64,000 nt of DNA, taken from Nitrosophilus kaiyonis (GTDB lineage Bacteria > Campylobacterota > Campylobacteria > Campylobacterales > Nitratiruptoraceae). Below the pieces are notes generated by a model. That model was not told the origin of the DNA and did not search any database. It saw only the letters and a program-made list of their open reading frames with translations. Shown here in pieces: positions 1-64,000 of the stretch (position 1 is the first letter of the stretch; every line of letters begins with the position of its first letter). The DNA lies in contig NZ_AP025696.1 of NCBI RefSeq assembly GCF_027943725.1, forward strand, positions 124,001-188,000. The letters run 5' to 3'. A program made the position numbers and the translations under genes.

Positions 1-1397
1 GGATTAAAAAGATTACTATCAATTTGGTCTCTTCTATATTTTGCGCTATTTTCAAAATTAAATATTCTCTCAAGCTCTTTTCTAAAATTATAAACCTCTT
101 CTATTGAGAAATTTTCTATATTTAGATTATATTTTTTTGCTTCATTATATATTTTTTCTATTGAGTATAAAGAGGAGTGAAGATAGTTCATCTCAAAAGG
201 GTGAGCCTTTTTTAATTTAATTCTTCTTAATATTCTTTCAATATCATAAACCTGCTTTAAGATTCTTTCAAACTTTGGAAAATCCTCAATCAATGACTCA
301 ATCAAAAAATATCTTCTTTGAAGCTCTTTTTTATCTTGTATAGGATTTAGTAGTCTTTCTTTTAAAACTCTCTTTCCTATTGGAGTGGAGGTAAAATCAA
401 GAAGCTTTAATAGCGTCATCTCATTTGGATCTCTTGAGATTATATTTAACTGCTCTAAAGCATTATTTCCAAGATATACAAATTTATTATTTCCAAGAAA
501 TATCGGACGATTTAGTTTTTCTATAATTGCCGGGTCATGCTCTATTATGAAATCCAGCAAAAATGCCAAAGATTCACTTGCATAAGGATATTTTTCAAGA
601 TCAAGATACTCAATTGGACTTAAAATAGATTTGATTGAAAAAACTTTTGAAAAAAGCTCATTTTGATAAGAGATTTTTAGTCTTTGAGCATTTTCATTAT
701 AGGTATAATGATTTTTAATCTCCAAATAGTTATAAATAAACTCTTTATCAACCTCCCCTTCAAAAGTTATAACAACTTCAGAAGTATTGTATGTTTGCAA
801 AAGATTAAATATCTCATCAAGAGCATATGTTTTGTCATCTCTTGTTGAAAATACTTCATTAACATAGCATTTTCCAGTAGTTACATCAATAGCACTATAT
901 CCAGCATAATATGAGCCTCTATTTTCACCAATTAACAAAGAGACTATAAAATTTTCTGTAGGTTCAACTTGATAATCAAAATTTGTTCCAGGAGAGATTA
1001 TATTTGAAAGATATCTTTTTACATTAGGAGGCTCGCCTTTTTGACGAATTAAAACTATTGTATATTTTTTACTTTGAATAAGTCTGTTAAGATATCTCTC
1101 AAGAGCAAAATTTGGCACACCTGCCATAAGTGGATTTGCAATGGAATTTTCTAAAATGGATTTATTTTTTCTTGTTAATTGAATATTCAAAAACTCTGCT
1201 ATCTCTTTTGCTTTTCCAATCTTTAACTCTTCATTATTAACCTCATAAACTTCAAAAAAAGAGCCAACCTCCATTAAAACTACTGTATTTTGTCCATACT
1301 TTTTTTCAAAAAATTGTTGCAGTTCAAAATATATTTGTGTTAATAGTTTCTTTTTATCATTTAAAAGCTCATTTAAATCTTTAAACTCAATTTCCAA
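1..1397 (-). CDS. mutS: DNA mismatch repair protein MutS (3' part outside window)
   Basis: Partial gene running off the left edge; about 465 N-terminal residues are visible. MutS recognises base mismatches and small loops. The N-terminal mismatch-binding domain is present, with the motif G45-S-F47-F-E49 matching the family G-D-F-Y-E, whose Phe and Glu contact the mismatch. It is followed by the connector and core/lever regions (for example the segment reading [15 protein letters not shown]). This separates it from MutS2, which lacks the mismatch domain. No ATG fits; I chose TTG at 1397 because AGGGG lies six bases upstream. The ATPase domain must lie left of the window. It is divergent from pyrF, with an 83-bp gap. 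Confidence 0.88.
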
Positions 1398-1480
1398 AAA
1401 TTGCCCCTATTTAAATTTATCTTATTATATCGAAGGTTTGATATAATTTTGATTATTAATATAAAATTAAAAGGATTTTA

Positions 1481-2164
1481 ATGAAGCTTTGTGTTGCTTT
1501 AGATTTACCAACAAAAGATGAAAATATAAAACTAGCTCGCAATATAAAAGATTTTGATATTTGGCTAAAAGTGGGGCTTAGAAGCTATATAAGAGATGGA
1601 AAAGAGTTTATACAAGAGTTAAAAGAGATAAATTCAAATTTTAATATTTTTCTTGATTTAAAACTTTATGATATTCCTAATACAATGGCAGATGCTGCTG
1701 AAGAGATTGCTAAAATTGGTGTTGAAATGTTTAATATTCATGCCAGTGCTGGCAAAGAAGCTATGAATATGGTTATGCAAAGACTTAAAACTTTTGAAAA
1801 AAGACCACTTGTTTTAGCAGTTACAGTCTTAACATCCTTTGATGAAAAAAGTTTTAAATATATTTATAATGACTCTATTGAGAATAAAGCAAACCAATTT
1901 TCTATTGATGCTTATAAAGCTGGACTTGATGGTGTTGTATGTTCTGTATTTGAGAGCAAAAAAATTAAAGAGTTAACAAGTAAAGATTTTATCACTTTAA
2001 CTCCTGGTATTAGACCTTTTGGTGAAGATAAAGGTGATCAAAAAAGAGTAGCTGATCTAAAAATTGCAAAAGAGAATTTAAGCGATTTTATAGTTGTTGG
2101 AAGACCAATATATAAATCTTCCAATCCAAAAGAGATTGTGGAGAAAATATTGACAAACCTTTGA
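1481..2164 (+). CDS. pyrF: Orotidine 5'-phosphate decarboxylase
   Basis: Converts OMP to UMP, the last step of de novo pyrimidine synthesis, in the cytoplasm. The protein is 227 aa, normal for the family. The catalytic D-x-K-x-x-D signature is visible as [10 protein letters not shown], and the phosphate-binding end reads TPGIRPFG followed by DFIVVGRPI. The start is supported by AAGGA five bases upstream. A TATAAT at 1442-1447 with an upstream TG could be an extended -10 promoter. It is followed by tRNA-Ser, whose -35 box lies inside the last codons of this gene. Confidence 0.95.
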
Positions 2165-2178
2165 AATTTTTCTATAAT
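2150..2178 (+). promoter_or_regulatory. Sigma-70 promoter of tRNA-Ser
   Basis: Exact consensus TTGACA at 2150-2155 and TATAAT at 2173-2178 with a 17-bp spacer. The predicted start is about 8 bases before the tRNA. The -35 box overlaps the 3' end of pyrF. Confidence 0.85.
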
Positions 2179-2192
2179 TTCATCCACTTCAA

Positions 2193-2283
2193 GGACAGGT
2201 GGGTGAGCTGGCTGAAACCACCTCCCTGCTAAGGAGGCGTGTCCGTAAGGGCACCGCGGGTTCGAATCCCGCCCTGTCCGCCA
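2193..2283 (+). tRNA. tRNA-Ser (anticodon GCT)
   Basis: Cloverleaf with acceptor GGACAGG/CCTGTCC, anticodon stem CCTCC/GGAGG around loop CTGCTAA (anticodon GCT at 2228-2230, reading AGC/AGU), the long variable arm typical of serine tRNAs, T arm GCGGG-TTCGAAT-CCCGC, and an encoded CCA at 2281-2283. Confidence 0.96.
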
Positions 2284-2447
2284 GAACTTCTAAGGATTTT
2301 TCTTTTGCTAGGTTACAACCAAATAGTTTTTAATCCTTTTCTTTCCAATATCGATCTTCTTATAAAAATATTTCAATCAAAAGCAGCTTTTCATTGGAAT
2401 AGAGAAAGGATTTTACAAGTTCAAAGAAAAAGATTTGTTAAATCATT

Positions 2448-4031
2448 TTAATAAATATATCTATTTCTTCCTTCTTTTTTTGCTTGATATAATTTTTTAT
2501 CCACTTTTTTAAGAATATTTTTCATTGTATCTTTTTCATTTTCATATTCAATAATACCAATACTTATAGTTACTTTACTATCTATACCAAAATCATGATT
2601 TTCAAAAGACTCTTTTAATCTTTTTGCCAAAGTTATACCATTTTTTAAAGAAGTATGAGGACATAAGATCATAAATTCTTCTCCTCCCCACCTTGCTGCT
2701 ATATCGGTAGATCTGATGATATTTTTTATAATTTTTCCAGTCTCTTTTAAAACTTTATCACCAATATCATGACCATATGTATCATTTATATGTTTAAAAT
2801 GATCTATATCAAACATTATGAGACAAAATGGATCTTTATATCTTTTAAAATTTAATATTTCTTTTTTTATCTCTTCAAAAAGCTTATTTCTGTTATATAG
2901 CTCCGTTAGATTATCTTTTATTGCCATTTTTAAAAGTATCTGGTTTAATTTAGTTAACTCTTTATTTTTTTCATATAAAGCATTATTTGTTAAACTTTCT
3001 ATATTTTGTGCAATATCTGCAAATTCAATATAAGAATAATTTGTCTTTTTTAATTTATTTGTTTTTCCTTCGATGATTGCATAAAGATTATATTGAAGAT
3101 TATGTAATGCATTTAATATCTCTTTTGAAAAAAAACCACTATAAAAAAATCCAATAAATATTGATAAAAGAGAAATTATGAAAATAATAATAAATGTTTT
3201 TAGTAATGTCGGATACCATATATCATATTCATTTATAGAAGTTATCAAATACCAATTCAATTTTCCAACTTTATTAATATATCCTATTTTTTTATGATTA
3301 TTTTCAGCATATGTAAAAAAGCCCTGTTTTTTTAATACATTTTTTGATATATTATATTTTTTTATAAAATTTTCTCCAAGATATAGTTTATTATTTGCTA
3401 CAATAATTGTTCCATCATCTTTCATAATAATATTTTTTAATGAAGTAATATTTTTATTCTCATTAAGTTTCTTGATCACTTTTTCCATAGAAGTATCTAT
3501 AGAAACAACACCACTTATCTTTCCTTTGTCATCTACTAATGCTTTTGAAATAGAGACAAGCCACTCTTTTGTTTTTATCTCTTGATATGGAATACCTTGC
3601 GAAATATTTGGGAAAGATTTTAAAGCAGCTTTATACCAAGGCCTTATTACTGGATTAAAGCCAGGCGGAGGAGTATAATTGTTAATAAGAAGTAATCCAT
3701 TATTATATCCAGCATATATATAATTAATATCTTGATCAATTTTTTCAAATATTTTAAAAAGTTCCAAAACTTTTTGTCGCTCTTTTTCTTTTAAAAAAGG
3801 AGCATTTCTAATCTCTCTAATTTGACTTAAATACTCTATAGCATTATACATTTTAATAAAATAAGATTTTATAAAATATTCAAGTTCACTATTTTTTGTT
3901 TTTATGAAATTATTGATATTTTCAGTTTGTGTTCTATAAAAAATAGTTGAAATAAAAAAGCCAAAAAGTAAAATCATTAAAACAGTAATAAAAACTGTTC
4001 TTCTAAATATTTCTTCTTTTAAACTTTTCAT
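2448..4031 (-). CDS. Membrane diguanylate cyclase with CACHE sensor domain
   Basis: Likely makes cyclic di-GMP in response to an extracytoplasmic signal. The 527-aa protein has a first membrane segment at about 14-33, a periplasmic CACHE-like sensor to about 275 (with the characteristic P-W-Y segment near RPWYKAAL), a second membrane segment at about 281-303, and a C-terminal GGDEF domain. The active-site loop is GGEEF at 449-453, and an intact inhibitory I-site RxxD (RSTD, 440-443) sits five residues before it, so product inhibition is expected. Its start overlaps the stop of the sir2 gene by 4 bases (ATGA), so the two are probably translationally coupled. The ligand cannot be told from sequence. 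Confidence 0.9.
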   Translation of the reverse strand: MKSLKEEIFRRTVFITVLMILLFGFFISTIFYRTQTENINNFIKTKNSELEYFIKSYFIKMYNAIEYLSQIREIRNAPFLKEKERQKVLELFKIFEKIDQDINYIYAGYNNGLLLINNYTPPPGFNPVIRPWYKAALKSFPNISQGIPYQEIKTKEWLVSISKALVDDKGKISGVVSIDTSMEKVIKKLNENKNITSLKNIIMKDDGTIIVANNKLYLGENFIKKYNISKNVLKKQGFFTYAENNHKKIGYINKVGKLNWYLITSINEYDIWYPTLLKTFIIIFIISLLSIFIGFFYSGFFSKEILNALHNLQYNLYAIIEGKTNKLKKTNYSYIEFADIAQNIESLTNNALYEKNKELTKLNQILLKMAIKDNLTELYNRNKLFEEIKKEILNFKRYKDPFCLIMFDIDHFKHINDTYGHDIGDKVLKETGKIIKNIIRSTDIAARWGGEEFMILCPHTSLKNGITLAKRLKESFENHDFGIDSKVTISIGIIEYENEKDTMKNILKKVDKKLYQAKKEGRNRYIY

Positions 4032-4837
4032 TGAAAACCTAATTCATAAATTTTTTCAATAGCCTCTTTTGCCCCCATTGCAAGCTCTATATCTGCGCCA
4101 TTAGGCTCTCTTGGATTAACGCGAATAAGTGGTGCATTAAAATTTTTAGAAATTTGCTCACCTGTTATCCTAACAGTTGGTACAGCAGTCCCTGCACCAA
4201 ACTCTATTATGGCAAGATTATTATAGGCTCTATTTAAAAAACTTTCAAAATATTCTCTTTGTATATCTTCTCTTTTGCTTATCCAACTAAAGTCACCAAA
4301 CATTAAAATATTAGGTCTCGCTATCTCACCACATTTTGGACATCTTGGTAAAGGATTTAGCGCTTTGAAATTTTTCATATCAATTTCTATTTTTAAATTT
4401 TTTGCACTCCATATATTATCGGCACAAGGAAGCAAACATTGAAGATAGTGTATAGATCCATGCACTTCATAAATTTTATTTTCATTAAATCCGGCTTTTT
4501 GAAACTGTCCATCTACATTTGAGGTAAAAACAAAATAATCTTTTTTACTTTTAGCAATTTCAAGCAATTTATAAAATCCATCATGCGGTTTAGTATCTCG
4601 GTATAGATTTAATCTATGACCATAAAAAGCCCATGCAAGGTGCGGATCTTCTTTAAACCATCTTGGATTTGCAAGTTCTTCAAATGAAAGATTTAATTTT
4701 TTAGCAATTGGATAAGCCCTCCAAAAACCCTCTTTTCCTCTAAAATCTGGCAAACCACTATCAACTCCCATGCCGGCACCAGCAGTTATAAGTAAATACT
4801 CTGCCTCTTTTATTAATTTTGCAGCTTTTTTTATCAT
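4028..4837 (-). CDS. Sir2-family NAD-dependent protein deacylase
   Basis: Sirtuin fold of 269 aa. The NAD-binding motif GAGMGVDSGLPDFRG is at about 20-34, followed by TSNVDG (in place of the classic TQNIDxL) and the catalytic-His region EVHGS. There are Cys pairs for zinc (CLLPC and CPKC) and the late motif RPNILMFGD. It removes acyl groups from lysines, or acts on ADP-ribose linkages in some relatives; the TSNVDG variant makes the exact activity uncertain. First gene of a two-gene unit with the diguanylate cyclase downstream. No strong ribosome-binding site is seen. Confidence 0.82.
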   Translation of the reverse strand: MIKKAAKLIKEAEYLLITAGAGMGVDSGLPDFRGKEGFWRAYPIAKKLNLSFEELANPRWFKEDPHLAWAFYGHRLNLYRDTKPHDGFYKLLEIAKSKKDYFVFTSNVDGQFQKAGFNENKIYEVHGSIHYLQCLLPCADNIWSAKNLKIEIDMKNFKALNPLPRCPKCGEIARPNILMFGDFSWISKREDIQREYFESFLNRAYNNLAIIEFGAGTAVPTVRITGEQISKNFNAPLIRVNPREPNGADIELAMGAKEAIEKIYELGFQ

Positions 4838-4903
4838 TTTATAAACCTAATTTTTAAATTTAAAAAATTTTACTATACTTATAAAAAAAGAAAAAGGCTT
4901 TTT

Positions 4904-5002
4904 ATGGATAAAAAACAGATAATTACAGCAATTATAATATTTTTAGGATTAAGTTTAGCGGTTATGATAGGAAAATTTATAGCTATACATATATTTAAAT
5001 AG
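4904..5002 (+). CDS. Possible 32-aa single-pass membrane protein
   Basis: A short reading frame (32 codons, ATG to TAG) with a charged start MDKKQ, one hydrophobic helix of about 22 residues, and a short tail ending HIFK. AAGG lies seven bases upstream of ATG, and a TATACT box is at 4874-4879. It fills most of the gap between the convergent sigma-4 gene and the divergent sir2 gene. No family recognised. It may simply be an AT-rich chance frame, but the charge-helix-charge design and spacing are those of real small membrane proteins. Confidence 0.45.
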   Translation: MDKKQIITAIIIFLGLSLAVMIGKFIAIHIFK

Positions 5003-5006
5003 CTAT

Positions 5007-5261
5007 TTAATTAAGTACCTCTTTTACAATCTCTTGTAACTTTTTACCATATTTTGGATGTTTTAGTTTTTGAAATATCTTGTTTTCAATCTGTCTAACT
5101 CTTTCTCTTGTGATACCAAGTAGCTGTCCAATTTCACTCAAAGTATATTCATTATTGCAGTGGGGATTTTTATCTAAAAATTCATTTATGATTTTGGCTC
5201 TTTCTTCACTATCTTTTATATCTTTAACAATTTCTTTCATTTTTTCAAAACAATCACTCAT
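5007..5261 (-). CDS. Small stand-alone sigma-70 region 4-like HTH protein
   Basis: 84 aa. After an acidic N-terminal helix region (1-35), residues about 37-75 match sigma-70 region 4.2: [21 protein letters not shown], the helix-turn-helix that normally reads the -35 element. No regions 2 or 3 are present, so it is not a full sigma factor. It may act as a DNA-binding regulator or modify RNA polymerase. AAGGA lies six bases before ATG. A decayed second copy lies at 5867-6032. Function is otherwise unknown. Confidence 0.78.
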
Positions 5262-5397
5262 AGTTATCCTTGTAAAAATATTCTATTTACATTTTATAAT
5301 AAAAATTTTTAAAATCTATAATTTCACTTAAATTGGAACGCTTTTGAAACATCAATTTTATAAAATTTCATCCGAAAAAATTATATAAAGGAGATAG

Positions 5398-5610
5398 ATG
5401 ATGAAAAAATTTATGCTTACTTTTTTAATTTTAACTATTTACTCTTTTGCAGGAGAAAAAATTCTAAATTCTTACTGGTTTCAAGAAGGTGAGAAGCAAA
5501 ATATAGAAAAAATTTTAATAGATAAAAATAGCAAAAATTATATAGATCCATACTGGTTTCAGGAAGAAAACAAAGATAAAAAACAAAATATTAAAAAACA
5601 AATTAATTAG
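5398..5610 (+). CDS. Small secreted protein with YWFQE repeats
   Basis: 70 aa with a clear Sec signal peptide (MMKKFMLTFLILTIYSFAG, cleavage probably after the Ala or Gly near 18-19) and a mature part of about 50 residues. The mature part carries two copies of a (S/P)YWFQE motif about 27 residues apart, separated by Lys/Asn-rich linkers. A strong AAAGGAG precedes two adjacent ATGs (5398 and 5401), either of which could start. A perfect hairpin terminator follows. I recognise no family; the repeats suggest surface binding, but that is a guess. A TTGGAAC box near 5334 was considered as part of a sigma-54 promoter but fits poorly. Confidence 0.7.
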   Translation: MMKKFMLTFLILTIYSFAGEKILNSYWFQEGEKQNIEKILIDKNSKNYIDPYWFQEENKDKKQNIKKQIN

Positions 5611-5640
5611 AAAATAATAAACATTTAATATAAAAAAGTT

Positions 5641-5665
5641 AAGATAATCCAACATGGATTATCTT
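5641..5665 (+). terminator. Rho-independent-like terminator
   Basis: Perfect 10-bp inverted repeat (AAGATAATCC / GGATTATCTT) with a 5-nt loop, followed by a T-rich stretch. It lies 30 bp after the small secreted protein gene. Confidence 0.7.
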
Positions 5666-5716
5666 TTGGCTTTTATTTTAATGTTAAACTTCAGAGAAAT
5701 TAAAAAGAATTTTTTG

Positions 5717-5765
5717 TGGTAGCTGGGGACGGACTTGAACTCTCGCCCTACCCAGCTTATGAGAC
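5717..5765 (-). pseudogene. tRNA-Met 3' fragment (remnant)
   Basis: Positions 5717-5740 are identical over 24 nt to the CCA end and T arm of the intact tRNA-Met at 7413-7436, in the same orientation. After that the match is scrambled: short pieces of the tRNA 5' end (TACCCAGC) and anticodon loop (CTTATGAGAC) follow, but no cloverleaf can form. It is either a decayed tRNA copy or an att-type copy of a tRNA 3' end. Confidence 0.75.
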
Positions 5766-5866
5766 AAATAAAATTTGAAAATATCATAAATTCAGGGTTT
5801 TGGTCATTTACAATCAAGGGTAATTTGCGCTAATTTTATATTTTTAAGTGCAATTTTTAAACCTCG

Positions 5867-6032
5867 TTAAGTATCTACTTATAATACCCAACTAGCTATC
5901 CAATTTCTCTCAAAGTATATTCATTATTGCAGCGTGGATTTTATCTAAAAACTCATTTATAATTTTGGCTCTATCTTTTATATCTTTAATTTTTTTCATT
6001 TTTTTCAAAATAATCGCCCATATCTATCCTTA
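5867..6032 (-). pseudogene. Decayed copy of the sigma-region-4-like gene
   Basis: Nucleotide-level match to the intact gene at 5007-5261. The stop-codon end (TTAAGTA) and the segment around AAAGTATATTCATTATTGCAG are conserved. The part coding for the recognition helix and C-terminus is deleted, one base is lost in the GGATTTTTATC stretch, and several codons near the N-terminus are gone. It cannot make a functional protein. This is direct evidence for a local duplication followed by decay. Confidence 0.85.
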
Positions 6033-6117
6033 AAGCAAATAATATATCTCTTTAACTCATTTTATAAAAATAGCATTATTTTATATGTAAGATTTTATAA
6101 TATCATTATACATAGAT

Positions 6118-6442
6118 TTAAAAGCTCCACTCAAAGTGGTTTTAGATAATTTAAAATTGGCAAATCATCACTAAAATATCTTAAAAGGTTTCCAATTGAC
6201 ACTATTTAAATAAAAAAGTTTTCGATAATTTTATATTAAGATGAAAAAGATTAAGCCATTGTCAAAAGCACCATTGAAATGTCAGTTAGACTTGGGATGG
6301 GGTCAATTGCTGAGGATTTAGAGAAAAAAGAGCAAATAGATCTTCTTATTAAAAAAGTATTAACTATATCCAAATATGCTACTATACTAAACCAATATCA
6401 TTAAAAGATTTACTTATATTTTTATGCTCATTTAAGATCTGA
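6118..6442 (+). pseudogene. Decayed EAL-domain (c-di-GMP phosphodiesterase) gene fragment
   Basis: Translated in shifting frames this reads as the C-terminal half of an EAL domain. The first frame gives VVLDN..IGKSSLKYLKRFPIDTI (family: LDDFGxGxSSLxYLKxFPxDxIKIDKSF), ending at a stop at 6207. A second frame from 6255 gives AIVKSTIEMSVRLGMGSIA then EDLEKKEQIDLL (family: AIxxxAxxLGMxxIAEGVExxxQ). A third frame gives YIQ..YYTKPISLKDLL (family: QGYxxxKPxxxxxL). Frameshifts and an in-frame stop make it dead. No N-terminal half was seen. Confidence 0.85.
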
Positions 6443-6527
6443 CACATAACACAAAATTTAACAATTTTAATTTCAAAATGAGATGAAAATTACTTTTAAA
6501 AAAAGCTAATTCACTATTTGCAATTTT

Positions 6528-7025
6528 TTATTTAATATTTTCAACATCAAACTCTTGTACTCTTGTGCAAGCATCCGATACTTCAAGACTACATGCTTTA
6601 TTATAGTAAAAATATGCTTTTGATGTATCTTTCTTTATCAATTGTCCCTCTTCATATGATAAACCAAGAAAATAGCATCCATATCCATAATCTTCTTCGC
6701 AAGCGGTAGTAAATAACTCCATTATTTTTTTTTCATCTCTTTTTAAATTAGCTTGCTCTTTTTCCCACATAACACCTAGGTTTACACATCCCCTTTGATC
6801 ATCCAAATCACACCCACGAGAATAAAATTCAACTGCTTTATAGTCATTTTTAGCAACACCAATAGCTTTATCGTACATAAATCCAATTTCAGTACAAGCA
6901 CTACCAATACCTTTTTCACATTTTTGTAAATTATTAAAGTAATATTCTCCTTTTTCTGAGGCTTTCAAAATAAAACTAAAAAATAAACAAGCTAAACTTA
7001 CAAGTATCAATTTAATAACTAGCAT
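6528..7025 (-). CDS. Secreted Cys-rich Sel1-repeat protein (Hcp-like)
   Basis: 165 aa from the ATG at 7025, preferred over the TTG three bases upstream because AAGG lies seven bases before it. A signal peptide (about 1-23) is followed by about three Sel1 repeats, each built around paired cysteines (GCDLDDQRGC, ACEEDYGYGC, ACSLEVSDAC). That pattern is typical of the disulphide-bonded Hcp family of Helicobacter and relatives, which are periplasmic or secreted. Exact role unknown; such proteins are thought to be protein-interaction scaffolds. It stands alone between pseudogenes and tRNA-Met. Confidence 0.8.
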   Translation of the reverse strand: MLVIKLILVSLACLFFSFILKASEKGEYYFNNLQKCEKGIGSACTEIGFMYDKAIGVAKNDYKAVEFYSRGCDLDDQRGCVNLGVMWEKEQANLKRDEKKIMELFTTACEEDYGYGCYFLGLSYEEGQLIKKDTSKAYFYYNKACSLEVSDACTRVQEFDVENIK

Positions 7026-7028
7026 CAA

Positions 7029-7412
7029 TTAACCTTCTTTATATAAAAATAATTCTTACAATATGTAATATTATTTATTATCTGTATAAACTTATAAGAT
7101 TTTTGATTTTAACTCAATAAAGATTATAACACATACATATAATAAGCTATTTAAATTTTTTAATTTTTTTGATATTAAATTTTGCAATTATTTTAAATTG
7201 CAATCTACTTTCTGTCTTATTTATTTTAAAGAAAATATAATATTTAACTTACATATATTTCGACAATTCAAATATTCAATATTAAGCAACAATAAGTAAA
7301 TAATAATATAGATTATTTTGAAGATTACTATATAGAGTATTGGAATTAAAAAGAATTTATTTGTACTTGCAGTTTTAATACTTCTTGAAAGAAAAGAAAG
7401 ACCCATAAATAC
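7029..7412. other. AT-rich intergenic stretch, nothing recognised
   Basis: About 380 bases of very AT-rich sequence between the Sel1 gene and tRNA-Met. No reading frame, stable hairpin or gene remnant could be supported on either strand. The tRNA-Met transcript must end in it. Confidence 0.6.
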
Positions 7413-7489
7413 TGGTAGCTGGGGACGGACTTGAACCGTCGACCTCCGGCTTATGAGACCAGCGCTCTCACCAGCTGAGCTACCCAGCC
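7413..7489 (-). tRNA. tRNA-Met (anticodon CAT)
   Basis: Cloverleaf on the minus strand: acceptor GGCTGGG pairing with CCCAGCT (one G-T pair), D arm GCTC/GAGC, anticodon loop CTCATAA, T arm GACGG-TTCAAGT-CCGTC, encoded CCA. The elongator Met assignment is favoured; a tRNA-Ile2 (CAT modified to lysidine) cannot be fully excluded from sequence alone. Its 3' 24 nt recur at 5717-5740. Confidence 0.93.
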
Positions 7490-7502
7490 AAAAACAGACG
7501 AA

Positions 7503-7531
7503 ATTATACTTCAAATTATTTTTAATGTCAA
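7503..7531 (-). promoter_or_regulatory. Sigma-70 promoter of tRNA-Met
   Basis: On the minus strand TTGACA (7526-7531) and TATAAT (7503-7508) with a 17-bp spacer, both exact consensus. The tRNA begins 13 bases after the -10 box. Confidence 0.85.
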
Positions 7532-7583
7532 TAATATTTAATTTTTTATTTGTTAAACTTTTCACTCATTAATAAGGAGTGAA

Positions 7584-9419
7584 ATGTTAAAAAGATATTT
7601 AATTTTACTTATTCCTATATATATATTTGCAAATACCATTTTGATTGATGCAAATAAAAAGTTTGAAAATATTACTCCTTATATAAACTATTTTTTAGAT
7701 GAAAAGTCACAATATGACATTAACTATATTCTAACTCATAAAAATCTTTTTCATAAATCAAATAAAAATAAACTGCTTTTTGGATACAAATATAACTCTT
7801 CCCTTTGGATATGGATAAAACTTAAAAATCCAACAAATAAAAAAATTGTAAAAATTTTAGAATATGACTATCCTATACAAGAAAAAATTATTATTTATGA
7901 TATTAAAAATAATAGTATATATTTTAACGGCTACTTTTCTAAAAAATTCCCGCCAAAATATATAACTCATCCTATAAAATTAACTTTCTTTCCATATGAA
8001 ACAAAAGAGTTTATCATTAAAGCAAAAGATGAAAATGTTGGCTTAATTGCTAAACTAAACCTGTGGAATATAGATGAATTTGAAAAAAACAATGAAAATA
8101 AAAAGCTTATAAATATTCTTTTTTTAGGAGGAATGCTTGCACTTATCTTATATAATATTTTCCTTTTATTTTTGACAAAAGATATAACCTATTTTTATTA
8201 CATTATTATGGTTACAACTTTTCTTATTTTAGAACTATTTGTAAGTGGTTTTTTTCCTCTTTATATACAAAATTTTTATTTAACAAAAATTGATCTTTAT
8301 GTTCTTCTTTTAATTATGGCATTTTCTATGATATTTTTTGCTTCATATTTTTTAGAATTAGAAAAAAAATTTTCAAAGATAAACAATTTTTTGATATATG
8401 TAACTCTATTTATATTTATATTATTTGCATTAAACATAACTGATTTAGTTTCTACATATATTCAAAGATTCTTTTATCTTTTCCTTTTTGTTTTATTGAT
8501 TGCAATAGGAATATATACATTTGTAAAAGGAAATAAACAAGCAAAATATTATATTTTTGGGTGGATTCTTCTTTTAGTAAGTGCAATTTTATTAGGATTA
8601 AACCAAGCGGGTATTATTGACTGGATAGACAATTTTCCATACATTGGAAAAATTAGTATTTTTACAGAAGCTTTACTCTTTTCAATGGCTCTTTCTGCAA
8701 GAATAAATACATTTAGGGATGAAAAAGAAAAAGCAATAGAAATGTTATTGAATATAAAAGATCAGGAAAAATTAAAACTAGAAGAGTATGCTGAGAAAAA
8801 AACTAAAGAGCTTAGATATGCTCTTGATGAAAAAGATGTATTAATAAAAGAGCTACATCATAGAGTAAAAAATAATTTACAAATAATAATTTCATTATTA
8901 AGACTGCAATCAGACAAAATTGAAAATAAAAAATTATCTCAAATTCTTTTAGAATCAGAAAATCGAATAAGAGCTTTAAGCAGCGTACATGAGATGTTAT
9001 ATAAAAGTGATAATATAGCTGAAATAGATGCAAGAGAATATTTAGAAAATCTTGTAAAAGAGATAAGTCTATCATTTAGTTATAAAGAAAATATAAAAGT
9101 CACTGTTATATCTAATGCAAAGCTATCAATGGATAAAGCTATTTATTGTGGTCTTATTATTAACGAACTTATTACAAATGCATTTAAACATGCATTTGAT
9201 GATAATCATGGAGAAATTGAAGTTGCTTTAATAGAAAGGCCAAAAGATTATGAATTAACTATTAGAGATAATGGAAAAGGTATTGGAAATTCTCTTAATT
9301 TTGGTAATTCTTTAGGTATAAAATTGGTAAACACATTAATAAAAAAACAACTTAAAGGAACAATTGAAGTGATATCTGAAGATGGAACTTTTTATATTAT
9401 TAACTTTGATAAAAAATAA
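7584..9419 (+). CDS. 7TMR-DISM sensor histidine kinase (HisKA_2 type)
   Basis: 611 aa. A signal peptide is followed by an extracytoplasmic 7TMR-DISMED2-like beta domain (about 30-160), seven membrane helices (about 175-385, 7TMR-DISM), a coiled linker, and a HisKA_2 dimerisation box with the phospho-His in ELHHRVKNNLQ (near 424). The C-terminus is an HATPase domain with N-box NELITNAFKHAF and G-box DNGKGIG. It autophosphorylates on His and passes phosphate to a response regulator. The nearest regulator is at 10215-10874 on the other strand, separated by a Sel1 gene; partnership is inferred. Good ribosome site (AAGGAG). Confidence 0.88.
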   Translation: MLKRYLILLIPIYIFANTILIDANKKFENITPYINYFLDEKSQYDINYILTHKNLFHKSNKNKLLFGYKYNSSLWIWIKLKNPTNKKIVKILEYDYPIQEKIIIYDIKNNSIYFNGYFSKKFPPKYITHPIKLTFFPYETKEFIIKAKDENVGLIAKLNLWNIDEFEKNNENKKLINILFLGGMLALILYNIFLLFLTKDITYFYYIIMVTTFLILELFVSGFFPLYIQNFYLTKIDLYVLLLIMAFSMIFFASYFLELEKKFSKINNFLIYVTLFIFILFALNITDLVSTYIQRFFYLFLFVLLIAIGIYTFVKGNKQAKYYIFGWILLLVSAILLGLNQAGIIDWIDNFPYIGKISIFTEALLFSMALSARINTFRDEKEKAIEMLLNIKDQEKLKLEEYAEKKTKELRYALDEKDVLIKELHHRVKNNLQIIISLLRLQSDKIENKKLSQILLESENRIRALSSVHEMLYKSDNIAEIDAREYLENLVKEISLSFSYKENIKVTVISNAKLSMDKAIYCGLIINELITNAFKHAFDDNHGEIEVALIERPKDYELTIRDNGKGIGNSLNFGNSLGIKLVNTLIKKQLKGTIEVISEDGTFYIINFDKK

Positions 9420-9434
9420 AATTAAATTTATTTT

Positions 9435-10142
9435 TTATCTTCCAAGTCCATTTTTATTCCAAATCTCAGCACAATACTCTTCACCATCTTGATAACCCTC
9501 TCTTAAATATCTTTTTGCAAGTTTTATTTTCCCCTCTTTTATATATAAATTCCCTAAATTACATTTTGCAACAGTTATTTTGTTTTTTATAGCTTTTTTA
9601 AAATATACTTCTGCTTTTTTATAATCTTGCAATACTCCATCACCATTAAAATACATTAAACCTAATATATTATCAGCATAGAGTACAAATTTCTTATCTT
9701 TAGAATTAGATGCTTTAACAAGCCATTTTTTTGCTTCTTTATAATCTGGTTGTACAACATTTACATTCAAAAGATAAGCCCCTTTATAATATAAAAGTCC
9801 TAATGGTGCATATGCTATAGGATATCCTGCATTGGCAACTTTTTTATAATATTTTGTAGCTTTTTCAAAAAGTTCGGGTAAAGAATAATTAAATACTTTA
9901 TATCTATTTTCTTTTTCATTATCAAAAAAACTTCTCTCTTTATTGCTCAATATTTCATCATATAAAACAGCCAAAGAGTAGCTACATCTTAAATCATCTT
10001 TTTTCTCTTTTTCTGCACATTTCAACCAAACTTTTTCAGCATCTAAAAGTCTATTTTTTTTATATAATGAAAAACCTTTTTCAAAATCTCCACCAAACAA
10101 AAAAACTAAACCAATTATAAATATAGTTAATAAATATTTCAT
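9435..10142 (-). CDS. Secreted Sel1/TPR-repeat protein
   Basis: 235 aa with a signal peptide (about 1-17) and helical repeats. The best are Sel1-like units such as APLGLLYYKGAY...YKEAKKWLVKA and NILGLMYFNGDG...YKKAEVYFKKA. Likely a periplasmic or surface scaffold protein; no enzyme motif. GAGGAG precedes the ATG. It is convergent with the 7TMR-DISM kinase and lies 72 bp downstream of the response regulator gene, in the same direction, so it may be co-transcribed with the regulator. Confidence 0.72.
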   Translation of the reverse strand: MKYLLTIFIIGLVFLFGGDFEKGFSLYKKNRLLDAEKVWLKCAEKEKKDDLRCSYSLAVLYDEILSNKERSFFDNEKENRYKVFNYSLPELFEKATKYYKKVANAGYPIAYAPLGLLYYKGAYLLNVNVVQPDYKEAKKWLVKASNSKDKKFVLYADNILGLMYFNGDGVLQDYKKAEVYFKKAIKNKITVAKCNLGNLYIKEGKIKLAKRYLREGYQDGEEYCAEIWNKNGLGR

Positions 10143-10214
10143 TTTTTCTCCTCATTTTTATTAATTGCGTATAGTTGAAATACTACAATATTAAAGTTTC
10201 AATAGCGTTTCAAA

Positions 10215-10874
10215 TTATTCTAAAATACATCCAACACCGATTATTGTTTTGAAGCAATCTTTTGAGATTTTATTTCTCAAGCGATGGATAAGAGTTCTTC
10301 TGGTAGTTTCGGAGACAGATTTATTAGGCCAAAGTTCAAATTCAATTGTTTCAAATGTGACTATTTTCCCTCTATTTTTAAGAAGCAATTCAAGAAATTG
10401 AGTCTCTTTTTTTGTAAGCTTTATCTCCTCTTTTTCATTTATTATTAAATGCTTTTCTCTATCATAAAATGATTTTGAACAAATTGGAATTTTTATATTT
10501 TCATTTCTCTTTTTTTGGAGTATCATCTGAATAGATGCATATAATTCAGCTCTTCTAAAAGGTTTTATTAGATAGCCGTCTGGCATACAATCAAGAGCCT
10601 CTTTCATAGTTTTTTTATCTGAATATGCTGTTAGAAAAATAACGGGTATATTATGTTTATCTTTTATCTTTTTACAAGCTTCTATTCCATTTATTTGACC
10701 ATCAAGATATATATCCATTAAAATTAAATCAGGTTGACATTTTGAAACAATATCAAGTGCTTCTTCTCCACTATCAACCACTGCGCATGTATCAAAATTT
10801 GACTTTTTTAATGCACTCTCTATCTCCATTGCAACAAGACTTTCATCTTCAACTATTAATATTTTGCCGTCCAT
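10215..10874 (-). CDS. Response regulator, OmpR-type winged helix
   Basis: 219 aa. The receiver domain (1-120) has acidic pocket E9/D10, phospho-acceptor D54 in LILMDIYLDG, and the conserved Lys in GYLIKPF. The C-terminal part (about 145-219) is a winged-helix trans_reg_C domain (KLTKKETQFLELLLKNRGK). The receiver resembles those paired with HisKA_2 kinases (D-I-x-L-x-G after the Asp), which supports pairing with the kinase at 7584-9419. The Shine-Dalgarno-like AGG falls inside a 10-bp inverted repeat just upstream, so expression may be controlled there. Confidence 0.86.
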   Translation of the reverse strand: MDGKILIVEDESLVAMEIESALKKSNFDTCAVVDSGEEALDIVSKCQPDLILMDIYLDGQINGIEACKKIKDKHNIPVIFLTAYSDKKTMKEALDCMPDGYLIKPFRRAELYASIQMILQKKRNENIKIPICSKSFYDREKHLIINEKEEIKLTKKETQFLELLLKNRGKIVTFETIEFELWPNKSVSETTRRTLIHRLRNKISKDCFKTIIGVGCILE

Positions 10875-10880
10875 TTTTAT

Positions 10881-10905
10881 AAACCTAAATATTTAATTTA
10901 GGTTT
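10881..10905 (-). promoter_or_regulatory. Inverted repeat overlapping the response-regulator leader
   Basis: Perfect 10-bp arms (AAACCTAAAT / ATTTAGGTTT) around ATTTA, ending six bases before the ATG at 10874. The only Shine-Dalgarno-like bases (AGG) lie in the stem. It could be an operator for autoregulation, an RNA hairpin limiting translation, or the terminator of the AsmA-like gene upstream, although it has no T-run. Confidence 0.5.
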
Positions 10906-10949
10906 AATATATCAAATGTTTATTAAATTTGTCATAAAAATATTACAAA

Positions 10950-12965
10950 TTAAAACATTTTTAAAATCTGTTTTAATGGTTCTTGAAACTGTTTTGGAAT
11001 TTTCTTTTCTAATTTTTTTTCAATTTTCTCTTTTAAAATTGAGCTTGCATCTATGCTAATTTTTGGTTTATTTATATCTCCTCTTATTTTTACAAAAACA
11101 GGTCTGTTTTTAATATCTATTTTTAATTTTGCATCAACTCTATTTTTATTCATATCTAAAAGGGCTTTTTTTGATGAGATATGAGTTAGTCTACTTTCCA
11201 TATCAAGATCTGAAATTATAACCATATTATCAATTTTACTATCTATTGTTGTTACTTCATAAATCTCTTTAGTTATATCAAATTTTGCCATTTGATTTAA
11301 CAAAAAGGTCATCTGATTTGGCAAAATTCTTCCCTTTAATAATTTTGCATTCATTTGTCCTTTTTTTGTTTTAAGATTATATTTAATATCAGCATCCATC
11401 GTAGAATCAAAAACTCTTGGATAGATAAGCATATCTGTTAATGAAGTAACTTTTATACCTCTTATTGTTTTAGTTATATTTTCATTTACAAGTTTAAAAT
11501 CAACCCTGCCGCCTAGTGTATCACTATGTGCATTAATGATTAAATCTTTATCCTTTTTTATATCCCCAACTACTTTTAAATCACCTCTTAGATGTTTTTT
11601 TGTTGCAAAATATAATTTATCTAAATTAGGTATATAAAGAGTAAAATCAAAATTTAATTTACTATTTTTAATATCATAAATCGCATTTTTTATATCTGCT
11701 TTTGCAACAGAAGAGTTAATATTTGCTTTTGATTTTGCAACTGAATTTTTAATAACTGTTTTTTCAAAAGCTTTAAATTTTATATATGCATTAGTTAGAT
11801 TAAACTCTTTATATAAAACTTTAGGATATGTAACACCATTCTTTATAGTCGTTAAAATATCACCATCAATATTTTTAATATCTAAATTTTTAAAATTTGC
11901 CTTCATATCTATATCTGCATCTGCATAAACTGGCATATTTAACATATATAAAATTTTTGATAATTTTGCATTTTTTATATTAGAATCTGCACTTTTTGGT
12001 TTAAAATCTTTTAAAATTACTTTATAATCTGTTTTACTCAAAGCAATATTGCTTTTCCCATTTATCGTAAGCAGATTTTTATCACCTTTTACTACACCTT
12101 CAGTTTTTAAAGGACCCCTTAAATCAAAATTTATAATAGGTTTTAACATTGCAAGCTCTTTAATTAAAACAAAATATTTTATATCCATATCAATATTTTT
12201 AGTATCAACTTTTCCGCTACTTGCTATTTTTGCAAGATTTGATAAAACTTTGGCGCTATATTTTAAAGAAGTTTTTTTAAGTTTTGAATTTATATCAGCT
12301 GTAATTGAAGTTTTTGGAAGAGTTACATTAAAATCTTTTTTCATTATTTGCGTATCGATTGAGCTTTTCATATTTGCTTTTAAAAACCCCTTTAAATTAT
12401 TAGGCTCAAGACTAGATAGTTTTACATCTGCATTTAATTTACCTTTAATAAATTGTGGTTTATAAAACATATATAAAATATCTTCAATATGTAAAGAGCT
12501 AATATTTGCTAATACTTTAGCAGGCTTAAGATTTTTTATTTCAACATTATAATCGCTCTTGCTTTTTGCTAAATCTGTTATTCCATTTATCAAGATTTTA
12601 GAGATATCTCCTTTTGCAGCTCCTTTTGTAAAAAAATTGCCTCTAAGTTTATATCCAATTAATGGAGATATTTTTGAAAGATCTTTAATTTTTACCTGAT
12701 ACTTGGCATCAAAACTTTTTGAAAATAGAGAATATTTTCCTTTAGCATCAATATAAGAGTCTTTTTCAATAATAATCTTTATATAAAAATTGGAAGGAGT
12801 CAATGAAAATTGATCAAGCTTAATTTTTTGAGGAAGATTTTGATTTATTTTACTTTCAATTATAGGTTTTAATAAGGCATTTCCAGGTGGTGTAAATAAA
12901 ACTACTCCAGTTGCAACTATCAAAAATAGTATTATTGAAATTATCCAAATAAAAACTTTTTTCAT
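10950..12965 (-). CDS. AsmA-like envelope protein with internal duplication
   Basis: 671 aa from the ATG at 12965, chosen over an ATG 27 bases upstream because GGGAG lies six to seven bases before it. One N-terminal membrane anchor (about 5-25) is followed by a long beta-rich region typical of AsmA/TamB-type bridge-like lipid transport proteins. Residues around 90-190 and 270-360 are two copies of one unit (LRG..F/LKT.G...GD....ING..DIA.SK.DY.V..K..KPA). The C-terminus reads RGDINKPKISIDASSILKEKIEKKL, which is AsmA-like. Role: envelope biogenesis, inferred from family only. Monocistronic. Confidence 0.75.
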   Translation of the reverse strand: MKKVFIWIISIILFLIVATGVVLFTPPGNALLKPIIESKINQNLPQKIKLDQFSLTPSNFYIKIIIEKDSYIDAKGKYSLFSKSFDAKYQVKIKDLSKISPLIGYKLRGNFFTKGAAKGDISKILINGITDLAKSKSDYNVEIKNLKPAKVLANISSLHIEDILYMFYKPQFIKGKLNADVKLSSLEPNNLKGFLKANMKSSIDTQIMKKDFNVTLPKTSITADINSKLKKTSLKYSAKVLSNLAKIASSGKVDTKNIDMDIKYFVLIKELAMLKPIINFDLRGPLKTEGVVKGDKNLLTINGKSNIALSKTDYKVILKDFKPKSADSNIKNAKLSKILYMLNMPVYADADIDMKANFKNLDIKNIDGDILTTIKNGVTYPKVLYKEFNLTNAYIKFKAFEKTVIKNSVAKSKANINSSVAKADIKNAIYDIKNSKLNFDFTLYIPNLDKLYFATKKHLRGDLKVVGDIKKDKDLIINAHSDTLGGRVDFKLVNENITKTIRGIKVTSLTDMLIYPRVFDSTMDADIKYNLKTKKGQMNAKLLKGRILPNQMTFLLNQMAKFDITKEIYEVTTIDSKIDNMVIISDLDMESRLTHISSKKALLDMNKNRVDAKLKIDIKNRPVFVKIRGDINKPKISIDASSILKEKIEKKLEKKIPKQFQEPLKQILKMF

Positions 12966-13035
12966 TTTATTCTCCCACAATTTTTTTTCCATTATATCAG
13001 TAAAAAAGATAAAACTTTATAAAAGGGATTTTAGT

Positions 13036-13275
13036 TAATAGTCATTGGTAATTGGTAATTGGGAATTAGTGCTAAGTATTGAGTGCTTATTGCTGAGTTT
13101 TTAACACTATCACTAAATCCTTCTATCTTAACTCTTTTCCACTATTCCGCAATACCCCTACTCCACTATCCTACTTCACTGCTTCCCTACTTCACTCCTT
13201 ATCACCTTACCACCTATTCCACTATCCCACTCCACAACTTCTCACCTTCAACTCTTCATTTACTTTATTCATTTT
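13036..13275. repeat. Heptamer-type intergenic repeat block
   Basis: Starts with tandem variants of ATTGGTA / ATTGGGA / ATTAGTG, then runs into a long pyrimidine-rich stretch of CACTATC- and CTACTTC-type units. The 17 nt at 13057-13073 recur exactly at 58043-58059. No gene is supported; an open frame here is a by-product of the low-complexity sequence. It belongs to the same family as the blocks at 24.3, 27.5 and 57.8-58.1 kb. Confidence 0.75.
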
Positions 13276-13342
13276 ATTTTAGTCTAATAGACTAAACTTT
13301 TATATATTTTAAAGTTTATTTAAGCTAAAATCTAATAAAATT

Positions 13343-13369
13343 CTATCACTCAAAAACTTAGAGTGCTAA
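13343..13369 (+). promoter_or_regulatory. CIRCE operator (HrcA binding site)
   Basis: CTATCACTC - nine bases - GAGTGCTAA, against the consensus TTAGCACTC-N9-GAGTGCTAA. The right arm is perfect and the left arm differs at three positions. It lies 33 bases before the groES start. HrcA repression of groESL, relieved by heat, is the known role in Campylobacterota. Confidence 0.9.
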
Positions 13370-13401
13370 AGATTGATATAAATTTTATAAAGGAGGATCA
13401 A

Positions 13402-15327
<1,926 letters not shown>

Positions 15328-15349
<22 letters not shown>

Positions 15350-15801
15350 CTAATAGCAGGGTTAGTTAAGTTCTCTCCCCTATACATCATAATCAAAAAA
15401 GTATCAAAATCCACTGCACCTTTAACCTTTTTTTCATAAGCGCCAAATCCATAATTCATAGGAGTTTGGTCTCCAAGTTTATACCAAGCTTTTCTAGCAT
15501 CAATGTATCTTTTAGTATCATCAGTGTATATCCATAACTTTATTTTATCCTTATCTTTTTGCTTTTTAAACCATAAGGCCATACAACCTGGATCATCAAA
15601 AAAGTATGTTCTTCCATTTGGCAAAACTGCTTGAGCTGAATGCTCTTTTGTCTCAAGAGCCATTGTACACTCTACACATTGAACTTCACCTTTTTTAAAT
15701 TCAAGAGGTTTTCCTTCTTTGTTTCCCTCTTTGTACACACCTATTTTTTCACATCCAACAAAAAAAAGAGATAAAATCAAAATATATATCAATTTTTTCA
15801 T
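15328..15801 (-). CDS. NosL-family lipoprotein
   Basis: 157 aa with a lipoprotein signal peptide and lipobox (FFVGC, Cys at about 17), so anchored in the envelope. The NosL-type metal motif is VQCVECTM, in the place of CxxCGM. NosL proteins bind Cu(I) and supply copper for nitrous oxide reductase; relatives outside nos clusters are thought to serve other copper routes. No nosZ is seen here. Last gene of the block that begins with exbB. AAGGAAG precedes the ATG. Confidence 0.83.
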
Positions 15802-15822
15802 AGCGCTTCCTTAAAATAGAGG

Positions 15823-16785
15823 TTAAAATAACCAAACTCCATTTTTTATAAAATATACAATAACATAACTTGTTACAATTATTACAAATAAAAAATTAAA
15901 AAAAAGTGATTTGTTATAAAAATTTTTCTCTTTTTTTAGAAAAAATTTTAAAACTCCTTGAGAAATTCCAAAAAAAGTACCAAGAAACAGATTTGCATAA
16001 ATTATATATCCGATATAAAAATACTCTTTTTGCAATATGCAAAATGGACATCTATGAGTTGGTAACTCATAAATATATGGACTAAAAAAAACAATAATAG
16101 CTAAAATTGAAATAAATAGAAAAAATATATTTAAAACAGAAAAAACAAAAGCTCTTTTTAAATATCCAAAAAGAAGTATTAGAATAAAAGTTATATAAAA
16201 TAAAAAAACAATATATTGATGTGGAATTTTTAAGATTAAACTAATTGGAGAAGTTTTTACTGGATTAAAAAGAACACCACAACAACTAACTATCTTAGAT
16301 ACATCAATCCCATTAAAATATAAAATCTCCAATACAAACTCAACAAAAAGCAAAATAAAAAATATTATAAACATTTTAAATTTTAGTTTTGTAAATTTAT
16401 AATCTTTTGTTTTCAAATCCTCACTATTTATCAAAAGCCATATTCCAAAAAGATATATATTGATTATTTTTAGCGCTAAAAGATATACTCCATATTCATT
16501 AGCAGTAACAACACCAGCAGCACACATAGCCCCTGGAATGATATTTGATAGTTTATCAAGCGTGTATATAAAATAAAAAATTAGAGGAATTTTTAGAAAA
16601 AAAGCAAATTTAACAACAGTTTGGGCAAGATAGCTTTGACTCTGGAGCGAATATTGAAGTGGTGTATCTTTTGTAAAATCAAAATATAAAACTATCCTTA
16701 TAGCGATAATAAATGCAAAAAAACAAAATATTAAAATCAAAAAATCAACAAAAATATTTATAAAAACTTCAGGTGTTAAAAACAT
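15823..16785 (-). CDS. Multipass membrane protein with Cys pairs
   Basis: 320 aa with about eight membrane helices. Conserved-looking cysteines sit in three places: PGAMCAAG (near 85), VSCCGVLFNP (near 170) and HRCPFCILQKE (near 245), the last resembling a CxxC thiol or metal site at a membrane edge. I recognise no named family. Its place between the ABC ATPase and the NosL lipoprotein suggests a part in the same metal or thiol process. The ATG at 16785 overlaps the ATPase stop (TGATG) and has AAAGG upstream, so I prefer it to TTG three bases earlier. Confidence 0.7.
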   Translation of the reverse strand: MFLTPEVFINIFVDFLILIFCFFAFIIAIRIVLYFDFTKDTPLQYSLQSQSYLAQTVVKFAFFLKIPLIFYFIYTLDKLSNIIPGAMCAAGVVTANEYGVYLLALKIINIYLFGIWLLINSEDLKTKDYKFTKLKFKMFIIFFILLFVEFVLEILYFNGIDVSKIVSCCGVLFNPVKTSPISLILKIPHQYIVFLFYITFILILLFGYLKRAFVFSVLNIFFLFISILAIIVFFSPYIYELPTHRCPFCILQKEYFYIGYIIYANLFLGTFFGISQGVLKFFLKKEKNFYNKSLFFNFLFVIIVTSYVIVYFIKNGVWLF

Positions 16786-17504
16786 CAACTACCTTTATTC
16801 TTGCTTTGTTCGAGTTCGAAAATCGAATCTATTTTTCCTTCAGAAATTTGAATAATCTTATCTATAAATGAGAGTTTTTCAAATCTTGGATCATGAGTTG
16901 CAATAACAACTGTTTTTCCCTCATCTTTTAACTTTTCCATCATATTTATAAAATCTTTTGTCAATTTTGCATCAAGATTGGCTGTTGGCTCATCTGCTAA
17001 AATTATTTCAGGAGAGTTTATCATTGCTCTTGCTATTGCACATCTTTGCTGCTCGCCACCTGATAATTTTCTAATAATAGTATCTTTTTTATGATAAATT
17101 GAAAAATCTTTCATAACTTTTATAGCTTTTTTTTCTAGCTCTTTTGAATCAATATTTGAAGGAATCATAGGTAAAATAACATTATCAAAAACATTTAAAT
17201 CTTCTATAAGATTGAATTTTTGAAAAATAAATCCAATATGTTCTCTTCTAAAAAGTGCTGCATATCTATCTGGAAGTTTTGAAATATTTTCATCTTTTAC
17301 AAAAACAGTTCCAAAAGTAGGTTTTGTTAAAGCTGCTATTATTGATAAAAGAGTACTTTTTCCACTTCCACTTGGTCCCATTAAAATAACAAACTCACTT
17401 CTTTTAATATTAAGATTTATATCTTTTAGAGCAACTACCTCTTTGTTTGTCTGATAGTTATAAATTTTTGTCACATTTTTTATTGCAATAATTTCATCCT
17501 TCAC
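16785..17504 (-). CDS. ABC transporter ATP-binding protein (MacB/LolD type)
   Basis: 239 aa with Walker A GPSGSGKS (about 43-50), Q-loop FIFQKFNL, signature LSGGEQQR, Walker B IILADEPTANLD and switch His in ATHD. This subfamily powers FtsX-like permeases in mechanotransmission-type systems that act on envelope substrates. Start is GTG at 17504 with only a poorly spaced GGGG before it, so it is uncertain. The 60-bp gap upstream is a pyrimidine-rich stretch resembling the repeat blocks. Partner permease is the next gene upstream. Confidence 0.9.
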   Translation of the reverse strand: MKDEIIAIKNVTKIYNYQTNKEVVALKDINLNIKRSEFVILMGPSGSGKSTLLSIIAALTKPTFGTVFVKDENISKLPDRYAALFRREHIGFIFQKFNLIEDLNVFDNVILPMIPSNIDSKELEKKAIKVMKDFSIYHKKDTIIRKLSGGEQQRCAIARAMINSPEIILADEPTANLDAKLTKDFINMMEKLKDEGKTVVIATHDPRFEKLSFIDKIIQISEGKIDSIFELEQSKNKGS

Positions 17505-17564
17505 CCCTGCATCCTTTTCATTCTTACCTTTTTGCTCCTTATCATCTTACCCCCCTACTCCCCA

Positions 17565-18734
17565 CTATCTTATCGCTTCTTCTGGATCTATTACTGCAGC
17601 TCTCCAACTTGGAATTATTGTTGCAGCTATATAAACTGGAACTGTAGCAAAAAATATTGTCATAAAAAGTGAGATATCAAATATTGGGATAAGATTGAAA
17701 TCTGGTTTTAATATAGAATATCCCATAAATATATTTTTTATAATAGCTGCATCTAAAAAATAAACCCAAAAATAGCTCAAAAGAAGCGCAAATAAAAATG
17801 ATAATAAAGAGATTAGTATCGATTCAAAAAATTTTAATCTCAATACATCATTAATCTCCCACCCAAGAGCTTTTAATATACCAATCTCTTTTATCTGCTC
17901 TTTTGTAACAGAACTAGCTTTTTCAAAAACCAAAATAAAAAAAGCAAAAATTGAAGTGATTAACAAAGTCAAGAAAAAACCTCTTTTATAATCAAAAATA
18001 TTTTGATATGAAGCTTTTATATCCTCTTTTGTTATTACTCTTGTATCAGGGTATAGATTCCTTATCTTTTGAGCTACAGTTTGAACCTCCAAAGGATTTG
18101 GAACATTTACCACAATATCAGTAATTTTATCTTCATCCATCCCAAAAATCTCCCTTGCTAAATTTATAGGAAGAAGTATTGTATCGCTACTTTCAATCTC
18201 ACTATCTGCCCTAAATTCGCCAGCTATTTTAATATTTAACATATCTCCATCTGGTTTTATAAAATTAAAAGAGTTTTTATAATAGTTTTCTTTTAAAACT
18301 CTTTTGACACCTTTGCCAACAATCATAATTTTTTTATCTTCTAAGTTGCTATATTTTTCGATAACTTTATTTAAACTTTTTTTATAACCTTTTAAATCAA
18401 AGTCAATTCCTACAATGCTAAAATTAACTCCAGCCCTTTGAAAATAGTAATATCCCCAAACTCTTGGATTAGCCTCTTTTACTCCAGCAATATCTTCAAT
18501 CTCATATATTCTATCAATATCCATATTGGTCATTCTTCCAGCAACAATTCTTTGAACAATAATATCTGGTAAAGACTCATAAGTTAATTGAAGTTCCTTT
18601 TTTATAGACCCAGATATTAAAAAAATACTAAATAGCAGTGTAATAAGAAGTGTAAAAATTATAAAAATAGATAGATTTTTCCAAAATCTTCTTTTCAGTG
18701 AATTAATCGCAAAATCAAGCATTTTAAGGTTCAA
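17565..18734 (-). CDS. ABC transporter permease (FtsX/MacB type)
   Basis: 389 aa: a membrane helix at about 20-43, a periplasmic domain of about 200 residues (MacB_PCD-like), then three helices near 255-275, 300-330 and 355-375, typical of FtsX/MacB permeases. It ends with the family motif P-x-x-x-A-A-x-I-x-P-x-x-A. TTG at 18734 is taken as start because GGAG is seven bases upstream; an ATG 12 bases later is the alternative. Overlaps the preceding small gene by 11 bases. Confidence 0.87.
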   Translation of the reverse strand: MNLKMLDFAINSLKRRFWKNLSIFIIFTLLITLLFSIFLISGSIKKELQLTYESLPDIIVQRIVAGRMTNMDIDRIYEIEDIAGVKEANPRVWGYYYFQRAGVNFSIVGIDFDLKGYKKSLNKVIEKYSNLEDKKIMIVGKGVKRVLKENYYKNSFNFIKPDGDMLNIKIAGEFRADSEIESSDTILLPINLAREIFGMDEDKITDIVVNVPNPLEVQTVAQKIRNLYPDTRVITKEDIKASYQNIFDYKRGFFLTLLITSIFAFFILVFEKASSVTKEQIKEIGILKALGWEINDVLRLKFFESILISLLSFLFALLLSYFWVYFLDAAIIKNIFMGYSILKPDFNLIPIFDISLFMTIFFATVPVYIAATIIPSWRAAVIDPEEAIR

Positions 18735-19029
18735 GCTTTATCTCCTCTTTTGCATTAAGATATTTTGGAGGGTGATATATAAACTCTGAAGGAAAATATG
18801 GAAGAAGAGATGGGCCAAGCCCAAAAACTTCAAATAGATCAGTTATTGATCGATGTCTTATAAAATGAGCCTCTGTAGAAATTGCCAAATCTGGCATTGT
18901 AATAACTTTTACACTCTCTTTTTTTGTTTTAATATCTATCTTTTTAGAATATAAAAATATCCCCTCCCCTATAAAACTAAATAAAATAAATATAATTAAG
19001 AAATATAGATATTTTAAATGTCTATTCAA
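18724..19029 (-). CDS. Small membrane-anchored protein of the NosL/ABC block
   Basis: 101 aa with one N-terminal membrane helix (about 7-27) and a short periplasmic part with His and Tyr residues (AHFIRHRSITDLF, FIYHPPKY). Start is TTG at 19029, overlapping the end of the double NosL gene; AAGAG lies just upstream. It overlaps the permease at its other end. Function unknown; position implies an accessory part of the transporter. Confidence 0.65.
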   Translation of the reverse strand: MNRHLKYLYFLIIFILFSFIGEGIFLYSKKIDIKTKKESVKVITMPDLAISTEAHFIRHRSITDLFEVFGLGPSLLPYFPSEFIYHPPKYLNAKEEIKLEP

Positions 19030-20134
19030 GCTCTTTTAAAACCTCATCATTTATATCTTCAAATTTTAATATATTTTTGCCCCTATGATCTTTTTTGAAA
19101 GTTTTAGCATCTTTTTTATATCTAAATGGAATCAACTCTTCTCCCATAGGCCCTTTAACATCGCTTCCTATTACATAATAAGCTTTTTTTGCAGGTATTG
19201 CAACTTGATGGTAATAATCATTTACTAAAATATTTTTAATTTTTATATTTTTATATCCATATTTTGATGGATGAAGCAAAAATTTAAACAAATCTTTTGC
19301 ACCATCAAAATATAGCTTTTTCCCATCTTTTAAAATAATCTCAGCAGCCCATCTTGGATATTTATACACATACATACCACATACTGGACATTTTGCATCT
19401 TTTGGTACATCAATATGCAGTTTTGATTCCATTGATTCATTTCCTTTGACTTCCCAAATATAAAGAGCCAAAGCTTGAAGTTTTTTGCCTTTTACATTTC
19501 CACAAACTTTACTTTTTACAATATAAGTTTTAAGCTCGCCAATTGAATGAAATTTTGATTTATCAATATCCTTTTTACACATTTTTTTATAAATCATTTT
19601 TCCTTTTGGATACATCATTTTTTGCTTCTTTTTTTGAAGCATAGCCATATCTTTTTTTAAATTCTCTTTTGCAATTTTAAATGCAGTGTCAAAATCTACT
19701 ATCTTTCCACCATATTTTTTTTGAAAAGATTCAGCATCCTCTTTTTTTGCAAAAGCGATTTTACTAACTCTACTCATTGTTCCTTTAACTTTGCTTCCTA
19801 CAACATAATAAGCTTTTTTTGCAGGAATTAATTTCTCACTTTTTGCATCAACAACTAAAATCTCTTTTACTTTATCTTTTATATTTGGCCAATCAGCCAC
19901 TAAACATCTAATAGAGCAGTACTGCCTTTTTGTACCATCTTTTAATATAACTGCATGACTTGTTTTATAAAACATTTTTAAACTCATACCGCAAACATGA
20001 CACCAAGGCTTCTCTTTACCTTCTTGAATAAGTTCCGGATTATGACCCATTTTAGAAAATTTTGCTGCATTTAAAGAGATAGCAAAACTAAATATTAATA
20101 AAATAGGTAATAAAACTTTTAATATCTTTTTCAT
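19022..20134 (-). CDS. Double-domain NosL-like periplasmic protein
   Basis: 370 aa with a signal peptide (about 1-24). Two NosL-type domains are seen, one with WCHVCGM (C45, C48, M50) and one with CPVCGM near 250, each followed by the family ILKDG and AKKAYYVIGSxVKGPM stretches. A linker of about 80 residues with Cys near 185 and 210 lies between. NosL domains bind Cu(I) through the Cys-x-x-Cys-Gly-Met site. A tandem form could hold two copper ions or pass them on. AAGGAG precedes the ATG. It sits between tonB and the ABC genes. Confidence 0.84.
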   Translation of the reverse strand: MKKILKVLLPILLIFSFAISLNAAKFSKMGHNPELIQEGKEKPWCHVCGMSLKMFYKTSHAVILKDGTKRQYCSIRCLVADWPNIKDKVKEILVVDAKSEKLIPAKKAYYVVGSKVKGTMSRVSKIAFAKKEDAESFQKKYGGKIVDFDTAFKIAKENLKKDMAMLQKKKQKMMYPKGKMIYKKMCKKDIDKSKFHSIGELKTYIVKSKVCGNVKGKKLQALALYIWEVKGNESMESKLHIDVPKDAKCPVCGMYVYKYPRWAAEIILKDGKKLYFDGAKDLFKFLLHPSKYGYKNIKIKNILVNDYYHQVAIPAKKAYYVIGSDVKGPMGEELIPFRYKKDAKTFKKDHRGKNILKFEDINDEVLKELE

Positions 20135-20179
20135 AAATTCTCCTTATTAAATAAATTACTTTATGATATAACTATTTTG

Positions 20180-20965
20180 TTAAATTTGTGTTAATTTATA
20201 CTCGATTGGAACAACTATTTTTAAATTTTTATAAGGTTTTGGAAAATAGATAGAGGCTTTTTTTATAGTTTTAATTGCACTTTTATTTAAAATTGAACTT
20301 GCTTTTTTTATAATCTTTAAATCTTTTATTTTGCCATCAGTACACAATATAAACTCAACTTCTACAATTCCCTCTTTTTTTAATCTTTTCGCAATTCTTG
20401 GATATTTTTTATTCTCTTCAATAGCCTTTTTTATTTTTATAACTATTTTTTCAAGTTCATCTTTTTTTTCATTTAAATTGGCTTTTTTCACGTGAGAGTC
20501 TATTTTTTTAGAAGATTTTATCTCATTTTTTACAATTTTTTTATTAGGCAACTCTATTTTTTCATTAATATTTTCTTTTTTTATCGGTTTTAATGGCTTT
20601 GTTTCTTTTACAACTTTTTTTGGCTTTGGCTTCGGTTTTTGCACTATTTTTTTAATTTTTTTTGGTTTAATAATCGACTTCTTTGGCTTTAGTTTTAAAA
20701 TTTTCTTTTTGGTTTTCTTTTTTTTAATAATTGGTTTTGATTTTGGTTTAGGTTTAGGCTTTGGTTTTTTCTTTTTAATAACTTTTTTTTCTATTTTTTT
20801 AGTGCATTGGCAAGTTTTGTTACATCTACAAACTTTCTCTTCTTTTATTGAAGAGATTTTTATTGTTCTTATTTTCTCTTTTGGTGTTAAATTATTAGTT
20901 AAAAATATAAATGATGAAAATAAAATAGTATGAATTATTAAAGAAATAAAAAAAGATTTTTTCAT
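20180..20965 (-). CDS. tonB: TonB-like energy transducer with Cys-rich segment
   Basis: 261 aa with an N-terminal membrane helix (about 5-24), a long Lys-Pro spacer (repeated KPKP between about 68 and 140) and a TonB C-terminal domain (about 180-261, including YPRIAKRLKKEGIVEVEF). It couples the ExbBD proton motor to outer-membrane receptors. Unusual: right after the helix there is C46-x-C48-xxx-C52-x-C54, which could bind metal or form disulphides. The start overlaps the exbD stop. No TonB-dependent receptor is encoded in this window. Confidence 0.9.
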   Translation of the reverse strand: MKKSFFISLIIHTILFSSFIFLTNNLTPKEKIRTIKISSIKEEKVCRCNKTCQCTKKIEKKVIKKKKPKPKPKPKSKPIIKKKKTKKKILKLKPKKSIIKPKKIKKIVQKPKPKPKKVVKETKPLKPIKKENINEKIELPNKKIVKNEIKSSKKIDSHVKKANLNEKKDELEKIVIKIKKAIEENKKYPRIAKRLKKEGIVEVEFILCTDGKIKDLKIIKKASSILNKSAIKTIKKASIYFPKPYKNLKIVVPIEYKLTQI

Positions 20966-21339
20966 TATTTAACCGTTACAATAGAAATATTATCAATCCC
21001 TTTAGCTTTTAATATATCAATTACACTCACAAAATATTCAAATTTTGAGTTTTTATCTGTTCTAATTAAAATGTTATCTTTTTTATTAACATTCTTTAAA
21101 AGATTTTTTAACTTTTCTAAACTAACCTCTTTGTTGTTATAAAAAATTTTTCCATCTTTAGTTATAGAGATTTCAATTTTTTTTATTGGTAAACTTTTTG
21201 AGCTTTCACCTTTAGGAAGGTCAAGAGGAATCGAACCTTTAGCTATAAATGTTGCAGTTGTTAACACAATAACTAAAAGAACAAGCATAATATCGATGAA
21301 AGGAATTACATTAATTGAGTCAAATTTTTTAATTTTCAT
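20965..21339 (-). CDS. exbD: ExbD/TolR-family proton channel subunit
   Basis: 124 aa with one N-terminal membrane helix carrying the essential Asp (D16 in VIPFIDIMLVLL) and a periplasmic domain ending KGIDNISIVT. With ExbB it turns the proton gradient into work for TonB. Overlaps exbB by 11 bases and abuts tonB, so the three are one unit. Confidence 0.93.
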   Translation of the reverse strand: MKIKKFDSINVIPFIDIMLVLLVIVLTTATFIAKGSIPLDLPKGESSKSLPIKKIEISITKDGKIFYNNKEVSLEKLKNLLKNVNKKDNILIRTDKNSKFEYFVSVIDILKAKGIDNISIVTVK

Positions 21340-21754
21340 GTAAACTTTCCCATTTTGCTATTATTACTTCAACTTTTCTAACTAAAAGGTTATAAAAAAT
21401 CGATGCTGGGATTGCCACAACAAGCCCCATAGCAGTTGCTTTAAGAGCAAGAGCAAGTCCAATCATTATCTCTTTAGTATGAACAATACCACTTTGACCC
21501 ATAGTATAAAATGTAAGCATTATTCCAAGAACAGTTCCAAGAAGTCCAATATATGGAGCATTAGAAGCAATTGTTGCTATTAAAGATAGATTGTTTGTCA
21601 AATCCACTTCTAACTCATTTTTATCTTTATATTTTTTTATATCTATACTTCTATAAAAAAACAGCCTCTCTATCGATAGCCATATTGCAACAAAACTCAT
21701 AAGTAGTAACACTCCTATAATTCCATAATCAACAATAATTTTTAAACTATTCAT
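21329..21754 (-). CDS. exbB: ExbB/TolQ-family proton channel subunit
   Basis: 141 aa, the short Campylobacterota-type ExbB. Three membrane helices, with the conserved pore segment ASNAPYIGLLGTVLG and later AMGLVVAIPASIFYN. Good AGGGAG ribosome site. First gene of the exbB-exbD-tonB-NosL-ABC block; the two-component kinase ends 51 bp upstream. Confidence 0.93.
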   Translation of the reverse strand: MNSLKIIVDYGIIGVLLLMSFVAIWLSIERLFFYRSIDIKKYKDKNELEVDLTNNLSLIATIASNAPYIGLLGTVLGIMLTFYTMGQSGIVHTKEIMIGLALALKATAMGLVVAIPASIFYNLLVRKVEVIIAKWESLHEN

Positions 21755-21804
21755 TTTCTCCCTTATAAAAATATTTTTATTACTTTACCCATAAAGTGTT
21801 AATT

Positions 21805-22662
21805 TTATGTTAATATGCTTTTTAAATTTAATATTATTTTTGTTCCGATATCTTTTTTTGATTCTATTGATATTGAAATTTTTTCTTCATCACAAAATGA
21901 TTTTACAATATTCAATCCTATTCCATGTCCTATTTGAGAATCATCAGCTCTATAGTATCTTTCAAAAATCTTAACAAGCTCACTCTCATCCATCCCTTTT
22001 CCACTATCTTCAATAATCAATTTTTGATTTTTTAAAACTATTTTTATATATCCATTTGGTTTATTATATTTTATAGCATTAGATAAAAGATTATCTATAA
22101 CTTTTACAAATCCACTTTTATCACTTTTTACATAAATATCTTCTAAATCTTTATATATTTTTATATCATTTTTTATATCTTCTATAAGTAAGATTCTCTC
22201 TTCTATTAACTCTTTTAAATTAAAAACCTCATAATTTACCTTCTGAATCTCTTTTTTTATATAATAATCCATATCTTTATAAAGCTCTAAAAGTTGCCCA
22301 GCCGCTTTTTCAATCCTATCTAATCTTTTTTGGCTTTTTTCATCTGTCTCTTTTCTCTTTAAAAGCTTTATATTTGCCAAAATCGTTGCTACTGGAATAT
22401 TTAGTTCATGAAGTGTCTCTTTAAGAAGATTATCTAACATTTTATTTGTTTCAATAAGAACTGAAATTGAAAATTTTGATAAAAAAAGACCAAGAAAAAT
22501 TGAGATTAAAATAATTATCAAAGATACTAAAAAGAAATTTTTTTCATTAAAACCGATAAGTTTTAAAAGTATATATTCAATAATAAGCAAAACCGATATA
22601 ACAGCAATAAAAATAAGAATAAAATTAATATACTCTCTTTTATTTCTCAAATCTATATCCAA
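21805..22662 (-). CDS. Sensor histidine kinase (short sensor)
   Basis: 285 aa. Two membrane helices (about 12-30 and 38-60) enclose almost no periplasmic loop, so it likely senses in or near the membrane. The H-box reads LHELNIPVATI, followed by N-box NLLSNAIKYN, G1 EDSGKGMD, F-box FERYYRAD and G2 GIGLNIV. The start is uncertain: a TTG at 22662 lies inside the end of the regulator gene, with AGAGG only two bases away. Partner is the overlapping regulator. Adjacency to exbB suggests control of the metal block, which is inference. Confidence 0.86.
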   Translation of the reverse strand: MDIDLRNKREYINFILIFIAVISVLLIIEYILLKLIGFNEKNFFLVSLIIILISIFLGLFLSKFSISVLIETNKMLDNLLKETLHELNIPVATILANIKLLKRKETDEKSQKRLDRIEKAAGQLLELYKDMDYYIKKEIQKVNYEVFNLKELIEERILLIEDIKNDIKIYKDLEDIYVKSDKSGFVKVIDNLLSNAIKYNKPNGYIKIVLKNQKLIIEDSGKGMDESELVKIFERYYRADDSQIGHGIGLNIVKSFCDEEKISISIESKKDIGTKIILNLKSILT

Positions 22663-23296
22663 CGCCTCTTATATTTGTGATACTATTTTTTCCAAAAATC
22701 TTTTTTAAATTGTTTATATAAACTCTCAAAGCACCATCACTTATTATCTCATCATTATCCCAAAGCTTATCATAAATCATCTCTTTTGTTACAATTTTTT
22801 TTCTATTTTTTAATAGCAAAGCCAAAAGCTCAGACTCTTTTTTATTTAACTCTACTTCTATGTTATCTCTTAATAAAATTTTTCTTTTCATATCAAATCT
22901 AAATCCATCAAAATCAACTAATTCTTCTCCTATACTTCTTTTTAAAACAGCTTTTATTCTAAATAGTAATTCATCTAAATCAACAGGCTTTTTGATATAA
23001 TCATCAGCACCGCTTAAAAAACCCTCTGTTAAATTCTCTTTTTCTTTATATGAAGTTATAAAAATAGTAGGTGTATCATCTCCAGAACTTCTTAACTCTT
23101 TTAATAGATCAAATCCACTCATAAATGGAACTTTAACATCAAAAAGATATAAGTCATATTTTCCTTTATAACATCTATTTAAAGCTTTTTTAGCATCTTC
23201 TACAACACTTACCTTAAACTCTTCTTCTTCTAAAAAATCTTTTATAGTTTCACTAAAAAGTTCATCATCTTCAAGTAGTAAAACCTTATATGACAT
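22640..23296 (-). CDS. Response regulator, OmpR family
   Basis: 218 aa from the ATG at 23296, chosen because GGAG lies eight bases upstream and the family starts with MSYKVLLLEDD; a longer frame has no such site. The receiver has D10/D11 and phospho-acceptor D53 (YLFDVKVPF), with the Lys in YIKKPVD. The C-terminal winged helix (about 130-218) ends INNLKKIF..NSITNIRGVGYRF, which is trans_reg_C. It overlaps pyrC by 11 bases and the kinase by 23. Confidence 0.92.
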   Translation of the reverse strand: MSYKVLLLEDDELFSETIKDFLEEEEFKVSVVEDAKKALNRCYKGKYDLYLFDVKVPFMSGFDLLKELRSSGDDTPTIFITSYKEKENLTEGFLSGADDYIKKPVDLDELLFRIKAVLKRSIGEELVDFDGFRFDMKRKILLRDNIEVELNKKESELLALLLKNRKKIVTKEMIYDKLWDNDEIISDGALRVYINNLKKIFGKNSITNIRGVGYRFEK

Positions 23297-24293
23297 CTTT
23301 AATTCTCCAAGAAAGTCTCTCACCAGCAAACATTGGAACAACATTACTGTATTTCAATGGTACATCAAACCCACTATCTTCTAAAATCACCTCTTTTAAA
23401 GGAGGATCAATATTATATATATTTTTTGCATTAAAACTAACAAATTTTTCTAAATTCTCTATTACTCCTGCTTCATAAAAAAGCTCAGCTAAAGCTTGAA
23501 GGGCAATTGGAGCAGTAAATACACCTGCAGCACAACCTGGTGCTTCTTTTTTATCTTTTGGATGAGGTGCACTATCACTTCCAAACATTACTTTTGGATG
23601 GGCATTAAAAGCAACTTGTCTTAAAGCCATTCTATCTTCTGGCCTTTTTGCAATTGGCTTACAAAAAAGATGAGGTTTAAGAAGATCACCTGCAACATCA
23701 TCAAGAGTAATATATAGATGGTGCAAAGTTATTGTTGCATAAAGATTTTCATATCTATCAAGAGCTTGAACTGCCTCTTTTGTTGTAATATGCTCCATAA
23801 TAATTTTTAATTTTGGAAATCTTTTTGCAATGCTCTCATAAATAGGTATAAATTCAGCCTCTCTATCCATCACAAAACCATTTGTTTCACCATGTACACA
23901 TAAAGGTATGTTTAATTCGCTCATAGCCTCAAGTGTTGGGGCTAAAGAGTCTATACTAAAATTTGTAACTCCATCTTGAGAATTTGTTGTAATTCCTGCT
24001 GGATATAATTTTATTGCTAAAATTTCATCTTTTATATCATTTAAAAACTCATAACTATAATCGCTTTTAAAAAACAGAGTCATATAAGGAGTAAATTTTT
24101 CATCTCCAATAGCGCTTAAAATCCTCTTTTTATAAGATATCACATCCTCTTTAGAAGTTACAGGAGGAACCAAATTTGGCATAATTAATACTCCACTAAA
24201 ACTTTTTGCACTTAGTGGGGCTACAGTTTTTAACATTTCACCATCTCTTAAATGAAGATGCATATCAAGGGGAGAATATAGACGAATTTCCAT
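23286..24293 (-). CDS. pyrC: Dihydroorotase
   Basis: 335 aa, the usual length for the class II (PyrC) enzyme that closes carbamoyl aspartate to dihydroorotate in pyrimidine synthesis. Metal ligands are visible: H12 and H14 in DMHLHLRDG, the carboxylated-Lys region LYPAGITTNSQDG, later histidines in CVHGE and MEHITT, and the Asp in FGSDSAPH. AAAGGA precedes the ATG. The response regulator follows directly, overlapping by 11 bases, so transcription of the regulator may start in or before pyrC. Confidence 0.95.
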   Translation of the reverse strand: MEIRLYSPLDMHLHLRDGEMLKTVAPLSAKSFSGVLIMPNLVPPVTSKEDVISYKKRILSAIGDEKFTPYMTLFFKSDYSYEFLNDIKDEILAIKLYPAGITTNSQDGVTNFSIDSLAPTLEAMSELNIPLCVHGETNGFVMDREAEFIPIYESIAKRFPKLKIIMEHITTKEAVQALDRYENLYATITLHHLYITLDDVAGDLLKPHLFCKPIAKRPEDRMALRQVAFNAHPKVMFGSDSAPHPKDKKEAPGCAAGVFTAPIALQALAELFYEAGVIENLEKFVSFNAKNIYNIDPPLKEVILEDSGFDVPLKYSNVVPMFAGERLSWRIKDVI

Positions 24294-24310
24294 AAAAATC
24301 CTTTATTTGT

Positions 24311-24404
24311 TAATTAGACATTGGACATTGGTAATTGGTGTATTGGTAAATTGGATATAACTTTTAACCAATAACTAATAACCAATATACCAATTACTAA
24401 TATA
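24311..24404. repeat. Heptamer-type repeat block with inverted half
   Basis: ATTAGAC ATTGGAC ATTGGTA ATTGGTG units are followed by their near-complement (TAACCAATA, ACCAATA units), so the block can fold on itself. Positions 24313-24336 are identical to 27525-27548, and the 33 nt at 24368-24400 are identical to 58117-58149. It fills the gap between pyrC and the phosphomutase stop codon. Confidence 0.85.
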
Positions 24405-25772
24405 CTAATAACCAATTTTATCCAAAATTTCTAAAATCTTTTTCTGATAAAACTCAGCTTTTTCTTTATCTTTGGCTTCAAATCTTGTAACCAAAACAGG
24501 GGTTGTATTTGAAGCTCTAACTAAAGCCCACCCATCATCAAAAATAACTCTAACACCATCTATATCTATTATATCTTTAATTTTTGGAAAATCATTTGGA
24601 GGATTTTTTAACTCCTCTTTTAATTTTTTTATAATTTCAAATTTTTTTTCATCAGTAGTATTTATCTTAATTTCTGGAGTACTATAAACTTTAGGAAGAC
24701 TATCTATCTCTTTATCTAAATCAACTCCATTTTTAATAAGTTCTATTACTCTTAATGTTGCATATATAGCATCATCATAGCCAAAATATCTATCTGCAAA
24801 AAAGATATGTCCGCTAACTTCAGCTGCTAAATCTGCACCAACCTCTTTCATCTTAACTTTTAAATTACTATGGCCGGTTTTATACATTATAGCTTTTCCA
24901 ATTTTATTTATCTCATCATACATAACTTGCGAGCATTTAACTTCTCCAACAACTACAGGATTTTTCATAGATTTTGCAAAAATTATTGCAAGGATATCAC
25001 CTTTAATATTATATTTTTTTGTTAAAACTGCTATTCTATCTGCATCTCCATCATAAGCAAATCCTATATCAGCTTCTTTTAATGCCTCTTTTATATCTTT
25101 TAAATTTTTCTCTACAGATGGATCTGGATGGTGATTTGGAAAAGTTCCATCAGGGTTACAATATAATCCTTTATAATCAAATCCTAACTCTTTAAAAATT
25201 GGCTCAACAACTATTCCAGCTACACCATTTCCACAATCTGCAACTATTTTCTTATCAAACCCCTTTAAATGAGAAAAATTTTCAACCATATAAGAGATAT
25301 ATTTTTCTTTTGCATCAATATTAAAATAGTTTTCATTATCTTTTATATCTAAATTAGAACTTATTACTTTTTCTCCCAATTGATATATATCTTTTCCAAA
25401 AAAAGGTTTTTTATCTATTGTTATTTTAAATCCATTATACTCTGGAGGATTGTGTGAGCCTGTTATCATTATTGAAGCATTTGGAGTTATCTTTTTGTCT
25501 TGAATATTAAACTCACTGTAATTACTAAAATAGTTTACCGGAGTCGGGACCATACCCATATTTAAAACTTTAACTTCAGCAGCATTAAATCCAGAAGTAA
25601 GCCACTTAAAAAGTATAGGAGAGTGAACTCTTGCATCATATCCAATAGCTACATAATCTCCATATTTTTTTATAATCTCTCCTAAATAAAACCCTATTTT
25701 TTTAACCACATTTTCACTTAACTCTTTTTCAAAAATACCTCTTATATCATACTCTCTAAAAATAGATAACAT
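24405..25772 (-). CDS. Phosphomannomutase/phosphoglucomutase
   Basis: 455 aa, four-domain alpha-phosphohexomutase of the AlgC/ManB type. It swaps phosphate between C6 and C1 of mannose or glucose, feeding LPS and other glycans. The phosphoserine loop is TGSHNPPEYNG (Ser near 106), the metal loop DGDADR (near 241), the sugar-specificity loop EVSGH, and the phosphate-binding loop RASNTTP. AAGG precedes the ATG. The end of the gene touches the repeat block. Confidence 0.92.
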   Translation of the reverse strand: MLSIFREYDIRGIFEKELSENVVKKIGFYLGEIIKKYGDYVAIGYDARVHSPILFKWLTSGFNAAEVKVLNMGMVPTPVNYFSNYSEFNIQDKKITPNASIMITGSHNPPEYNGFKITIDKKPFFGKDIYQLGEKVISSNLDIKDNENYFNIDAKEKYISYMVENFSHLKGFDKKIVADCGNGVAGIVVEPIFKELGFDYKGLYCNPDGTFPNHHPDPSVEKNLKDIKEALKEADIGFAYDGDADRIAVLTKKYNIKGDILAIIFAKSMKNPVVVGEVKCSQVMYDEINKIGKAIMYKTGHSNLKVKMKEVGADLAAEVSGHIFFADRYFGYDDAIYATLRVIELIKNGVDLDKEIDSLPKVYSTPEIKINTTDEKKFEIIKKLKEELKNPPNDFPKIKDIIDIDGVRVIFDDGWALVRASNTTPVLVTRFEAKDKEKAEFYQKKILEILDKIGY

Positions 25773-25837
25773 ATTTAGCCTTTTTATGTAGTAGTAAACC
25801 TGAAGTTAAATTATATCTAGAATAAGAAAGAAATTTA

Positions 25838-25857
25838 ATAGGCGAAAAATCGCCTAT
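25838..25857 (-). terminator. Hairpin after amt
   Basis: Perfect 7-bp stem ATAGGCG/CGCCTAT with a 6-nt loop, six bases beyond the stop of the ammonium transporter gene. On the minus strand it is followed by TTAAATTTCTTTC, a weak U-tract. Confidence 0.6.
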
Positions 25858-25862
25858 ATGTT

Positions 25863-27089
25863 TTAATACTCTTTTAAGTATGCTTTTTCGCCATGAATTA
25901 CTTCATCCAATCCTTCTATCTCCTCATCTTTGCTAACTCTTAATCCTACTACTTTATCAACCATTTTAAAAATAATAATTGTCAAAACAGTTGTATATAT
26001 CCCTACAGTAATAAATCCTACTATTTGTGATATTAGCTGAGACAAATCACCACCAAAAAACAGACTTTTAGCTCCTCCAATTTCTTCTTTTGCTAAAAAT
26101 CCAATCATAATTGCACCAACTATTCCACCAACACCATGAACTCCAAATACATCCAAGCTATCATCATATTTAAATCTTTTTTTAAGATACACAACAGCCC
26201 AAAAACAGATTAATGAACCCAATGCTCCTATCAACATTGCTCCAAAAATATCGACATAGCCACTTGCTGGAGTAATTGTTGCAAGTCCAGCTATGAATCC
26301 TGTAAATAGACCCAAAGATGTAGGTTTTTTAAACTTTTTCCACTCTAAAAACATCCAAATTGGACCTGCAACTAATGCAGCTGCTGTTGTTCCAAAAGCA
26401 GCACTAATTGCTTGAGAATTCATTCCAAGAGCACTTCCTCCATTAAATCCAAACCATCCAAACCACAAAAGTCCTGTACCTATCGCAACAAGTGGCAATG
26501 ATGATGGAAGCATAATAGCTTCTTTTCTTTTTCCAAGAAGTATAGCACCAATTAATGCTGAAATACCACTTGTTTCATGAAGAACTATTCCCCCTGCAAA
26601 ATCAACCGTTCCAAAATTAGATAGCCATCCTCCTCCCCAGATCCAGTGTGCTACCGGAAAATATATAAAAGTTGCCCATAAAATAGTTATTAAAATCCAT
26701 GCAGAAAATTTCATTCTTTCAATAAAAGCCCCAGCCATCAAAGCTGTAGCAATTGCAGCAAATGTCATCTGAAAAAATATAAAAAGATAGTGATAAAGAT
26801 TTTGTGCAGATGGAGCAGGATCATTAAATGAAATATCATGTAAAAAAATATATTTTAAATTACCAATAAATCCGCCAATATCTTCACCAAAAGTTAATGA
26901 ATATCCATATAAAAGCCATATAAAACTAACTGTACAAAAGGCAATTGAAACCATCATAATTGTATTTAAAATACTTCTATTTCTTGTAAGCCCACCATAA
27001 AATATTGCCAAAGCTGGCATTGACATAAGAAGAACAAATGCAGTAGATACTAAAATCCATACATTATCTGCAATAACAATTTTCTCCAT
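25863..27089 (-). CDS. Ammonium transporter (Amt family, copy 1)
   Basis: 408 aa with about 11 membrane helices and no cleaved signal peptide. Twin pore histidines fit VLHETSG and FGVHGVGG; the signature region is FGWFGFNGGSA. Moves ammonium across the inner membrane. The C-terminal tail EGLDEVIHGEKAY is the PII-docking type. Last gene of a porin-amt-glnK-amt block and 79 bp after glnK, which supports gating by GlnK. Confidence 0.94.
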   Translation of the reverse strand: MEKIVIADNVWILVSTAFVLLMSMPALAIFYGGLTRNRSILNTIMMVSIAFCTVSFIWLLYGYSLTFGEDIGGFIGNLKYIFLHDISFNDPAPSAQNLYHYLFIFFQMTFAAIATALMAGAFIERMKFSAWILITILWATFIYFPVAHWIWGGGWLSNFGTVDFAGGIVLHETSGISALIGAILLGKRKEAIMLPSSLPLVAIGTGLLWFGWFGFNGGSALGMNSQAISAAFGTTAAALVAGPIWMFLEWKKFKKPTSLGLFTGFIAGLATITPASGYVDIFGAMLIGALGSLICFWAVVYLKKRFKYDDSLDVFGVHGVGGIVGAIMIGFLAKEEIGGAKSLFFGGDLSQLISQIVGFITVGIYTTVLTIIIFKMVDKVVGLRVSKDEEIEGLDEVIHGEKAYLKEY

Positions 27090-27168
27090 ATTCCACCTTT
27101 TGATAATTTTTTGTTATTTTATCAAAAGGATAGGAATATGGCTGATTAAAATTTAATCAATTTTAAAA

Positions 27169-27700
<532 letters not shown>

Positions 27701-27706
27701 ACCAAA

Positions 27707-28990
27707 TTATAGATTAAAACCTCTTTCTCCATGTACCACTTCATCAAGACCAATTGTTTCAGTCTCTTCGTCAACTTTAGCCCCACCAGTTATTAAACTT
27801 GAGATAAAATATACAATTGCTGTAACTATAGCTGTATATATCATTGTTACAATTACTGACTCAAGTTGAACCCACATCTGAGCTATTCTATCTCCATGAT
27901 CTTTAAGTGGACTTCCATCCCATGCAAGGTTTTGCAATGCGAAAAGGCCTGTTGCCAATGCTCCCCAAAGTCCAGCTGTAAAGTGAACACCAAAAGCATC
28001 CAAACTATCATCAATTTTCAATTTTCTTTTGATTATCATTATTCCAAAATATCCAACTATACTTCCGCCAGCTCCAATTATTAAAGCACCTAACACATCA
28101 ACAAAACCAGCTGCTGGTGTGATAGCAACTAAACCTGCAACTGCTCCAGTTGCAGCACCAAGTAAAGTTGGCTTTTTATAGATAATCCACTCGATAAATA
28201 TCCAAGTTAATGCACCAATAGCAGCAGCAAAATTTGTCATTAATAGCGCACTTCCAGCAACTCCATCTGCTGCAAATTCACTTCCTGCATTAAATCCAAA
28301 CCATCCAAACCATAAAAGTGCAGCACCAAGAGCCGTTAAAATGATACTTGATGGTTTCATAGGCTCTTTTGGAAAACCTTTTCTTTTACCAAGAAATAGA
28401 GCTAAAACAAGTCCAGCCAAACCACCATTCATATGGACAACAGTACCTCCCGCAAAATCTAATGCTCCATCATTATATAAAAATCCTCCACCCCATACCA
28501 TATGAGTAATTGGAACATATACAAAAGTTACCCAAAGAATACTAAATATAGTCCATGTTGAAAATTTCATCCTCTCAATTGCTGAACCACTTGCAATTGC
28601 CAAAGTAATTGCTGCAAATGTTCCTTGAAATGCTATAAAAACAAATTCTGGATAACTTCCACTCAAACTATCAGAAGTTACACCTTTTAAAAATATTTTA
28701 CTCAAATCTCCAATAACTGCTCCATCTCCATTGAAAGCTAGAGAATAACCCCAAAGTACCCAAACAATTGAGCCTATAACATAGGCTATAAATACCATCA
28801 TATATGTATTTAAAACATTTTTTGCTCTTGTCATTCCTCCATAAAATAGAGCCAAACCTGCTGGTGTCATAAGCATTACAAAAGACGAGGCAACTATCAT
28901 CCAGGCAGTATCACCGCTATTTAATTTATCTTCAGCCATTAATAGACTTGGCAAAGATATTACCAAAATTGTATAGATAAACTTCCTCAT
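27707..28990 (-). CDS. Ammonium transporter (Amt family, copy 2)
   Basis: 427 aa with a cleavable-looking signal peptide (FIYTILVISLPSLLMAED) and about 11 helices. Pore-histidine regions are VVHMNGG and FGVHFTAG; the signature is FGWFGFNAGSE. The tail (IGLDEVVHGERG) is again the PII-binding type. It differs enough from copy 1 to suggest different affinity or regulation. Starts nine bases after the porin stop. Confidence 0.93.
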   Translation of the reverse strand: MRKFIYTILVISLPSLLMAEDKLNSGDTAWMIVASSFVMLMTPAGLALFYGGMTRAKNVLNTYMMVFIAYVIGSIVWVLWGYSLAFNGDGAVIGDLSKIFLKGVTSDSLSGSYPEFVFIAFQGTFAAITLAIASGSAIERMKFSTWTIFSILWVTFVYVPITHMVWGGGFLYNDGALDFAGGTVVHMNGGLAGLVLALFLGKRKGFPKEPMKPSSIILTALGAALLWFGWFGFNAGSEFAADGVAGSALLMTNFAAAIGALTWIFIEWIIYKKPTLLGAATGAVAGLVAITPAAGFVDVLGALIIGAGGSIVGYFGIMIIKRKLKIDDSLDAFGVHFTAGLWGALATGLFALQNLAWDGSPLKDHGDRIAQMWVQLESVIVTMIYTAIVTAIVYFISSLITGGAKVDEETETIGLDEVVHGERGFNL

Positions 28991-28999
28991 AACTGATCC

Positions 29000-30247
29000 T
29001 TAGAAGCTATAGCTTGCTGAAATTTTAAATACTTTATTATCTAAAGCTTTATCATCTGAATCTCTATTTTCATATACTGCACCAAGAGTTAAATTTTTAA
29101 TTCCTTCATATCCAATAATCACATCAAAGACATCTGTATCTTCATCTACATTTGCATTATATTTATCTTCAAGATCAAAATTTACATATGCTAAAGTAGC
29201 ACTTAATCCCTCAATATTAGAGCTTGAAAAATCATAACTTAGTGCTACTTTATAACTTTTTGCATCTTGCATATTTCCAAGAGAGTTGTACCAAGTCTCA
29301 TCTGCTACAGCAAACTCTGGATATCCTCCCCAAGCTCCAAATGTATGAACACTGTCATCATCACTGACTTTATTAAAAGCTAGAGTCAAGCCAAGACCTG
29401 ATTTATGGGCAGCATTTATCATCGCTCCATATACATAATAATCTATAGTAACTCCAGCGTCATTTACTTTTCCTTTATCTTTTTCTGAGTAGTATTGTAG
29501 TGCCGCACTCATATCTATATCTTCGCTTAATAAACATTTCCAGTTAAAATCTGCTTGTAAATATACAGCATTTAATACTTCATGAGCATAATAATCCCAT
29601 GCTTGTAAAGTTATATTTTTAAATCCTTCATATATAATTGCTCCTACAGTAACAGCCTCATCTGGAGCTATCTCACCTACTCCAGCGGCATCTGACATTG
29701 GTTTAAATTTTTTAGCATTATCTAAACTATCCCATCCGCTCATTTTTGTTACATGAGATAAGATAAGTGTAGTATCTGGCAAATCTTTATTTATTAAGGT
29801 ATATGCTTCAAATAGATTTGGAATGATTCTTATATCATCACTTCCTGCAAGTGGAGTGTCAAGTTGCTGTCTTCCTAAAACCAATGTAGTATTTTTAAAT
29901 GTTGCTTTAATATATGCTTGACCTAAAATACTGTATCCATCAGTTGAGTTTCCAAAAAGAGTCTGGTCAACTTTATTTGGATTATCATCATTTAAGCCCA
30001 TATCTTGAGTTGTATAAAATCTTGCTCCTACACTTATTCCATAAAGAGGAGCACTCTCAAATCCAAGATTTCCACCAAGAGCAAAACCACGTGTATCATC
30101 TCCCTCTTTAACACTATTTTTTATATACATAGCTCTAATTTCACCGCTATACTTTGCATCTTTGAATGCACTTGTTAAATCATCTGCTGCAAAAGTTGCA
30201 CTACCTAATAATGCAACAACCGATAAGCTAATTCCTATTTTTTTCAT
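29000..30247 (-). CDS. Outer-membrane porin, OprD-like
   Basis: 415 aa with a signal peptide (MKKIGISLSVVALLGSATFAAD) and alternating beta strands ending in ISASYSF with the C-terminal Phe needed for outer-membrane insertion. The early part (DAKYSGEIRAMYIKN, LGRQQLDTP) matches the Campylobacterota OprD-type porins. It probably forms a 16-18-strand pore. Being upstream of amt-glnK-amt with a 9-bp gap, it may be induced with nitrogen limitation. AAAGGAG precedes the ATG. Confidence 0.86.
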   Translation of the reverse strand: MKKIGISLSVVALLGSATFAADDLTSAFKDAKYSGEIRAMYIKNSVKEGDDTRGFALGGNLGFESAPLYGISVGARFYTTQDMGLNDDNPNKVDQTLFGNSTDGYSILGQAYIKATFKNTTLVLGRQQLDTPLAGSDDIRIIPNLFEAYTLINKDLPDTTLILSHVTKMSGWDSLDNAKKFKPMSDAAGVGEIAPDEAVTVGAIIYEGFKNITLQAWDYYAHEVLNAVYLQADFNWKCLLSEDIDMSAALQYYSEKDKGKVNDAGVTIDYYVYGAMINAAHKSGLGLTLAFNKVSDDDSVHTFGAWGGYPEFAVADETWYNSLGNMQDAKSYKVALSYDFSSSNIEGLSATLAYVNFDLEDKYNANVDEDTDVFDVIIGYEGIKNLTLGAVYENRDSDDKALDNKVFKISASYSF

Positions 30248-30465
30248 TTTTTCTCCTTTAAATTTTCAATCAAAAAAATTCTAACATTTAATAGAACAAT
30301 TTAAACAACTTTATTGCTTATTTTTTAAGCAATTTATCGATTATTTAATAGTAATTTATGAAAATTTATGGTTTTTTAAATTAAAGAAGTATAGAAAAGT
30401 AAATACAACTCGAAGAATTATTATTGTTATAAATAATGTAGAAACTTTTCAAAACAAAATAATTT

Positions 30466-30690
30466 TTAAATTTTAAACTCCTCTTCTATCTCTTTTGCTT
30501 TTGCCATCCCTTTTATAGTCAATCCGTTATCATTTAAAAACTGCTCATTTTTAAGCTCTTTAAGCAGTCTCTTTCCCTCTTTTAAACTAAAAACTCTACT
30601 GTTTTCTAACATTAAAATAATATCTTTATAACTCTCGTTTTCTTCTTTTTTAAATATAGCCAAAAGTAAAACTTTTTTATTTATATCCAT
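30466..30690 (-). CDS. Conserved-looking small protein, function unknown
   Basis: 74 aa, cytoplasmic, charged, predicted mostly helical with a possible small winged-helix shape (SLKEGKRLLKELKNEQFL..NGLTIKGMAKAKEI). AAGGG six bases before ATG supports translation. Divergent from gyrA with a 62-bp gap. No family recognised. Confidence 0.6.
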   Translation of the reverse strand: MDINKKVLLLAIFKKEENESYKDIILMLENSRVFSLKEGKRLLKELKNEQFLNDNGLTIKGMAKAKEIEEEFKI

Positions 30691-30752
30691 ATTAAACCCT
30701 TTGTTATTTTAAAAAAGATATAATATCTAAAATTTTTTTTAGAGGTAAAGAG

Positions 30753-33224
30753 ATGGCAGATCTTTTTGAAAAAAGTCAAGATATTCAAGAGATAGATATA
30801 GAAGAGTCAGTAAAGACAAGTTATCTTGATTATTCTATGAGTGTTATTATCGGTAGGGCTCTACCAGATGCAAGAGATGGATTAAAACCAGTTCATAGAA
30901 GAATACTTTATGCAATGAATGAGCTAGGTCTTACAAGTAGAGCTGCATATAAAAAGAGTGCAAGAATCGTAGGGGATGTTATAGGTAAGTACCATCCTCA
31001 TGGCGATACTGCTGTATATGATGCTCTTGTTAGAATGGCTCAACCTTTTTCAATGAGAATTCCTTTAGTTGATGGACAAGGAAACTTTGGATCTATCGAT
31101 GGAGACAATCCTGCTGCAATGAGATATACTGAAGCAAGGATGACCTCTATTGCAGAAGAGCTTTTAAGAGATATTGATAAAGATACTGTTGATTTTGTTC
31201 CAAACTATGATGATACTTTAACTGAACCTGATGTTCTACCAAGTAGAGTTCCAAACCTTTTACTCAATGGCTCTAACGGAATTGCAGTTGGTATGGCAAC
31301 AAATATTCCACCACATAGGCTTGATGAACTTGTGGACGCATTGCTTCTTTTGGTTGATAATCCAGATGCAACACTTAATGAAGTTATGGAACATATAGAA
31401 GGGCCTGATTTTCCAACTGGTGGGATTATATTTGGAAAACAGGGAATTTTAAATGCCTATAAAAGTGGACGTGGAAGAATAAAGGTTCGAGCAAAAACCC
31501 ATATAGAAAAAAAGGGAAATAGAGAGGTTATTGTTATAGATGAGCTTCCTTATCAAGTAAATAAAGCAAGACTTATTGAACAGATTGCAAATCTTGTAAA
31601 AGAAAAACAGATTGAAGGAATTAGTGAAATAAGAGATGAGAGTGATAGAGAAGGAATAAGAGTAGTAATCGAATTAAAAAAAGATATATTTAGCGATATT
31701 GTTTTAAACAATTTATATAAATCAACAAATATGGAAATAACATTTGGAATAATCCTTTTAGCAATAGTAAATAAAGAACCAAAAGTCTTTACACTGATAG
31801 AACTGTTAAATCTATTTTTAAATCATAGAAAAACAATAATTATTAGAAGAACAATTTTTGAACTAGAAAAGGCTAAAAAAAGAGCTCATATTTTAGAGGG
31901 TCTATTAAAAGCGCTTGAAAATATTGATGAGGTTATTAAAACTATTAAAGCAAGTGAAGATACACCAAGCGCAAGAACAGCTTTAATAGAAAAATTTGAT
32001 TTAAGTGAAATCCAAGCAAATGCAATTTTAGATATGAAATTGCAGCGTTTAACTGGACTTGAGAGAGAAAAGCTTGAAAATGAGTATAAAGAGCTTTTAG
32101 CTGAGATTGAAAGGCTATCAGCCATTTTAAAAAGCGAAGAGAAATTAAATGAGATTATAAAAGAAGAATTAACTGAAATAAAAGAGAAATTTTCAACTCC
32201 AAGATTAACTGAAATTGTAGAAAGTTATGAAGAGATAGATATAGAGGATTTAATACCAAATGAGCCCGTTGTTGTAACAATAACTCATAGAGGCTATATA
32301 AAAAGAGTTCCTCTAAAACAATATGAAAAACAAAAAAGAGGCGGAAAAGGAAAGACCGCAATTACAACATATGAAGATGATTTTATTGAAGATTTCTTTA
32401 TATCAAATACTCATGATACTTTAATGTTTGTAACAGACAAAGGCCAACTTTATTGGCTAAAAGTTTATAAAATTCCAGAGAGTTCAAGAACAGCTAAAGG
32501 TAAAGCTGTTGTAAATCTTTTAAATCTTGAGCCAAATGAAAAAATTAAAGCAATTATTCCTACAACAGATTTTAGCGAAGAAAAATCTTTAGCATTCTTT
32601 ACAAAAAATGGTATTGTAAAAAGAACAAATTTAAGTGAATTTAGCAATATTAGAAGCAAAGGCATAAGAGCTATTTCTTTAGATGAAAATGATGAGTTAA
32701 TTACTGCAAAAATAGTAAAACCAAGCACAAAATGGCTCTTTATAATAACAAAAAAAGGAATGTGCATAAGATTTCCTGTAACAGATGTTAGAGAGATGGG
32801 CAGAAGCGCTAGAGGTGTTACAGGAATAAGATTTAAATATCCTCAAGATATGGTTGTTGGAGCAGAAACTATTGAAAATGAAGAACAAGAGCTATTAACA
32901 GTTAGTGAAAAAGGAATAGGAAAAAGAACTGAAGCAAATGAATATAGAGAGCAATCTCGTGGTGGAAAAGGTGTGATTGCTATGAAACTCACTCCTAAAA
33001 CTGGAGATGTTGTAGGCGTTGTTACAGTTGATGAAGATAAAGATTTGATGGTATTAACAAGCATTGGCAAAATGATAAGAGTAGATATGCAATCAATAAG
33101 AAAAGCTGGAAGAAACACAAGTGGAGTAATGATAGTAAGACTTGATAAAGGTGATAAAGTAGTAAGTATTGCAAAATGTCCAAAAGAAGAAAAAGAAGAA
33201 GGAGCAGAAGTTGAGGAAAGTTAA
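30753..33224 (+). CDS. gyrA: DNA gyrase subunit A
   Basis: 823 aa. Breaks and reseals DNA to introduce negative supercoils. Catalytic Tyr125 in [10 protein letters not shown]; the quinolone-resistance region reads [12 protein letters not shown] with Thr86 and Asp90, the wild-type Campylobacter form. The C-terminal beta-pinwheel follows from about 500, with the GyrA-box KQRGGKGK. A TATAAT is at 30719-30724. The last 14 bases overlap asd. Confidence 0.98.
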
Positions 33225-34239
33225 TGTAGCAGTAGTTGGTGTTACCGGAGCCGTCGGTGAGGAGATGCTGAGAGTTTTAGAAGAGGTTGATTTTCCAATA
33301 AACAAGCTAGTACCTCTTGCAAGTGCCAGAAGTGCTGGAAATAAAATAGAGTTTAAAAATGAAGAGTATACAGTTTTAGAATTAACTGAATCAGTTTTTG
33401 AAGAACAAGAAGTAGAAATTGCGCTATTTAGTGCAGGAGGAAGTGTATCAGCACACTATGCACCATATGCAGCTGAAGCTGGTGCAGTTGTCATTGATAA
33501 TACAAGCCACTTTAGAATGGACCCAGAAGTTCCATTGGTTGTTCCTGAAGTAAATCCACAAGATATTGCAGCATGGAAAACCAAGGGAATCATTGCAAAT
33601 CCAAACTGTTCAACAATTCAGATGGTACAAGCTTTAAAGCCGATTGATGATATTTTTGGAATTAAAAGAGTTGATGTTTCAACTTATCAAGCAACAAGTG
33701 GGGCTGGAAAAAGTGCAATGGAAGAGATGGTTATGCAGATGAAAGATTTTTTCAATTTTAAACTTGATGAGAGTAAACACAAAAAGTTTCCTCACCAGAT
33801 TGCACTAAATGTTATCCCACAAATTGATAAATTTATGGATAACGGATATACAAAAGAAGAGATGAAAATGGTTAATGAAACCAAAAAAATAATGCATAAA
33901 AATATTGAAGTAAGTGCTACTTGCGTTAGAGTTCCAGTTCTAAGAGGACATAGTGAATCAGTAACTATATGGCTTGAAAAAGATATAACTGCTGAAGCTG
34001 CAAGAGAAGCTTTATATAATGGAAAAAATATTGTAGTTATGGATGAACCTCAAAATAGTATCTATCCTATGCCAATAACTGTTGTAGATAGGGATGAAAC
34101 ATTTGTTGGAAGAATAAGAAAAGATATATACAAAGATAATGTTTTACATATGTGGGTTGTAGCAGATAATTTAAGAGTTGGTGCAGCAACAAATGCTGTA
34201 AGAATTGCTCAAAAATGGCTTGAAATGGAAGGACAATGA
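33211..34239 (+). CDS. asd: Aspartate-semialdehyde dehydrogenase
   Basis: 342 aa from TTG at 33211, chosen because GGAG lies six bases before it and the NADP-binding fold ([13 protein letters not shown]) begins at once; an upstream ATG would add a poly-Lys tail. Catalytic Cys133 in ANPNCSTIQ and His in VPVLRGHSE. Makes aspartate semialdehyde for lysine, threonine, methionine and diaminopimelate. It overlaps gyrA by 14 bases, so the two are coupled. Confidence 0.95.
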
Positions 34240-34754
34240 ACTTTATAGAAAAAATTTTTGAAAGTACCCTTTGGCAAGGAAGGCTCCTTATCCTTTTAGC
34301 TGTTATATTTGGTATGGTTGGAGCACTTGTTTTATTTGTTGTAGCAAGCTTAGATATTTATCATGTTGCAACTTATACTATAAATGTTTTAACTTCTCAT
34401 TCCCATCCAGAAAATTTTCATGAAAAAATAGTTGGAGAAATCATAGGTGCAGTAGATCTGTATCTGATTGCAGTAGTTATGCTTCTATTTAGTTTTGGAC
34501 TATATGAGCTTTTTATATCAAAAATAGATATAGCAGAAAAGAGTGAGAGTTCTGGAATATTAAAAATAAAAGATTTAGACCAATTAAAAGACAAACTGGC
34601 AAAAGTTATCGTAATGGTTTTAATAGTTAGCTTTTTTAAAAGAGTTATAAATATGCAATATAACACTCCCCTTGAAATGCTATATTTTGCCATATCAATA
34701 TTTGCTTTAGCAATTGGTTTATACTTTTTACATAAAGGTTCACAACAACATTAA
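34236..34754 (+). CDS. YqhA/UPF0114-family membrane protein
   Basis: 172 aa with about four membrane helices (15-38, 65-90 with E/D-rich flank, 122-142, 146-166). Matches the UPF0114 (YqhA) pattern, including the EKIFESTLW-x-R start and the SFGLYELFISKID segment. Function unknown. The start overlaps the asd stop (ATGA) and it is followed at once by hemE. Confidence 0.82.
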   Translation: MNFIEKIFESTLWQGRLLILLAVIFGMVGALVLFVVASLDIYHVATYTINVLTSHSHPENFHEKIVGEIIGAVDLYLIAVVMLLFSFGLYELFISKIDIAEKSESSGILKIKDLDQLKDKLAKVIVMVLIVSFFKRVINMQYNTPLEMLYFAISIFALAIGLYFLHKGSQQH

Positions 34755-34763
34755 AGGATAAAT

Positions 34764-35786
34764 ATGGTTTTTATTGATGCATGTTTTAGAAAAAAAACTC
34801 CATATACACCGATTTGGATGATGAGACAAGCAGGCAGATATCTGCCTGAATATATGGAAGTAAGAAACAGAGCTGGAGACTTTTTAACTCTTTGCAAAAA
34901 TCCAGAAATGGCAGCAGAAGTAACACTTCAACCAGTTGAGATTTTAGATGTAGATGCAGCTATTTTATTTAGTGATATACTTGTTATTCCTCTTGAGATG
35001 GGAATGGATCTAAGATTTGAAAAGGGTGAGGGCCCAATCTTTAGTGATCCTGTAAGAACTATGAAAGATTTAAATAGACTTTATGATTATCCAGAAGAGA
35101 AATTAACTTATGTTTATGATACGATTAAATTAGTTAGAGAAAAACTTCCAAAAGACAAAGCTCTTATTGGATTTAGCGGCGCTCCTTGGACTCTTGCTAC
35201 ATATATGGTAGAGGGAAGCGGCTCTAAAACATATGCAACTATAAAAAAACTTATATATACTGATCCAGAATTTATGCATGCACTGATGATCAAAATAACA
35301 GAAGCTGTAAAAGCATATCTTGTTAAACAGATTGAATCTGGTGTAAATGCAGTACAAATTTTTGATAGCTGGGCAAGTGCTCTTGAAAAAGATAAATTTT
35401 TTGAATTTAGCTGGGATTATATGGTTGATATTGCTGAATTTTTAAAAGATAAATTTCCTGGAATACCTGTTATACTATTTCCAAAAGGTATTGCTGGATA
35501 TCTTGACTCAATTTATGGAAAATTTGATGTATTTGGTGTTGATTGGTCAACTCCTATGGATTTAGCAAAAAAACATCTTGGCCAAAAGTATGTTCTTCAA
35601 GGAAATATGGAACCTACAAGACTTTATAGCAAAGATGCAACAAAAGAGGGAGTAGAAAAGATAATAGAAGTAATGGGCGCAAAAGAGGGTCATATTTTCA
35701 ATCTTGGTCATGGAATGCTTCCAGACCTGCCAGTAGAAAATGCAAAATATTTAGTTGAATTAGTTCACGATTTAACAAGAAGATGA
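34764..35786 (+). CDS. hemE: Uroporphyrinogen decarboxylase
   Basis: 340 aa. Removes four carboxyl groups from uroporphyrinogen III in haem synthesis. The N-terminal signature [16 protein letters not shown] and the second signature [16 protein letters not shown] are both clear. AAAGGA precedes the ATG. It overlaps the radical SAM gene by 4 bases. Confidence 0.97.
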
Positions 35787-36703
35787 AATATATTTTTGGT
35801 CCTGTAAACTCAAGAAGATTTGGGCTTTCTCTTGGAATAGATTTAAGCCCAGATCAAAAGATATGCAATTTTGATTGTCTGTATTGCGAATTAGAACCTG
35901 CAAAACCTACAGATAAAATATTAAATCCTCCAAATGTTGATGAAATTGTAAAAGAGGTAAAAGAGGCTCTCAAAAAATATAAAGATATAGATGTTATAAC
36001 AATAACTTCCAATGGTGAACCTACACTTTATAAAGATTTAGATAAATTGGTTGATGAATTAAATAAAATCAAAGATAATAAAAAACTTCTGATTTTATCA
36101 AATGGATCGCTAATATATAAAAAAAATATCCAAAAAACATTATCAAAAATTGATATAGTAAAACTATCTCTAGATTGCGCAACAAAAAGCTGCTTTAAAA
36201 AGCTTGATAGACCACTAAAATCAATATCAATTGATCTAGAAAAAATTATAAATGGAATGATTGAATTTAGAAAAATTTATAAAGGCACTTTAATTATTGA
36301 AATTCTTGTAGTAAAAGGTATAAATGATAAAAAAGAAGAATTTGAAAAATTAAATGATGTTTTACAAAAAATAAAACCAGATAGAGTAGATATAGGTACA
36401 ATTGACAGACCTCCTGCATATAGAGTTGAACCAGTGTCTTTTGAAAAACTTTTTGAATTGTCAAACTATTTACAAAACATTCCAATCAATATAGTTTCAA
36501 GAAAAGATTCAAAAAATTTTGAAAAAGAGTTAAATGAAGATGAGATTTTAAACACCCTTAAACATAGACCTTTCACACATGATGATATTAAAACCGTTTT
36601 TTCAAAAAGTAGTATTAAAAAATTTGAAAAGCTTTTAAAAGAAAAAAAGATAGGTGAGAAAAAAATTTCCAATGTAACTTTTTACTATACTATTGACAAA
36701 TAA
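35783..36703 (+). CDS. Radical SAM protein (COG0731-like)
   Basis: 306 aa. The 4Fe-4S site is C28-xxx-C32-xx-C35 ([10 protein letters not shown]), followed by the SAM-binding region [10 protein letters not shown]. The start [16 protein letters not shown] is typical of the COG0731 group, distant relatives of wybutosine synthase TYW1. The reaction is not known for this group. The C-terminal 60 residues form a possible winged-helix. Coupled to hemE by an ATGA overlap. The -35 box of tRNA-Asn overlaps its stop codon. Confidence 0.85.
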
Positions 36704-36721
36704 GAAAAAATCTTTTATAAT
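36693..36721 (+). promoter_or_regulatory. Sigma-70 promoter of tRNA-Asn
   Basis: TTGACA at 36693-36698 and TATAAT at 36716-36721 with a 17-bp spacer, exact consensus. It is the same design as at the other two tRNA genes. Confidence 0.85.
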
Positions 36722-36753
36722 TCTACTCGTCTTTCAAAGAGAGCCTTTGAGAT

Positions 36754-36828
36754 TCCGGATTAGCTCAGTGGTAGAGCAACCGGCTGTTAACCGGTTGGTC
36801 GCAGGTTCGAATCCTGCATCCGGAGCCA
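36754..36828 (+). tRNA. tRNA-Asn (anticodon GTT)
   Basis: Acceptor TCCGGAT/ATCCGGA, D arm GCTC/GAGC, anticodon stem around loop CTGTTAA (anticodon GTT), T arm GCAGG-TTCGAAT-CCTGC, discriminator G and encoded CCA. Its 3' end is the integration site of the element that follows and stays intact after integration. Confidence 0.97.
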
Positions 36829-36906
36829 CTTGTTTTAAACTCCCATTTTATGGTACTTTTCTAATCATTTCTATCAGATTGTGCCCAAATTGTGCCAACT
36901 TTTTTA

Positions 36907-37956
36907 TTATAGCAAAAATTGAGCTCTTTTAACTTTTTCTCTTTTTCTATATTTTGCATATTTAGTTAAAGTCATTGATGGATCAGTATGTCCAAGCATA
37001 TTTGAAACCCATAGAATATCTTCGCCATTTTCAATCATTATTGTTGCGAAAGTATGTCTCATCTGATATATTGGACGATATTTCATACCAAGCTTTTCAA
37101 GAAGCTTTTTCCAATGAGTATTTCTTACTCTCTTAATATCGTAAAAGTGCTCGCCATTTTTATTAAGAAATACATAACTATTATATTTTCCAGTTCTAAT
37201 AAACTGGTATTTTAGGTAGGGAAGCAGAGGATCTATAATATCAATTGTTCTGATACTGCTTTCAGTTTTAGGCTCCTCTATTCTACCCATTTTTATTGTT
37301 CTTCTTATATGTATCTCTTTTTTATCAAAATCTACATCTTCCCATTTCAAACCAATTAATTCACCGCTTCTCATACCAGTATAAAAACCTAAAGCACAAA
37401 AAGATTGAAGCCATCCTTCAGACTTATTTAAAATTTTTTTAACCTCTTCCAAAGTGAATGATTTCACCTCAACTTTATTTAGTTTGGGCACTTTTACTTT
37501 AGATATTGGATTTTTTTCTATTATTTCATCTTTAATAGCATCTTCAAATATAGTGTGCAATACAGCCCTTATGTTTCTTACTCTTCTTGGTTTTAACTTC
37601 TCTAAAAGCTTATTTTGCCAAATAGCTATATCAGATGGCTTTATCTCATCAAGTCTTTTATCTCCAAAATATGGCTCAATATGCTTTTTAAGAGAAATAT
37701 TGTAATCAATTTTCGTACTTTCTCTTCTTTCAAACTTATGCAATTCAAAACTTACTTTTGCATATTCAGAAACTGTTGGCACTTTGTTTTCAAAGAACTC
37801 TCCAGAATTTAGCTTAAAAAGCAATTCTGGTATGATTTTTTGTTGGGCAAGTTTGCGATTGGCTTTGGTGTCATCTAATCCTAAAGACTTTCTATATCTT
37901 TTTGATTGATGATAAAATGTTATGTACAATTTGCCGTTGCGACTGGTTAATGTCAT
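36907..37956 (-). CDS. Tyrosine recombinase / integrase
   Basis: 349 aa from ATG at 37956, chosen for AAGGA five bases upstream; a longer frame reaches 38001. Short N-terminal arm-binding domain, SAM-like core-binding domain (about 50-140), catalytic domain with Arg in YTGMRSGEL (near 190), HTFA after Arg (RHTFATIM, near 300), LGH and the nucleophile Tyr in TKYAKY (near 332). It integrates the element at the tRNA-Asn 3' end, and its gene lies next to that site as usual. It overlaps the HTH gene by 65 bases. Confidence 0.94.
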   Translation of the reverse strand: MTLTSRNGKLYITFYHQSKRYRKSLGLDDTKANRKLAQQKIIPELLFKLNSGEFFENKVPTVSEYAKVSFELHKFERRESTKIDYNISLKKHIEPYFGDKRLDEIKPSDIAIWQNKLLEKLKPRRVRNIRAVLHTIFEDAIKDEIIEKNPISKVKVPKLNKVEVKSFTLEEVKKILNKSEGWLQSFCALGFYTGMRSGELIGLKWEDVDFDKKEIHIRRTIKMGRIEEPKTESSIRTIDIIDPLLPYLKYQFIRTGKYNSYVFLNKNGEHFYDIKRVRNTHWKKLLEKLGMKYRPIYQMRHTFATIMIENGEDILWVSNMLGHTDPSMTLTKYAKYRKREKVKRAQFLL

Positions 37957-38218
37957 CTTTGTCCTTTCCGACCACCCAATCGTCAATCGCAACTCTGTCA
38001 AATAAAATTTTACCAGCTTTTTTGAAATAGTGAATATTTTCTATGAAATATTCATTTTTTAGTTTATAGATCCTGTCTTTGGAATATCCAAGATATTGGC
38101 TAAGCTCTTTTACATTAAGCCACCTTTTTTGACTGCTGTTTGTCAATGCTTTTTTAATAGCTTCTATATCTTTTTCAATCTTTTCTATTTTGTTAAGATT
38201 TTCAAACTTTATGTCCAT
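37892..38218 (-). CDS. HTH protein, probable excisionase or element regulator
   Basis: 108 aa. Residues about 33-80 (WLNVKELSQYLGYSKDRIYKLK) form a MerR/excisionase-type helix-turn-helix, after a short coiled N-terminus. GGGGGAG precedes the ATG. It lies between rep and int and overlaps int, a typical place for a directionality factor. It could instead repress the element. Confidence 0.72.
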   Translation of the reverse strand: MDIKFENLNKIEKIEKDIEAIKKALTNSSQKRWLNVKELSQYLGYSKDRIYKLKNEYFIENIHYFKKAGKILFDRVAIDDWVVGKDKDDINQSQRQIVHNILSSIKKI

Positions 38219-38227
38219 TCTCTCCCC

Positions 38228-39577
38228 CTATATGTTAATTTCAGCTTCAAGGTTTCGTTTTACTATCTCCTTGTAAAGCAGTTGATACCTTGTCTTGATA
38301 AAATCATTTTTATTAGAATTTTCATTTAGCTCTTTTGTTATCTTTTGATACTCTTGTAATAATTCATAATTACTGAGTCTTTTTACAGATCTTAATTTCA
38401 AAGGCTTGATTATTTCTCCATTTGGCAACCATCTTAGATTTTCTGTTTCACCATTTTGTTTATGGAGTGTTATTGGTGTATAAAAATGCTCTTTTGAATA
38501 GCAGTTTGTCTTTAATGATTTCTCTACTATCTCAAAAAGTTCTTCATAAAGCTCTTTGGTTATAAGAATATTGTGAGCATTTGCCTTTCTTGCAAGTCTT
38601 ATGTGCTCATGTATAAACATTTCTTCATTAAATAGATAACTTTTTGATTTTATTCTTTCAAGAGGTGTTTGTATCTGCATAAACTCTTTGATTTCATATG
38701 AATTTTTGATATGTAGCCAAAGAGGATCCGTTTTAGCTCTGTATCTATTTTTCTCTTTTATAGTTTCAGGCAAAACAAGCCTTATCTCATCCATTGCTTT
38801 TTTAAAAAGTGATTCTGCATTTTTTAAAAGATCTTCTATTGTGTCTATATTATAGTTTTTCAGATACTGCCTATGCATCTCAAATTCAATATTGAATATC
38901 GACTCTTCTAAAGAGAAAGCATTGTTTAGAAAAAATTCCTGCATCAATATTGATTTATTACTGTTTAGCATTTCAATTTTTTTATCATAAATTCTAAGCA
39001 TAAAAGGTTTTTTGCCAATATATATTGTTTCAAGTCTTTTAGAGTTATATAGCTCTTTATAGATTAGTGTTGATTTTTGTTTTCTTGTTACAAACATATC
39101 TTTATTTACAAAACTCATATCATATTGTATGAATATATTTAGATCAGCTCTTGTTACAGTTTTATAACCATTTATAAAATCTTGCAAGATATTATCAATT
39201 AGAGTAAGAAGAGATTTAATACCAATAGTATATATTCCATCAGTCAGAAGCTGTACTCTTATATTGTGTAGATTTTTATTTGTATAAGGATCTTTAAATC
39301 CGATTTTAAAAAAACGATTTGTATCTTGAAGCCAAATGAAACCCTCAGCATTACCAAGAAATTCAAGTGTCAAATCTTTTAAGGCTATTATTATATCTTT
39401 GTTTTTAATTTTTATATAGTTATTCTCAAAATTATCTTTTGTAGTTTCTATTTGATCTAATATATTTAAATATAGATCATCATATCTTTTGTTAGTTTCT
39501 AAGAAATAGTATAGAGTATCTATACCAGAAATAGTTTTTGGTTTGTTAATTAGTTTGATATTTTTTTGTACATTCAT
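38228..39577 (-). CDS. Rolling-circle replication initiator, Rep_trans-like
   Basis: 449 aa. The middle carries the order seen in Rep_trans proteins of plasmids and filamentous phages: TRADLNIFIQYD (near 142), YIGKKPFMLRIYDKKIEM (near 190) and IFNIEFEMHRQYLK (near 240). Such enzymes nick one strand through a Tyr and start rolling-circle replication. The C-terminal 150 residues are unassigned. AAAAGGAG precedes the ATG. Placed between the HTH gene and a structured noncoding stretch that may be its origin. Could also act as a MobT-type nickase. Confidence 0.7.
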   Translation of the reverse strand: MNVQKNIKLINKPKTISGIDTLYYFLETNKRYDDLYLNILDQIETTKDNFENNYIKIKNKDIIIALKDLTLEFLGNAEGFIWLQDTNRFFKIGFKDPYTNKNLHNIRVQLLTDGIYTIGIKSLLTLIDNILQDFINGYKTVTRADLNIFIQYDMSFVNKDMFVTRKQKSTLIYKELYNSKRLETIYIGKKPFMLRIYDKKIEMLNSNKSILMQEFFLNNAFSLEESIFNIEFEMHRQYLKNYNIDTIEDLLKNAESLFKKAMDEIRLVLPETIKEKNRYRAKTDPLWLHIKNSYEIKEFMQIQTPLERIKSKSYLFNEEMFIHEHIRLARKANAHNILITKELYEELFEIVEKSLKTNCYSKEHFYTPITLHKQNGETENLRWLPNGEIIKPLKLRSVKRLSNYELLQEYQKITKELNENSNKNDFIKTRYQLLYKEIVKRNLEAEINI

Positions 39578-39599
39578 TTTTTCTCCTTTTTTATTTTTG

Positions 39600-39773
39600 T
39601 GTTTTGTATAGGGGTGTTACTAATACCCCTATATTTCGCACCGCATTGGAGTCTCATCGCAGAACTGCATCTCTTCTCCAATGCTGCGCAACTTCTCAGA
39701 GCTGACGCCTCAATGCAAATCTATCTTGCAGCAACATTTCAAGCTCGTTGTCAGACCTCCGCAAAGCTACGGC
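39600..39773. other. GC-richer structured noncoding stretch (candidate origin)
   Basis: Clearly less AT-rich than its surroundings. Contains GCATTGGAG near 39643 pairing with CTCCAATGC near 39678, TGCAA/TTGCA around 7 bases near 39715, CTGAC/GTCAG near 39700 and 39753, and CCG/CGG near 39760. It lies between rep and the small gene upstream. Open frames across it look spurious. It could be the double-strand origin, a structured RNA, or a terminator. Confidence 0.45.
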
Positions 39774-40031
39774 CTATATGCCATAAAATTGGCATTTACC
39801 GATAGTTGCTACTTCTACTTCAACATCGCTGTTTTCTTTGCCTTTGTATTTGATAATTTTCTCTTTAGGGATAGATATATCCAGTAGTTCGTTTTTATAT
39901 CCACCGTTTCTCATAGGCTTTTTGACTAAGAGTTGTAATTTTGTTTTTCCTTTGACAACTTCACCTGTTTCTTTATTTACATAATCTGCCTGTGTAAATA
40001 TGTGCAATAAATGACCTTTTAAGATAAGCAT
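39774..40031 (-). CDS. Small basic protein, possible ssDNA-binding protein
   Basis: 85 aa, Lys-rich, predicted mostly beta (KLQLLVKKPM...ELLDISIPKEKIIKYKGKENSDVEVEVAT). A small beta protein encoded directly before a rolling-circle Rep is the usual place of a filamentous-phage gpV-type ssDNA-binding protein; that is inference from position and shape, not from a recognised motif. Strong AAAAGGAG. Its last codons contain the hairpin TGCCAATTTTATGGCA. Confidence 0.5.
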   Translation of the reverse strand: MLILKGHLLHIFTQADYVNKETGEVVKGKTKLQLLVKKPMRNGGYKNELLDISIPKEKIIKYKGKENSDVEVEVATIGKCQFYGI

Positions 40032-40053
40032 TTTGTCTCCTTTTATTTTTTGG

Positions 40054-40092
40054 AGACTACCGGTAGTCTTTTTTGGTTTTTTGTAACGTTAC
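40054..40092. promoter_or_regulatory. Two perfect palindromes upstream of the element's replication genes
   Basis: AGACTACCGGTAGTCT (40054-40069) and GTAACGTTAC (40083-40092), in the gap between the two-gene cargo and the small-protein/rep/HTH/int operon. Position suggests operators for that operon. The first is followed on the plus strand by a T-run, but no plus-strand gene ends there. Confidence 0.5.
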
Positions 40093-40123
40093 ATTGAAAG
40101 TTTAGATAAATGGAGAATTTTTG

Positions 40124-41146
40124 TCAGGAGGAATATTTTGGATTTATTCGAATAAGTTCCCCTGGATATTTTTGTAAAAACTGTATTACAGGATTTTTCA
40201 TATATATTTCAAATAATTTATTAAATACATTTTCATTAATTTTAATTCCATATAATTTTATTTCATTTAATAATTTATTTTTAATATATTCTTGTTCTAT
40301 TTTAGTTAATGAAGTCTTCTTTGAAGCTGCAAAAATTGGAAACCAATTAATAGAAGATTTGATGTAAATATGTCTTTTAAATTCATACATATTAATATTT
40401 TCTTCAAATATATCATAAATAATATTTTGAGTTAATATTTCTGAATTTCTAACAGGTATTTTCATAATAGATTTAAATTGGTAAAACAAAAGTATTCCTA
40501 AACTTTTTATCACTGCTTTTTTCGTGGTCCTTTGTGTTAAGAAAAAATCCAATGCATTAAATATAGTATCAATATTTTCTTCTGTTTCCTTAGATAATAA
40601 ACTAATTTTAAATATATCAGTTATTAATAAATTATGTAAAAAAAATTTCGTCAATTCTTTATTTTTGTAGTATACTGTAGATAGGAAATATTTTATTCTT
40701 GCTTCTTTTTTATTTGACAAAGAAAATCTTCCAACTAAATTTTTCTTATAATGTAATCTAAAACTTTTAATCTCTTTAAAATCTGATTGAAAAGCTGCGA
40801 ACTTTTTAGGATAAAGGTTCGAATTTTCTATAATATTCAAGATTTTCATGGTTTCAGTTATGAAGTATAAAGATTTATATAATTCAAGTGAAATAATATT
40901 GTTATCATAAAAAATAAAAGTTTGATTACTTTCATCTACTTCCCAATGTAACAAAATATTTCTTATTTTTTGACCATTAATTTCTGGATGATTAGCAATA
41001 TATTTTTCTAATGTTTTTGAATATACATTTTTAAGTTTAGAATTTGGAATGTTTTTTTGCAAACAATATTGAAAATTTTTGACGAAAAGATCAAATTTGT
41101 AATATTCATCCAATTCTTGGAGTAACTGATTAATTTGTTCTATCAT
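40124..41146 (-). CDS. Uncharacterised helical protein of element cargo
   Basis: 340 aa, no signal peptide or membrane helix, predicted almost wholly alpha-helical, rich in Lys, Asn, Ile and aromatic residues. I see no nucleotide-binding or catalytic motif. The start overlaps the TIM-barrel gene stop (ATGA), so the two are translated together and probably act together. Function unknown. Confidence 0.7.
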   Translation of the reverse strand: MIEQINQLLQELDEYYKFDLFVKNFQYCLQKNIPNSKLKNVYSKTLEKYIANHPEINGQKIRNILLHWEVDESNQTFIFYDNNIISLELYKSLYFITETMKILNIIENSNLYPKKFAAFQSDFKEIKSFRLHYKKNLVGRFSLSNKKEARIKYFLSTVYYKNKELTKFFLHNLLITDIFKISLLSKETEENIDTIFNALDFFLTQRTTKKAVIKSLGILLFYQFKSIMKIPVRNSEILTQNIIYDIFEENINMYEFKRHIYIKSSINWFPIFAASKKTSLTKIEQEYIKNKLLNEIKLYGIKINENVFNKLFEIYMKNPVIQFLQKYPGELIRINPKYSS

Positions 41147-42015
41147 GAATTGTTAGTATAAAATATAAATCCAGTTTGTTCTAAATCATGAACAATATTT
41201 TCTAAACATTGTTCTCTCGTTTTACCATTAGCTCCTGCATTTATTTCCGGTATGAAATACATTTCACTTTCTAAATCATTGAAGACTTCTCCTAGTTTGC
41301 TAAAAAATATATTTTTTAATTCTATATTTTGATCAAAATAATCTAACATATCGCCACTATGTGAATTTCTACCATTTTGGCCCCATAAATGAATAGCATT
41401 AATATTGTGCTTAACTGACTTGATTTTCTCCATTGTCTCATTAAGTACTTTTGGGTCTTTTTTTGCTTTTTCATAATTTAATAATTGTGGAAAATCTACT
41501 ATTAATTTTAATGAAATTTTCTCTTTATCAATGATATTAAATAACTCTATAAAGTCATCTATTCCACTTATTCTAAAACCATTCCTATTTTCTATTAATA
41601 TTTCACATCGAATATCTTTATTTAAAAAAATGTTTTCAAAAACTTTAAAATATTCAATAAATTCATTCAAATTTGTCGATCTACTATTTGGAGGATGAAT
41701 TTCAATAATTTTTGGTATTTTGCCGTCTAAAAGTTCTATTAAAAAATATGCAAATTCTCTTGCCCAATTTTTTGAAACCCACAATTTTGGCTTTCCTGGA
41801 TTTGGTTGAGCAGTTACTAAAGATTTATATTTTTGGATTACGTGATTATTGAAATTTCTTTTTTTAGCAGAATACTCAGTATGTAAAGAAAAATTATTAT
41901 TTTCTAAATAACTTGGTAATTTATTAATATCAAAATGAGCTGCAACTTCTATAATTCGAGGTTTTATATATACTGGATATTTTAAATTATGATATTTTAT
42001 TGGTATTAATTTCAT
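41143..42015 (-). CDS. TIM-barrel protein (xylose-isomerase/AP-endonuclease-like)
   Basis: 290 aa. The run of strand-loop ends IIEIHPPNS, CEILIENRNG, LKLIVDFPQL, INAIHLWGQNGRN-SHSGD and YFIPEINAG places acidic and His residues (H, E, D, H, H, E) as in the metal site of xylose-isomerase-like TIM barrels, a group that includes sugar isomerases and endonuclease IV. Which reaction it does cannot be told. AGGA precedes the ATG. Coupled to the helical protein gene downstream. A NUDIX remnant lies just upstream. Confidence 0.62.
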   Translation of the reverse strand: MKLIPIKYHNLKYPVYIKPRIIEVAAHFDINKLPSYLENNNFSLHTEYSAKKRNFNNHVIQKYKSLVTAQPNPGKPKLWVSKNWAREFAYFLIELLDGKIPKIIEIHPPNSRSTNLNEFIEYFKVFENIFLNKDIRCEILIENRNGFRISGIDDFIELFNIIDKEKISLKLIVDFPQLLNYEKAKKDPKVLNETMEKIKSVKHNINAIHLWGQNGRNSHSGDMLDYFDQNIELKNIFFSKLGEVFNDLESEMYFIPEINAGANGKTREQCLENIVHDLEQTGFIFYTNNS

Positions 42016-42029
42016 AATAATCCTATATT

Positions 42030-42260
42030 CTATGATTTATTATAACAATTAGCTTTCAATTTTTTAGCTATTAATATATCTGCTTCTAGTAAATCATTTT
42101 CTAATAGTTTGTGTATCGGTATCCAAGCAATTTTATTATAGACTTTTAACTGAATATTATCGGTTTGCAATTCCGACCAAATTGCAATAATTTCAAACTT
42201 TACATCAAAATATTCATAAATCTCTTTATTAAATATTTTTTTGCTTTTATATTATTTATC
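42030..42260 (-). pseudogene. C-terminal remnant of a NUDIX-type hydrolase gene
   Basis: About 70 codons open to a TAG at 42030-42032, with no ATG, and an in-frame TAA just upstream. The frame reads EYFDVKFEIIAIWSEL then KIAWIPIHKLLENDLLEADILI, like the end of (deoxy)nucleotide pyrophosphohydrolases of the MutT group. The NUDIX box itself is missing, having been lost before the adjacent nuclease-helicase gene. Not translated as far as can be seen. Confidence 0.6.
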
Positions 42261-42270
42261 AAAAAAATTT

Positions 42271-43851
42271 TTATTTTTTAGTTATTTCTACTATTTTTTT
42301 TAGATAATGTGTTAAGTTTTTATCCATACAATAAACATAACATCCCTTTAGACCTCTTGATAATAATACTCTATATGTATTTCTTATTATTTGATCTTTT
42401 TTTTCATCATCTGTACACCCTTTTATCGTCCTATCATCACTTGCTCTAGCCTTAGAATCTGTTTTTATCATATTTTCCTTAAAATAAAGATCTTTCCCAA
42501 TGATTACTCCAACATACTCCATCTCCATTCCCTGAACGGTATGAATACATCCAACATTATTTTGTTGCTGAGTATCTATGGACCACTTAAACTGTTTTTT
42601 CCAATCATTTTGCTCATGAAGATTCCACTGCCATTTATATTTTCCTATTTCAATATCAAACAATTTTTTATTATTTTTACTGACCCAATCCCAACAGTAG
42701 CCGGCAGTAATCCTTGCATTTTTTTCTTTACAATTTTGAACGAACTCATCAATATCTTCGCAAATAACGATATCATAATCAATCACGCCATTAAATTTTT
42801 TATTGTAAAGAATATGATCAATCCAATTTAGATAGTTTACAGAGCCATTACATCGAAACTGTTCATTTAGCTCAAAAATTTGATCTATATAATTATAAAT
42901 CTCATCACCAATATCCTCACATGACACAACTTGTTTGTCATCATAAAAAAAGAGAACTTTTTTAGATTTTTGCAATATATTTTCTAGTTGATCTTTTTGC
43001 AGTCTATGGGCTTCATCTACTATAGCAATATCACAATCATTTATATATCTTGGTGATTTAAATCCAAGATTATACTGATTTTCATTTAAAATACTTTCAT
43101 AAACAATTCGTGGAGTCGAATTTTTTGTTATATATGAAGAGAGCATATTTTTTTGCAGACAAAAAAAATGTAGATTTAGTGCTAGTACGCTTTTGCCGCT
43201 TCCGGGCATTCCTTTTATCATAATAGATTTACTATCGGATTTCAGTATTTGATATGCTATTTCTCTTTGAGTTGTCGATAATATAAAATTACTCTCTCCT
43301 TTTTGAATCTGCTTTATTACCTCTATAAGTTTTTTTTGCGGCTTTATTTCAAATTTAAAACTGCTATTGGGTTGTTTTAATACCTGTTTTAAAAAACTAT
43401 TAAACTTTTTATATTCTCCTTTGTAAAAAACTTTGGAATTATATTCTTTTATTTTCCCTTCAAAATTATGCATAAATACAACGGTATAAATCTTCTTTTG
43501 CAAATCTGTAAAGAGTTGAAAATGTTTTTTATAATTTTCAACCTGTAAAGATGGATTTATTTTATCCTCTCCAAGAACATTTATAAGTTGAGAATCTAAA
43601 TTCCTGCACTTTTCTCTACTCCATTGCTTTAATTCAATAAAAACAATACTTTCTCCAACTATAACTGCATCTACTCTTTCTGGTGAATTTGGAAGAGAAT
43701 ATTCCAAATATATTTCATACTCATCCAAATCTATTAAAGCTTTTTGAAGATGCGGTAAAGAATTTTGCCATGATCGAAATTCTGAATCTGAAGTATTTTT
43801 GGTTTTCAAGAAGGAAAAATCTTTTAATTTTTGAAACTCTTCTATTTTCAT
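42271..43851 (-). CDS. Nuclease-helicase protein B (DUF2075-like)
   Basis: 526 aa. The N-terminus has a PD-(D/E)xK nuclease core (D61 in ERVDAVIV, E73-x-K75 in FIELKQW). A superfamily 1 P-loop ATPase follows, matching DUF2075: Walker A GMPGSGKS (near 219), Walker B AIVDEAHR (near 279), FFYDDKQV, NEQFRCNG, AGYCWDW, GCIHTVQGMEMEYVGVIIG and the end YRVLLSRGLKGCYVY. It is a paralogue of the gene just upstream and overlaps its stop (ATGA). Probable role: DNA or RNA processing in defence, inferred from domain pair and location. Confidence 0.8.
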   Translation of the reverse strand: MKIEEFQKLKDFSFLKTKNTSDSEFRSWQNSLPHLQKALIDLDEYEIYLEYSLPNSPERVDAVIVGESIVFIELKQWSREKCRNLDSQLINVLGEDKINPSLQVENYKKHFQLFTDLQKKIYTVVFMHNFEGKIKEYNSKVFYKGEYKKFNSFLKQVLKQPNSSFKFEIKPQKKLIEVIKQIQKGESNFILSTTQREIAYQILKSDSKSIMIKGMPGSGKSVLALNLHFFCLQKNMLSSYITKNSTPRIVYESILNENQYNLGFKSPRYINDCDIAIVDEAHRLQKDQLENILQKSKKVLFFYDDKQVVSCEDIGDEIYNYIDQIFELNEQFRCNGSVNYLNWIDHILYNKKFNGVIDYDIVICEDIDEFVQNCKEKNARITAGYCWDWVSKNNKKLFDIEIGKYKWQWNLHEQNDWKKQFKWSIDTQQQNNVGCIHTVQGMEMEYVGVIIGKDLYFKENMIKTDSKARASDDRTIKGCTDDEKKDQIIRNTYRVLLSRGLKGCYVYCMDKNLTHYLKKIVEITKK

Positions 43852-45725
43852 TTCAAACCAACTCTATCTTTAAAATATGCAAGTGTCTCTTCATCGACAC
43901 AAAAAATATAGCAACCTTTACTGCCTCGGCTCATGAGAGTTTTATAGGTATTTTTTATAATTTTATCTGCTGTTTCCTTTGCAAGTTGAGGATTTTTTTT
44001 ATATAAAGTTTTATAGCCCTTCAGTGATGCGTCAGTTTTGGCTCTTTTTTCCGGTCTGGTTATAACTTTACCATCTCTTACAATTAAATCCGGCCCTATT
44101 ATGACACCAATATACTCTATTTCTAATCCTTGACATGTATGAATACATCCTGCTTCATTTATTGATGTGGGTTTCATTATCCAAAGACTTCCATCTTTTG
44201 CTAAATTCCATTTCATCTCAAATTCACCTATTTTAATATCACATTCACTTTTTAAATCAGCTCTTTTACTTATCCAATCCCAGCAATAACCCGCCACTAT
44301 CCTTGCATTAGTACCTTTTGTATTTTTTTCAATGATCGCTTCTTTTAAATCATTTGGATTATCAAATACCTTAAAATCGTAATCTATCCCTTCTAACGTA
44401 TAATTGGCTGTTGGTCGAATTTGTAAAACATTATCTAACCATGCTATATAGCCATCTGAACCATTACACCTAAACTGCGATTCAAGCTCCATTTCTATAA
44501 CTTGGGCATTCAATGCATTAGCCCATTTTTTTATTTCATCTTTTGTCCCAATATCTTTTAATGTTACTCTTTGATCCTCATCTATAAAAAATACAGTAGT
44601 TTTTGCAGCATGAATAATTTCTTTAATCTGATTTTCTCCAATGCTTTGAAACAAACCGGACTTCTCATTAAGCCTATGAGCTTCATCAACAATTAATAAA
44701 TCATAATCATTTTCTTCATTATTTACAAATGATCCTGAACCTGTAAAAAGATTTGAAATTTGACTTTTTTTTAAAGTACCTGAAAGTTTAGCTTCATATA
44801 CAGCCCTTGGAGCAGCATTTTTTGTTACATATCTGGATAATAATCCTTTTTGAATAGTACTAACCAATAAATTTATTGCAACAACTGATTTCCCTGTCCC
44901 TGGACCTCCTTCTACAATAATAACGCTTTTTTTATTATCTATTTTATTTTTGTTTGTAATATTAATTACTTTCTCATACACAAGTTTTTGTTCGTCTATC
45001 ATGATAAATTCTTGATTGCCTTGTATTAATGAAACTAAAGTATCAGCTAAATTTTTTGAAGGAGCTAGCTTACTATTTTCAATTATTTCTAATATTTTTT
45101 CATCATCAGGATAAACAATATTTTCCAAAATAAAATTTTTTAATTTTTTTGCATCACTTTTAAAAAAAAGTGGAGCTTTTTTAATATATTCATTATAAAA
45201 ATTATTATTTATTTGATTATCAGGCAAATAATTATGCAAATATACACATGGCTTTACTTGAATATTTTTAACTCGAATTGATAAATTAAAATCTTCTAAT
45301 AAACTCTTGTATGACCATGCTTGATATGATGGATGCACTACTTCTCTCATTGCATTTGCAATATAAGTCTTAACAATTGCATCTTTATCTGTTTTCTCAA
45401 CTTTTTCCCACTGCTTTAATTCCACTATTATTAATATATTTTCTTTTTTTTCATTTTTACCTGCAATTATTAAATCTATGCGTTTAGATGTCATAGGAAT
45501 TTGATATTCTACAGCAATTGAAGCATTTTCCGGAATTTTTTCGTCAGATAAAATTTTATACATTCTTTCTAAAGAATTTCTCCAAGATAATTTTTCTGAA
45601 GAAGATACAGATTTCATTAAAACTTTTTTAAAAATGTCAAAAATAATTGTTTCAATTTGGCCAGAAAATAAATCTTCTAAAAATTCTTTTTTACTTGCTA
45701 AATAAACAATCATTTTATAATCCAT
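43848..45725 (-). CDS. Nuclease-helicase protein A (DUF2075-like)
   Basis: 625 aa, same layout as protein B: a PD-(D/E)xK nuclease core (D84 in KRIDLIIA, E102-x-K104 in VELKQW), then a DUF2075-type ATPase with Walker A GGPGTGKS (near 275), Walker B LIVDEAHR (near 345), FFIDEDQR, ESQFRCNGSDGYIAWLD, AGYCWDWISK, GCIHTCQGLEIEYIGVIIG and TLMSRGSKGCYIF. All motifs look intact. ATG at 45725 lacks a ribosome site; the ATG at 45713 has GGA upstream and may be the true start. First gene of the element's minus-strand cargo, coupled to protein B. Confidence 0.8.
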   Translation of the reverse strand: MDYKMIVYLASKKEFLEDLFSGQIETIIFDIFKKVLMKSVSSSEKLSWRNSLERMYKILSDEKIPENASIAVEYQIPMTSKRIDLIIAGKNEKKENILIIVELKQWEKVEKTDKDAIVKTYIANAMREVVHPSYQAWSYKSLLEDFNLSIRVKNIQVKPCVYLHNYLPDNQINNNFYNEYIKKAPLFFKSDAKKLKNFILENIVYPDDEKILEIIENSKLAPSKNLADTLVSLIQGNQEFIMIDEQKLVYEKVINITNKNKIDNKKSVIIVEGGPGTGKSVVAINLLVSTIQKGLLSRYVTKNAAPRAVYEAKLSGTLKKSQISNLFTGSGSFVNNEENDYDLLIVDEAHRLNEKSGLFQSIGENQIKEIIHAAKTTVFFIDEDQRVTLKDIGTKDEIKKWANALNAQVIEMELESQFRCNGSDGYIAWLDNVLQIRPTANYTLEGIDYDFKVFDNPNDLKEAIIEKNTKGTNARIVAGYCWDWISKRADLKSECDIKIGEFEMKWNLAKDGSLWIMKPTSINEAGCIHTCQGLEIEYIGVIIGPDLIVRDGKVITRPEKRAKTDASLKGYKTLYKKNPQLAKETADKIIKNTYKTLMSRGSKGCYIFCVDEETLAYFKDRVGLK

Positions 45726-46173
45726 TTATTTTTTATTATTTTATTATTTTATTATTAATTACTTATGAAACTGTGCCCAAATTGTGCCCAAAATTGACAC
45801 AATTAAGCTAAATTAAAGGATTTGACAGAATTGCGAAAGTTCGATTTTATGGTCTTTTTTAGTTTTTTATGAAGTTTCAAATTAGCTCCTGCATCCGGAG
45901 CCACTTCTTACATAACCATTACTCTTTAAAAATATTAAAAAATTTACTTCATTTTTTAATTCCTTTAGTTAAAAGATCATAATACTATACAGACTCCAAT
46001 CAATTTACCACATTTAATATCTACAAAGGTTAATATCATTGTTTCATATTATCTGCTTTTAATATTAATCAAAAATTTTTAATCTATAATTTACTATAAC
46101 TACATATATAAGTTTTTTTTTTAAATTTTGAAGATATAATAGATTTATTAAATTTTGTTTTATATGGAAAATT

Positions 46174-46335
46174 ATGTTAAAAAAAATTAATTTTAAAACT
46201 CCATATAATACTTCCGAATCAGATATCATTAAAGAATTTTTCACTCCTGCATTTGCAAATTCTATTTTTTATAAAAGAAGAGTTGGATATTTTACTTCAG
46301 GATGGCTGTCCCAAAATAAAATGCAAAAGGTTTGA
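46174..46335 (+). pseudogene. N-terminal fragment of a PLD-type helicase/nuclease gene
   Basis: 53 codons ending in TGA. The frame reads NFKTPYNTSESDIIKEFFTPAF then FYKRRVGYFTSGWLS, which matches the opening of phospholipase-D-like proteins fused to SNF2 or DEAD helicases in restriction and defence loci (NT..D....FY.P.L..A..Y.R.VGYFSS). Everything after this opening is gone and the HNH gene follows 28 bases later. Confidence 0.6.
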
Positions 46336-46362
46336 CAAAAATTTAACAAAAAAGTTTTGTAA

Positions 46363-47502
46363 ATGAATTTTGAAAAATTTAAAACTGTAAACTTTATAAT
46401 TGAAAGAGATAGTAAAGATACCACATATAAATTTGCCTTACTTAGAGCAGCAATAGAGTCTGTCCAAGAATTTGAACATCTAAAAAAAGAAATAAATAAT
46501 AAAGTTTTATTTCCACTTGGAATACTTATTCAAAAATGGATTTTGTATTATTATCCTTTATTAGAAAATGGAATACCACAAAAACATGGAAAAAGAAATC
46601 TTGCTTTTCAAAAATTTTTCATAAGGGTAATTGATTATTACAAGGATAAAGGTGGAATAAATGCACTTTATTCAGATATTAAAAGAGGAACTATTCCAAC
46701 AGAAATAAAGGTGGATTTTTTAAATCTTTTAAAAAAGTTAAAAGAAACGATAATAAACATGCCTATGAAATATCTAGGAAAATCCTATTTTGAAAAAGAA
46801 TACTCTATATTTCAATATAATCAAGACAGCAAAAGAATCACATCACAAGATAAAATAGACCAACAATTTTTTATAGAAAAATTTGGAACATTTTCAATCT
46901 CAAAAGAGATATATATAGTTTTCCTTTATTTAGGTTCATTTATAAATGGAACAGAATCAATATTATACAAATGGGCTGAGTTTTCAGTAAAAGCCGATCA
47001 GAAGGGAAATTTTACAATTGAAAAAGTATTAGATAAACTTTTAATATCTCCAGAAGATGAAAGGGATGTTTTATTTGCACAACATATTTATAAAAATCTA
47101 ATACACAAAAATAGGAAGATAGAATGCGTATGGAGCGGAAAGGCAATAGCAAATGAACATTTACTTAATGTAGATCATGCAATACCTTTTTCAATATGGA
47201 AAAATAATGATTTATGGAACCTACTTCCTACTCATAAAGATATAAACCAAAAGAAAAAGGATAAGATACCTTCTCCAATGTTAATTACAAAAAGAGAGGA
47301 AATAATAAAATATTACTGGGAAATATTGGAAAAGGAATACAAAAATAAATTTAGAAAAGAAATAGTAACAGATTTAATAGGGTTTGAAAAAGTTAAAAAT
47401 GAAAGTAATATAAAAGAAATTTTAGAAAATGGGATAATACAATTAAAATCAAAAGCAAAATATTTAATAGAAATTAGGGGGTATGAAGAATGGAACATAT
47501 AG
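46363..47502 (+). CDS. HNH endonuclease-domain protein
   Basis: 379 aa. Long helical N-terminal part (YKFALLRAAIESVQEF) and a C-terminal HNH region at about 250-300: CVWSGKAI, then LLNVDHAIPFSIW and WNLLPTHKDINQKKKDKIPS, with the metal-binding DH, Asn and His in order, though only one Cys is seen for the usual zinc pairs. Likely cuts DNA or RNA. No clear ribosome site before ATG, perhaps because the region was rearranged. It overlaps the HIT gene by 13 bases. Confidence 0.75.
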   Translation: MNFEKFKTVNFIIERDSKDTTYKFALLRAAIESVQEFEHLKKEINNKVLFPLGILIQKWILYYYPLLENGIPQKHGKRNLAFQKFFIRVIDYYKDKGGINALYSDIKRGTIPTEIKVDFLNLLKKLKETIINMPMKYLGKSYFEKEYSIFQYNQDSKRITSQDKIDQQFFIEKFGTFSISKEIYIVFLYLGSFINGTESILYKWAEFSVKADQKGNFTIEKVLDKLLISPEDERDVLFAQHIYKNLIHKNRKIECVWSGKAIANEHLLNVDHAIPFSIWKNNDLWNLLPTHKDINQKKKDKIPSPMLITKREEIIKYYWEILEKEYKNKFRKEIVTDLIGFEKVKNESNIKEILENGIIQLKSKAKYLIEIRGYEEWNI

Positions 47503-47867
47503 ATTGTCCTTTTTGCAATCCATCAAAAGAAGATATAGTTATGAAAAATGAGCTTTGCTATGCAAGGTTTGACAAATATCCAGTAAGTAATGGACATCTT
47601 TTAATAATCCCTTTTAGACATTTTGATAATTATTTTGATGCAACAAAAGAAGAAAAAATAGCAATTATAAATCTAATTGACAATGCAAAAAATTTTTTAG
47701 ATAATGAATATAAACCAGATGGCTATAATATAGGTGTGAATGTAGGATATACTTCAGGACAAACCATAATGCACGTTCATATTCATTTAATTCCAAGATA
47801 TAAAGGAGATATTGAGAATCCAAGAGGCGGAGTTAGAGGAGTTATTCCTGAAAAAAGAATTTATTAG
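47490..47867 (+). CDS. HIT-family hydrolase
   Basis: 125 aa. The His triad is H95-V-H97-I-H99, preceded by NVGYTSGQTIMH; CPFC near the N-terminus (C6, C9) is a common zinc site in the family. HIT enzymes cleave nucleotide phosphoramidates or dinucleotide polyphosphates. The end NPRGGVRGVIPEKRIY is that of HIT proteins found beside nuclease-helicase genes. Coupled to the HNH gene. Confidence 0.87.
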   Translation: MEHIDCPFCNPSKEDIVMKNELCYARFDKYPVSNGHLLIIPFRHFDNYFDATKEEKIAIINLIDNAKNFLDNEYKPDGYNIGVNVGYTSGQTIMHVHIHLIPRYKGDIENPRGGVRGVIPEKRIY

Positions 47868-47940
47868 AAGCTGATGGTATGAGTAAAATTCATTTAGTAT
47901 TATCTATTGGATATATTGTTTATTGAAATAATATATAAAA

Positions 47941-48474
47941 TCATTTTTTTATCTTACTTATCTTGCTTCCTTCAAGAGTTAAGTTGTACATTAAACCTTT
48001 ATTGTTAAATATAAATCCAATAACTGGATCTTTTATATCTAAAGTATTAACATCTTCACCAACACCCCATTTTACAATAGCGACTGAGCCATCTACCCCT
48101 ACTTTCCATCCATCAGAGTTTCTAAAATCTTTTAATACTTTATTATTCATAAATAAAATAACAATACTTTTTTTCTGAACACCAAGTTGAAAGCCTATAG
48201 ATGCACTTACAATATTATAATAATCAACAATTTTTTTATTTATAAGAAGAGCTCCTTCTCCATACTCTCCACCAATTCCAAAGCCAGCTTTATATACATT
48301 TGGAAAAACTAGTACTCCTTTTGCTTTTTTAAGAAGCTCATTGGAACCTTTTACTTGCTTTTTAAACTCTTTTATAGTCTCTTTGATTTCAACATTTAAC
48401 TCATATTTTGATGCAGAATATAATGGTGAGAGAAAAAAAAGTAAAGTAAAAAATAAAAATATAATCTTTTTCAT
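47941..48474 (-). CDS. SYLF-domain (YSC84-like) lipid-binding protein
   Basis: 177 aa from the ATG at 48474 (GAGAG just upstream; a longer frame to 48501 lacks a good site). Signal peptide of about 20 residues, then a full SYLF domain: AKGVLVFPNVYKAGFGIGGEYGEGALL and ASIGFQLGVQKKS.  Family members bind phosphoinositides or membranes; in bacteria they are periplasmic and of unclear role. It directly follows the chemoreceptor gene. Confidence 0.85.
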   Translation of the reverse strand: MKKIIFLFFTLLFFLSPLYSASKYELNVEIKETIKEFKKQVKGSNELLKKAKGVLVFPNVYKAGFGIGGEYGEGALLINKKIVDYYNIVSASIGFQLGVQKKSIVILFMNNKVLKDFRNSDGWKVGVDGSVAIVKWGVGEDVNTLDIKDPVIGFIFNNKGLMYNLTLEGSKISKIKK

Positions 48475-48475
48475 T

Positions 48476-49570
48476 TTAACTCTCTTCATCTTTTTCAACA
48501 AGTATCTTATCTAATATTTCAAAAACTTTTTTACTTCCTTCTTCCATTTCTTTTACAGCACTCATTAAATTTTCTAAATCTATTTTTTCAACTTTTAATA
48601 GATTAAATATCTTTTTTGTACCTTCATGAACAGTTGCATGTGGAGATTCTAAAGAGATAAAACTTGGAGTATTAGAAAAATATTTTTTCCCTTCTCCTTC
48701 ATAATACCATTTTCCAAGTCTACAATCATGATAATCTACATATTTAAACATCTCTTTATGTTTTGCTATAGACAAATAAGTATTAACTTTCCATATTACA
48801 TGGTCTAATTTTGCAAGACCCATAAATACTCTATTTGCAACTTTTAATATTTTTTCAAATGTATCACTTACTTTTTGATTCATAATATAAAGTTCATTTT
48901 TAAATCCATCTATCTTTTTATCAATTATTTCAATTTTTTCACTAACATCAGTTGCTTTTTTCCCAACATCGTCAATCTCTTCTTTCATAGATTTTAAAAT
49001 ATTATCAACCTCTTTAACGGCCTTTTGAGTTCTATCAGCAAGACCTCTTACCTCTTCAGCCACAACAGAAAACCCTTTCCCAAATTCACCAGCCCTTGCT
49101 GCTTCTATTGCAGCATTTAAAGCTAAAAGATTAGTCTGCTCTGAAATCTCTTTTATTAAAGATAAAATTTTATCAACCTCTTCTGCTCTTTGAAGTAGAT
49201 CACCAACACTATCTTTTGATTTATGAGCAGTAGAATTTAAAAGATTTGTATCACCCATGATAGATGTTATACCTTCAATTATCTCTTTAAATTTTTCATT
49301 CAAATCTGTTGCTGAAGCGATAGTATGCTTTACTTCTCCTACAGATTCTGAAAGATTTCCTTGTATATCTTTTAAACCCAATTGAAGATTTTGGTTTTCA
49401 TATTCAAAAAGAGTTTTAAAGTCATCTTTTTTATTTTGTCGATTTTGCTTTAATTCATTTAACTCTTTTTTTAAAGTTTCTTTTTCATCTTTTAAAAGCT
49501 CATTTTCTTTTTTTAAATTTTCAATTAACTCTTTCAATTTTTTTTCATTACTGTTATTAAATCCAAACAT
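48476..49570 (-). CDS. Cytoplasmic methyl-accepting protein with CZB domain
   Basis: 364 aa, no membrane helix. N-terminal coiled coil (about 8-50), then a short chemoreceptor signalling domain with the conserved hairpin tip [22 protein letters not shown], then a C-terminal CZB zinc-binding domain (about 255-345; [33 protein letters not shown]). CZB receptors bind Zn through three His and one Cys and respond to oxidants or metal. This implies a chemotaxis or related signalling array in the organism. Confidence 0.92.
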
Positions 49571-49697
49571 AACTTTTCCCTTAAAACATTGAGTTATTAT
49601 TAAAAATTCATTTGAAAAAATTATAACATAACTAATTTTTATTTTTCATCTAAGTCTATTTTGTTATACTAAAAAAAATATTTTAAGGAGTAAAGGA

Positions 49698-50030
49698 ATG
49701 AAAATTTCTAATGAGGGATTATTGACTCAGCTGGGCTACAATATTGATGAAAAAAGTTTAAAAGAGTTGGAGATTATTGCAAATAATACTCCAGGTTTTG
49801 AAAATATAAAAAAGCATATAATTGCACTTAATGACCATCTTAAACCATACTCATCATATGTTGCTATGTCAAATTCAAATCCATATTTTAAAATCAAAAT
49901 TGATACTGATAATGAAAAATATATAAACGAAGCAAAAGATATTATCACAAAATGGGCTGAAAAATATAATGTAGAATTAAAAAAAGTTGAAAATAAAAAT
50001 ACTTTTTATATTTTGGGAATTAAAAAGTGA
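49698..50030 (+). CDS. Small cytoplasmic protein, function unknown
   Basis: 110 aa, no signal peptide, mixed alpha/beta (FENIKKHIIALNDHLKPYSSYVAMSNSNPYFKIKI). AAGGAG is well placed. Overlaps the PagL-like gene through GTGA, so the two are coupled, although one is cytoplasmic and the other outer-membrane. No family recognised. Confidence 0.7.
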   Translation: MKISNEGLLTQLGYNIDEKSLKELEIIANNTPGFENIKKHIIALNDHLKPYSSYVAMSNSNPYFKIKIDTDNEKYINEAKDIITKWAEKYNVELKKVENKNTFYILGIKK

Positions 50031-50467
50031 GGTTTTTACTCATTTTTATTCCCCTATTTCTTTTTGCTGATAGCTTTTTCTTAGATATTGCAAAAGATAC
50101 TGATAGTAACAATAAATATTTTGCTTTAGGAATTTCTAAAAATACTCCAATTTACTCATTACCTACATATACATCTATAGATGTTGGTGGATGGGGTAGT
50201 AATGAAAGCTTGAGTTTTGTTTCAATTAATGAGGGAATAAAATATGGAGATAGACTATTTTTAAAAGCTCAAATTGGACTATCTTTGATTTCAAATACAA
50301 CAAAAAATCTCTCAACAACTTTGGAATTTTCTGAAAAAGTATCAATTGGTACCTATATTGGCAAAAATAGCTTATCTCTATTTTTTAGACATTTTTCTAA
50401 TGCTAATATTAAAAAACCAAATGGAGGTGAGAGTTTTATAGGATTATCTTTTTTAACTAATTTCTAG
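50027..50467 (+). CDS. PagL-like lipid A 3-O-deacylase
   Basis: 146 aa starting with GTG inside the previous stop. Signal peptide (about 1-15), then a small eight-strand outer-membrane barrel. The PagL active-site stretch is clear: RHFSNANIKKPNGGESFIGLSF, with H122, S124 and E135 as the catalytic triad. It removes the 3-linked acyl chain of lipid A, lowering immune or peptide recognition in known cases. Ends with C-terminal Phe. Convergent with comF, overlapping by 11 bases. Confidence 0.82.
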   Translation: MRFLLIFIPLFLFADSFFLDIAKDTDSNNKYFALGISKNTPIYSLPTYTSIDVGGWGSNESLSFVSINEGIKYGDRLFLKAQIGLSLISNTTKNLSTTLEFSEKVSIGTYIGKNSLSLFFRHFSNANIKKPNGGESFIGLSFLTNF

Positions 50468-51026
50468 CATCAGCAAGAGTTAGTGCAAACAAAGGATTGC
50501 AATATTTTTTAATTTCACAATATGCCTCTTTTAATGTTAAACCTGTTGTAACAATATCATCTATTAAAACAATATCTACATTTTTTGGTCCATTATATAT
50601 AAAATCTCTTGTATTTTTAATTCTATATTCATAGCTTTTACCAGAATAAGTAATTCTGTTTTTTGCAACTAACTTATTATATAATGGAATAAAAGTTTTG
50701 CTTTTTAAACTATTCGATAGAATAGCAGTATGAGAATATTGATCTATTTTTTTACTCTCTATTGAAAGGGCATATATTTTTTCTTCACTTTTAAATTCAT
50801 TGGAAAATTTTTTAAAAGAGTTTTGTGCTAATATCTCAAAAATAAAACTTCCAATAAAATGGTGTTTTGTTTTTATTAACTCTTCAATCTCTTTATATTT
50901 ATAAAAAGAGTAAACATAAAAATCTTTTGCAATTTCTCTTTTAATTAATTTTGGTGTTAAAAACTCTTTTTGACAGCTATTACAGATAAGTTTTAATGAA
51001 AATCTTTCACATATAAGGCATCTCAA
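50457..51026 (-). CDS. comF: ComF-family phosphoribosyltransferase-like protein
   Basis: 189 aa. N-terminal zinc-ribbon Cys (C3, C6, C15, C18), then a type I phosphoribosyltransferase fold with PRPP motif VLIDDIVTTGLT near the C-terminus. ComF is needed for DNA uptake during natural transformation, so competence is possible here; the reaction is unknown. It abuts the lipoprotein gene. Confidence 0.88.
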   Translation of the reverse strand: MRCLICERFSLKLICNSCQKEFLTPKLIKREIAKDFYVYSFYKYKEIEELIKTKHHFIGSFIFEILAQNSFKKFSNEFKSEEKIYALSIESKKIDQYSHTAILSNSLKSKTFIPLYNKLVAKNRITYSGKSYEYRIKNTRDFIYNGPKNVDIVLIDDIVTTGLTLKEAYCEIKKYCNPLFALTLADARN

Positions 51027-51027
51027 A

Positions 51028-51522
51028 CTAACTCTTTAAGATTTTATATACTTGAACAACTGCCTCATCTATTAGTTTTTTTGTAAAATCTTCTATACTT
51101 TTTGCACTATTTATTGGAGCTATCCAGCGGCTTTCCTTTAGATCTATAATTCTAACTTTTTTAACACCATCTTTTTCAAATTCAACTTTTATTAATATAG
51201 AACCTTCTAAGTTTTCTCCAGTAAGTTTTGATTTATTATAAATTAAAGAGAGCTTTTTTATATAGATATCTGCTTTTTTATCTATATTTTCCAATTTTTT
51301 TGCAAAATATTTTTCAAGATCTGTAGAAAATGTTATATCTGCTTCTATTTTGCCATTTTTGTAAATATATCCGATTATATTTTTGTTTTTCCTTTGATCA
51401 ACTATATGAACTAAGCTATTTTTTATAGAAGAAAATTGATCATTTATGTATATATTTATTCCTCTATTTGCACATCCTACCAAAAATATAAATAAAGTAA
51501 ATATAAAAAAAATCTTTTTCAT
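51028..51522 (-). CDS. Putative lipoprotein (YajG-like)
   Basis: 164 aa with a lipoprotein signal and lipobox LVGC (Cys near 17). The mature part (VHIVDQRKNKNIIGY, DLEKYFAKKLENI, and the end EDFTKKLIDEAVVQVYKIL) has the pattern of the YajG family, outer-membrane lipoproteins of unknown role. AAGG precedes the ATG. It lies between lepA and comF. Confidence 0.7.
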   Translation of the reverse strand: MKKIFFIFTLFIFLVGCANRGINIYINDQFSSIKNSLVHIVDQRKNKNIIGYIYKNGKIEADITFSTDLEKYFAKKLENIDKKADIYIKKLSLIYNKSKLTGENLEGSILIKVEFEKDGVKKVRIIDLKESRWIAPINSAKSIEDFTKKLIDEAVVQVYKILKS

Positions 51523-51531
51523 GATAAGGCC

Positions 51532-53322
51532 TTAATCAATTTTTAAAACAGTTAAAAAGGCTTCCTGTGGAAGCTGAACTTTTCCTATAGATTTCATCCT
51601 TTTCTTACCAGCTTTTTGCTTTTCAAGAAGTTTTCTTTTTCTTGTAATATCTCCTCCGTAACATTTTGCAGTAACATTTTTCCCCATAGATTTTACTGTC
51701 TCTCTTGCAATTATTTTATTTCCTATACTTGCTTGAATTGCAACTTCAAAAAGCTGCCTTGGAACAATCTCTTTCATCTTTTTAACAAGCTCTCTTCCTC
51801 TGTAAAAAGCTTTCTCTTTAGGAACAATAATAGATAAAGCATCAACTACTTCACCAGCAACTCTTACATCAAGTTTTACAAGATCTCCTTCTTTATAATC
51901 ACTTGGCTCATAGTCAAAACTTGCATACCCTTTTGTTACTGTTTTTAATTTATCATAAAAATCCATAACAATTTCATTCATTGGTATTTCATACTCAAGC
52001 AAAACTCTATCTTCTGTTAAATATTCCATCTTTTTTTGAGTGCCTCTTTTCTCATTTACCAATGTTATAACATTTCCTAAAAACTCAGTTGGAGTAATAA
52101 TTGTAGCTTTTACATATGGCTCATAAATCTTTTCAATCTCTTGAACTGGAGGCAATTCACTTGGATTTTGAATCTCTATTTCACTTCCATCAGTTTTTAA
52201 TACTTTGTATGTAACAGTTGGTGCAGTTGCAATTAAATCAAGTCCAAATTCTCGCTCTAATCTTTCTTTTACAACTTCCATATGCAAAAGACCTAAAAAT
52301 CCAACTCTAAAGCCAAATCCAAGTGCAGCAGATGTTTCAGGCTCATAAGTTATAGCTGCATCATTTAGTTTTAGTTTGTTTAATGCATCTCTTAAATCTT
52401 CAAATTTATCAGTTTCAATTGGATAAAGTCCTGCAAATACAAAAGGTTTAGCCTCTTCAAATCCTTCAATTGGACTTTTTGTTGGATTTTTTGCATCAGT
52501 TATTGTATCACCTACCTGAACATCTCCAATGTTTTTAAGACCCATTACAACAATACCAATTTCACCTGTTTTAATAGTATCAGTTTTTATTGGAGATATA
52601 GGGTGTGGATACATAAGTCCTAAAACTTCATGTTTTTTATTTGTACCCATTACAAGAACTTCTTGACCTTTTTTTATCTCTCCATCAAATACTCTAACAA
52701 GTGCCAAAGCTCCAAGATAGCTATCAAACCAGCTATCATAAATCAAAGCTTTAGTAGGAGCTTTAGAATCTCCTTTTGGTGCTGGAATTCTTTCAATAAT
52801 TGCATCAAGAAGCTCTTTTATTCCTTGTCCAGTTTTTGCACTTACCTCCAATGCATCAGAACAATCAAGTCCAATAGTATTTTCAATATCCTCTTTTACT
52901 CTATTTGGGTCTGCTGCTGGAAGATCGATTTTATTGATAACCGGAATTAATTCAAGATTGTTTTCTAAGGCAATATATACATTTGCAATTGTTTGAGCTT
53001 CAACTCCTTGGCTCGCATCGACTACTAAAAGTGCCCCTTCACTTGAGGCAAGAGATCTGCTAACTTCATAACTAAAATCAACATGTCCCGGAGTATCGAT
53101 AAGATTTAATATATATTCTTTTCCATCTTTTTTATATTTTAATCTAACACTTTGAGCCTTTATAGTAATACCTCTTTCTTTTTCTATATCCATAGTATCA
53201 AGAAGCTGCTCACTCATTTTTCTCTCTTCTACAGCACCACACTCTTGAATCAATCTATCGGCCAAAGTGCTTTTTCCATGATCAATATGTGCAATGATGG
53301 AAAAATTCCTAATATTTTCCAC
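51532..53322 (-). CDS. lepA: Elongation factor 4 (LepA)
   Basis: 596 aa, the normal length. GTPase domain with P-loop AHIDHGKST (about 9-17), DTPGHVDF and NKIDLP. The LepA-specific C-terminal domain is present. It back-translocates ribosomes and aids initiation under stress. Start GTG at 53322 with GGGAG four bases upstream. Confidence 0.97.
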
Positions 53323-53334
53323 GATACTCCCTAT

Positions 53335-53408
53335 TTTAGTATTTAGTTTTAAGATTTAAGAGTTAAGACTAAAAATTTTACTTAACACTTAATTCTTAAC
53401 TCTTAGCT
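53335..53408. repeat. TTAAGA-type repeats with inverted halves
   Basis: Loose units of TTTAGTT / TTTAAGA / GTTAAGA are followed by their complements; AGAGTTAAGA (53359-53368) pairs with TCTTAACTCT (53394-53403). It lies between lepA and the prs stop, similar in style to the heptamer blocks elsewhere but with a different unit. It may serve as a transcription end for prs. Confidence 0.6.
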
Positions 53409-54338
53409 CTAAATAAACAAACTATTAACACTCTCATTATGATAAACTCTTCTTATAACCTCAGCAAAAAGAGGAGCAACTGTTAAAACTTTTATTTTAT
53501 CAGTCTCTTTTTTCAATGGAAGAGAATTTGATACAACAAGCTCATCAAGCTCACCATTTTCTATTCTCTCATATGCAGGACCACTTAAAACTGGATGAGT
53601 ACAACATGCCATAACTGAGTTTGCACCTTTTTCTTTTAAAGCCTTTGCAGCTTTAACTATTGTTCCTGCAGTATCAATCATATCATCAACTAAAATAACA
53701 TCTTTATCTTTTACATCACCTATAATATTCATAACTTCTGACTCATTTGCTTTTTCTCTTCTTTTATCAACAATAACCATATCAAGACCCAATCTACTTG
53801 CAAAATATCTTGCTCTTGCAACACCACCGATATCTGGACTTGCAATGATTGGATTTTTTAAATTTTTATTTTTAACATAATCCATAAAAATAATTGCACC
53901 ATATAAATTATCAACCGGAATATCAAAAAAGCCCTGAATCTGGCCAGCATGAAGATCAATAGTAATCACTCTTGTAATTCCAGCTTTTTCTATTAGGTTT
54001 GCAACAAGTTTAGCTGTAATCGGAACTCTAGGGGCTGCTTTTCTATCTTGTCTAGCATAGCCAAAATATGGAATAACAGCTGTAATTGTATTTGCGCTGC
54101 TCCTTCTTAGAGCATCAGTCATTATTAATAGCTCCATTAAATTATCATTTGCAGGAGACCCAGTTGGCTGAACTATAAAAACATCTCTACCTCTTACAGA
54201 CTCTGAAATTTGTACATTTATCTCACCATCACTAAATCTACTAACAGTAGCTTTGCTTAAAGGTACATCAAGATACTTAGCAACCTCTTTTGCAAATTCT
54301 GGATGTGAAGTACCTGAAAAGATTTTATAACCTCTCAT
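53409..54338 (-). CDS. prs: Ribose-phosphate pyrophosphokinase
   Basis: 309 aa from ATG at 54338, with GGGAG five bases before it; the longer frame to 54350 would use an ATG without a site. Makes PRPP from ribose 5-phosphate and ATP for nucleotide and amino-acid synthesis. Motifs: FSDGEINVQI, RQDRKAAPRVPI and the PRPP loop VILVDDMIDTAGT. Confidence 0.97.
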   Translation of the reverse strand: MRGYKIFSGTSHPEFAKEVAKYLDVPLSKATVSRFSDGEINVQISESVRGRDVFIVQPTGSPANDNLMELLIMTDALRRSSANTITAVIPYFGYARQDRKAAPRVPITAKLVANLIEKAGITRVITIDLHAGQIQGFFDIPVDNLYGAIIFMDYVKNKNLKNPIIASPDIGGVARARYFASRLGLDMVIVDKRREKANESEVMNIIGDVKDKDVILVDDMIDTAGTIVKAAKALKEKGANSVMACCTHPVLSGPAYERIENGELDELVVSNSLPLKKETDKIKVLTVAPLFAEVIRRVYHNESVNSLFI

Positions 54339-54368
54339 AATATCTCCCATAATTTTTTTGAAATTATA

Positions 54369-55397
54369 TCAAACTATCCATCCACCACCAAGAACTTTTT
54401 CATCCTCATAAAAAACACCAGCCTGCCCACTTGCAACTCCATAAACACCTTGATACATTGTGACTTCTGCAATGTTATCTTTTATTTTTGCAAAACATGG
54501 AACTTTAGGCATTCTATATCTAACTTTGATAGAAGCTTCAAAGCTATCTTTTTCTTCAAACATATTTAAATCTTTCAAAATAACTTTTGTAGTTTCTAAA
54601 TCCTCTTTTTTACCTACAACAATCTGGTTTTTTTCAGGAATGATTTTTAATACATAATGAGGATGTTTTGCCCTATAAACTCTAAATCCTTTTCTTTTTC
54701 CTATTGTATAGTGCATATAACCTTTATGTTCACCTATAACATTTCCATTTTTATCTAAAACTTCGCCCGGCATATCAACTTTTGTAAAATCTTTTAAAAT
54801 ATCTATATAGCTCTTTTCCACAAAACAGATTTCACTACTCTCTTTCTGTTCTGCAATCTCTTTTAATATTGGGATATTTTTCGCAATTTCCTTTACATCT
54901 TCTTTAAACATATCTCCTAATGGAAATATTACTCTTGGAAGAACTTTCTTTTCTATATTGAAAAGAAAATAGCTTTGATCTTTACTTTTATCCTTTGCTT
55001 CATACAAAAATTTTCCATCAGTTTTTACATAATGGCCAGTTGCTAAAAACTCTGCACCTTTATAATCTGCATAATCAATCAAGGCACCAAATTTTAAGTA
55101 TCTGTTACATACAGCACATGGATTTGGGGTTTTACCTTCTATATAAGTTTCAACAAATGGAGTATAAACTTTTTCTAAAAAATCTTCAGTTTTATCTAAA
55201 ACATCTACTTCTATATCTAAAAATTTTGCAACTTTTTCAACATTTTTTATATTTTTTTTATGGTACTCTTCATTTTTATGTAGTTTCATATATACGCCAA
55301 TAACATTAAATCCCTTTTTCTTCAATAGATAAGCTGTTACTGAAGAATCAACTCCTCCACTCATTGCAACAAGTACTTTACTCAAATTTTTCTCCAT
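54369..55397 (-). CDS. mnmA: tRNA-specific 2-thiouridylase MnmA
   Basis: 342 aa. Adds sulphur to U34 of tRNA-Lys, -Glu and -Gln. PP-loop AMSGGVDSSV at 11-20; catalytic Cys94 in NPCAVCNRY and the second Cys near 191 (SEICFVEK). C-terminal beta domain with ASGQAGVFY. It sits where Campylobacter relatives carry flagellar genes after flhG. Confidence 0.95.
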   Translation of the reverse strand: MEKNLSKVLVAMSGGVDSSVTAYLLKKKGFNVIGVYMKLHKNEEYHKKNIKNVEKVAKFLDIEVDVLDKTEDFLEKVYTPFVETYIEGKTPNPCAVCNRYLKFGALIDYADYKGAEFLATGHYVKTDGKFLYEAKDKSKDQSYFLFNIEKKVLPRVIFPLGDMFKEDVKEIAKNIPILKEIAEQKESSEICFVEKSYIDILKDFTKVDMPGEVLDKNGNVIGEHKGYMHYTIGKRKGFRVYRAKHPHYVLKIIPEKNQIVVGKKEDLETTKVILKDLNMFEEKDSFEASIKVRYRMPKVPCFAKIKDNIAEVTMYQGVYGVASGQAGVFYEDEKVLGGGWIV

Positions 55398-55451
55398 TTA
55401 TTTTTTCTTTTTTTTCTTTACTTTTAACATATTTCTTTAAATTTATCAACA

Positions 55452-56258
55452 TTAAAAATTACTTAATATTTTTTTGAAAAATGATGATATAGAGCCACCT
55501 TTTTCTATATTTTTTCCATCTTTTGTTCTATTTTTTGTTATTTTTTTTACAATATCTACCATTTGCAAAGTAGGTTTACTCATAGGCTCTTTTTTTACAA
55601 AAAGCTCTCTTATTTTTGAATTTTCACTTATAATTTTACTCCTTTCAATATATCCTAAAAGTTCCAGTTTTATATCTTTTGAAATATGTTTGCTAGCAAC
55701 TGTTTTTATTTTATTGAATATAAATTTTGCCTCATTCTCATTTTTTACTTCATTTATTATCATATATATCTCATCTTTTATTTTGCTACTATATTTAATC
55801 ATTGCATAAGCATCCATAATCGCCGAAGGATCAGGTACAGTTATAACAATAGTATCAGTTGAGGCATCTATAAAACTTCTTACACTCTCTCCTATTCCAG
55901 CTCCAGTATCAATAATCAAAAAATCAAAATCATTAAATCCGTCTATCTCTTTTAAAAATTTTTCTATTAAATCTTTATCTTTAAAATTTAATATCTCTTC
56001 GCCACTCTCTCCTGGAATGAGAATTAGATTTTTATTTATATTTACCAATATCTCTTCAAAAGATGCTTCTCCTTTTAATACATCCAAAATATTTTTCTCA
56101 GGTTGAACATTTAATATAATATCAAGATTAGCTAGACCAATATCAGCATCAAATAGTGCCACTTTATAACCATATTGAGAAAGAGTATATGCTAAATTTG
56201 CACTTATTGTACTTTTTCCTACACCGCCTTTTCCACTTGTTATTGTAATAAATCTCAA
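55452..56258 (-). CDS. flhG: FlhG-like MinD/ParA ATPase
   Basis: 268 aa. Deviant Walker A SGKGGVGKST (about 8-17), switch region LFDADIGLANLDIIL and DTGAGIGESVRSF. This form counts and places flagella together with FlhF in Campylobacterota. The start overlaps folK (ATGA). In Campylobacter flhF lies between folK and flhG and fliA/fliM follow; here neither flhF nor any flagellar gene is present in the window, so its role is open. Confidence 0.86.
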   Translation of the reverse strand: MRFITITSGKGGVGKSTISANLAYTLSQYGYKVALFDADIGLANLDIILNVQPEKNILDVLKGEASFEEILVNINKNLILIPGESGEEILNFKDKDLIEKFLKEIDGFNDFDFLIIDTGAGIGESVRSFIDASTDTIVITVPDPSAIMDAYAMIKYSSKIKDEIYMIINEVKNENEAKFIFNKIKTVASKHISKDIKLELLGYIERSKIISENSKIRELFVKKEPMSKPTLQMVDIVKKITKNRTKDGKNIEKGGSISSFFKKILSNF

Positions 56259-56743
56259 ATCATCTCTCCAAGAAGATACAAAGGTATGACAACAGAAGCT
56301 CTTTCACTCCATTTTGGATGAGGAATTTTTAAATCTTTTTCATCTACTTTTGAATTATTATAAAATATTATATCAAGATCCAAAGTTCTTGGGGCATTTT
56401 TAAAAGTTCTAACTCTTTTAAAACGCTTTTCAATTTTTAAAAGATAATTTAATAATCTTTTTGGTTTCATTGATGTTTTTAGCAATATTACAGCATTGTA
56501 AAAATCTGGTTGATCTTTATACCCAAATGGTGGGTTTTTTAAAAGAGGTGATGTTGCTACTATTGAAATTTTATTTGAGTTTTTTAAAATATTTAAAACC
56601 TTTTTAAATCTTTTTTTAACATCTCCTAAATTACCTCCTATTCCAATAGTTGCAACAAAAGGCAAATTTTTTGGATTTTTATTTATGTAAGGATATCCAT
56701 AAGTATAAAATAAAGATAGTTTATTATCAATTTTTCTTTTCAA
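56255..56743 (-). CDS. folK: HPPK (2-amino-4-hydroxy-6-hydroxymethyldihydropteridine pyrophosphokinase)
   Basis: 162 aa. Adds pyrophosphate to the pterin in folate synthesis. Motifs GIGGNLGD and the metal/signature APRTLDLDIIF. An N-terminal extension of about 30 residues precedes the core, as in Campylobacter relatives. Start TTG at 56743 with GAGGAG five bases away. Lies nine bases after the peptidase gene. Confidence 0.93.
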   Translation of the reverse strand: MKRKIDNKLSLFYTYGYPYINKNPKNLPFVATIGIGGNLGDVKKRFKKVLNILKNSNKISIVATSPLLKNPPFGYKDQPDFYNAVILLKTSMKPKRLLNYLLKIEKRFKRVRTFKNAPRTLDLDIIFYNNSKVDEKDLKIPHPKWSERASVVIPLYLLGEMI

Positions 56744-56752
56744 AAAATCTCC

Positions 56753-57772
56753 TCATAAAATTTGCGCTTTTCCATTTTTCATAACAACCATATCCTCTAT
56801 TCTTATTCCAAATTCTCCTGGTATATATATGCCAGGCTCAATTGTAAATACCATTGAGTCCTCTATTATAGTATCACTTTTTGAAGATATAAAAGGCATC
56901 TCATGAATATCAAGTCCAACTCCATGCCCCAATGAATGAACAAAATAGCCTTTAAATTCACTACTGTCAATAATTTCTCTTGCAATTTTATCTATCTCTT
57001 TTGCTCTCATTCCACTTCTTGCCTTTTTAATAGCCTCATCATGAGCTTTTAAAACTAAATCATACGCCTTTTGAATTTTTGGGTTTTTAAATTTTTGGCT
57101 ATATTCAAAATTTATATCATTATCATATAAAGATGTCCTCGTTCTATCAGAGCAGTATCTTTTATATTTCACACCTGCATCAAATAAAATCAAATCTCCC
57201 TTTTTTAAAATTTTATTGCTAGGAATGGCATGGGGTTTAGCAGCATTTTCATTAATAGCAAATATCGGATCAAAACTAAGATCTCTTTCTCCAAAACTGC
57301 TTAAAATTGAGATTGCTTCAAAATGGAGTCTCTTTTCAGTTTTTCCTTCCCCTTCTTTTTTTAAAAAAATACTAAACTCTTCAAAAGCTTTTTTATTCAA
57401 AAGGACACTTTTTTTAATTTTTTCTATCTCATCTTCACTTTTTATAGCTCTTTTCTTCCATGAAAAGTTAAAAGCCTCTTTAAGAAAAACTCCACTTTTT
57501 TTAAGCTCTTCAACATCTTTTAAATTAAAATCTTTAGGGTCAAACCATAGTTTTTTAACTCTTTTTTTTCTTAATACTCTTCTTGCCTCTTTTATAAGCT
57601 CTCTGCTTTCAATAACCTCTGCATTTTTTATATTCTCTTTTGCATCTAATGTATATCTTGAATCTGTTATAAAATAGGCCTCATCATATATTTTTAAAAA
57701 TATCTCATTATCACATGAATAGCCACACTCATAATATACAGCATTTTCATCTTTTAAAATATAACAATCCAT
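56753..57772 (-). CDS. Xaa-Pro aminopeptidase (M24 family)
   Basis: 339 aa. Creatinase-type N-domain, then the M24 metal site: Asp in LILFDAGVKY and YCSDRTRT, His in HSLGHGVGLDIHE, Glu in FTIEPGIY and RIEDMVV. Releases the residue before proline from peptides. The ATG at 57772 abuts a GGGGG with no spacer, so start placement is uncertain. First gene of the peptidase-folK-flhG run. Confidence 0.9.
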   Translation of the reverse strand: MDCYILKDENAVYYECGYSCDNEIFLKIYDEAYFITDSRYTLDAKENIKNAEVIESRELIKEARRVLRKKRVKKLWFDPKDFNLKDVEELKKSGVFLKEAFNFSWKKRAIKSEDEIEKIKKSVLLNKKAFEEFSIFLKKEGEGKTEKRLHFEAISILSSFGERDLSFDPIFAINENAAKPHAIPSNKILKKGDLILFDAGVKYKRYCSDRTRTSLYDNDINFEYSQKFKNPKIQKAYDLVLKAHDEAIKKARSGMRAKEIDKIAREIIDSSEFKGYFVHSLGHGVGLDIHEMPFISSKSDTIIEDSMVFTIEPGIYIPGEFGIRIEDMVVMKNGKAQIL

Positions 57773-57782
57773 CCCCCATACC

Positions 57783-57842
57783 TTATATTAGACATTAGAC
57801 ATTTGACATTGGACATTAGACATTAGTAATTAGGAATTGAAA
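57783..57842. repeat. Heptamer repeat array (ATTAGAC-type)
   Basis: At least seven tandem 7-nt units: ATTAGAC, ATTAGAC, ATTTGAC, ATTGGAC, ATTAGAC, ATTAGTA, ATTAGGA. This is the clearest example of the repeat family seen at 13.0, 24.3 and 27.5 kb. Confidence 0.88.
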
Positions 57843-57847
57843 CCTCT

Positions 57848-58025
57848 AAAAAATTACAAATTGAACGAAGGCTTTGAAATTTTAGCTTAAAAATTTTATG
57901 TTGGCCTTTAGGCCAAAAAAGTGCACTCACCCGTAAGGGCGCTTGCGTTTGCACTTTTTAATAAAATTTTTAAGCGTTAGTTAACTAAAAATTTCAACTT
58001 GCCTGAGTAAAATTTGGTAATTTTT
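57848..58025. repeat. 178-bp hairpin-rich intergenic element
   Basis: Long imperfect inverted repeat. Outer arms AAAAAATTACAAATT and AAATTTGGTAATTTTT, middle arms GAAATTTTAGCTTAAAAATTTTAT against ATAAAATTTTTAAGCG...AAATTTC, and inner hairpins TTGGCCTTTAGGCCAA, CCCGTAAGGG and AAAAGTGCA/TGCACTTTT. No frame of note. It is embedded between two heptamer repeat blocks. It could be a MITE-like element, a structured RNA, or a double terminator. Confidence 0.75.
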
Positions 58026-58034
58026 CAGAACATT

Positions 58035-58149
58035 CAATTAGGAATTGGGAATTAGTGCTTAGTTTTTAACTATCACTATCCACTATCACTAATTCCTTTA
58101 ACCTTCTTCCTTAATTCCAATAACTAATAACCAATATACCAATTACTAA
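58035..58149. repeat. Heptamer-type repeat block at aroQ 3' end
   Basis: AATTAGGAATTGGGAATTAG units, a CACTATC stretch, then TAACCAATA-type units. The 33 nt at 58117-58149 match 24368-24400 exactly and 58043-58059 match 13057-13073 exactly. It ends two bases before the aroQ stop, just as the copy at 24.4 kb ends next to the phosphomutase stop. Confidence 0.85.
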
Positions 58150-58150
58150 A

Positions 58151-58624
58151 TCATTGTTGCTGTTTTTTCTGAGCTTCAGCTAATGCTTTCATTTCATTAA
58201 AAATCTGAAGCATTGCAACCATTGCCAAATGATAGCTAAATGGTCCAAAACCACTTATTTGTCCAGCACAAACAGGAGCTATCAAAGATTTTTGTCTAAA
58301 CTCTTCTCTTCTATATATATTTGAGATATGCACTTCAATTGTTGGAATTTGAACTGCAGCTATTGCATCTCTTATAGCTATTGAAGTATGAGTATAAGCA
58401 GCTGGATTTATAATAATTCCTTGTGCATCTCCTAAACACTCTTGAATCTTATCAACTATTTCGCCTTCTAAATTGCTTTGAAAAAACTCAATCTCCATAC
58501 CATTTTGCTCTGCGAAATTTTTCATTTGAGCATGAATATCTTCAAGCTTCATAGGTCCATATATATTTTGCTCTCTAATTCCAAGCATATTAAGATTTGG
58601 TCCTTGAATAACAACCACTTTCAT
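58151..58624 (-). CDS. aroQ: 3-dehydroquinate dehydratase, type II
   Basis: 157 aa. Dehydrates 3-dehydroquinate in the shikimate pathway. Signature [10 protein letters not shown] with Arg and catalytic Tyr22 (REQNIYG), then [15 protein letters not shown] and the His in EVHISN. AAAAGGA lies before the ATG. Divergent from the futalosine-type amidohydrolase. Confidence 0.96.
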
Positions 58625-58699
58625 TCATAATCCTTTTTATAAGATAATTTAGGGTATGATTATATCAACATTTAACATAATTTTTTTTTAGAGGGCAAT

Positions 58700-59920
58700 A
58701 TGAAAATAGTTAAAACTAAATATATTTTAACTCCTGATAAAATTATCTCAGATAGAGCAGTAGCTTTTGATGAAAAAATAGTTGATATTGATGAATTTGA
58801 GATATTAAAAGAAAAATATCCAGATGCAAAAATAGTTGAATATGAAAATAACAGCTGTTTGCTACCTGGTTTTATAAACTCTCATGTTCATTTGGAATTT
58901 AGTGCAAATAAAGCATCACTTTCATATGGAGATTTTATCATTTGGCTAAATAGTGTTATTAAAAAAAGAGAAGAACTTATTCCAAAATGTGATGAAGATT
59001 GTTTAAAAAATGCAATAGATACTATGTTAAAATCTGGCATAACTTCATTTGGAGCAGTAAGCAGTTATGGATATGATATGAATGTATGCTCACAAGCTCC
59101 GCAAAGGGTAGTCTATTTTAATGAGATAATAGGTTCAAATCCTGCTGCTGCCGATGTTTTATATAATGATTTTATCCAAAGAGTAAAAGAGTCAATAAAA
59201 TTAAAAGATGAAAAATTTATTCCTGCAATTGCAATTCATTCACCATATTCTGTTCATAGAGTTTTAGTAGAAAAAGCAATAGAGTTTGCCAAAAAAAACT
59301 CATTTTTAATATCAACACATTTTATGGAAAGCAGAGCTGAAAGAGAGTGGCTAGATAAAGCTACTGGGGATTTTAAAGCTTTTTTTGAAGACTTTTTAAA
59401 TCAATCAATTCCTGCAAATAGAGCGTTAGATTTTTTAGAGATGTTTAATGGTACCAATTCATTATTTGTACATACTGTATGGTGCAATGAAAAAGAGCTT
59501 GAAATTATTGAAAAAAATAGACACTCAATTATTCACTGTCCAGTCTCAAATAGGCTTCTTGGAAACGGAGCACTAGATATTGGTAAAATAAAATATCTAG
59601 GTATCAACTTTTTAACAGCTACAGATGGATTAAGCTCAAACTACTCTTTAAATCTATATGAAGAGCTAAAAAGTGCTCTTTTTGTTCATTATTATATAGA
59701 CCCAAATGTTTTAGCAATGGACTTAATAAGAAGTGTTACAAAAAATGCAGCTGCTGCACTAAAATTAAATTGTGGAGAAATTGAGATAGGAAAATATGCA
59801 GATCTTCAAATAGTAGAACTTCCTGAGGATTTAGATAATTTAAATGAGATTCCTTTAAATATCATTCTTCATACAAAAAAAGTAAAAAATGTTTTTATTT
59901 CAGGAGAGATGTATGAGTGA
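58700..59920 (+). CDS. mqnX: Amidohydrolase, probable aminofutalosine deaminase
   Basis: 406 aa. Metal-dependent amidohydrolase of the cytosine/adenosine deaminase group: HxH in GFINSHVHLEF, His in STHFMESRAE, His in FVHTVW, then HCPVSN and TATDGLSSN with the metal Asp. Campylobacterota members next to aroQ and sppA belong to a group in which 6-amino-6-deoxyfutalosine deaminases of the futalosine menaquinone route have been characterised. The symbol rests on that context. Strong AGAGGG site. Confidence 0.8.
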   Translation: MKIVKTKYILTPDKIISDRAVAFDEKIVDIDEFEILKEKYPDAKIVEYENNSCLLPGFINSHVHLEFSANKASLSYGDFIIWLNSVIKKREELIPKCDEDCLKNAIDTMLKSGITSFGAVSSYGYDMNVCSQAPQRVVYFNEIIGSNPAAADVLYNDFIQRVKESIKLKDEKFIPAIAIHSPYSVHRVLVEKAIEFAKKNSFLISTHFMESRAEREWLDKATGDFKAFFEDFLNQSIPANRALDFLEMFNGTNSLFVHTVWCNEKELEIIEKNRHSIIHCPVSNRLLGNGALDIGKIKYLGINFLTATDGLSSNYSLNLYEELKSALFVHYYIDPNVLAMDLIRSVTKNAAAALKLNCGEIEIGKYADLQIVELPEDLDNLNEIPLNIILHTKKVKNVFISGEMYE

Positions 59921-60782
59921 TTTTTTTAAAAAGATTTTTAAACCAATAACTGCTCTACTTGAATTTATACAAAAATATTTTAAATCCTTAATCTTCTTAC
60001 TTATAGTTTTTTTGATTTTTTCATCTTCAAAACAGCAAGCCTTGCAAAAACCAAATTTAATGGAGATAGAGTTAAAAGGTCCAATAATTGATGCAAAAGA
60101 GATACTCAAAAAAATTGATGAAGCAAATAGGCCAAATATTAAAGGTGTTTTGTTTGTTGTTAGCTCTCCTGGAGGTGCGGTTGCTCCATCTATTGAGATA
60201 TCACTTGCTATTAAAAAATTAAAAGAAAAAAAACCAGTTATAGCATATGCTGCTGGAACTATGGCTAGTGGTAGTTATTATGCATCTATTTGGGCTAATA
60301 AAATCATAGCAAACCCTGGAAGTGCAATTGGATCTATTGGTGTAATATTTGAAAGTGCAAATATAAAAAAACTTATTGACAAAATTGGCATTGAGCCTCA
60401 AGTTGTTAAAGCTGGAAAATATAAAGAGGTAGGCACTCCTTTTAGAGAGTGGAAAAGCTATGAAAAAGAAGAGATTAAAAAGGTTATTTTTGATACATAT
60501 GACATGTTTGTAAAAGATGTAGCAAAAGCAAGAGGTTTAAAAATAGAAGATAAAGATAAATTTGCCGAAGCTCATATTTTTACTGCAAGACAAGCAAAGA
60601 AAGTTGGCCTTATAGATAAAGTAGGTACTATCTATGATGCAAAAAAAGAGTTAATAAAGCTTAGCGGTGTAAAAAGAGCAATCTGGAAAAAAGAGGATAA
60701 ATTTGAAAAATTTATGGAAAAAATTGTAGATGAGACATCAACAAAAATAACCTCTTTACTATTTGGATTTACAATTAAATAG
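59913..60782 (+). CDS. sppA: Signal peptide peptidase SppA
   Basis: 289 aa from ATG at 59913, eight codons into the longer frame, because GGAGAG precedes it. One N-terminal membrane helix (about 30-45), then a single SppA/ClpP-fold protease domain. Catalytic Ser in GTMASGSYYAS and Lys in VKAGKYKEVGTPFREW. Degrades leftover signal peptides and membrane fragments. Overlaps the amidohydrolase by 8 bases, so the two are one unit. Confidence 0.93.
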   Translation: MSDFFKKIFKPITALLEFIQKYFKSLIFLLIVFLIFSSSKQQALQKPNLMEIELKGPIIDAKEILKKIDEANRPNIKGVLFVVSSPGGAVAPSIEISLAIKKLKEKKPVIAYAAGTMASGSYYASIWANKIIANPGSAIGSIGVIFESANIKKLIDKIGIEPQVVKAGKYKEVGTPFREWKSYEKEEIKKVIFDTYDMFVKDVAKARGLKIEDKDKFAEAHIFTARQAKKVGLIDKVGTIYDAKKELIKLSGVKRAIWKKEDKFEKFMEKIVDETSTKITSLLFGFTIK

Positions 60783-60783
60783 T

Positions 60784-62037
60784 TTATGATAAATTCTTTT
60801 TAGATAGAGCTTTTGCCTCTATCACAACATCTTTAGTTTGAAGTTCAAAAATATCATCAATCTCTATATCTTTTAAATCAACTACCTTTTTATTTTTTAC
60901 AACTTGTGCAAAACCTTTTTTAATCTCTTTTGACCTATATATATTTTCAATTTTCTCTTTTAAATGCTCTATATCTTTACTTTTATGAAATATTAGATTT
61001 TTCATTGTTTGAGATAATGAATCTTTTAGTCTTGGAATTTGTGACTCTTGCTTTTGAATATAAAAAGTAAAACTATTTTGTAAAGAAGATAGAAGGTTTT
61101 TTATATCATTTTCATAAAATTTTAATTTTCTTTTAGGTGATAACTGCTCAAAAGATTTGTACATATGTGATAATAGCTCAAATTTATGCATGTTTATCTT
61201 TTTAAATGAATTTTTTAAACTCTCTTCTAATGCATCAATATTTAATAATGCCTCATATTTATCTGGTAATATCATCTCCATAGCTGCACTTGGAGTAGGG
61301 GCTCTTAGATCTGCTACAAAATCACTAATTAAATAGTCTATCTCATGACCCACTGCAGAAACAATAGGAGTTTTTGCTCTATATATAGCATCAGCTACTA
61401 TCTCTTCATTAAAACACCATAAATCTTCTAAACTTCCTCCACCTCTTCCTATTATCATAACATCAGCACCAAGACTATCTGCAATTTTTATAGAATCAGC
61501 TATATCTTTTGCAGCTTCTTTCCCTTGAACAAGAGAGTTAATAATATATATTTTTACAAGTGGCCATCTGTTATTTACAACTCTTAGCATATCTTGAAGA
61601 GCCGCACCAGTTCTTGAAGTAACAATTGCAATAGTATCTATATATTTTGGGATCTCTTTTTTTCTCTCTTTTTTAAAATAACCCTTTGCTTCAAGTCTCT
61701 TTTTTAACTGCTCAAAAGCTAACGCTAAAGAGCCTGTTCCTGATAGATGGATTTTTGTAGCGTAAAGTTGGTATTCACCCCTTGGCTTGTATACTCCAAT
61801 TTTTCCAGAAACAATAACCTTTAACCCATCTTCAAGCTTAAAATCAAGACCTCTTACATAGCTTCTAAACATTACAGCTCTAATTACACTTAATTCATCT
61901 TTTAAACTAAAATATAGATGACCGCTTGTATGGTAAGTCGGTCTTGATATCTCTCCTTCTACATATACTTCAATAAAATGGGATTCCAAAAGATTTTTAA
62001 TCTTTTCGTTTAGTTCGCTTACTGTTATAATATTCAT
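60784..62037 (-). CDS. xseA: Exodeoxyribonuclease VII large subunit
   Basis: 417 aa. OB-fold N-terminus (VYVEGEISRPTYHTSGHLYFSLKD), catalytic domain with TSRTGAALQDML, IIGRGGGSLEDLWCFNEE and SAVGHEIDYLISDFVADLRAPTPSAA, and a coiled C-terminus. Cuts single-stranded DNA with XseB, which is not in the window. Starts inside the ubiE stop. Confidence 0.95.
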   Translation of the reverse strand: MNIITVSELNEKIKNLLESHFIEVYVEGEISRPTYHTSGHLYFSLKDELSVIRAVMFRSYVRGLDFKLEDGLKVIVSGKIGVYKPRGEYQLYATKIHLSGTGSLALAFEQLKKRLEAKGYFKKERKKEIPKYIDTIAIVTSRTGAALQDMLRVVNNRWPLVKIYIINSLVQGKEAAKDIADSIKIADSLGADVMIIGRGGGSLEDLWCFNEEIVADAIYRAKTPIVSAVGHEIDYLISDFVADLRAPTPSAAMEMILPDKYEALLNIDALEESLKNSFKKINMHKFELLSHMYKSFEQLSPKRKLKFYENDIKNLLSSLQNSFTFYIQKQESQIPRLKDSLSQTMKNLIFHKSKDIEHLKEKIENIYRSKEIKKGFAQVVKNKKVVDLKDIEIDDIFELQTKDVVIEAKALSKKNLS

Positions 62038-62744
62038 ATCTTTTTTGCTATAAACATTGTTGAGATTCCAAAAGAAAAAGATTTTACTTCCATAATTTTA
62101 AAGCCATTTTCTATAAGTTCGCTTATCAATTGCTCAGTAGTTAAAAAATTATCAATTGAGTTTGGAAGATACTCATAGGCCTCTTTATTTCCTGATACCA
62201 ATCCTCCAACAACTGGCAAAACTTTTTTCATATAAAATTCAACTAAATTATCAAACAAACTCATCTTTTCTCTTCTTGTAAATTCTAAAATGACTAAAAC
62301 TCCACCCTTTTTCAAAACTCTTTGAAACTCTTTTATAGCATCTATCCTATCAACAACATTTCTTATTCCATAGGTTATACTAATAAAATCGCTAGATTCA
62401 CTCTCTATGGGAAGTTTTTGTGCAAAAGCTTCAATATAGTTAAAATGTGGAAATTTTTCTTTTGCAACTTCAAGCATTTTAGAAGATGGATCAACTCCCA
62501 AAAACTCTTTTACATCTATTTTTTCATTTTTTGCAATTTTTTCCCAAAATCCAAGCATATCTCCAGTACCACAAGCAACATCAGTGATTCTATCTATTTC
62601 TTTTTTATTGTAATATTTATATGCTTTTTTACAAGCTTTTTTTCTCCAAGAGATATCGCTTCCAAAACTTAAAACTCTATTTGCCAAATCATAAGTTTTT
62701 GCTATATCGTTAAACATATTTACTATTTTTTTCTGTTTATCCAT
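62034..62744 (-). CDS. ubiE: UbiE/MenG methyltransferase
   Basis: 236 aa. SAM-dependent methyltransferase with motif DVACGTGDML and the family signatures DLANRVLSFG and SITYGIRNVVDR. With the futalosine-type gene near, its likely job is the C-methylation of demethylmenaquinone (MenG). Overlaps ribD and xseA at its ends, forming a ribD-ubiE-xseA run. Confidence 0.94.
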   Translation of the reverse strand: MDKQKKIVNMFNDIAKTYDLANRVLSFGSDISWRKKACKKAYKYYNKKEIDRITDVACGTGDMLGFWEKIAKNEKIDVKEFLGVDPSSKMLEVAKEKFPHFNYIEAFAQKLPIESESSDFISITYGIRNVVDRIDAIKEFQRVLKKGGVLVILEFTRREKMSLFDNLVEFYMKKVLPVVGGLVSGNKEAYEYLPNSIDNFLTTEQLISELIENGFKIMEVKSFSFGISTMFIAKKI

Positions 62745-63735
62745 TTTTGCTCCAGATCATCAAATCTTTATCAATCTTTCTTTGATTTAAAATTTTTAAT
62801 TTTTTATCAAATTGATAATTTTTTCCCTGTTTTATATTTGCGCTTACAAAAAAAAGATACCAATCAACTATATCTTTTGTAGCTTCAAGCATACCCTCTC
62901 CACCCTCAATCATAATATATCTATAATTTTTTAACTTTTCAAAACTATCATCAATAAAAACTTTTCTATTTTTAACATTAAAAAGAGGTATATTTTTATC
63001 AAAATCTTTTCTTTTACTATATATTAAAATATCTGGTGCTTTTCCTTTTATCATTCTGCTATCTAATGTAGGTCTATCAACCCTAACAGTATTTCCTCCA
63101 ATAACTAATAGATCTATTTTATCTCTTAATTTATGAACATACTCTCTTGATTTTTCACAAGAGATAGTTCCACCTGTAATTACTCCATTTAATGTTTGTG
63201 CTAGTTTAAAAAAAACAAAACTACTCTTTTGCCATTTTAAAAATGGCTCAATTAATTCTAAAGCTTCTTTTTCTTTGACACCTTTAACTACTTCAACACC
63301 ACTTTTTTTTAAAAGCTCTCCCCCGCCACTTGCTTTTTTATTTGGGTCATCAATAGCATATATAACTTTTTTAAATCCAAGATTTTTTATTAGCAGTGAG
63401 CATGGAGGAGTTTTACCATAATGTGCACAAGGCTCTAATGTTATATAGATTTGCGAATTTTCAAAAAGATTTTTTGCATTTTTTATTAAATAACCGTGTA
63501 AAATTTCTGGTTTTTTTATATTATCAACTTTTTCATCGCCAGTTAAATATTTATATGCATCTTTAATTGCAGCTAATTCAGCATGAAAGCTTCCTGCAAT
63601 TTTATGCGCACCAATAGATAAAATTTGATTTTCTTTTACAACTACTGCACCAACTGCTGGATTTGGATATGTTAAACCTTGATATTTCCAGGCCTCATTA
63701 ATAGCCAAATCCATATAAAATTCTTGAGCTACCAT
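62737..63735 (-). CDS. ribD: Riboflavin biosynthesis protein RibD
   Basis: 332 aa. N-terminal deaminase with zinc site HAELAAI and TLEPCAHYGKTPPC; C-terminal reductase (about 170-332) is present but short, with FVFFKLAQTLNGVI and IGGNTVRVDRPTL. Does the second and third steps of riboflavin synthesis. The ATG at 63735 overlaps rimP's last codons with no good ribosome site; an ATG at 63714 is an alternative. Confidence 0.92.
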   Translation of the reverse strand: MVAQEFYMDLAINEAWKYQGLTYPNPAVGAVVVKENQILSIGAHKIAGSFHAELAAIKDAYKYLTGDEKVDNIKKPEILHGYLIKNAKNLFENSQIYITLEPCAHYGKTPPCSLLIKNLGFKKVIYAIDDPNKKASGGGELLKKSGVEVVKGVKEKEALELIEPFLKWQKSSFVFFKLAQTLNGVITGGTISCEKSREYVHKLRDKIDLLVIGGNTVRVDRPTLDSRMIKGKAPDILIYSKRKDFDKNIPLFNVKNRKVFIDDSFEKLKNYRYIMIEGGEGMLEATKDIVDWYLFFVSANIKQGKNYQFDKKLKILNQRKIDKDLMIWSKNG

Positions 63736-64000
63736 TCAAAATATGTCTTTGCACTTGCTATATTATCAAAATCTATTATCTCTTCGTTATGCTCAGTTTT
63801 TATAAATATTTTATTATCTTCAACCTTTTCCAATTTTCCCTTTATTTGGGTTCCATCATGCAAAACAACTTTTACATCCTCACCAATTGAGTTTTTAAAA
63901 TGTGATAACTTTTTTAATTTTCTCTCAATTCCTGGTGAACTAACTTCAAGATTATAATCTCCTCTAACAGGAGGATTTACATCTAAAAGCGGAGAAATAA
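63729..64000 (-). CDS. rimP: Ribosome maturation factor RimP (5' part outside window)
   Basis: Partial gene, the C-terminal 90 residues. YNLEVSSPGIERKL is the RimP signature, followed by an SH3-like domain (VKVVLHDGTQIKGKLEKVEDNKIFI). RimP assists 30S assembly. The stop (TAG at 63729-63731) overlaps the ribD start region. Confidence 0.9.
   Translation of the reverse strand, partial: ISPLLDVNPPVRGDYNLEVSSPGIERKLKKLSHFKNSIGEDVKVVLHDGTQIKGKLEKVEDNKIFIKTEHNEEIIDFDNIASAKTYFEW

What the first reader, a model, noticed from the sequence alone, without database searches (positions are those of the whole stretch)
57848..58025. 178-bp multi-hairpin element inside a repeat block
Nested inverted repeats with three inner hairpins and locally higher GC lie between pepP and aroQ, framed by heptamer repeats. 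It could be a MITE-like mobile unit, a structured RNA, or a RIP-type repeat.
Basis: seen in the sequence. Interest (0 to 1): 0.5.

Follow-up and report, generated by a model that had tools for sequence, protein, structure and literature searches.

The report
Mobile hairpin element with conserved fold
A 197-base piece of mobile DNA with no gene of its own has jumped into several places in this bacterium, and its relatives in an order of bacteria keep much the same intricate fold even where their sequences have changed, which suggests that the fold itself does something.

Summary
The element runs from 57839 to 58035 (197 bp) between direct AATT copies and folds far better than shuffles (z -6.9 and -7.45). 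It is one of 7 clear copies in the genome plus a weak one; all 7 sites are empty in the sister genomes read (20 stretches). Its ends resemble those of an IS5-family insertion sequence found in other Campylobacterota and, decayed, in a sister species; no such transposase was found in this genome. It is a MITE. The unusual part is the fold. A covariance model finds it in 37 of 199 genomes of the order, 13 of 70 genera. 39 of 60 pairs show double changes that keep pairing. A double tandem-GA internal loop is nearly invariant while its two middle pairs covary. G-T exceeds A-C 97 to 51, pointing to one selected strand. The core also sits inside other terminal repeats with other target duplications. 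No Rfam family reaches threshold; ten literature searches listed no description. Transcription and function are untested. My reading: a MITE family carrying a selected structured nucleic acid, more likely RNA than single-stranded DNA.

The parts
57839..58035 (+). whole element; the orientation called + is that in which G-T wobbles are favoured
   Evidence: ends of the group compared; copies
57835..57838 (.). left AATT target copy
   Evidence: L001
58036..58039 (.). right AATT target copy
   Evidence: L001
57839..57857 (+). left end, IS5-like: GAAACC-TCTAAAAAATTAC
   Evidence: compared with IS ends
58017..58035 (-). right end, inverted: GAATGT-TCTGAAAAATTAC
57850..57862 (+). P1, 5' arm; pairs with 58011-58024
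   Evidence: pair table
57863..57868 (+). internal loop, 5' side: GA-AC-GA
58005..58010 (+). internal loop, 3' side: GA-GT-AA here (the family has GA at the end; this copy departs at 58009)
57869..57883 (+). P2, 5' arm; pairs with 57988-58004
57885..57899 (+). P3, 5' arm; pairs with 57961-57975
57902..57915 (+). side hairpin hp1
57916..57959 (+). P4 hairpin: A-tract, stem, branched tip, T-tract; terminator-like on both strands
   Evidence: the consensus scan did not list it
57930..57947 (+). branched tip: CCC/GGG hairpin followed by CGC/GCG hairpin (family reading; the energy fold of this copy pairs it otherwise)
   Evidence: by eye; for the other fold
57978..57987 (+). side hairpin hp3
57787..57826 (+). 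heptamer array (ATTAGAC, 5.7 copies) beside the element, not part of it

Best explanation
It is a MITE: a small transposon without a gene, moved in trans by an IS5-family transposase that recognises its GA(A/G)ACC-TCTGAAAAATTAC ends and duplicates a 4-bp target, usually AATT, which is plentiful in the heptamer arrays where it often lies. Shown from sequence: dispersed copies, empty sites, inverted ends, target duplications, and an IS with similar ends in relatives. Inferred: that this IS moved it. Unlike an ordinary MITE, its interior is a fold kept by selection, on one strand, across many genera, including a double tandem-GA internal loop and an A-tract/stem/T-tract hairpin. The likeliest working mode is a transcribed structured RNA whose compact fold matters to the element or to the RNA it sits in; the P4 hairpin would stop or pause transcription coming from either side. 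That it is RNA rather than single-stranded DNA, and that it terminates transcription, are inference.
For: 7 copies plus 1 weak; 7 of 7 sites empty in 20 of 20 sister stretches. Exact 4-bp duplications at 12 of 22 copies with recognised ends (33 loci tried), position control 0.018, swap control 0.24. IS5-family transposase (NF033581, E 7.8e-73) between 18-bp inverted ends ATTGAACCCTCTGAAAAA in G088; ends of the same kind, next to AATT, around a decayed copy in same-genus G003. Fold: 39 of 60 pairs with double changes; some pairs take all four Watson-Crick forms; eight GA positions average 0.96 conservation against 0.76 for the paired positions compared, all eight kept in 40 of 56 copies, both middle pairs Watson-Crick in 48 of 56 in five combinations or more. 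G-T over A-C 97 to 51, p 2e-4, and the + strand consensus more stable in 5 of 5 groups. P4 A/T tract pairs are A-T in 54-56 of 56 copies.
Against: No transposase of this kind in the own genome, and PF01609 is absent too from other carriers searched (G200, G110, G017, G059, G116, G053). AATT preference alone gives 24% exact flanks in the swap control; 2 of the 12 duplications are at sites shared by two species. The wobble bias is significant on its own only in the first group (p 0.0004; the others 0.38, 0.45, 0.38, 1.0) and events within clusters may be dependent. The window's own copy departs at one GA position, and 16 of 56 copies depart at one or more. One shared site has lost part of its stems (G008, fold -34.6 against -49.0). 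No preference for gene ends, no terminator-like site listed by the scan, promoter scan at chance level.
Confidence: 0.6

Rival explanations
1. The fold works as single-stranded DNA: the + strand folds during replication or transposition and a transposase, recombinase or other protein reads it, somewhat as integron attC sites are read. No RNA is needed.
For: The strand bias fits one DNA strand as well as RNA. In some groups many tip loops are C-GAA-G, which I recall as unusually stable in DNA. Outer stems vary in sequence but stay paired in Nitratiruptor-type copies.
Against: Direct target duplications and IS-like ends fit a double-strand DDE transposon; no Y1 or integrase search was made.
Confidence: 0.2
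2. An ordinary MITE without selection on the fold: its stems stay perfect because template switching at inverted repeats during replication corrects one arm from the other.
For: Such correction is known for imperfect palindromes (recalled) and would yield double changes; MITEs are described as highly base-paired anyway (PMC3049150, passages).
Against: It cannot keep mismatched GA positions on both arms while the pairs between them covary, and it predicts equal G-T and A-C (97 to 51 observed).
Confidence: 0.12
3. A transcription-terminator cassette: the selected part is the P4 hairpin, which ends transcription from both sides and keeps neighbours or the element's own ends insulated.
For: A5 and T5 tracts around the core are found by pattern in 56 of 60 copies and P4 tract pairs are nearly invariant while neighbouring A-T pairs vary; hairpin energies without the tracts are about -3 to -22 (+) and -2 to -21 (-) over 33 copies (in some the script's best segment reached beyond P4).
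Against: 9 of 53 copies lie between convergent genes against 32 between tandem genes, with no enrichment at gene ends (partly counted by hand); the consensus scan listed none (it allows loops of 3-8 only). It does not explain P1-P3 and the GA motif.
Confidence: 0.2
4. A locus-specific regulatory RNA of pepP or aroQ.
For: Strong fold in the gap between the two genes.
Against: Seven copies elsewhere, absent at this place in the three relatives read, both orientations to the neighbouring genes.
Confidence: 0.03

Closest known systems
Bacterial MITEs such as RUP, BOX and SPRITE of pneumococcus (PMC3049150, passages) and those of the review PMC10969869 (passages)
   Same: Small, gene-free, AT-rich, inverted ends, target duplications, strongly base-paired, supposed to be moved by an IS with similar ends; SPRITE is terminator-like
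   Different: Here the interior fold, not only the ends, is shared by several genera and sits inside different ends; no enrichment at convergent gene ends as told for SPRITE
Correia repeat enclosed elements of Neisseria (PMC2649163, start of abstract in listing)
   Same: Inverted repeats with a conserved core, intergenic, can act on neighbouring genes
   Different: No sequence kinship tested; here the core shows covariation and a GA motif
IS5-family insertion sequences (NCBIfam NF033581, transpos_IS5_4)
   Same: Ends GAACCC-TCTGAAAA and AATT next to the ends
   Different: The element has no transposase gene and a different interior
Integron attC sites (recalled)
   Same: Structure kept while sequence varies, one strand matters
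   Different: Direct target duplications and IS-like ends here; no attC core boxes seen by eye
Intergenic heptamer arrays, for example TAACTGA repeats of Beggiatoaceae (PMC4679880, passages)
   Same: Short tandem heptamers in intergenic DNA, as beside this element
   Different: Another heptamer and another group of bacteria; only a neighbour of the element

Membership tests
MITE | terminal inverted repeats | tested here: met
   GA(A/G)ACC-TCTGAAAAATTAC against GA(A)TG(C/T)-TCTGAAAAATTAC inverted; recognised in 22 of 33 loci
MITE | target site duplication | tested here: met
   12 of 22 exact 4-bp, swap control 0.24; in this copy AATT on both sides
MITE | several dispersed copies, present/absent between relatives | tested here: met
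MITE | no gene of its own, short, AT-rich | tested here: met
   197 bp, no ORF of 60 aa or more overlapping it, G+C 0.25-0.45 in 60-base windows
MITE of the IS5_4 transposase | autonomous partner with the same ends | tested here: inconclusive
   present in G088 and G152, decayed in G003, absent from the own genome; movement not shown
known structured RNA family (Rfam 15) | score above a family's gathering threshold | tested here: not met
   window: three tRNAs only; 11 loci: best LPR69 at 23.2 bits against 40 needed, - strand of L111
Functional structured RNA | covariation that keeps pairing | tested here: met
   39 of 60 pairs; no tree-aware test was run
Functional structured RNA | transcript | not testable with these tools
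   no expression data; promoter scan at chance level
Intrinsic terminator | hairpin followed by T-tract | tested here: inconclusive
   tracts and stem present, but the scan with loops of 3-8 listed none
REP/RIP-type palindromic repeat | mobilised by a Y1 transposase | not tested
   no Y1 search was made

The most novel reading that the evidence does not exclude
A structured nucleic acid, probably an RNA with a double tandem-GA motif, is itself the lasting unit: it has been carried through this order by exchanging its transposon ends (IS5-like with 4-bp duplications, CTGAccTTACGCA ends with 7-8 bp duplications, ACTGACTAAAT-type ends), and its fold is selected because a host factor or the mobilising machinery reads it.
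Probability: 0.3. Interest if true: 0.8.

Novelty: new variant of a known kind. Interest (0 to 1): 0.55.

Why it matters
MITEs are usually described by their ends. Here the ends differ between lineages while the interior fold is kept, in the best-sampled groups down to a noncanonical motif. If true, it makes directly testable whether a gene-free transposon can carry a selected RNA or DNA structure, and the covariance model can be run on transcriptomes of these bacteria.

Tried and rejected
Solo ends in the own genome: 14 exact 12-mers TCTGAAAAATTA, 11 in the copies and 3 elsewhere; the first script for their context failed because it read one strand only; a second shows open frames of 120, 363 and 378 codons over the three sites, so they look like chance hits in coding DNA. 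Transposase for the CTGAccTTACGCA group: G059 has 176 end-pattern matches against 1 for the control but no PF01609 and no PF12762; IS1595-type remnants in G003 and G006 have other ends (by eye); in two G059 stretches with an unpaired end no transposase was seen by eye. Outer stems made from the target in Nitratiruptor-type copies: set aside, since most look like drifted, compensated versions of one consensus (by eye); the quite different perfect outer stems of G057, G142 and G202 copies remain unexplained. A shared function of neighbouring genes: genes at five loci were read by eye and look like housekeeping genes or unknown ones. Viral spread: no viral contig holds the 24-base core. Rows dropped: three copies with large inserts (L006, L007, L123) from the 56-copy alignment; 11 of 33 loci without recognised ends from the duplication count, of which L093, L099, L110 and L283 show AATT on both sides by eye. 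In one search the G053/G116 group shared only 18 pairs between the folds of its two strands and adds little.

Full report
What was checked. The window is 124001-188000 of a 1,769,550-base single-contig genome. The stretch 57848-58025 folds at -58.6 kcal/mol (+) and -56.2 (-), with 0 of 200 shuffles as good on either strand.

Copies and boundaries. A 391-base query found 7 strong copies in the own genome, one of them in two pieces, among 89 matches, most of which cover only the heptamer flanks. A covariance model adds an eighth, weak place (351079-351217, E 1.7e-7). Comparing copies sets the element at 57839-58035 with AATT on both sides. Of 33 loci of this group the script recognised both ends in 22; 12 of 22 have an exact 4-base duplication and 18 of 22 at least 3 of 4. 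The position control is 0.018 on average (highest 0.136); the swap control is 0.24, because AATT is a preferred target. Two of the 12 (L105, L107) lie at sites shared with L096 and L098 and are not independent. In the own genome the exact ones are L001 and L002; L003 and L004 match 3 of 4, L005 2 of 4, L007 1 of 4, and L006 was not recognised. Duplications other than AATT (TATT, ATTT, AATC) argue for more than a shared target.

Mobility. Flank queries located the 7 sites in relatives. In 20 of 20 stretches read (1 to 4 relatives per site) the element is missing while neighbouring gene sequence is in place. Several empty sites hold other fast-changing repeats, so the exact letters before insertion cannot be read.

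Transposase. PF01609 was found in 3 of 10 genomes searched (G002, G003, G088), not in the own genome, and in 9 of 14 control genomes. A G088 locus holds a 330-aa IS5-family transposase (NF033581, E 7.8e-73, above cut-off) between 18-bp inverted ends ATTGAACCCTCTGAAAAA, close to the element's GA(A/G)ACC-TCTGAAAAATTAC. Of 199 genomes of the order 7 have a relative of this protein at E 1e-20 or better; in same-genus G003 it is in pieces, some with stops, with ends GAATCCTCTGAAAAA and GAGTCCTCTAAAAAATTA, each next to AATT. G152 has similar ends on both sides of its copy; in G162 and in a fragment in G098 one such end was seen. That the IS5 enzyme moved the element is inference from the ends.

Distribution. 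With the model built from 28 copies, own genome included in the counts: 13 of 22 genomes of the family at E 0.01 or better; 37 of 199 of the order, 13 of 70 genera, at 0.001; 10 of 298 of a phylum sample at 1e-6, all 10 in this order. The last two used stricter filters. A 24-base pattern of the core over the collection of 84,980 species hit 38 stretches, all with titles of Campylobacterota (Campylobacterales, Nautiliales, Nautiliaceae, Hydrogenimonas, Nitratiruptor, Epsilonproteobacteria, Campylobacterota). It finds exact matches of one tip form only. By equal contig lengths G021 is a record titled Nitratiruptor and G190 one titled Hydrogenimonas, so the own family is probably Nitratiruptoraceae (inference).

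Different ends, related core. The own genus, G200, G190 and G098 have TCTGAAAA-type ends. In G059 the core lies between CTGACCTTACGCAAAATTTG ends with 7-8 bp duplications: 12 of 23 end pairs exact, swap control 0.002; not all 23 carry the core, two loci give two pairs each, and one of these pairs is nested in another. G088 has CTGATGTTACGCA ends; G053, G116, G006, G009 and G033 have ACTGACTAAAT-type ends in many copies. Kinship of the cores rests on model scores (about E 1e-9 to 1e-19 for these groups) and, for some of them, on short BLAST matches of about 80-90% around the P4 tip. The GA motif was counted in the first group only.

The fold. RNAalifold on a sequence-only MAFFT alignment of 28 copies gives 60 pairs, 39 with at least one double change that keeps pairing. 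In 56 copies some pairs take all four Watson-Crick forms. Using only pairs predicted on both strands, five groups give G-T against A-C counts per cluster of 61:27, 13:8, 5:2, 4:1 and 14:13; together 97:51, p 2e-4; only the first group is significant alone. The + strand consensus is the more stable in all five. Strand-neutral processes predict equality. The internal loop between P1 and P2 reads GA-NN-GA against GA-NN-GA: its eight G and A positions average 0.96 conservation, cluster-weighted, against 0.76 for the P1-P3 paired positions compared; 40 of 56 copies keep all eight, and both middle pairs are Watson-Crick in 48 of 56 (AC/GT 29, GC/GC 16, AT/AT 2, TC/GA 1; wobble or mismatch 8). The window's copy departs at 58009. 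I read the loop as tandem sheared G-A pairs around two base pairs (inference). The five base pairs at the foot of P4 are A-T in 54 to 56 of 56 copies, and an A5...T5 pattern is found in 56 of 60 copies of the wider set.

Age and constraint. At sites occupied in two genomes the element is more alike than its aligned flanks in 6 of 7 comparisons (98.5, 98.5 and 99.5% against 92-97% for G003/G002, the first two sharing one G003 site; 88 against 78-80; 95 against 90-93; 85 against 72-78), the last perhaps two separate insertions in one gap. The seventh goes the other way, 78 against 90-97; there 7 pairs changed on both sides and still pair, 5 changed on one side, 6 broke. In the 95% case one copy has lost bases in its stems. 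Conversion between copies could also make copies alike.

Placement. Of 54 loci with flanks, 44 were classed by script (18 tandem opposite, 10 tandem same, 9 divergent, 7 convergent). Adding by hand 9 that have a short spurious ORF over the element gives 21, 11, 12 and 9 of 53; one locus lacks a gene on one side. The loci are those the searches happened to return, and some are orthologous. I see no preferred gene end.

Literature. Ten searches listed no paper on such an element in Campylobacterota. Passages were read in PMC4679880, PMC2267715, PMC10969869 and PMC3049150; other papers were seen in listings only. The library lacks most subscription journals, so this is no proof of absence.

Verdict. 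The MITE reading is right. The structured-RNA reading is right as to structure and open as to RNA. The claim beyond an ordinary MITE rests on the GA motif, the covariation and the one-strand bias, all from sequence alone.

Noticed in passing
57787-57826; also 13044-13067, 24357-24417, 27533-27579: Period-7 arrays (ATTAGAC, ATTGGTA, TAACCAA, AATTAGG) in the window; dozens of related stretches in the genome match the flanks of this element without the element.
   Followed up: partly
L381, L374, L387 (G059): 29-bp near-perfect palindromes made of two CTGAxxTTACGC ends alone, like minimal elements of the same end type.
   Followed up: no
G059, whole genome: 176 matches of the CTGAxxTTACGCAA end pattern against 1 for the reversed control, yet no PF01609 or PF12762 transposase.
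   Followed up: partly
L006, L007 (own genome): Two copies carry an extra GC-rich hairpin in place of part of P2.
   Followed up: no
L291, L292, L293 (G057); L294 (G142), L295 (G202): Copies whose long, nearly perfect outer stems differ wholly in sequence from copy to copy; how these ends arise is unexplained.
   Followed up: no
L203 (G016) and L220 (G003): Elements in the same intergenic gap, between the same two genes, in two genera; old insertion or two separate ones.
   Followed up: partly
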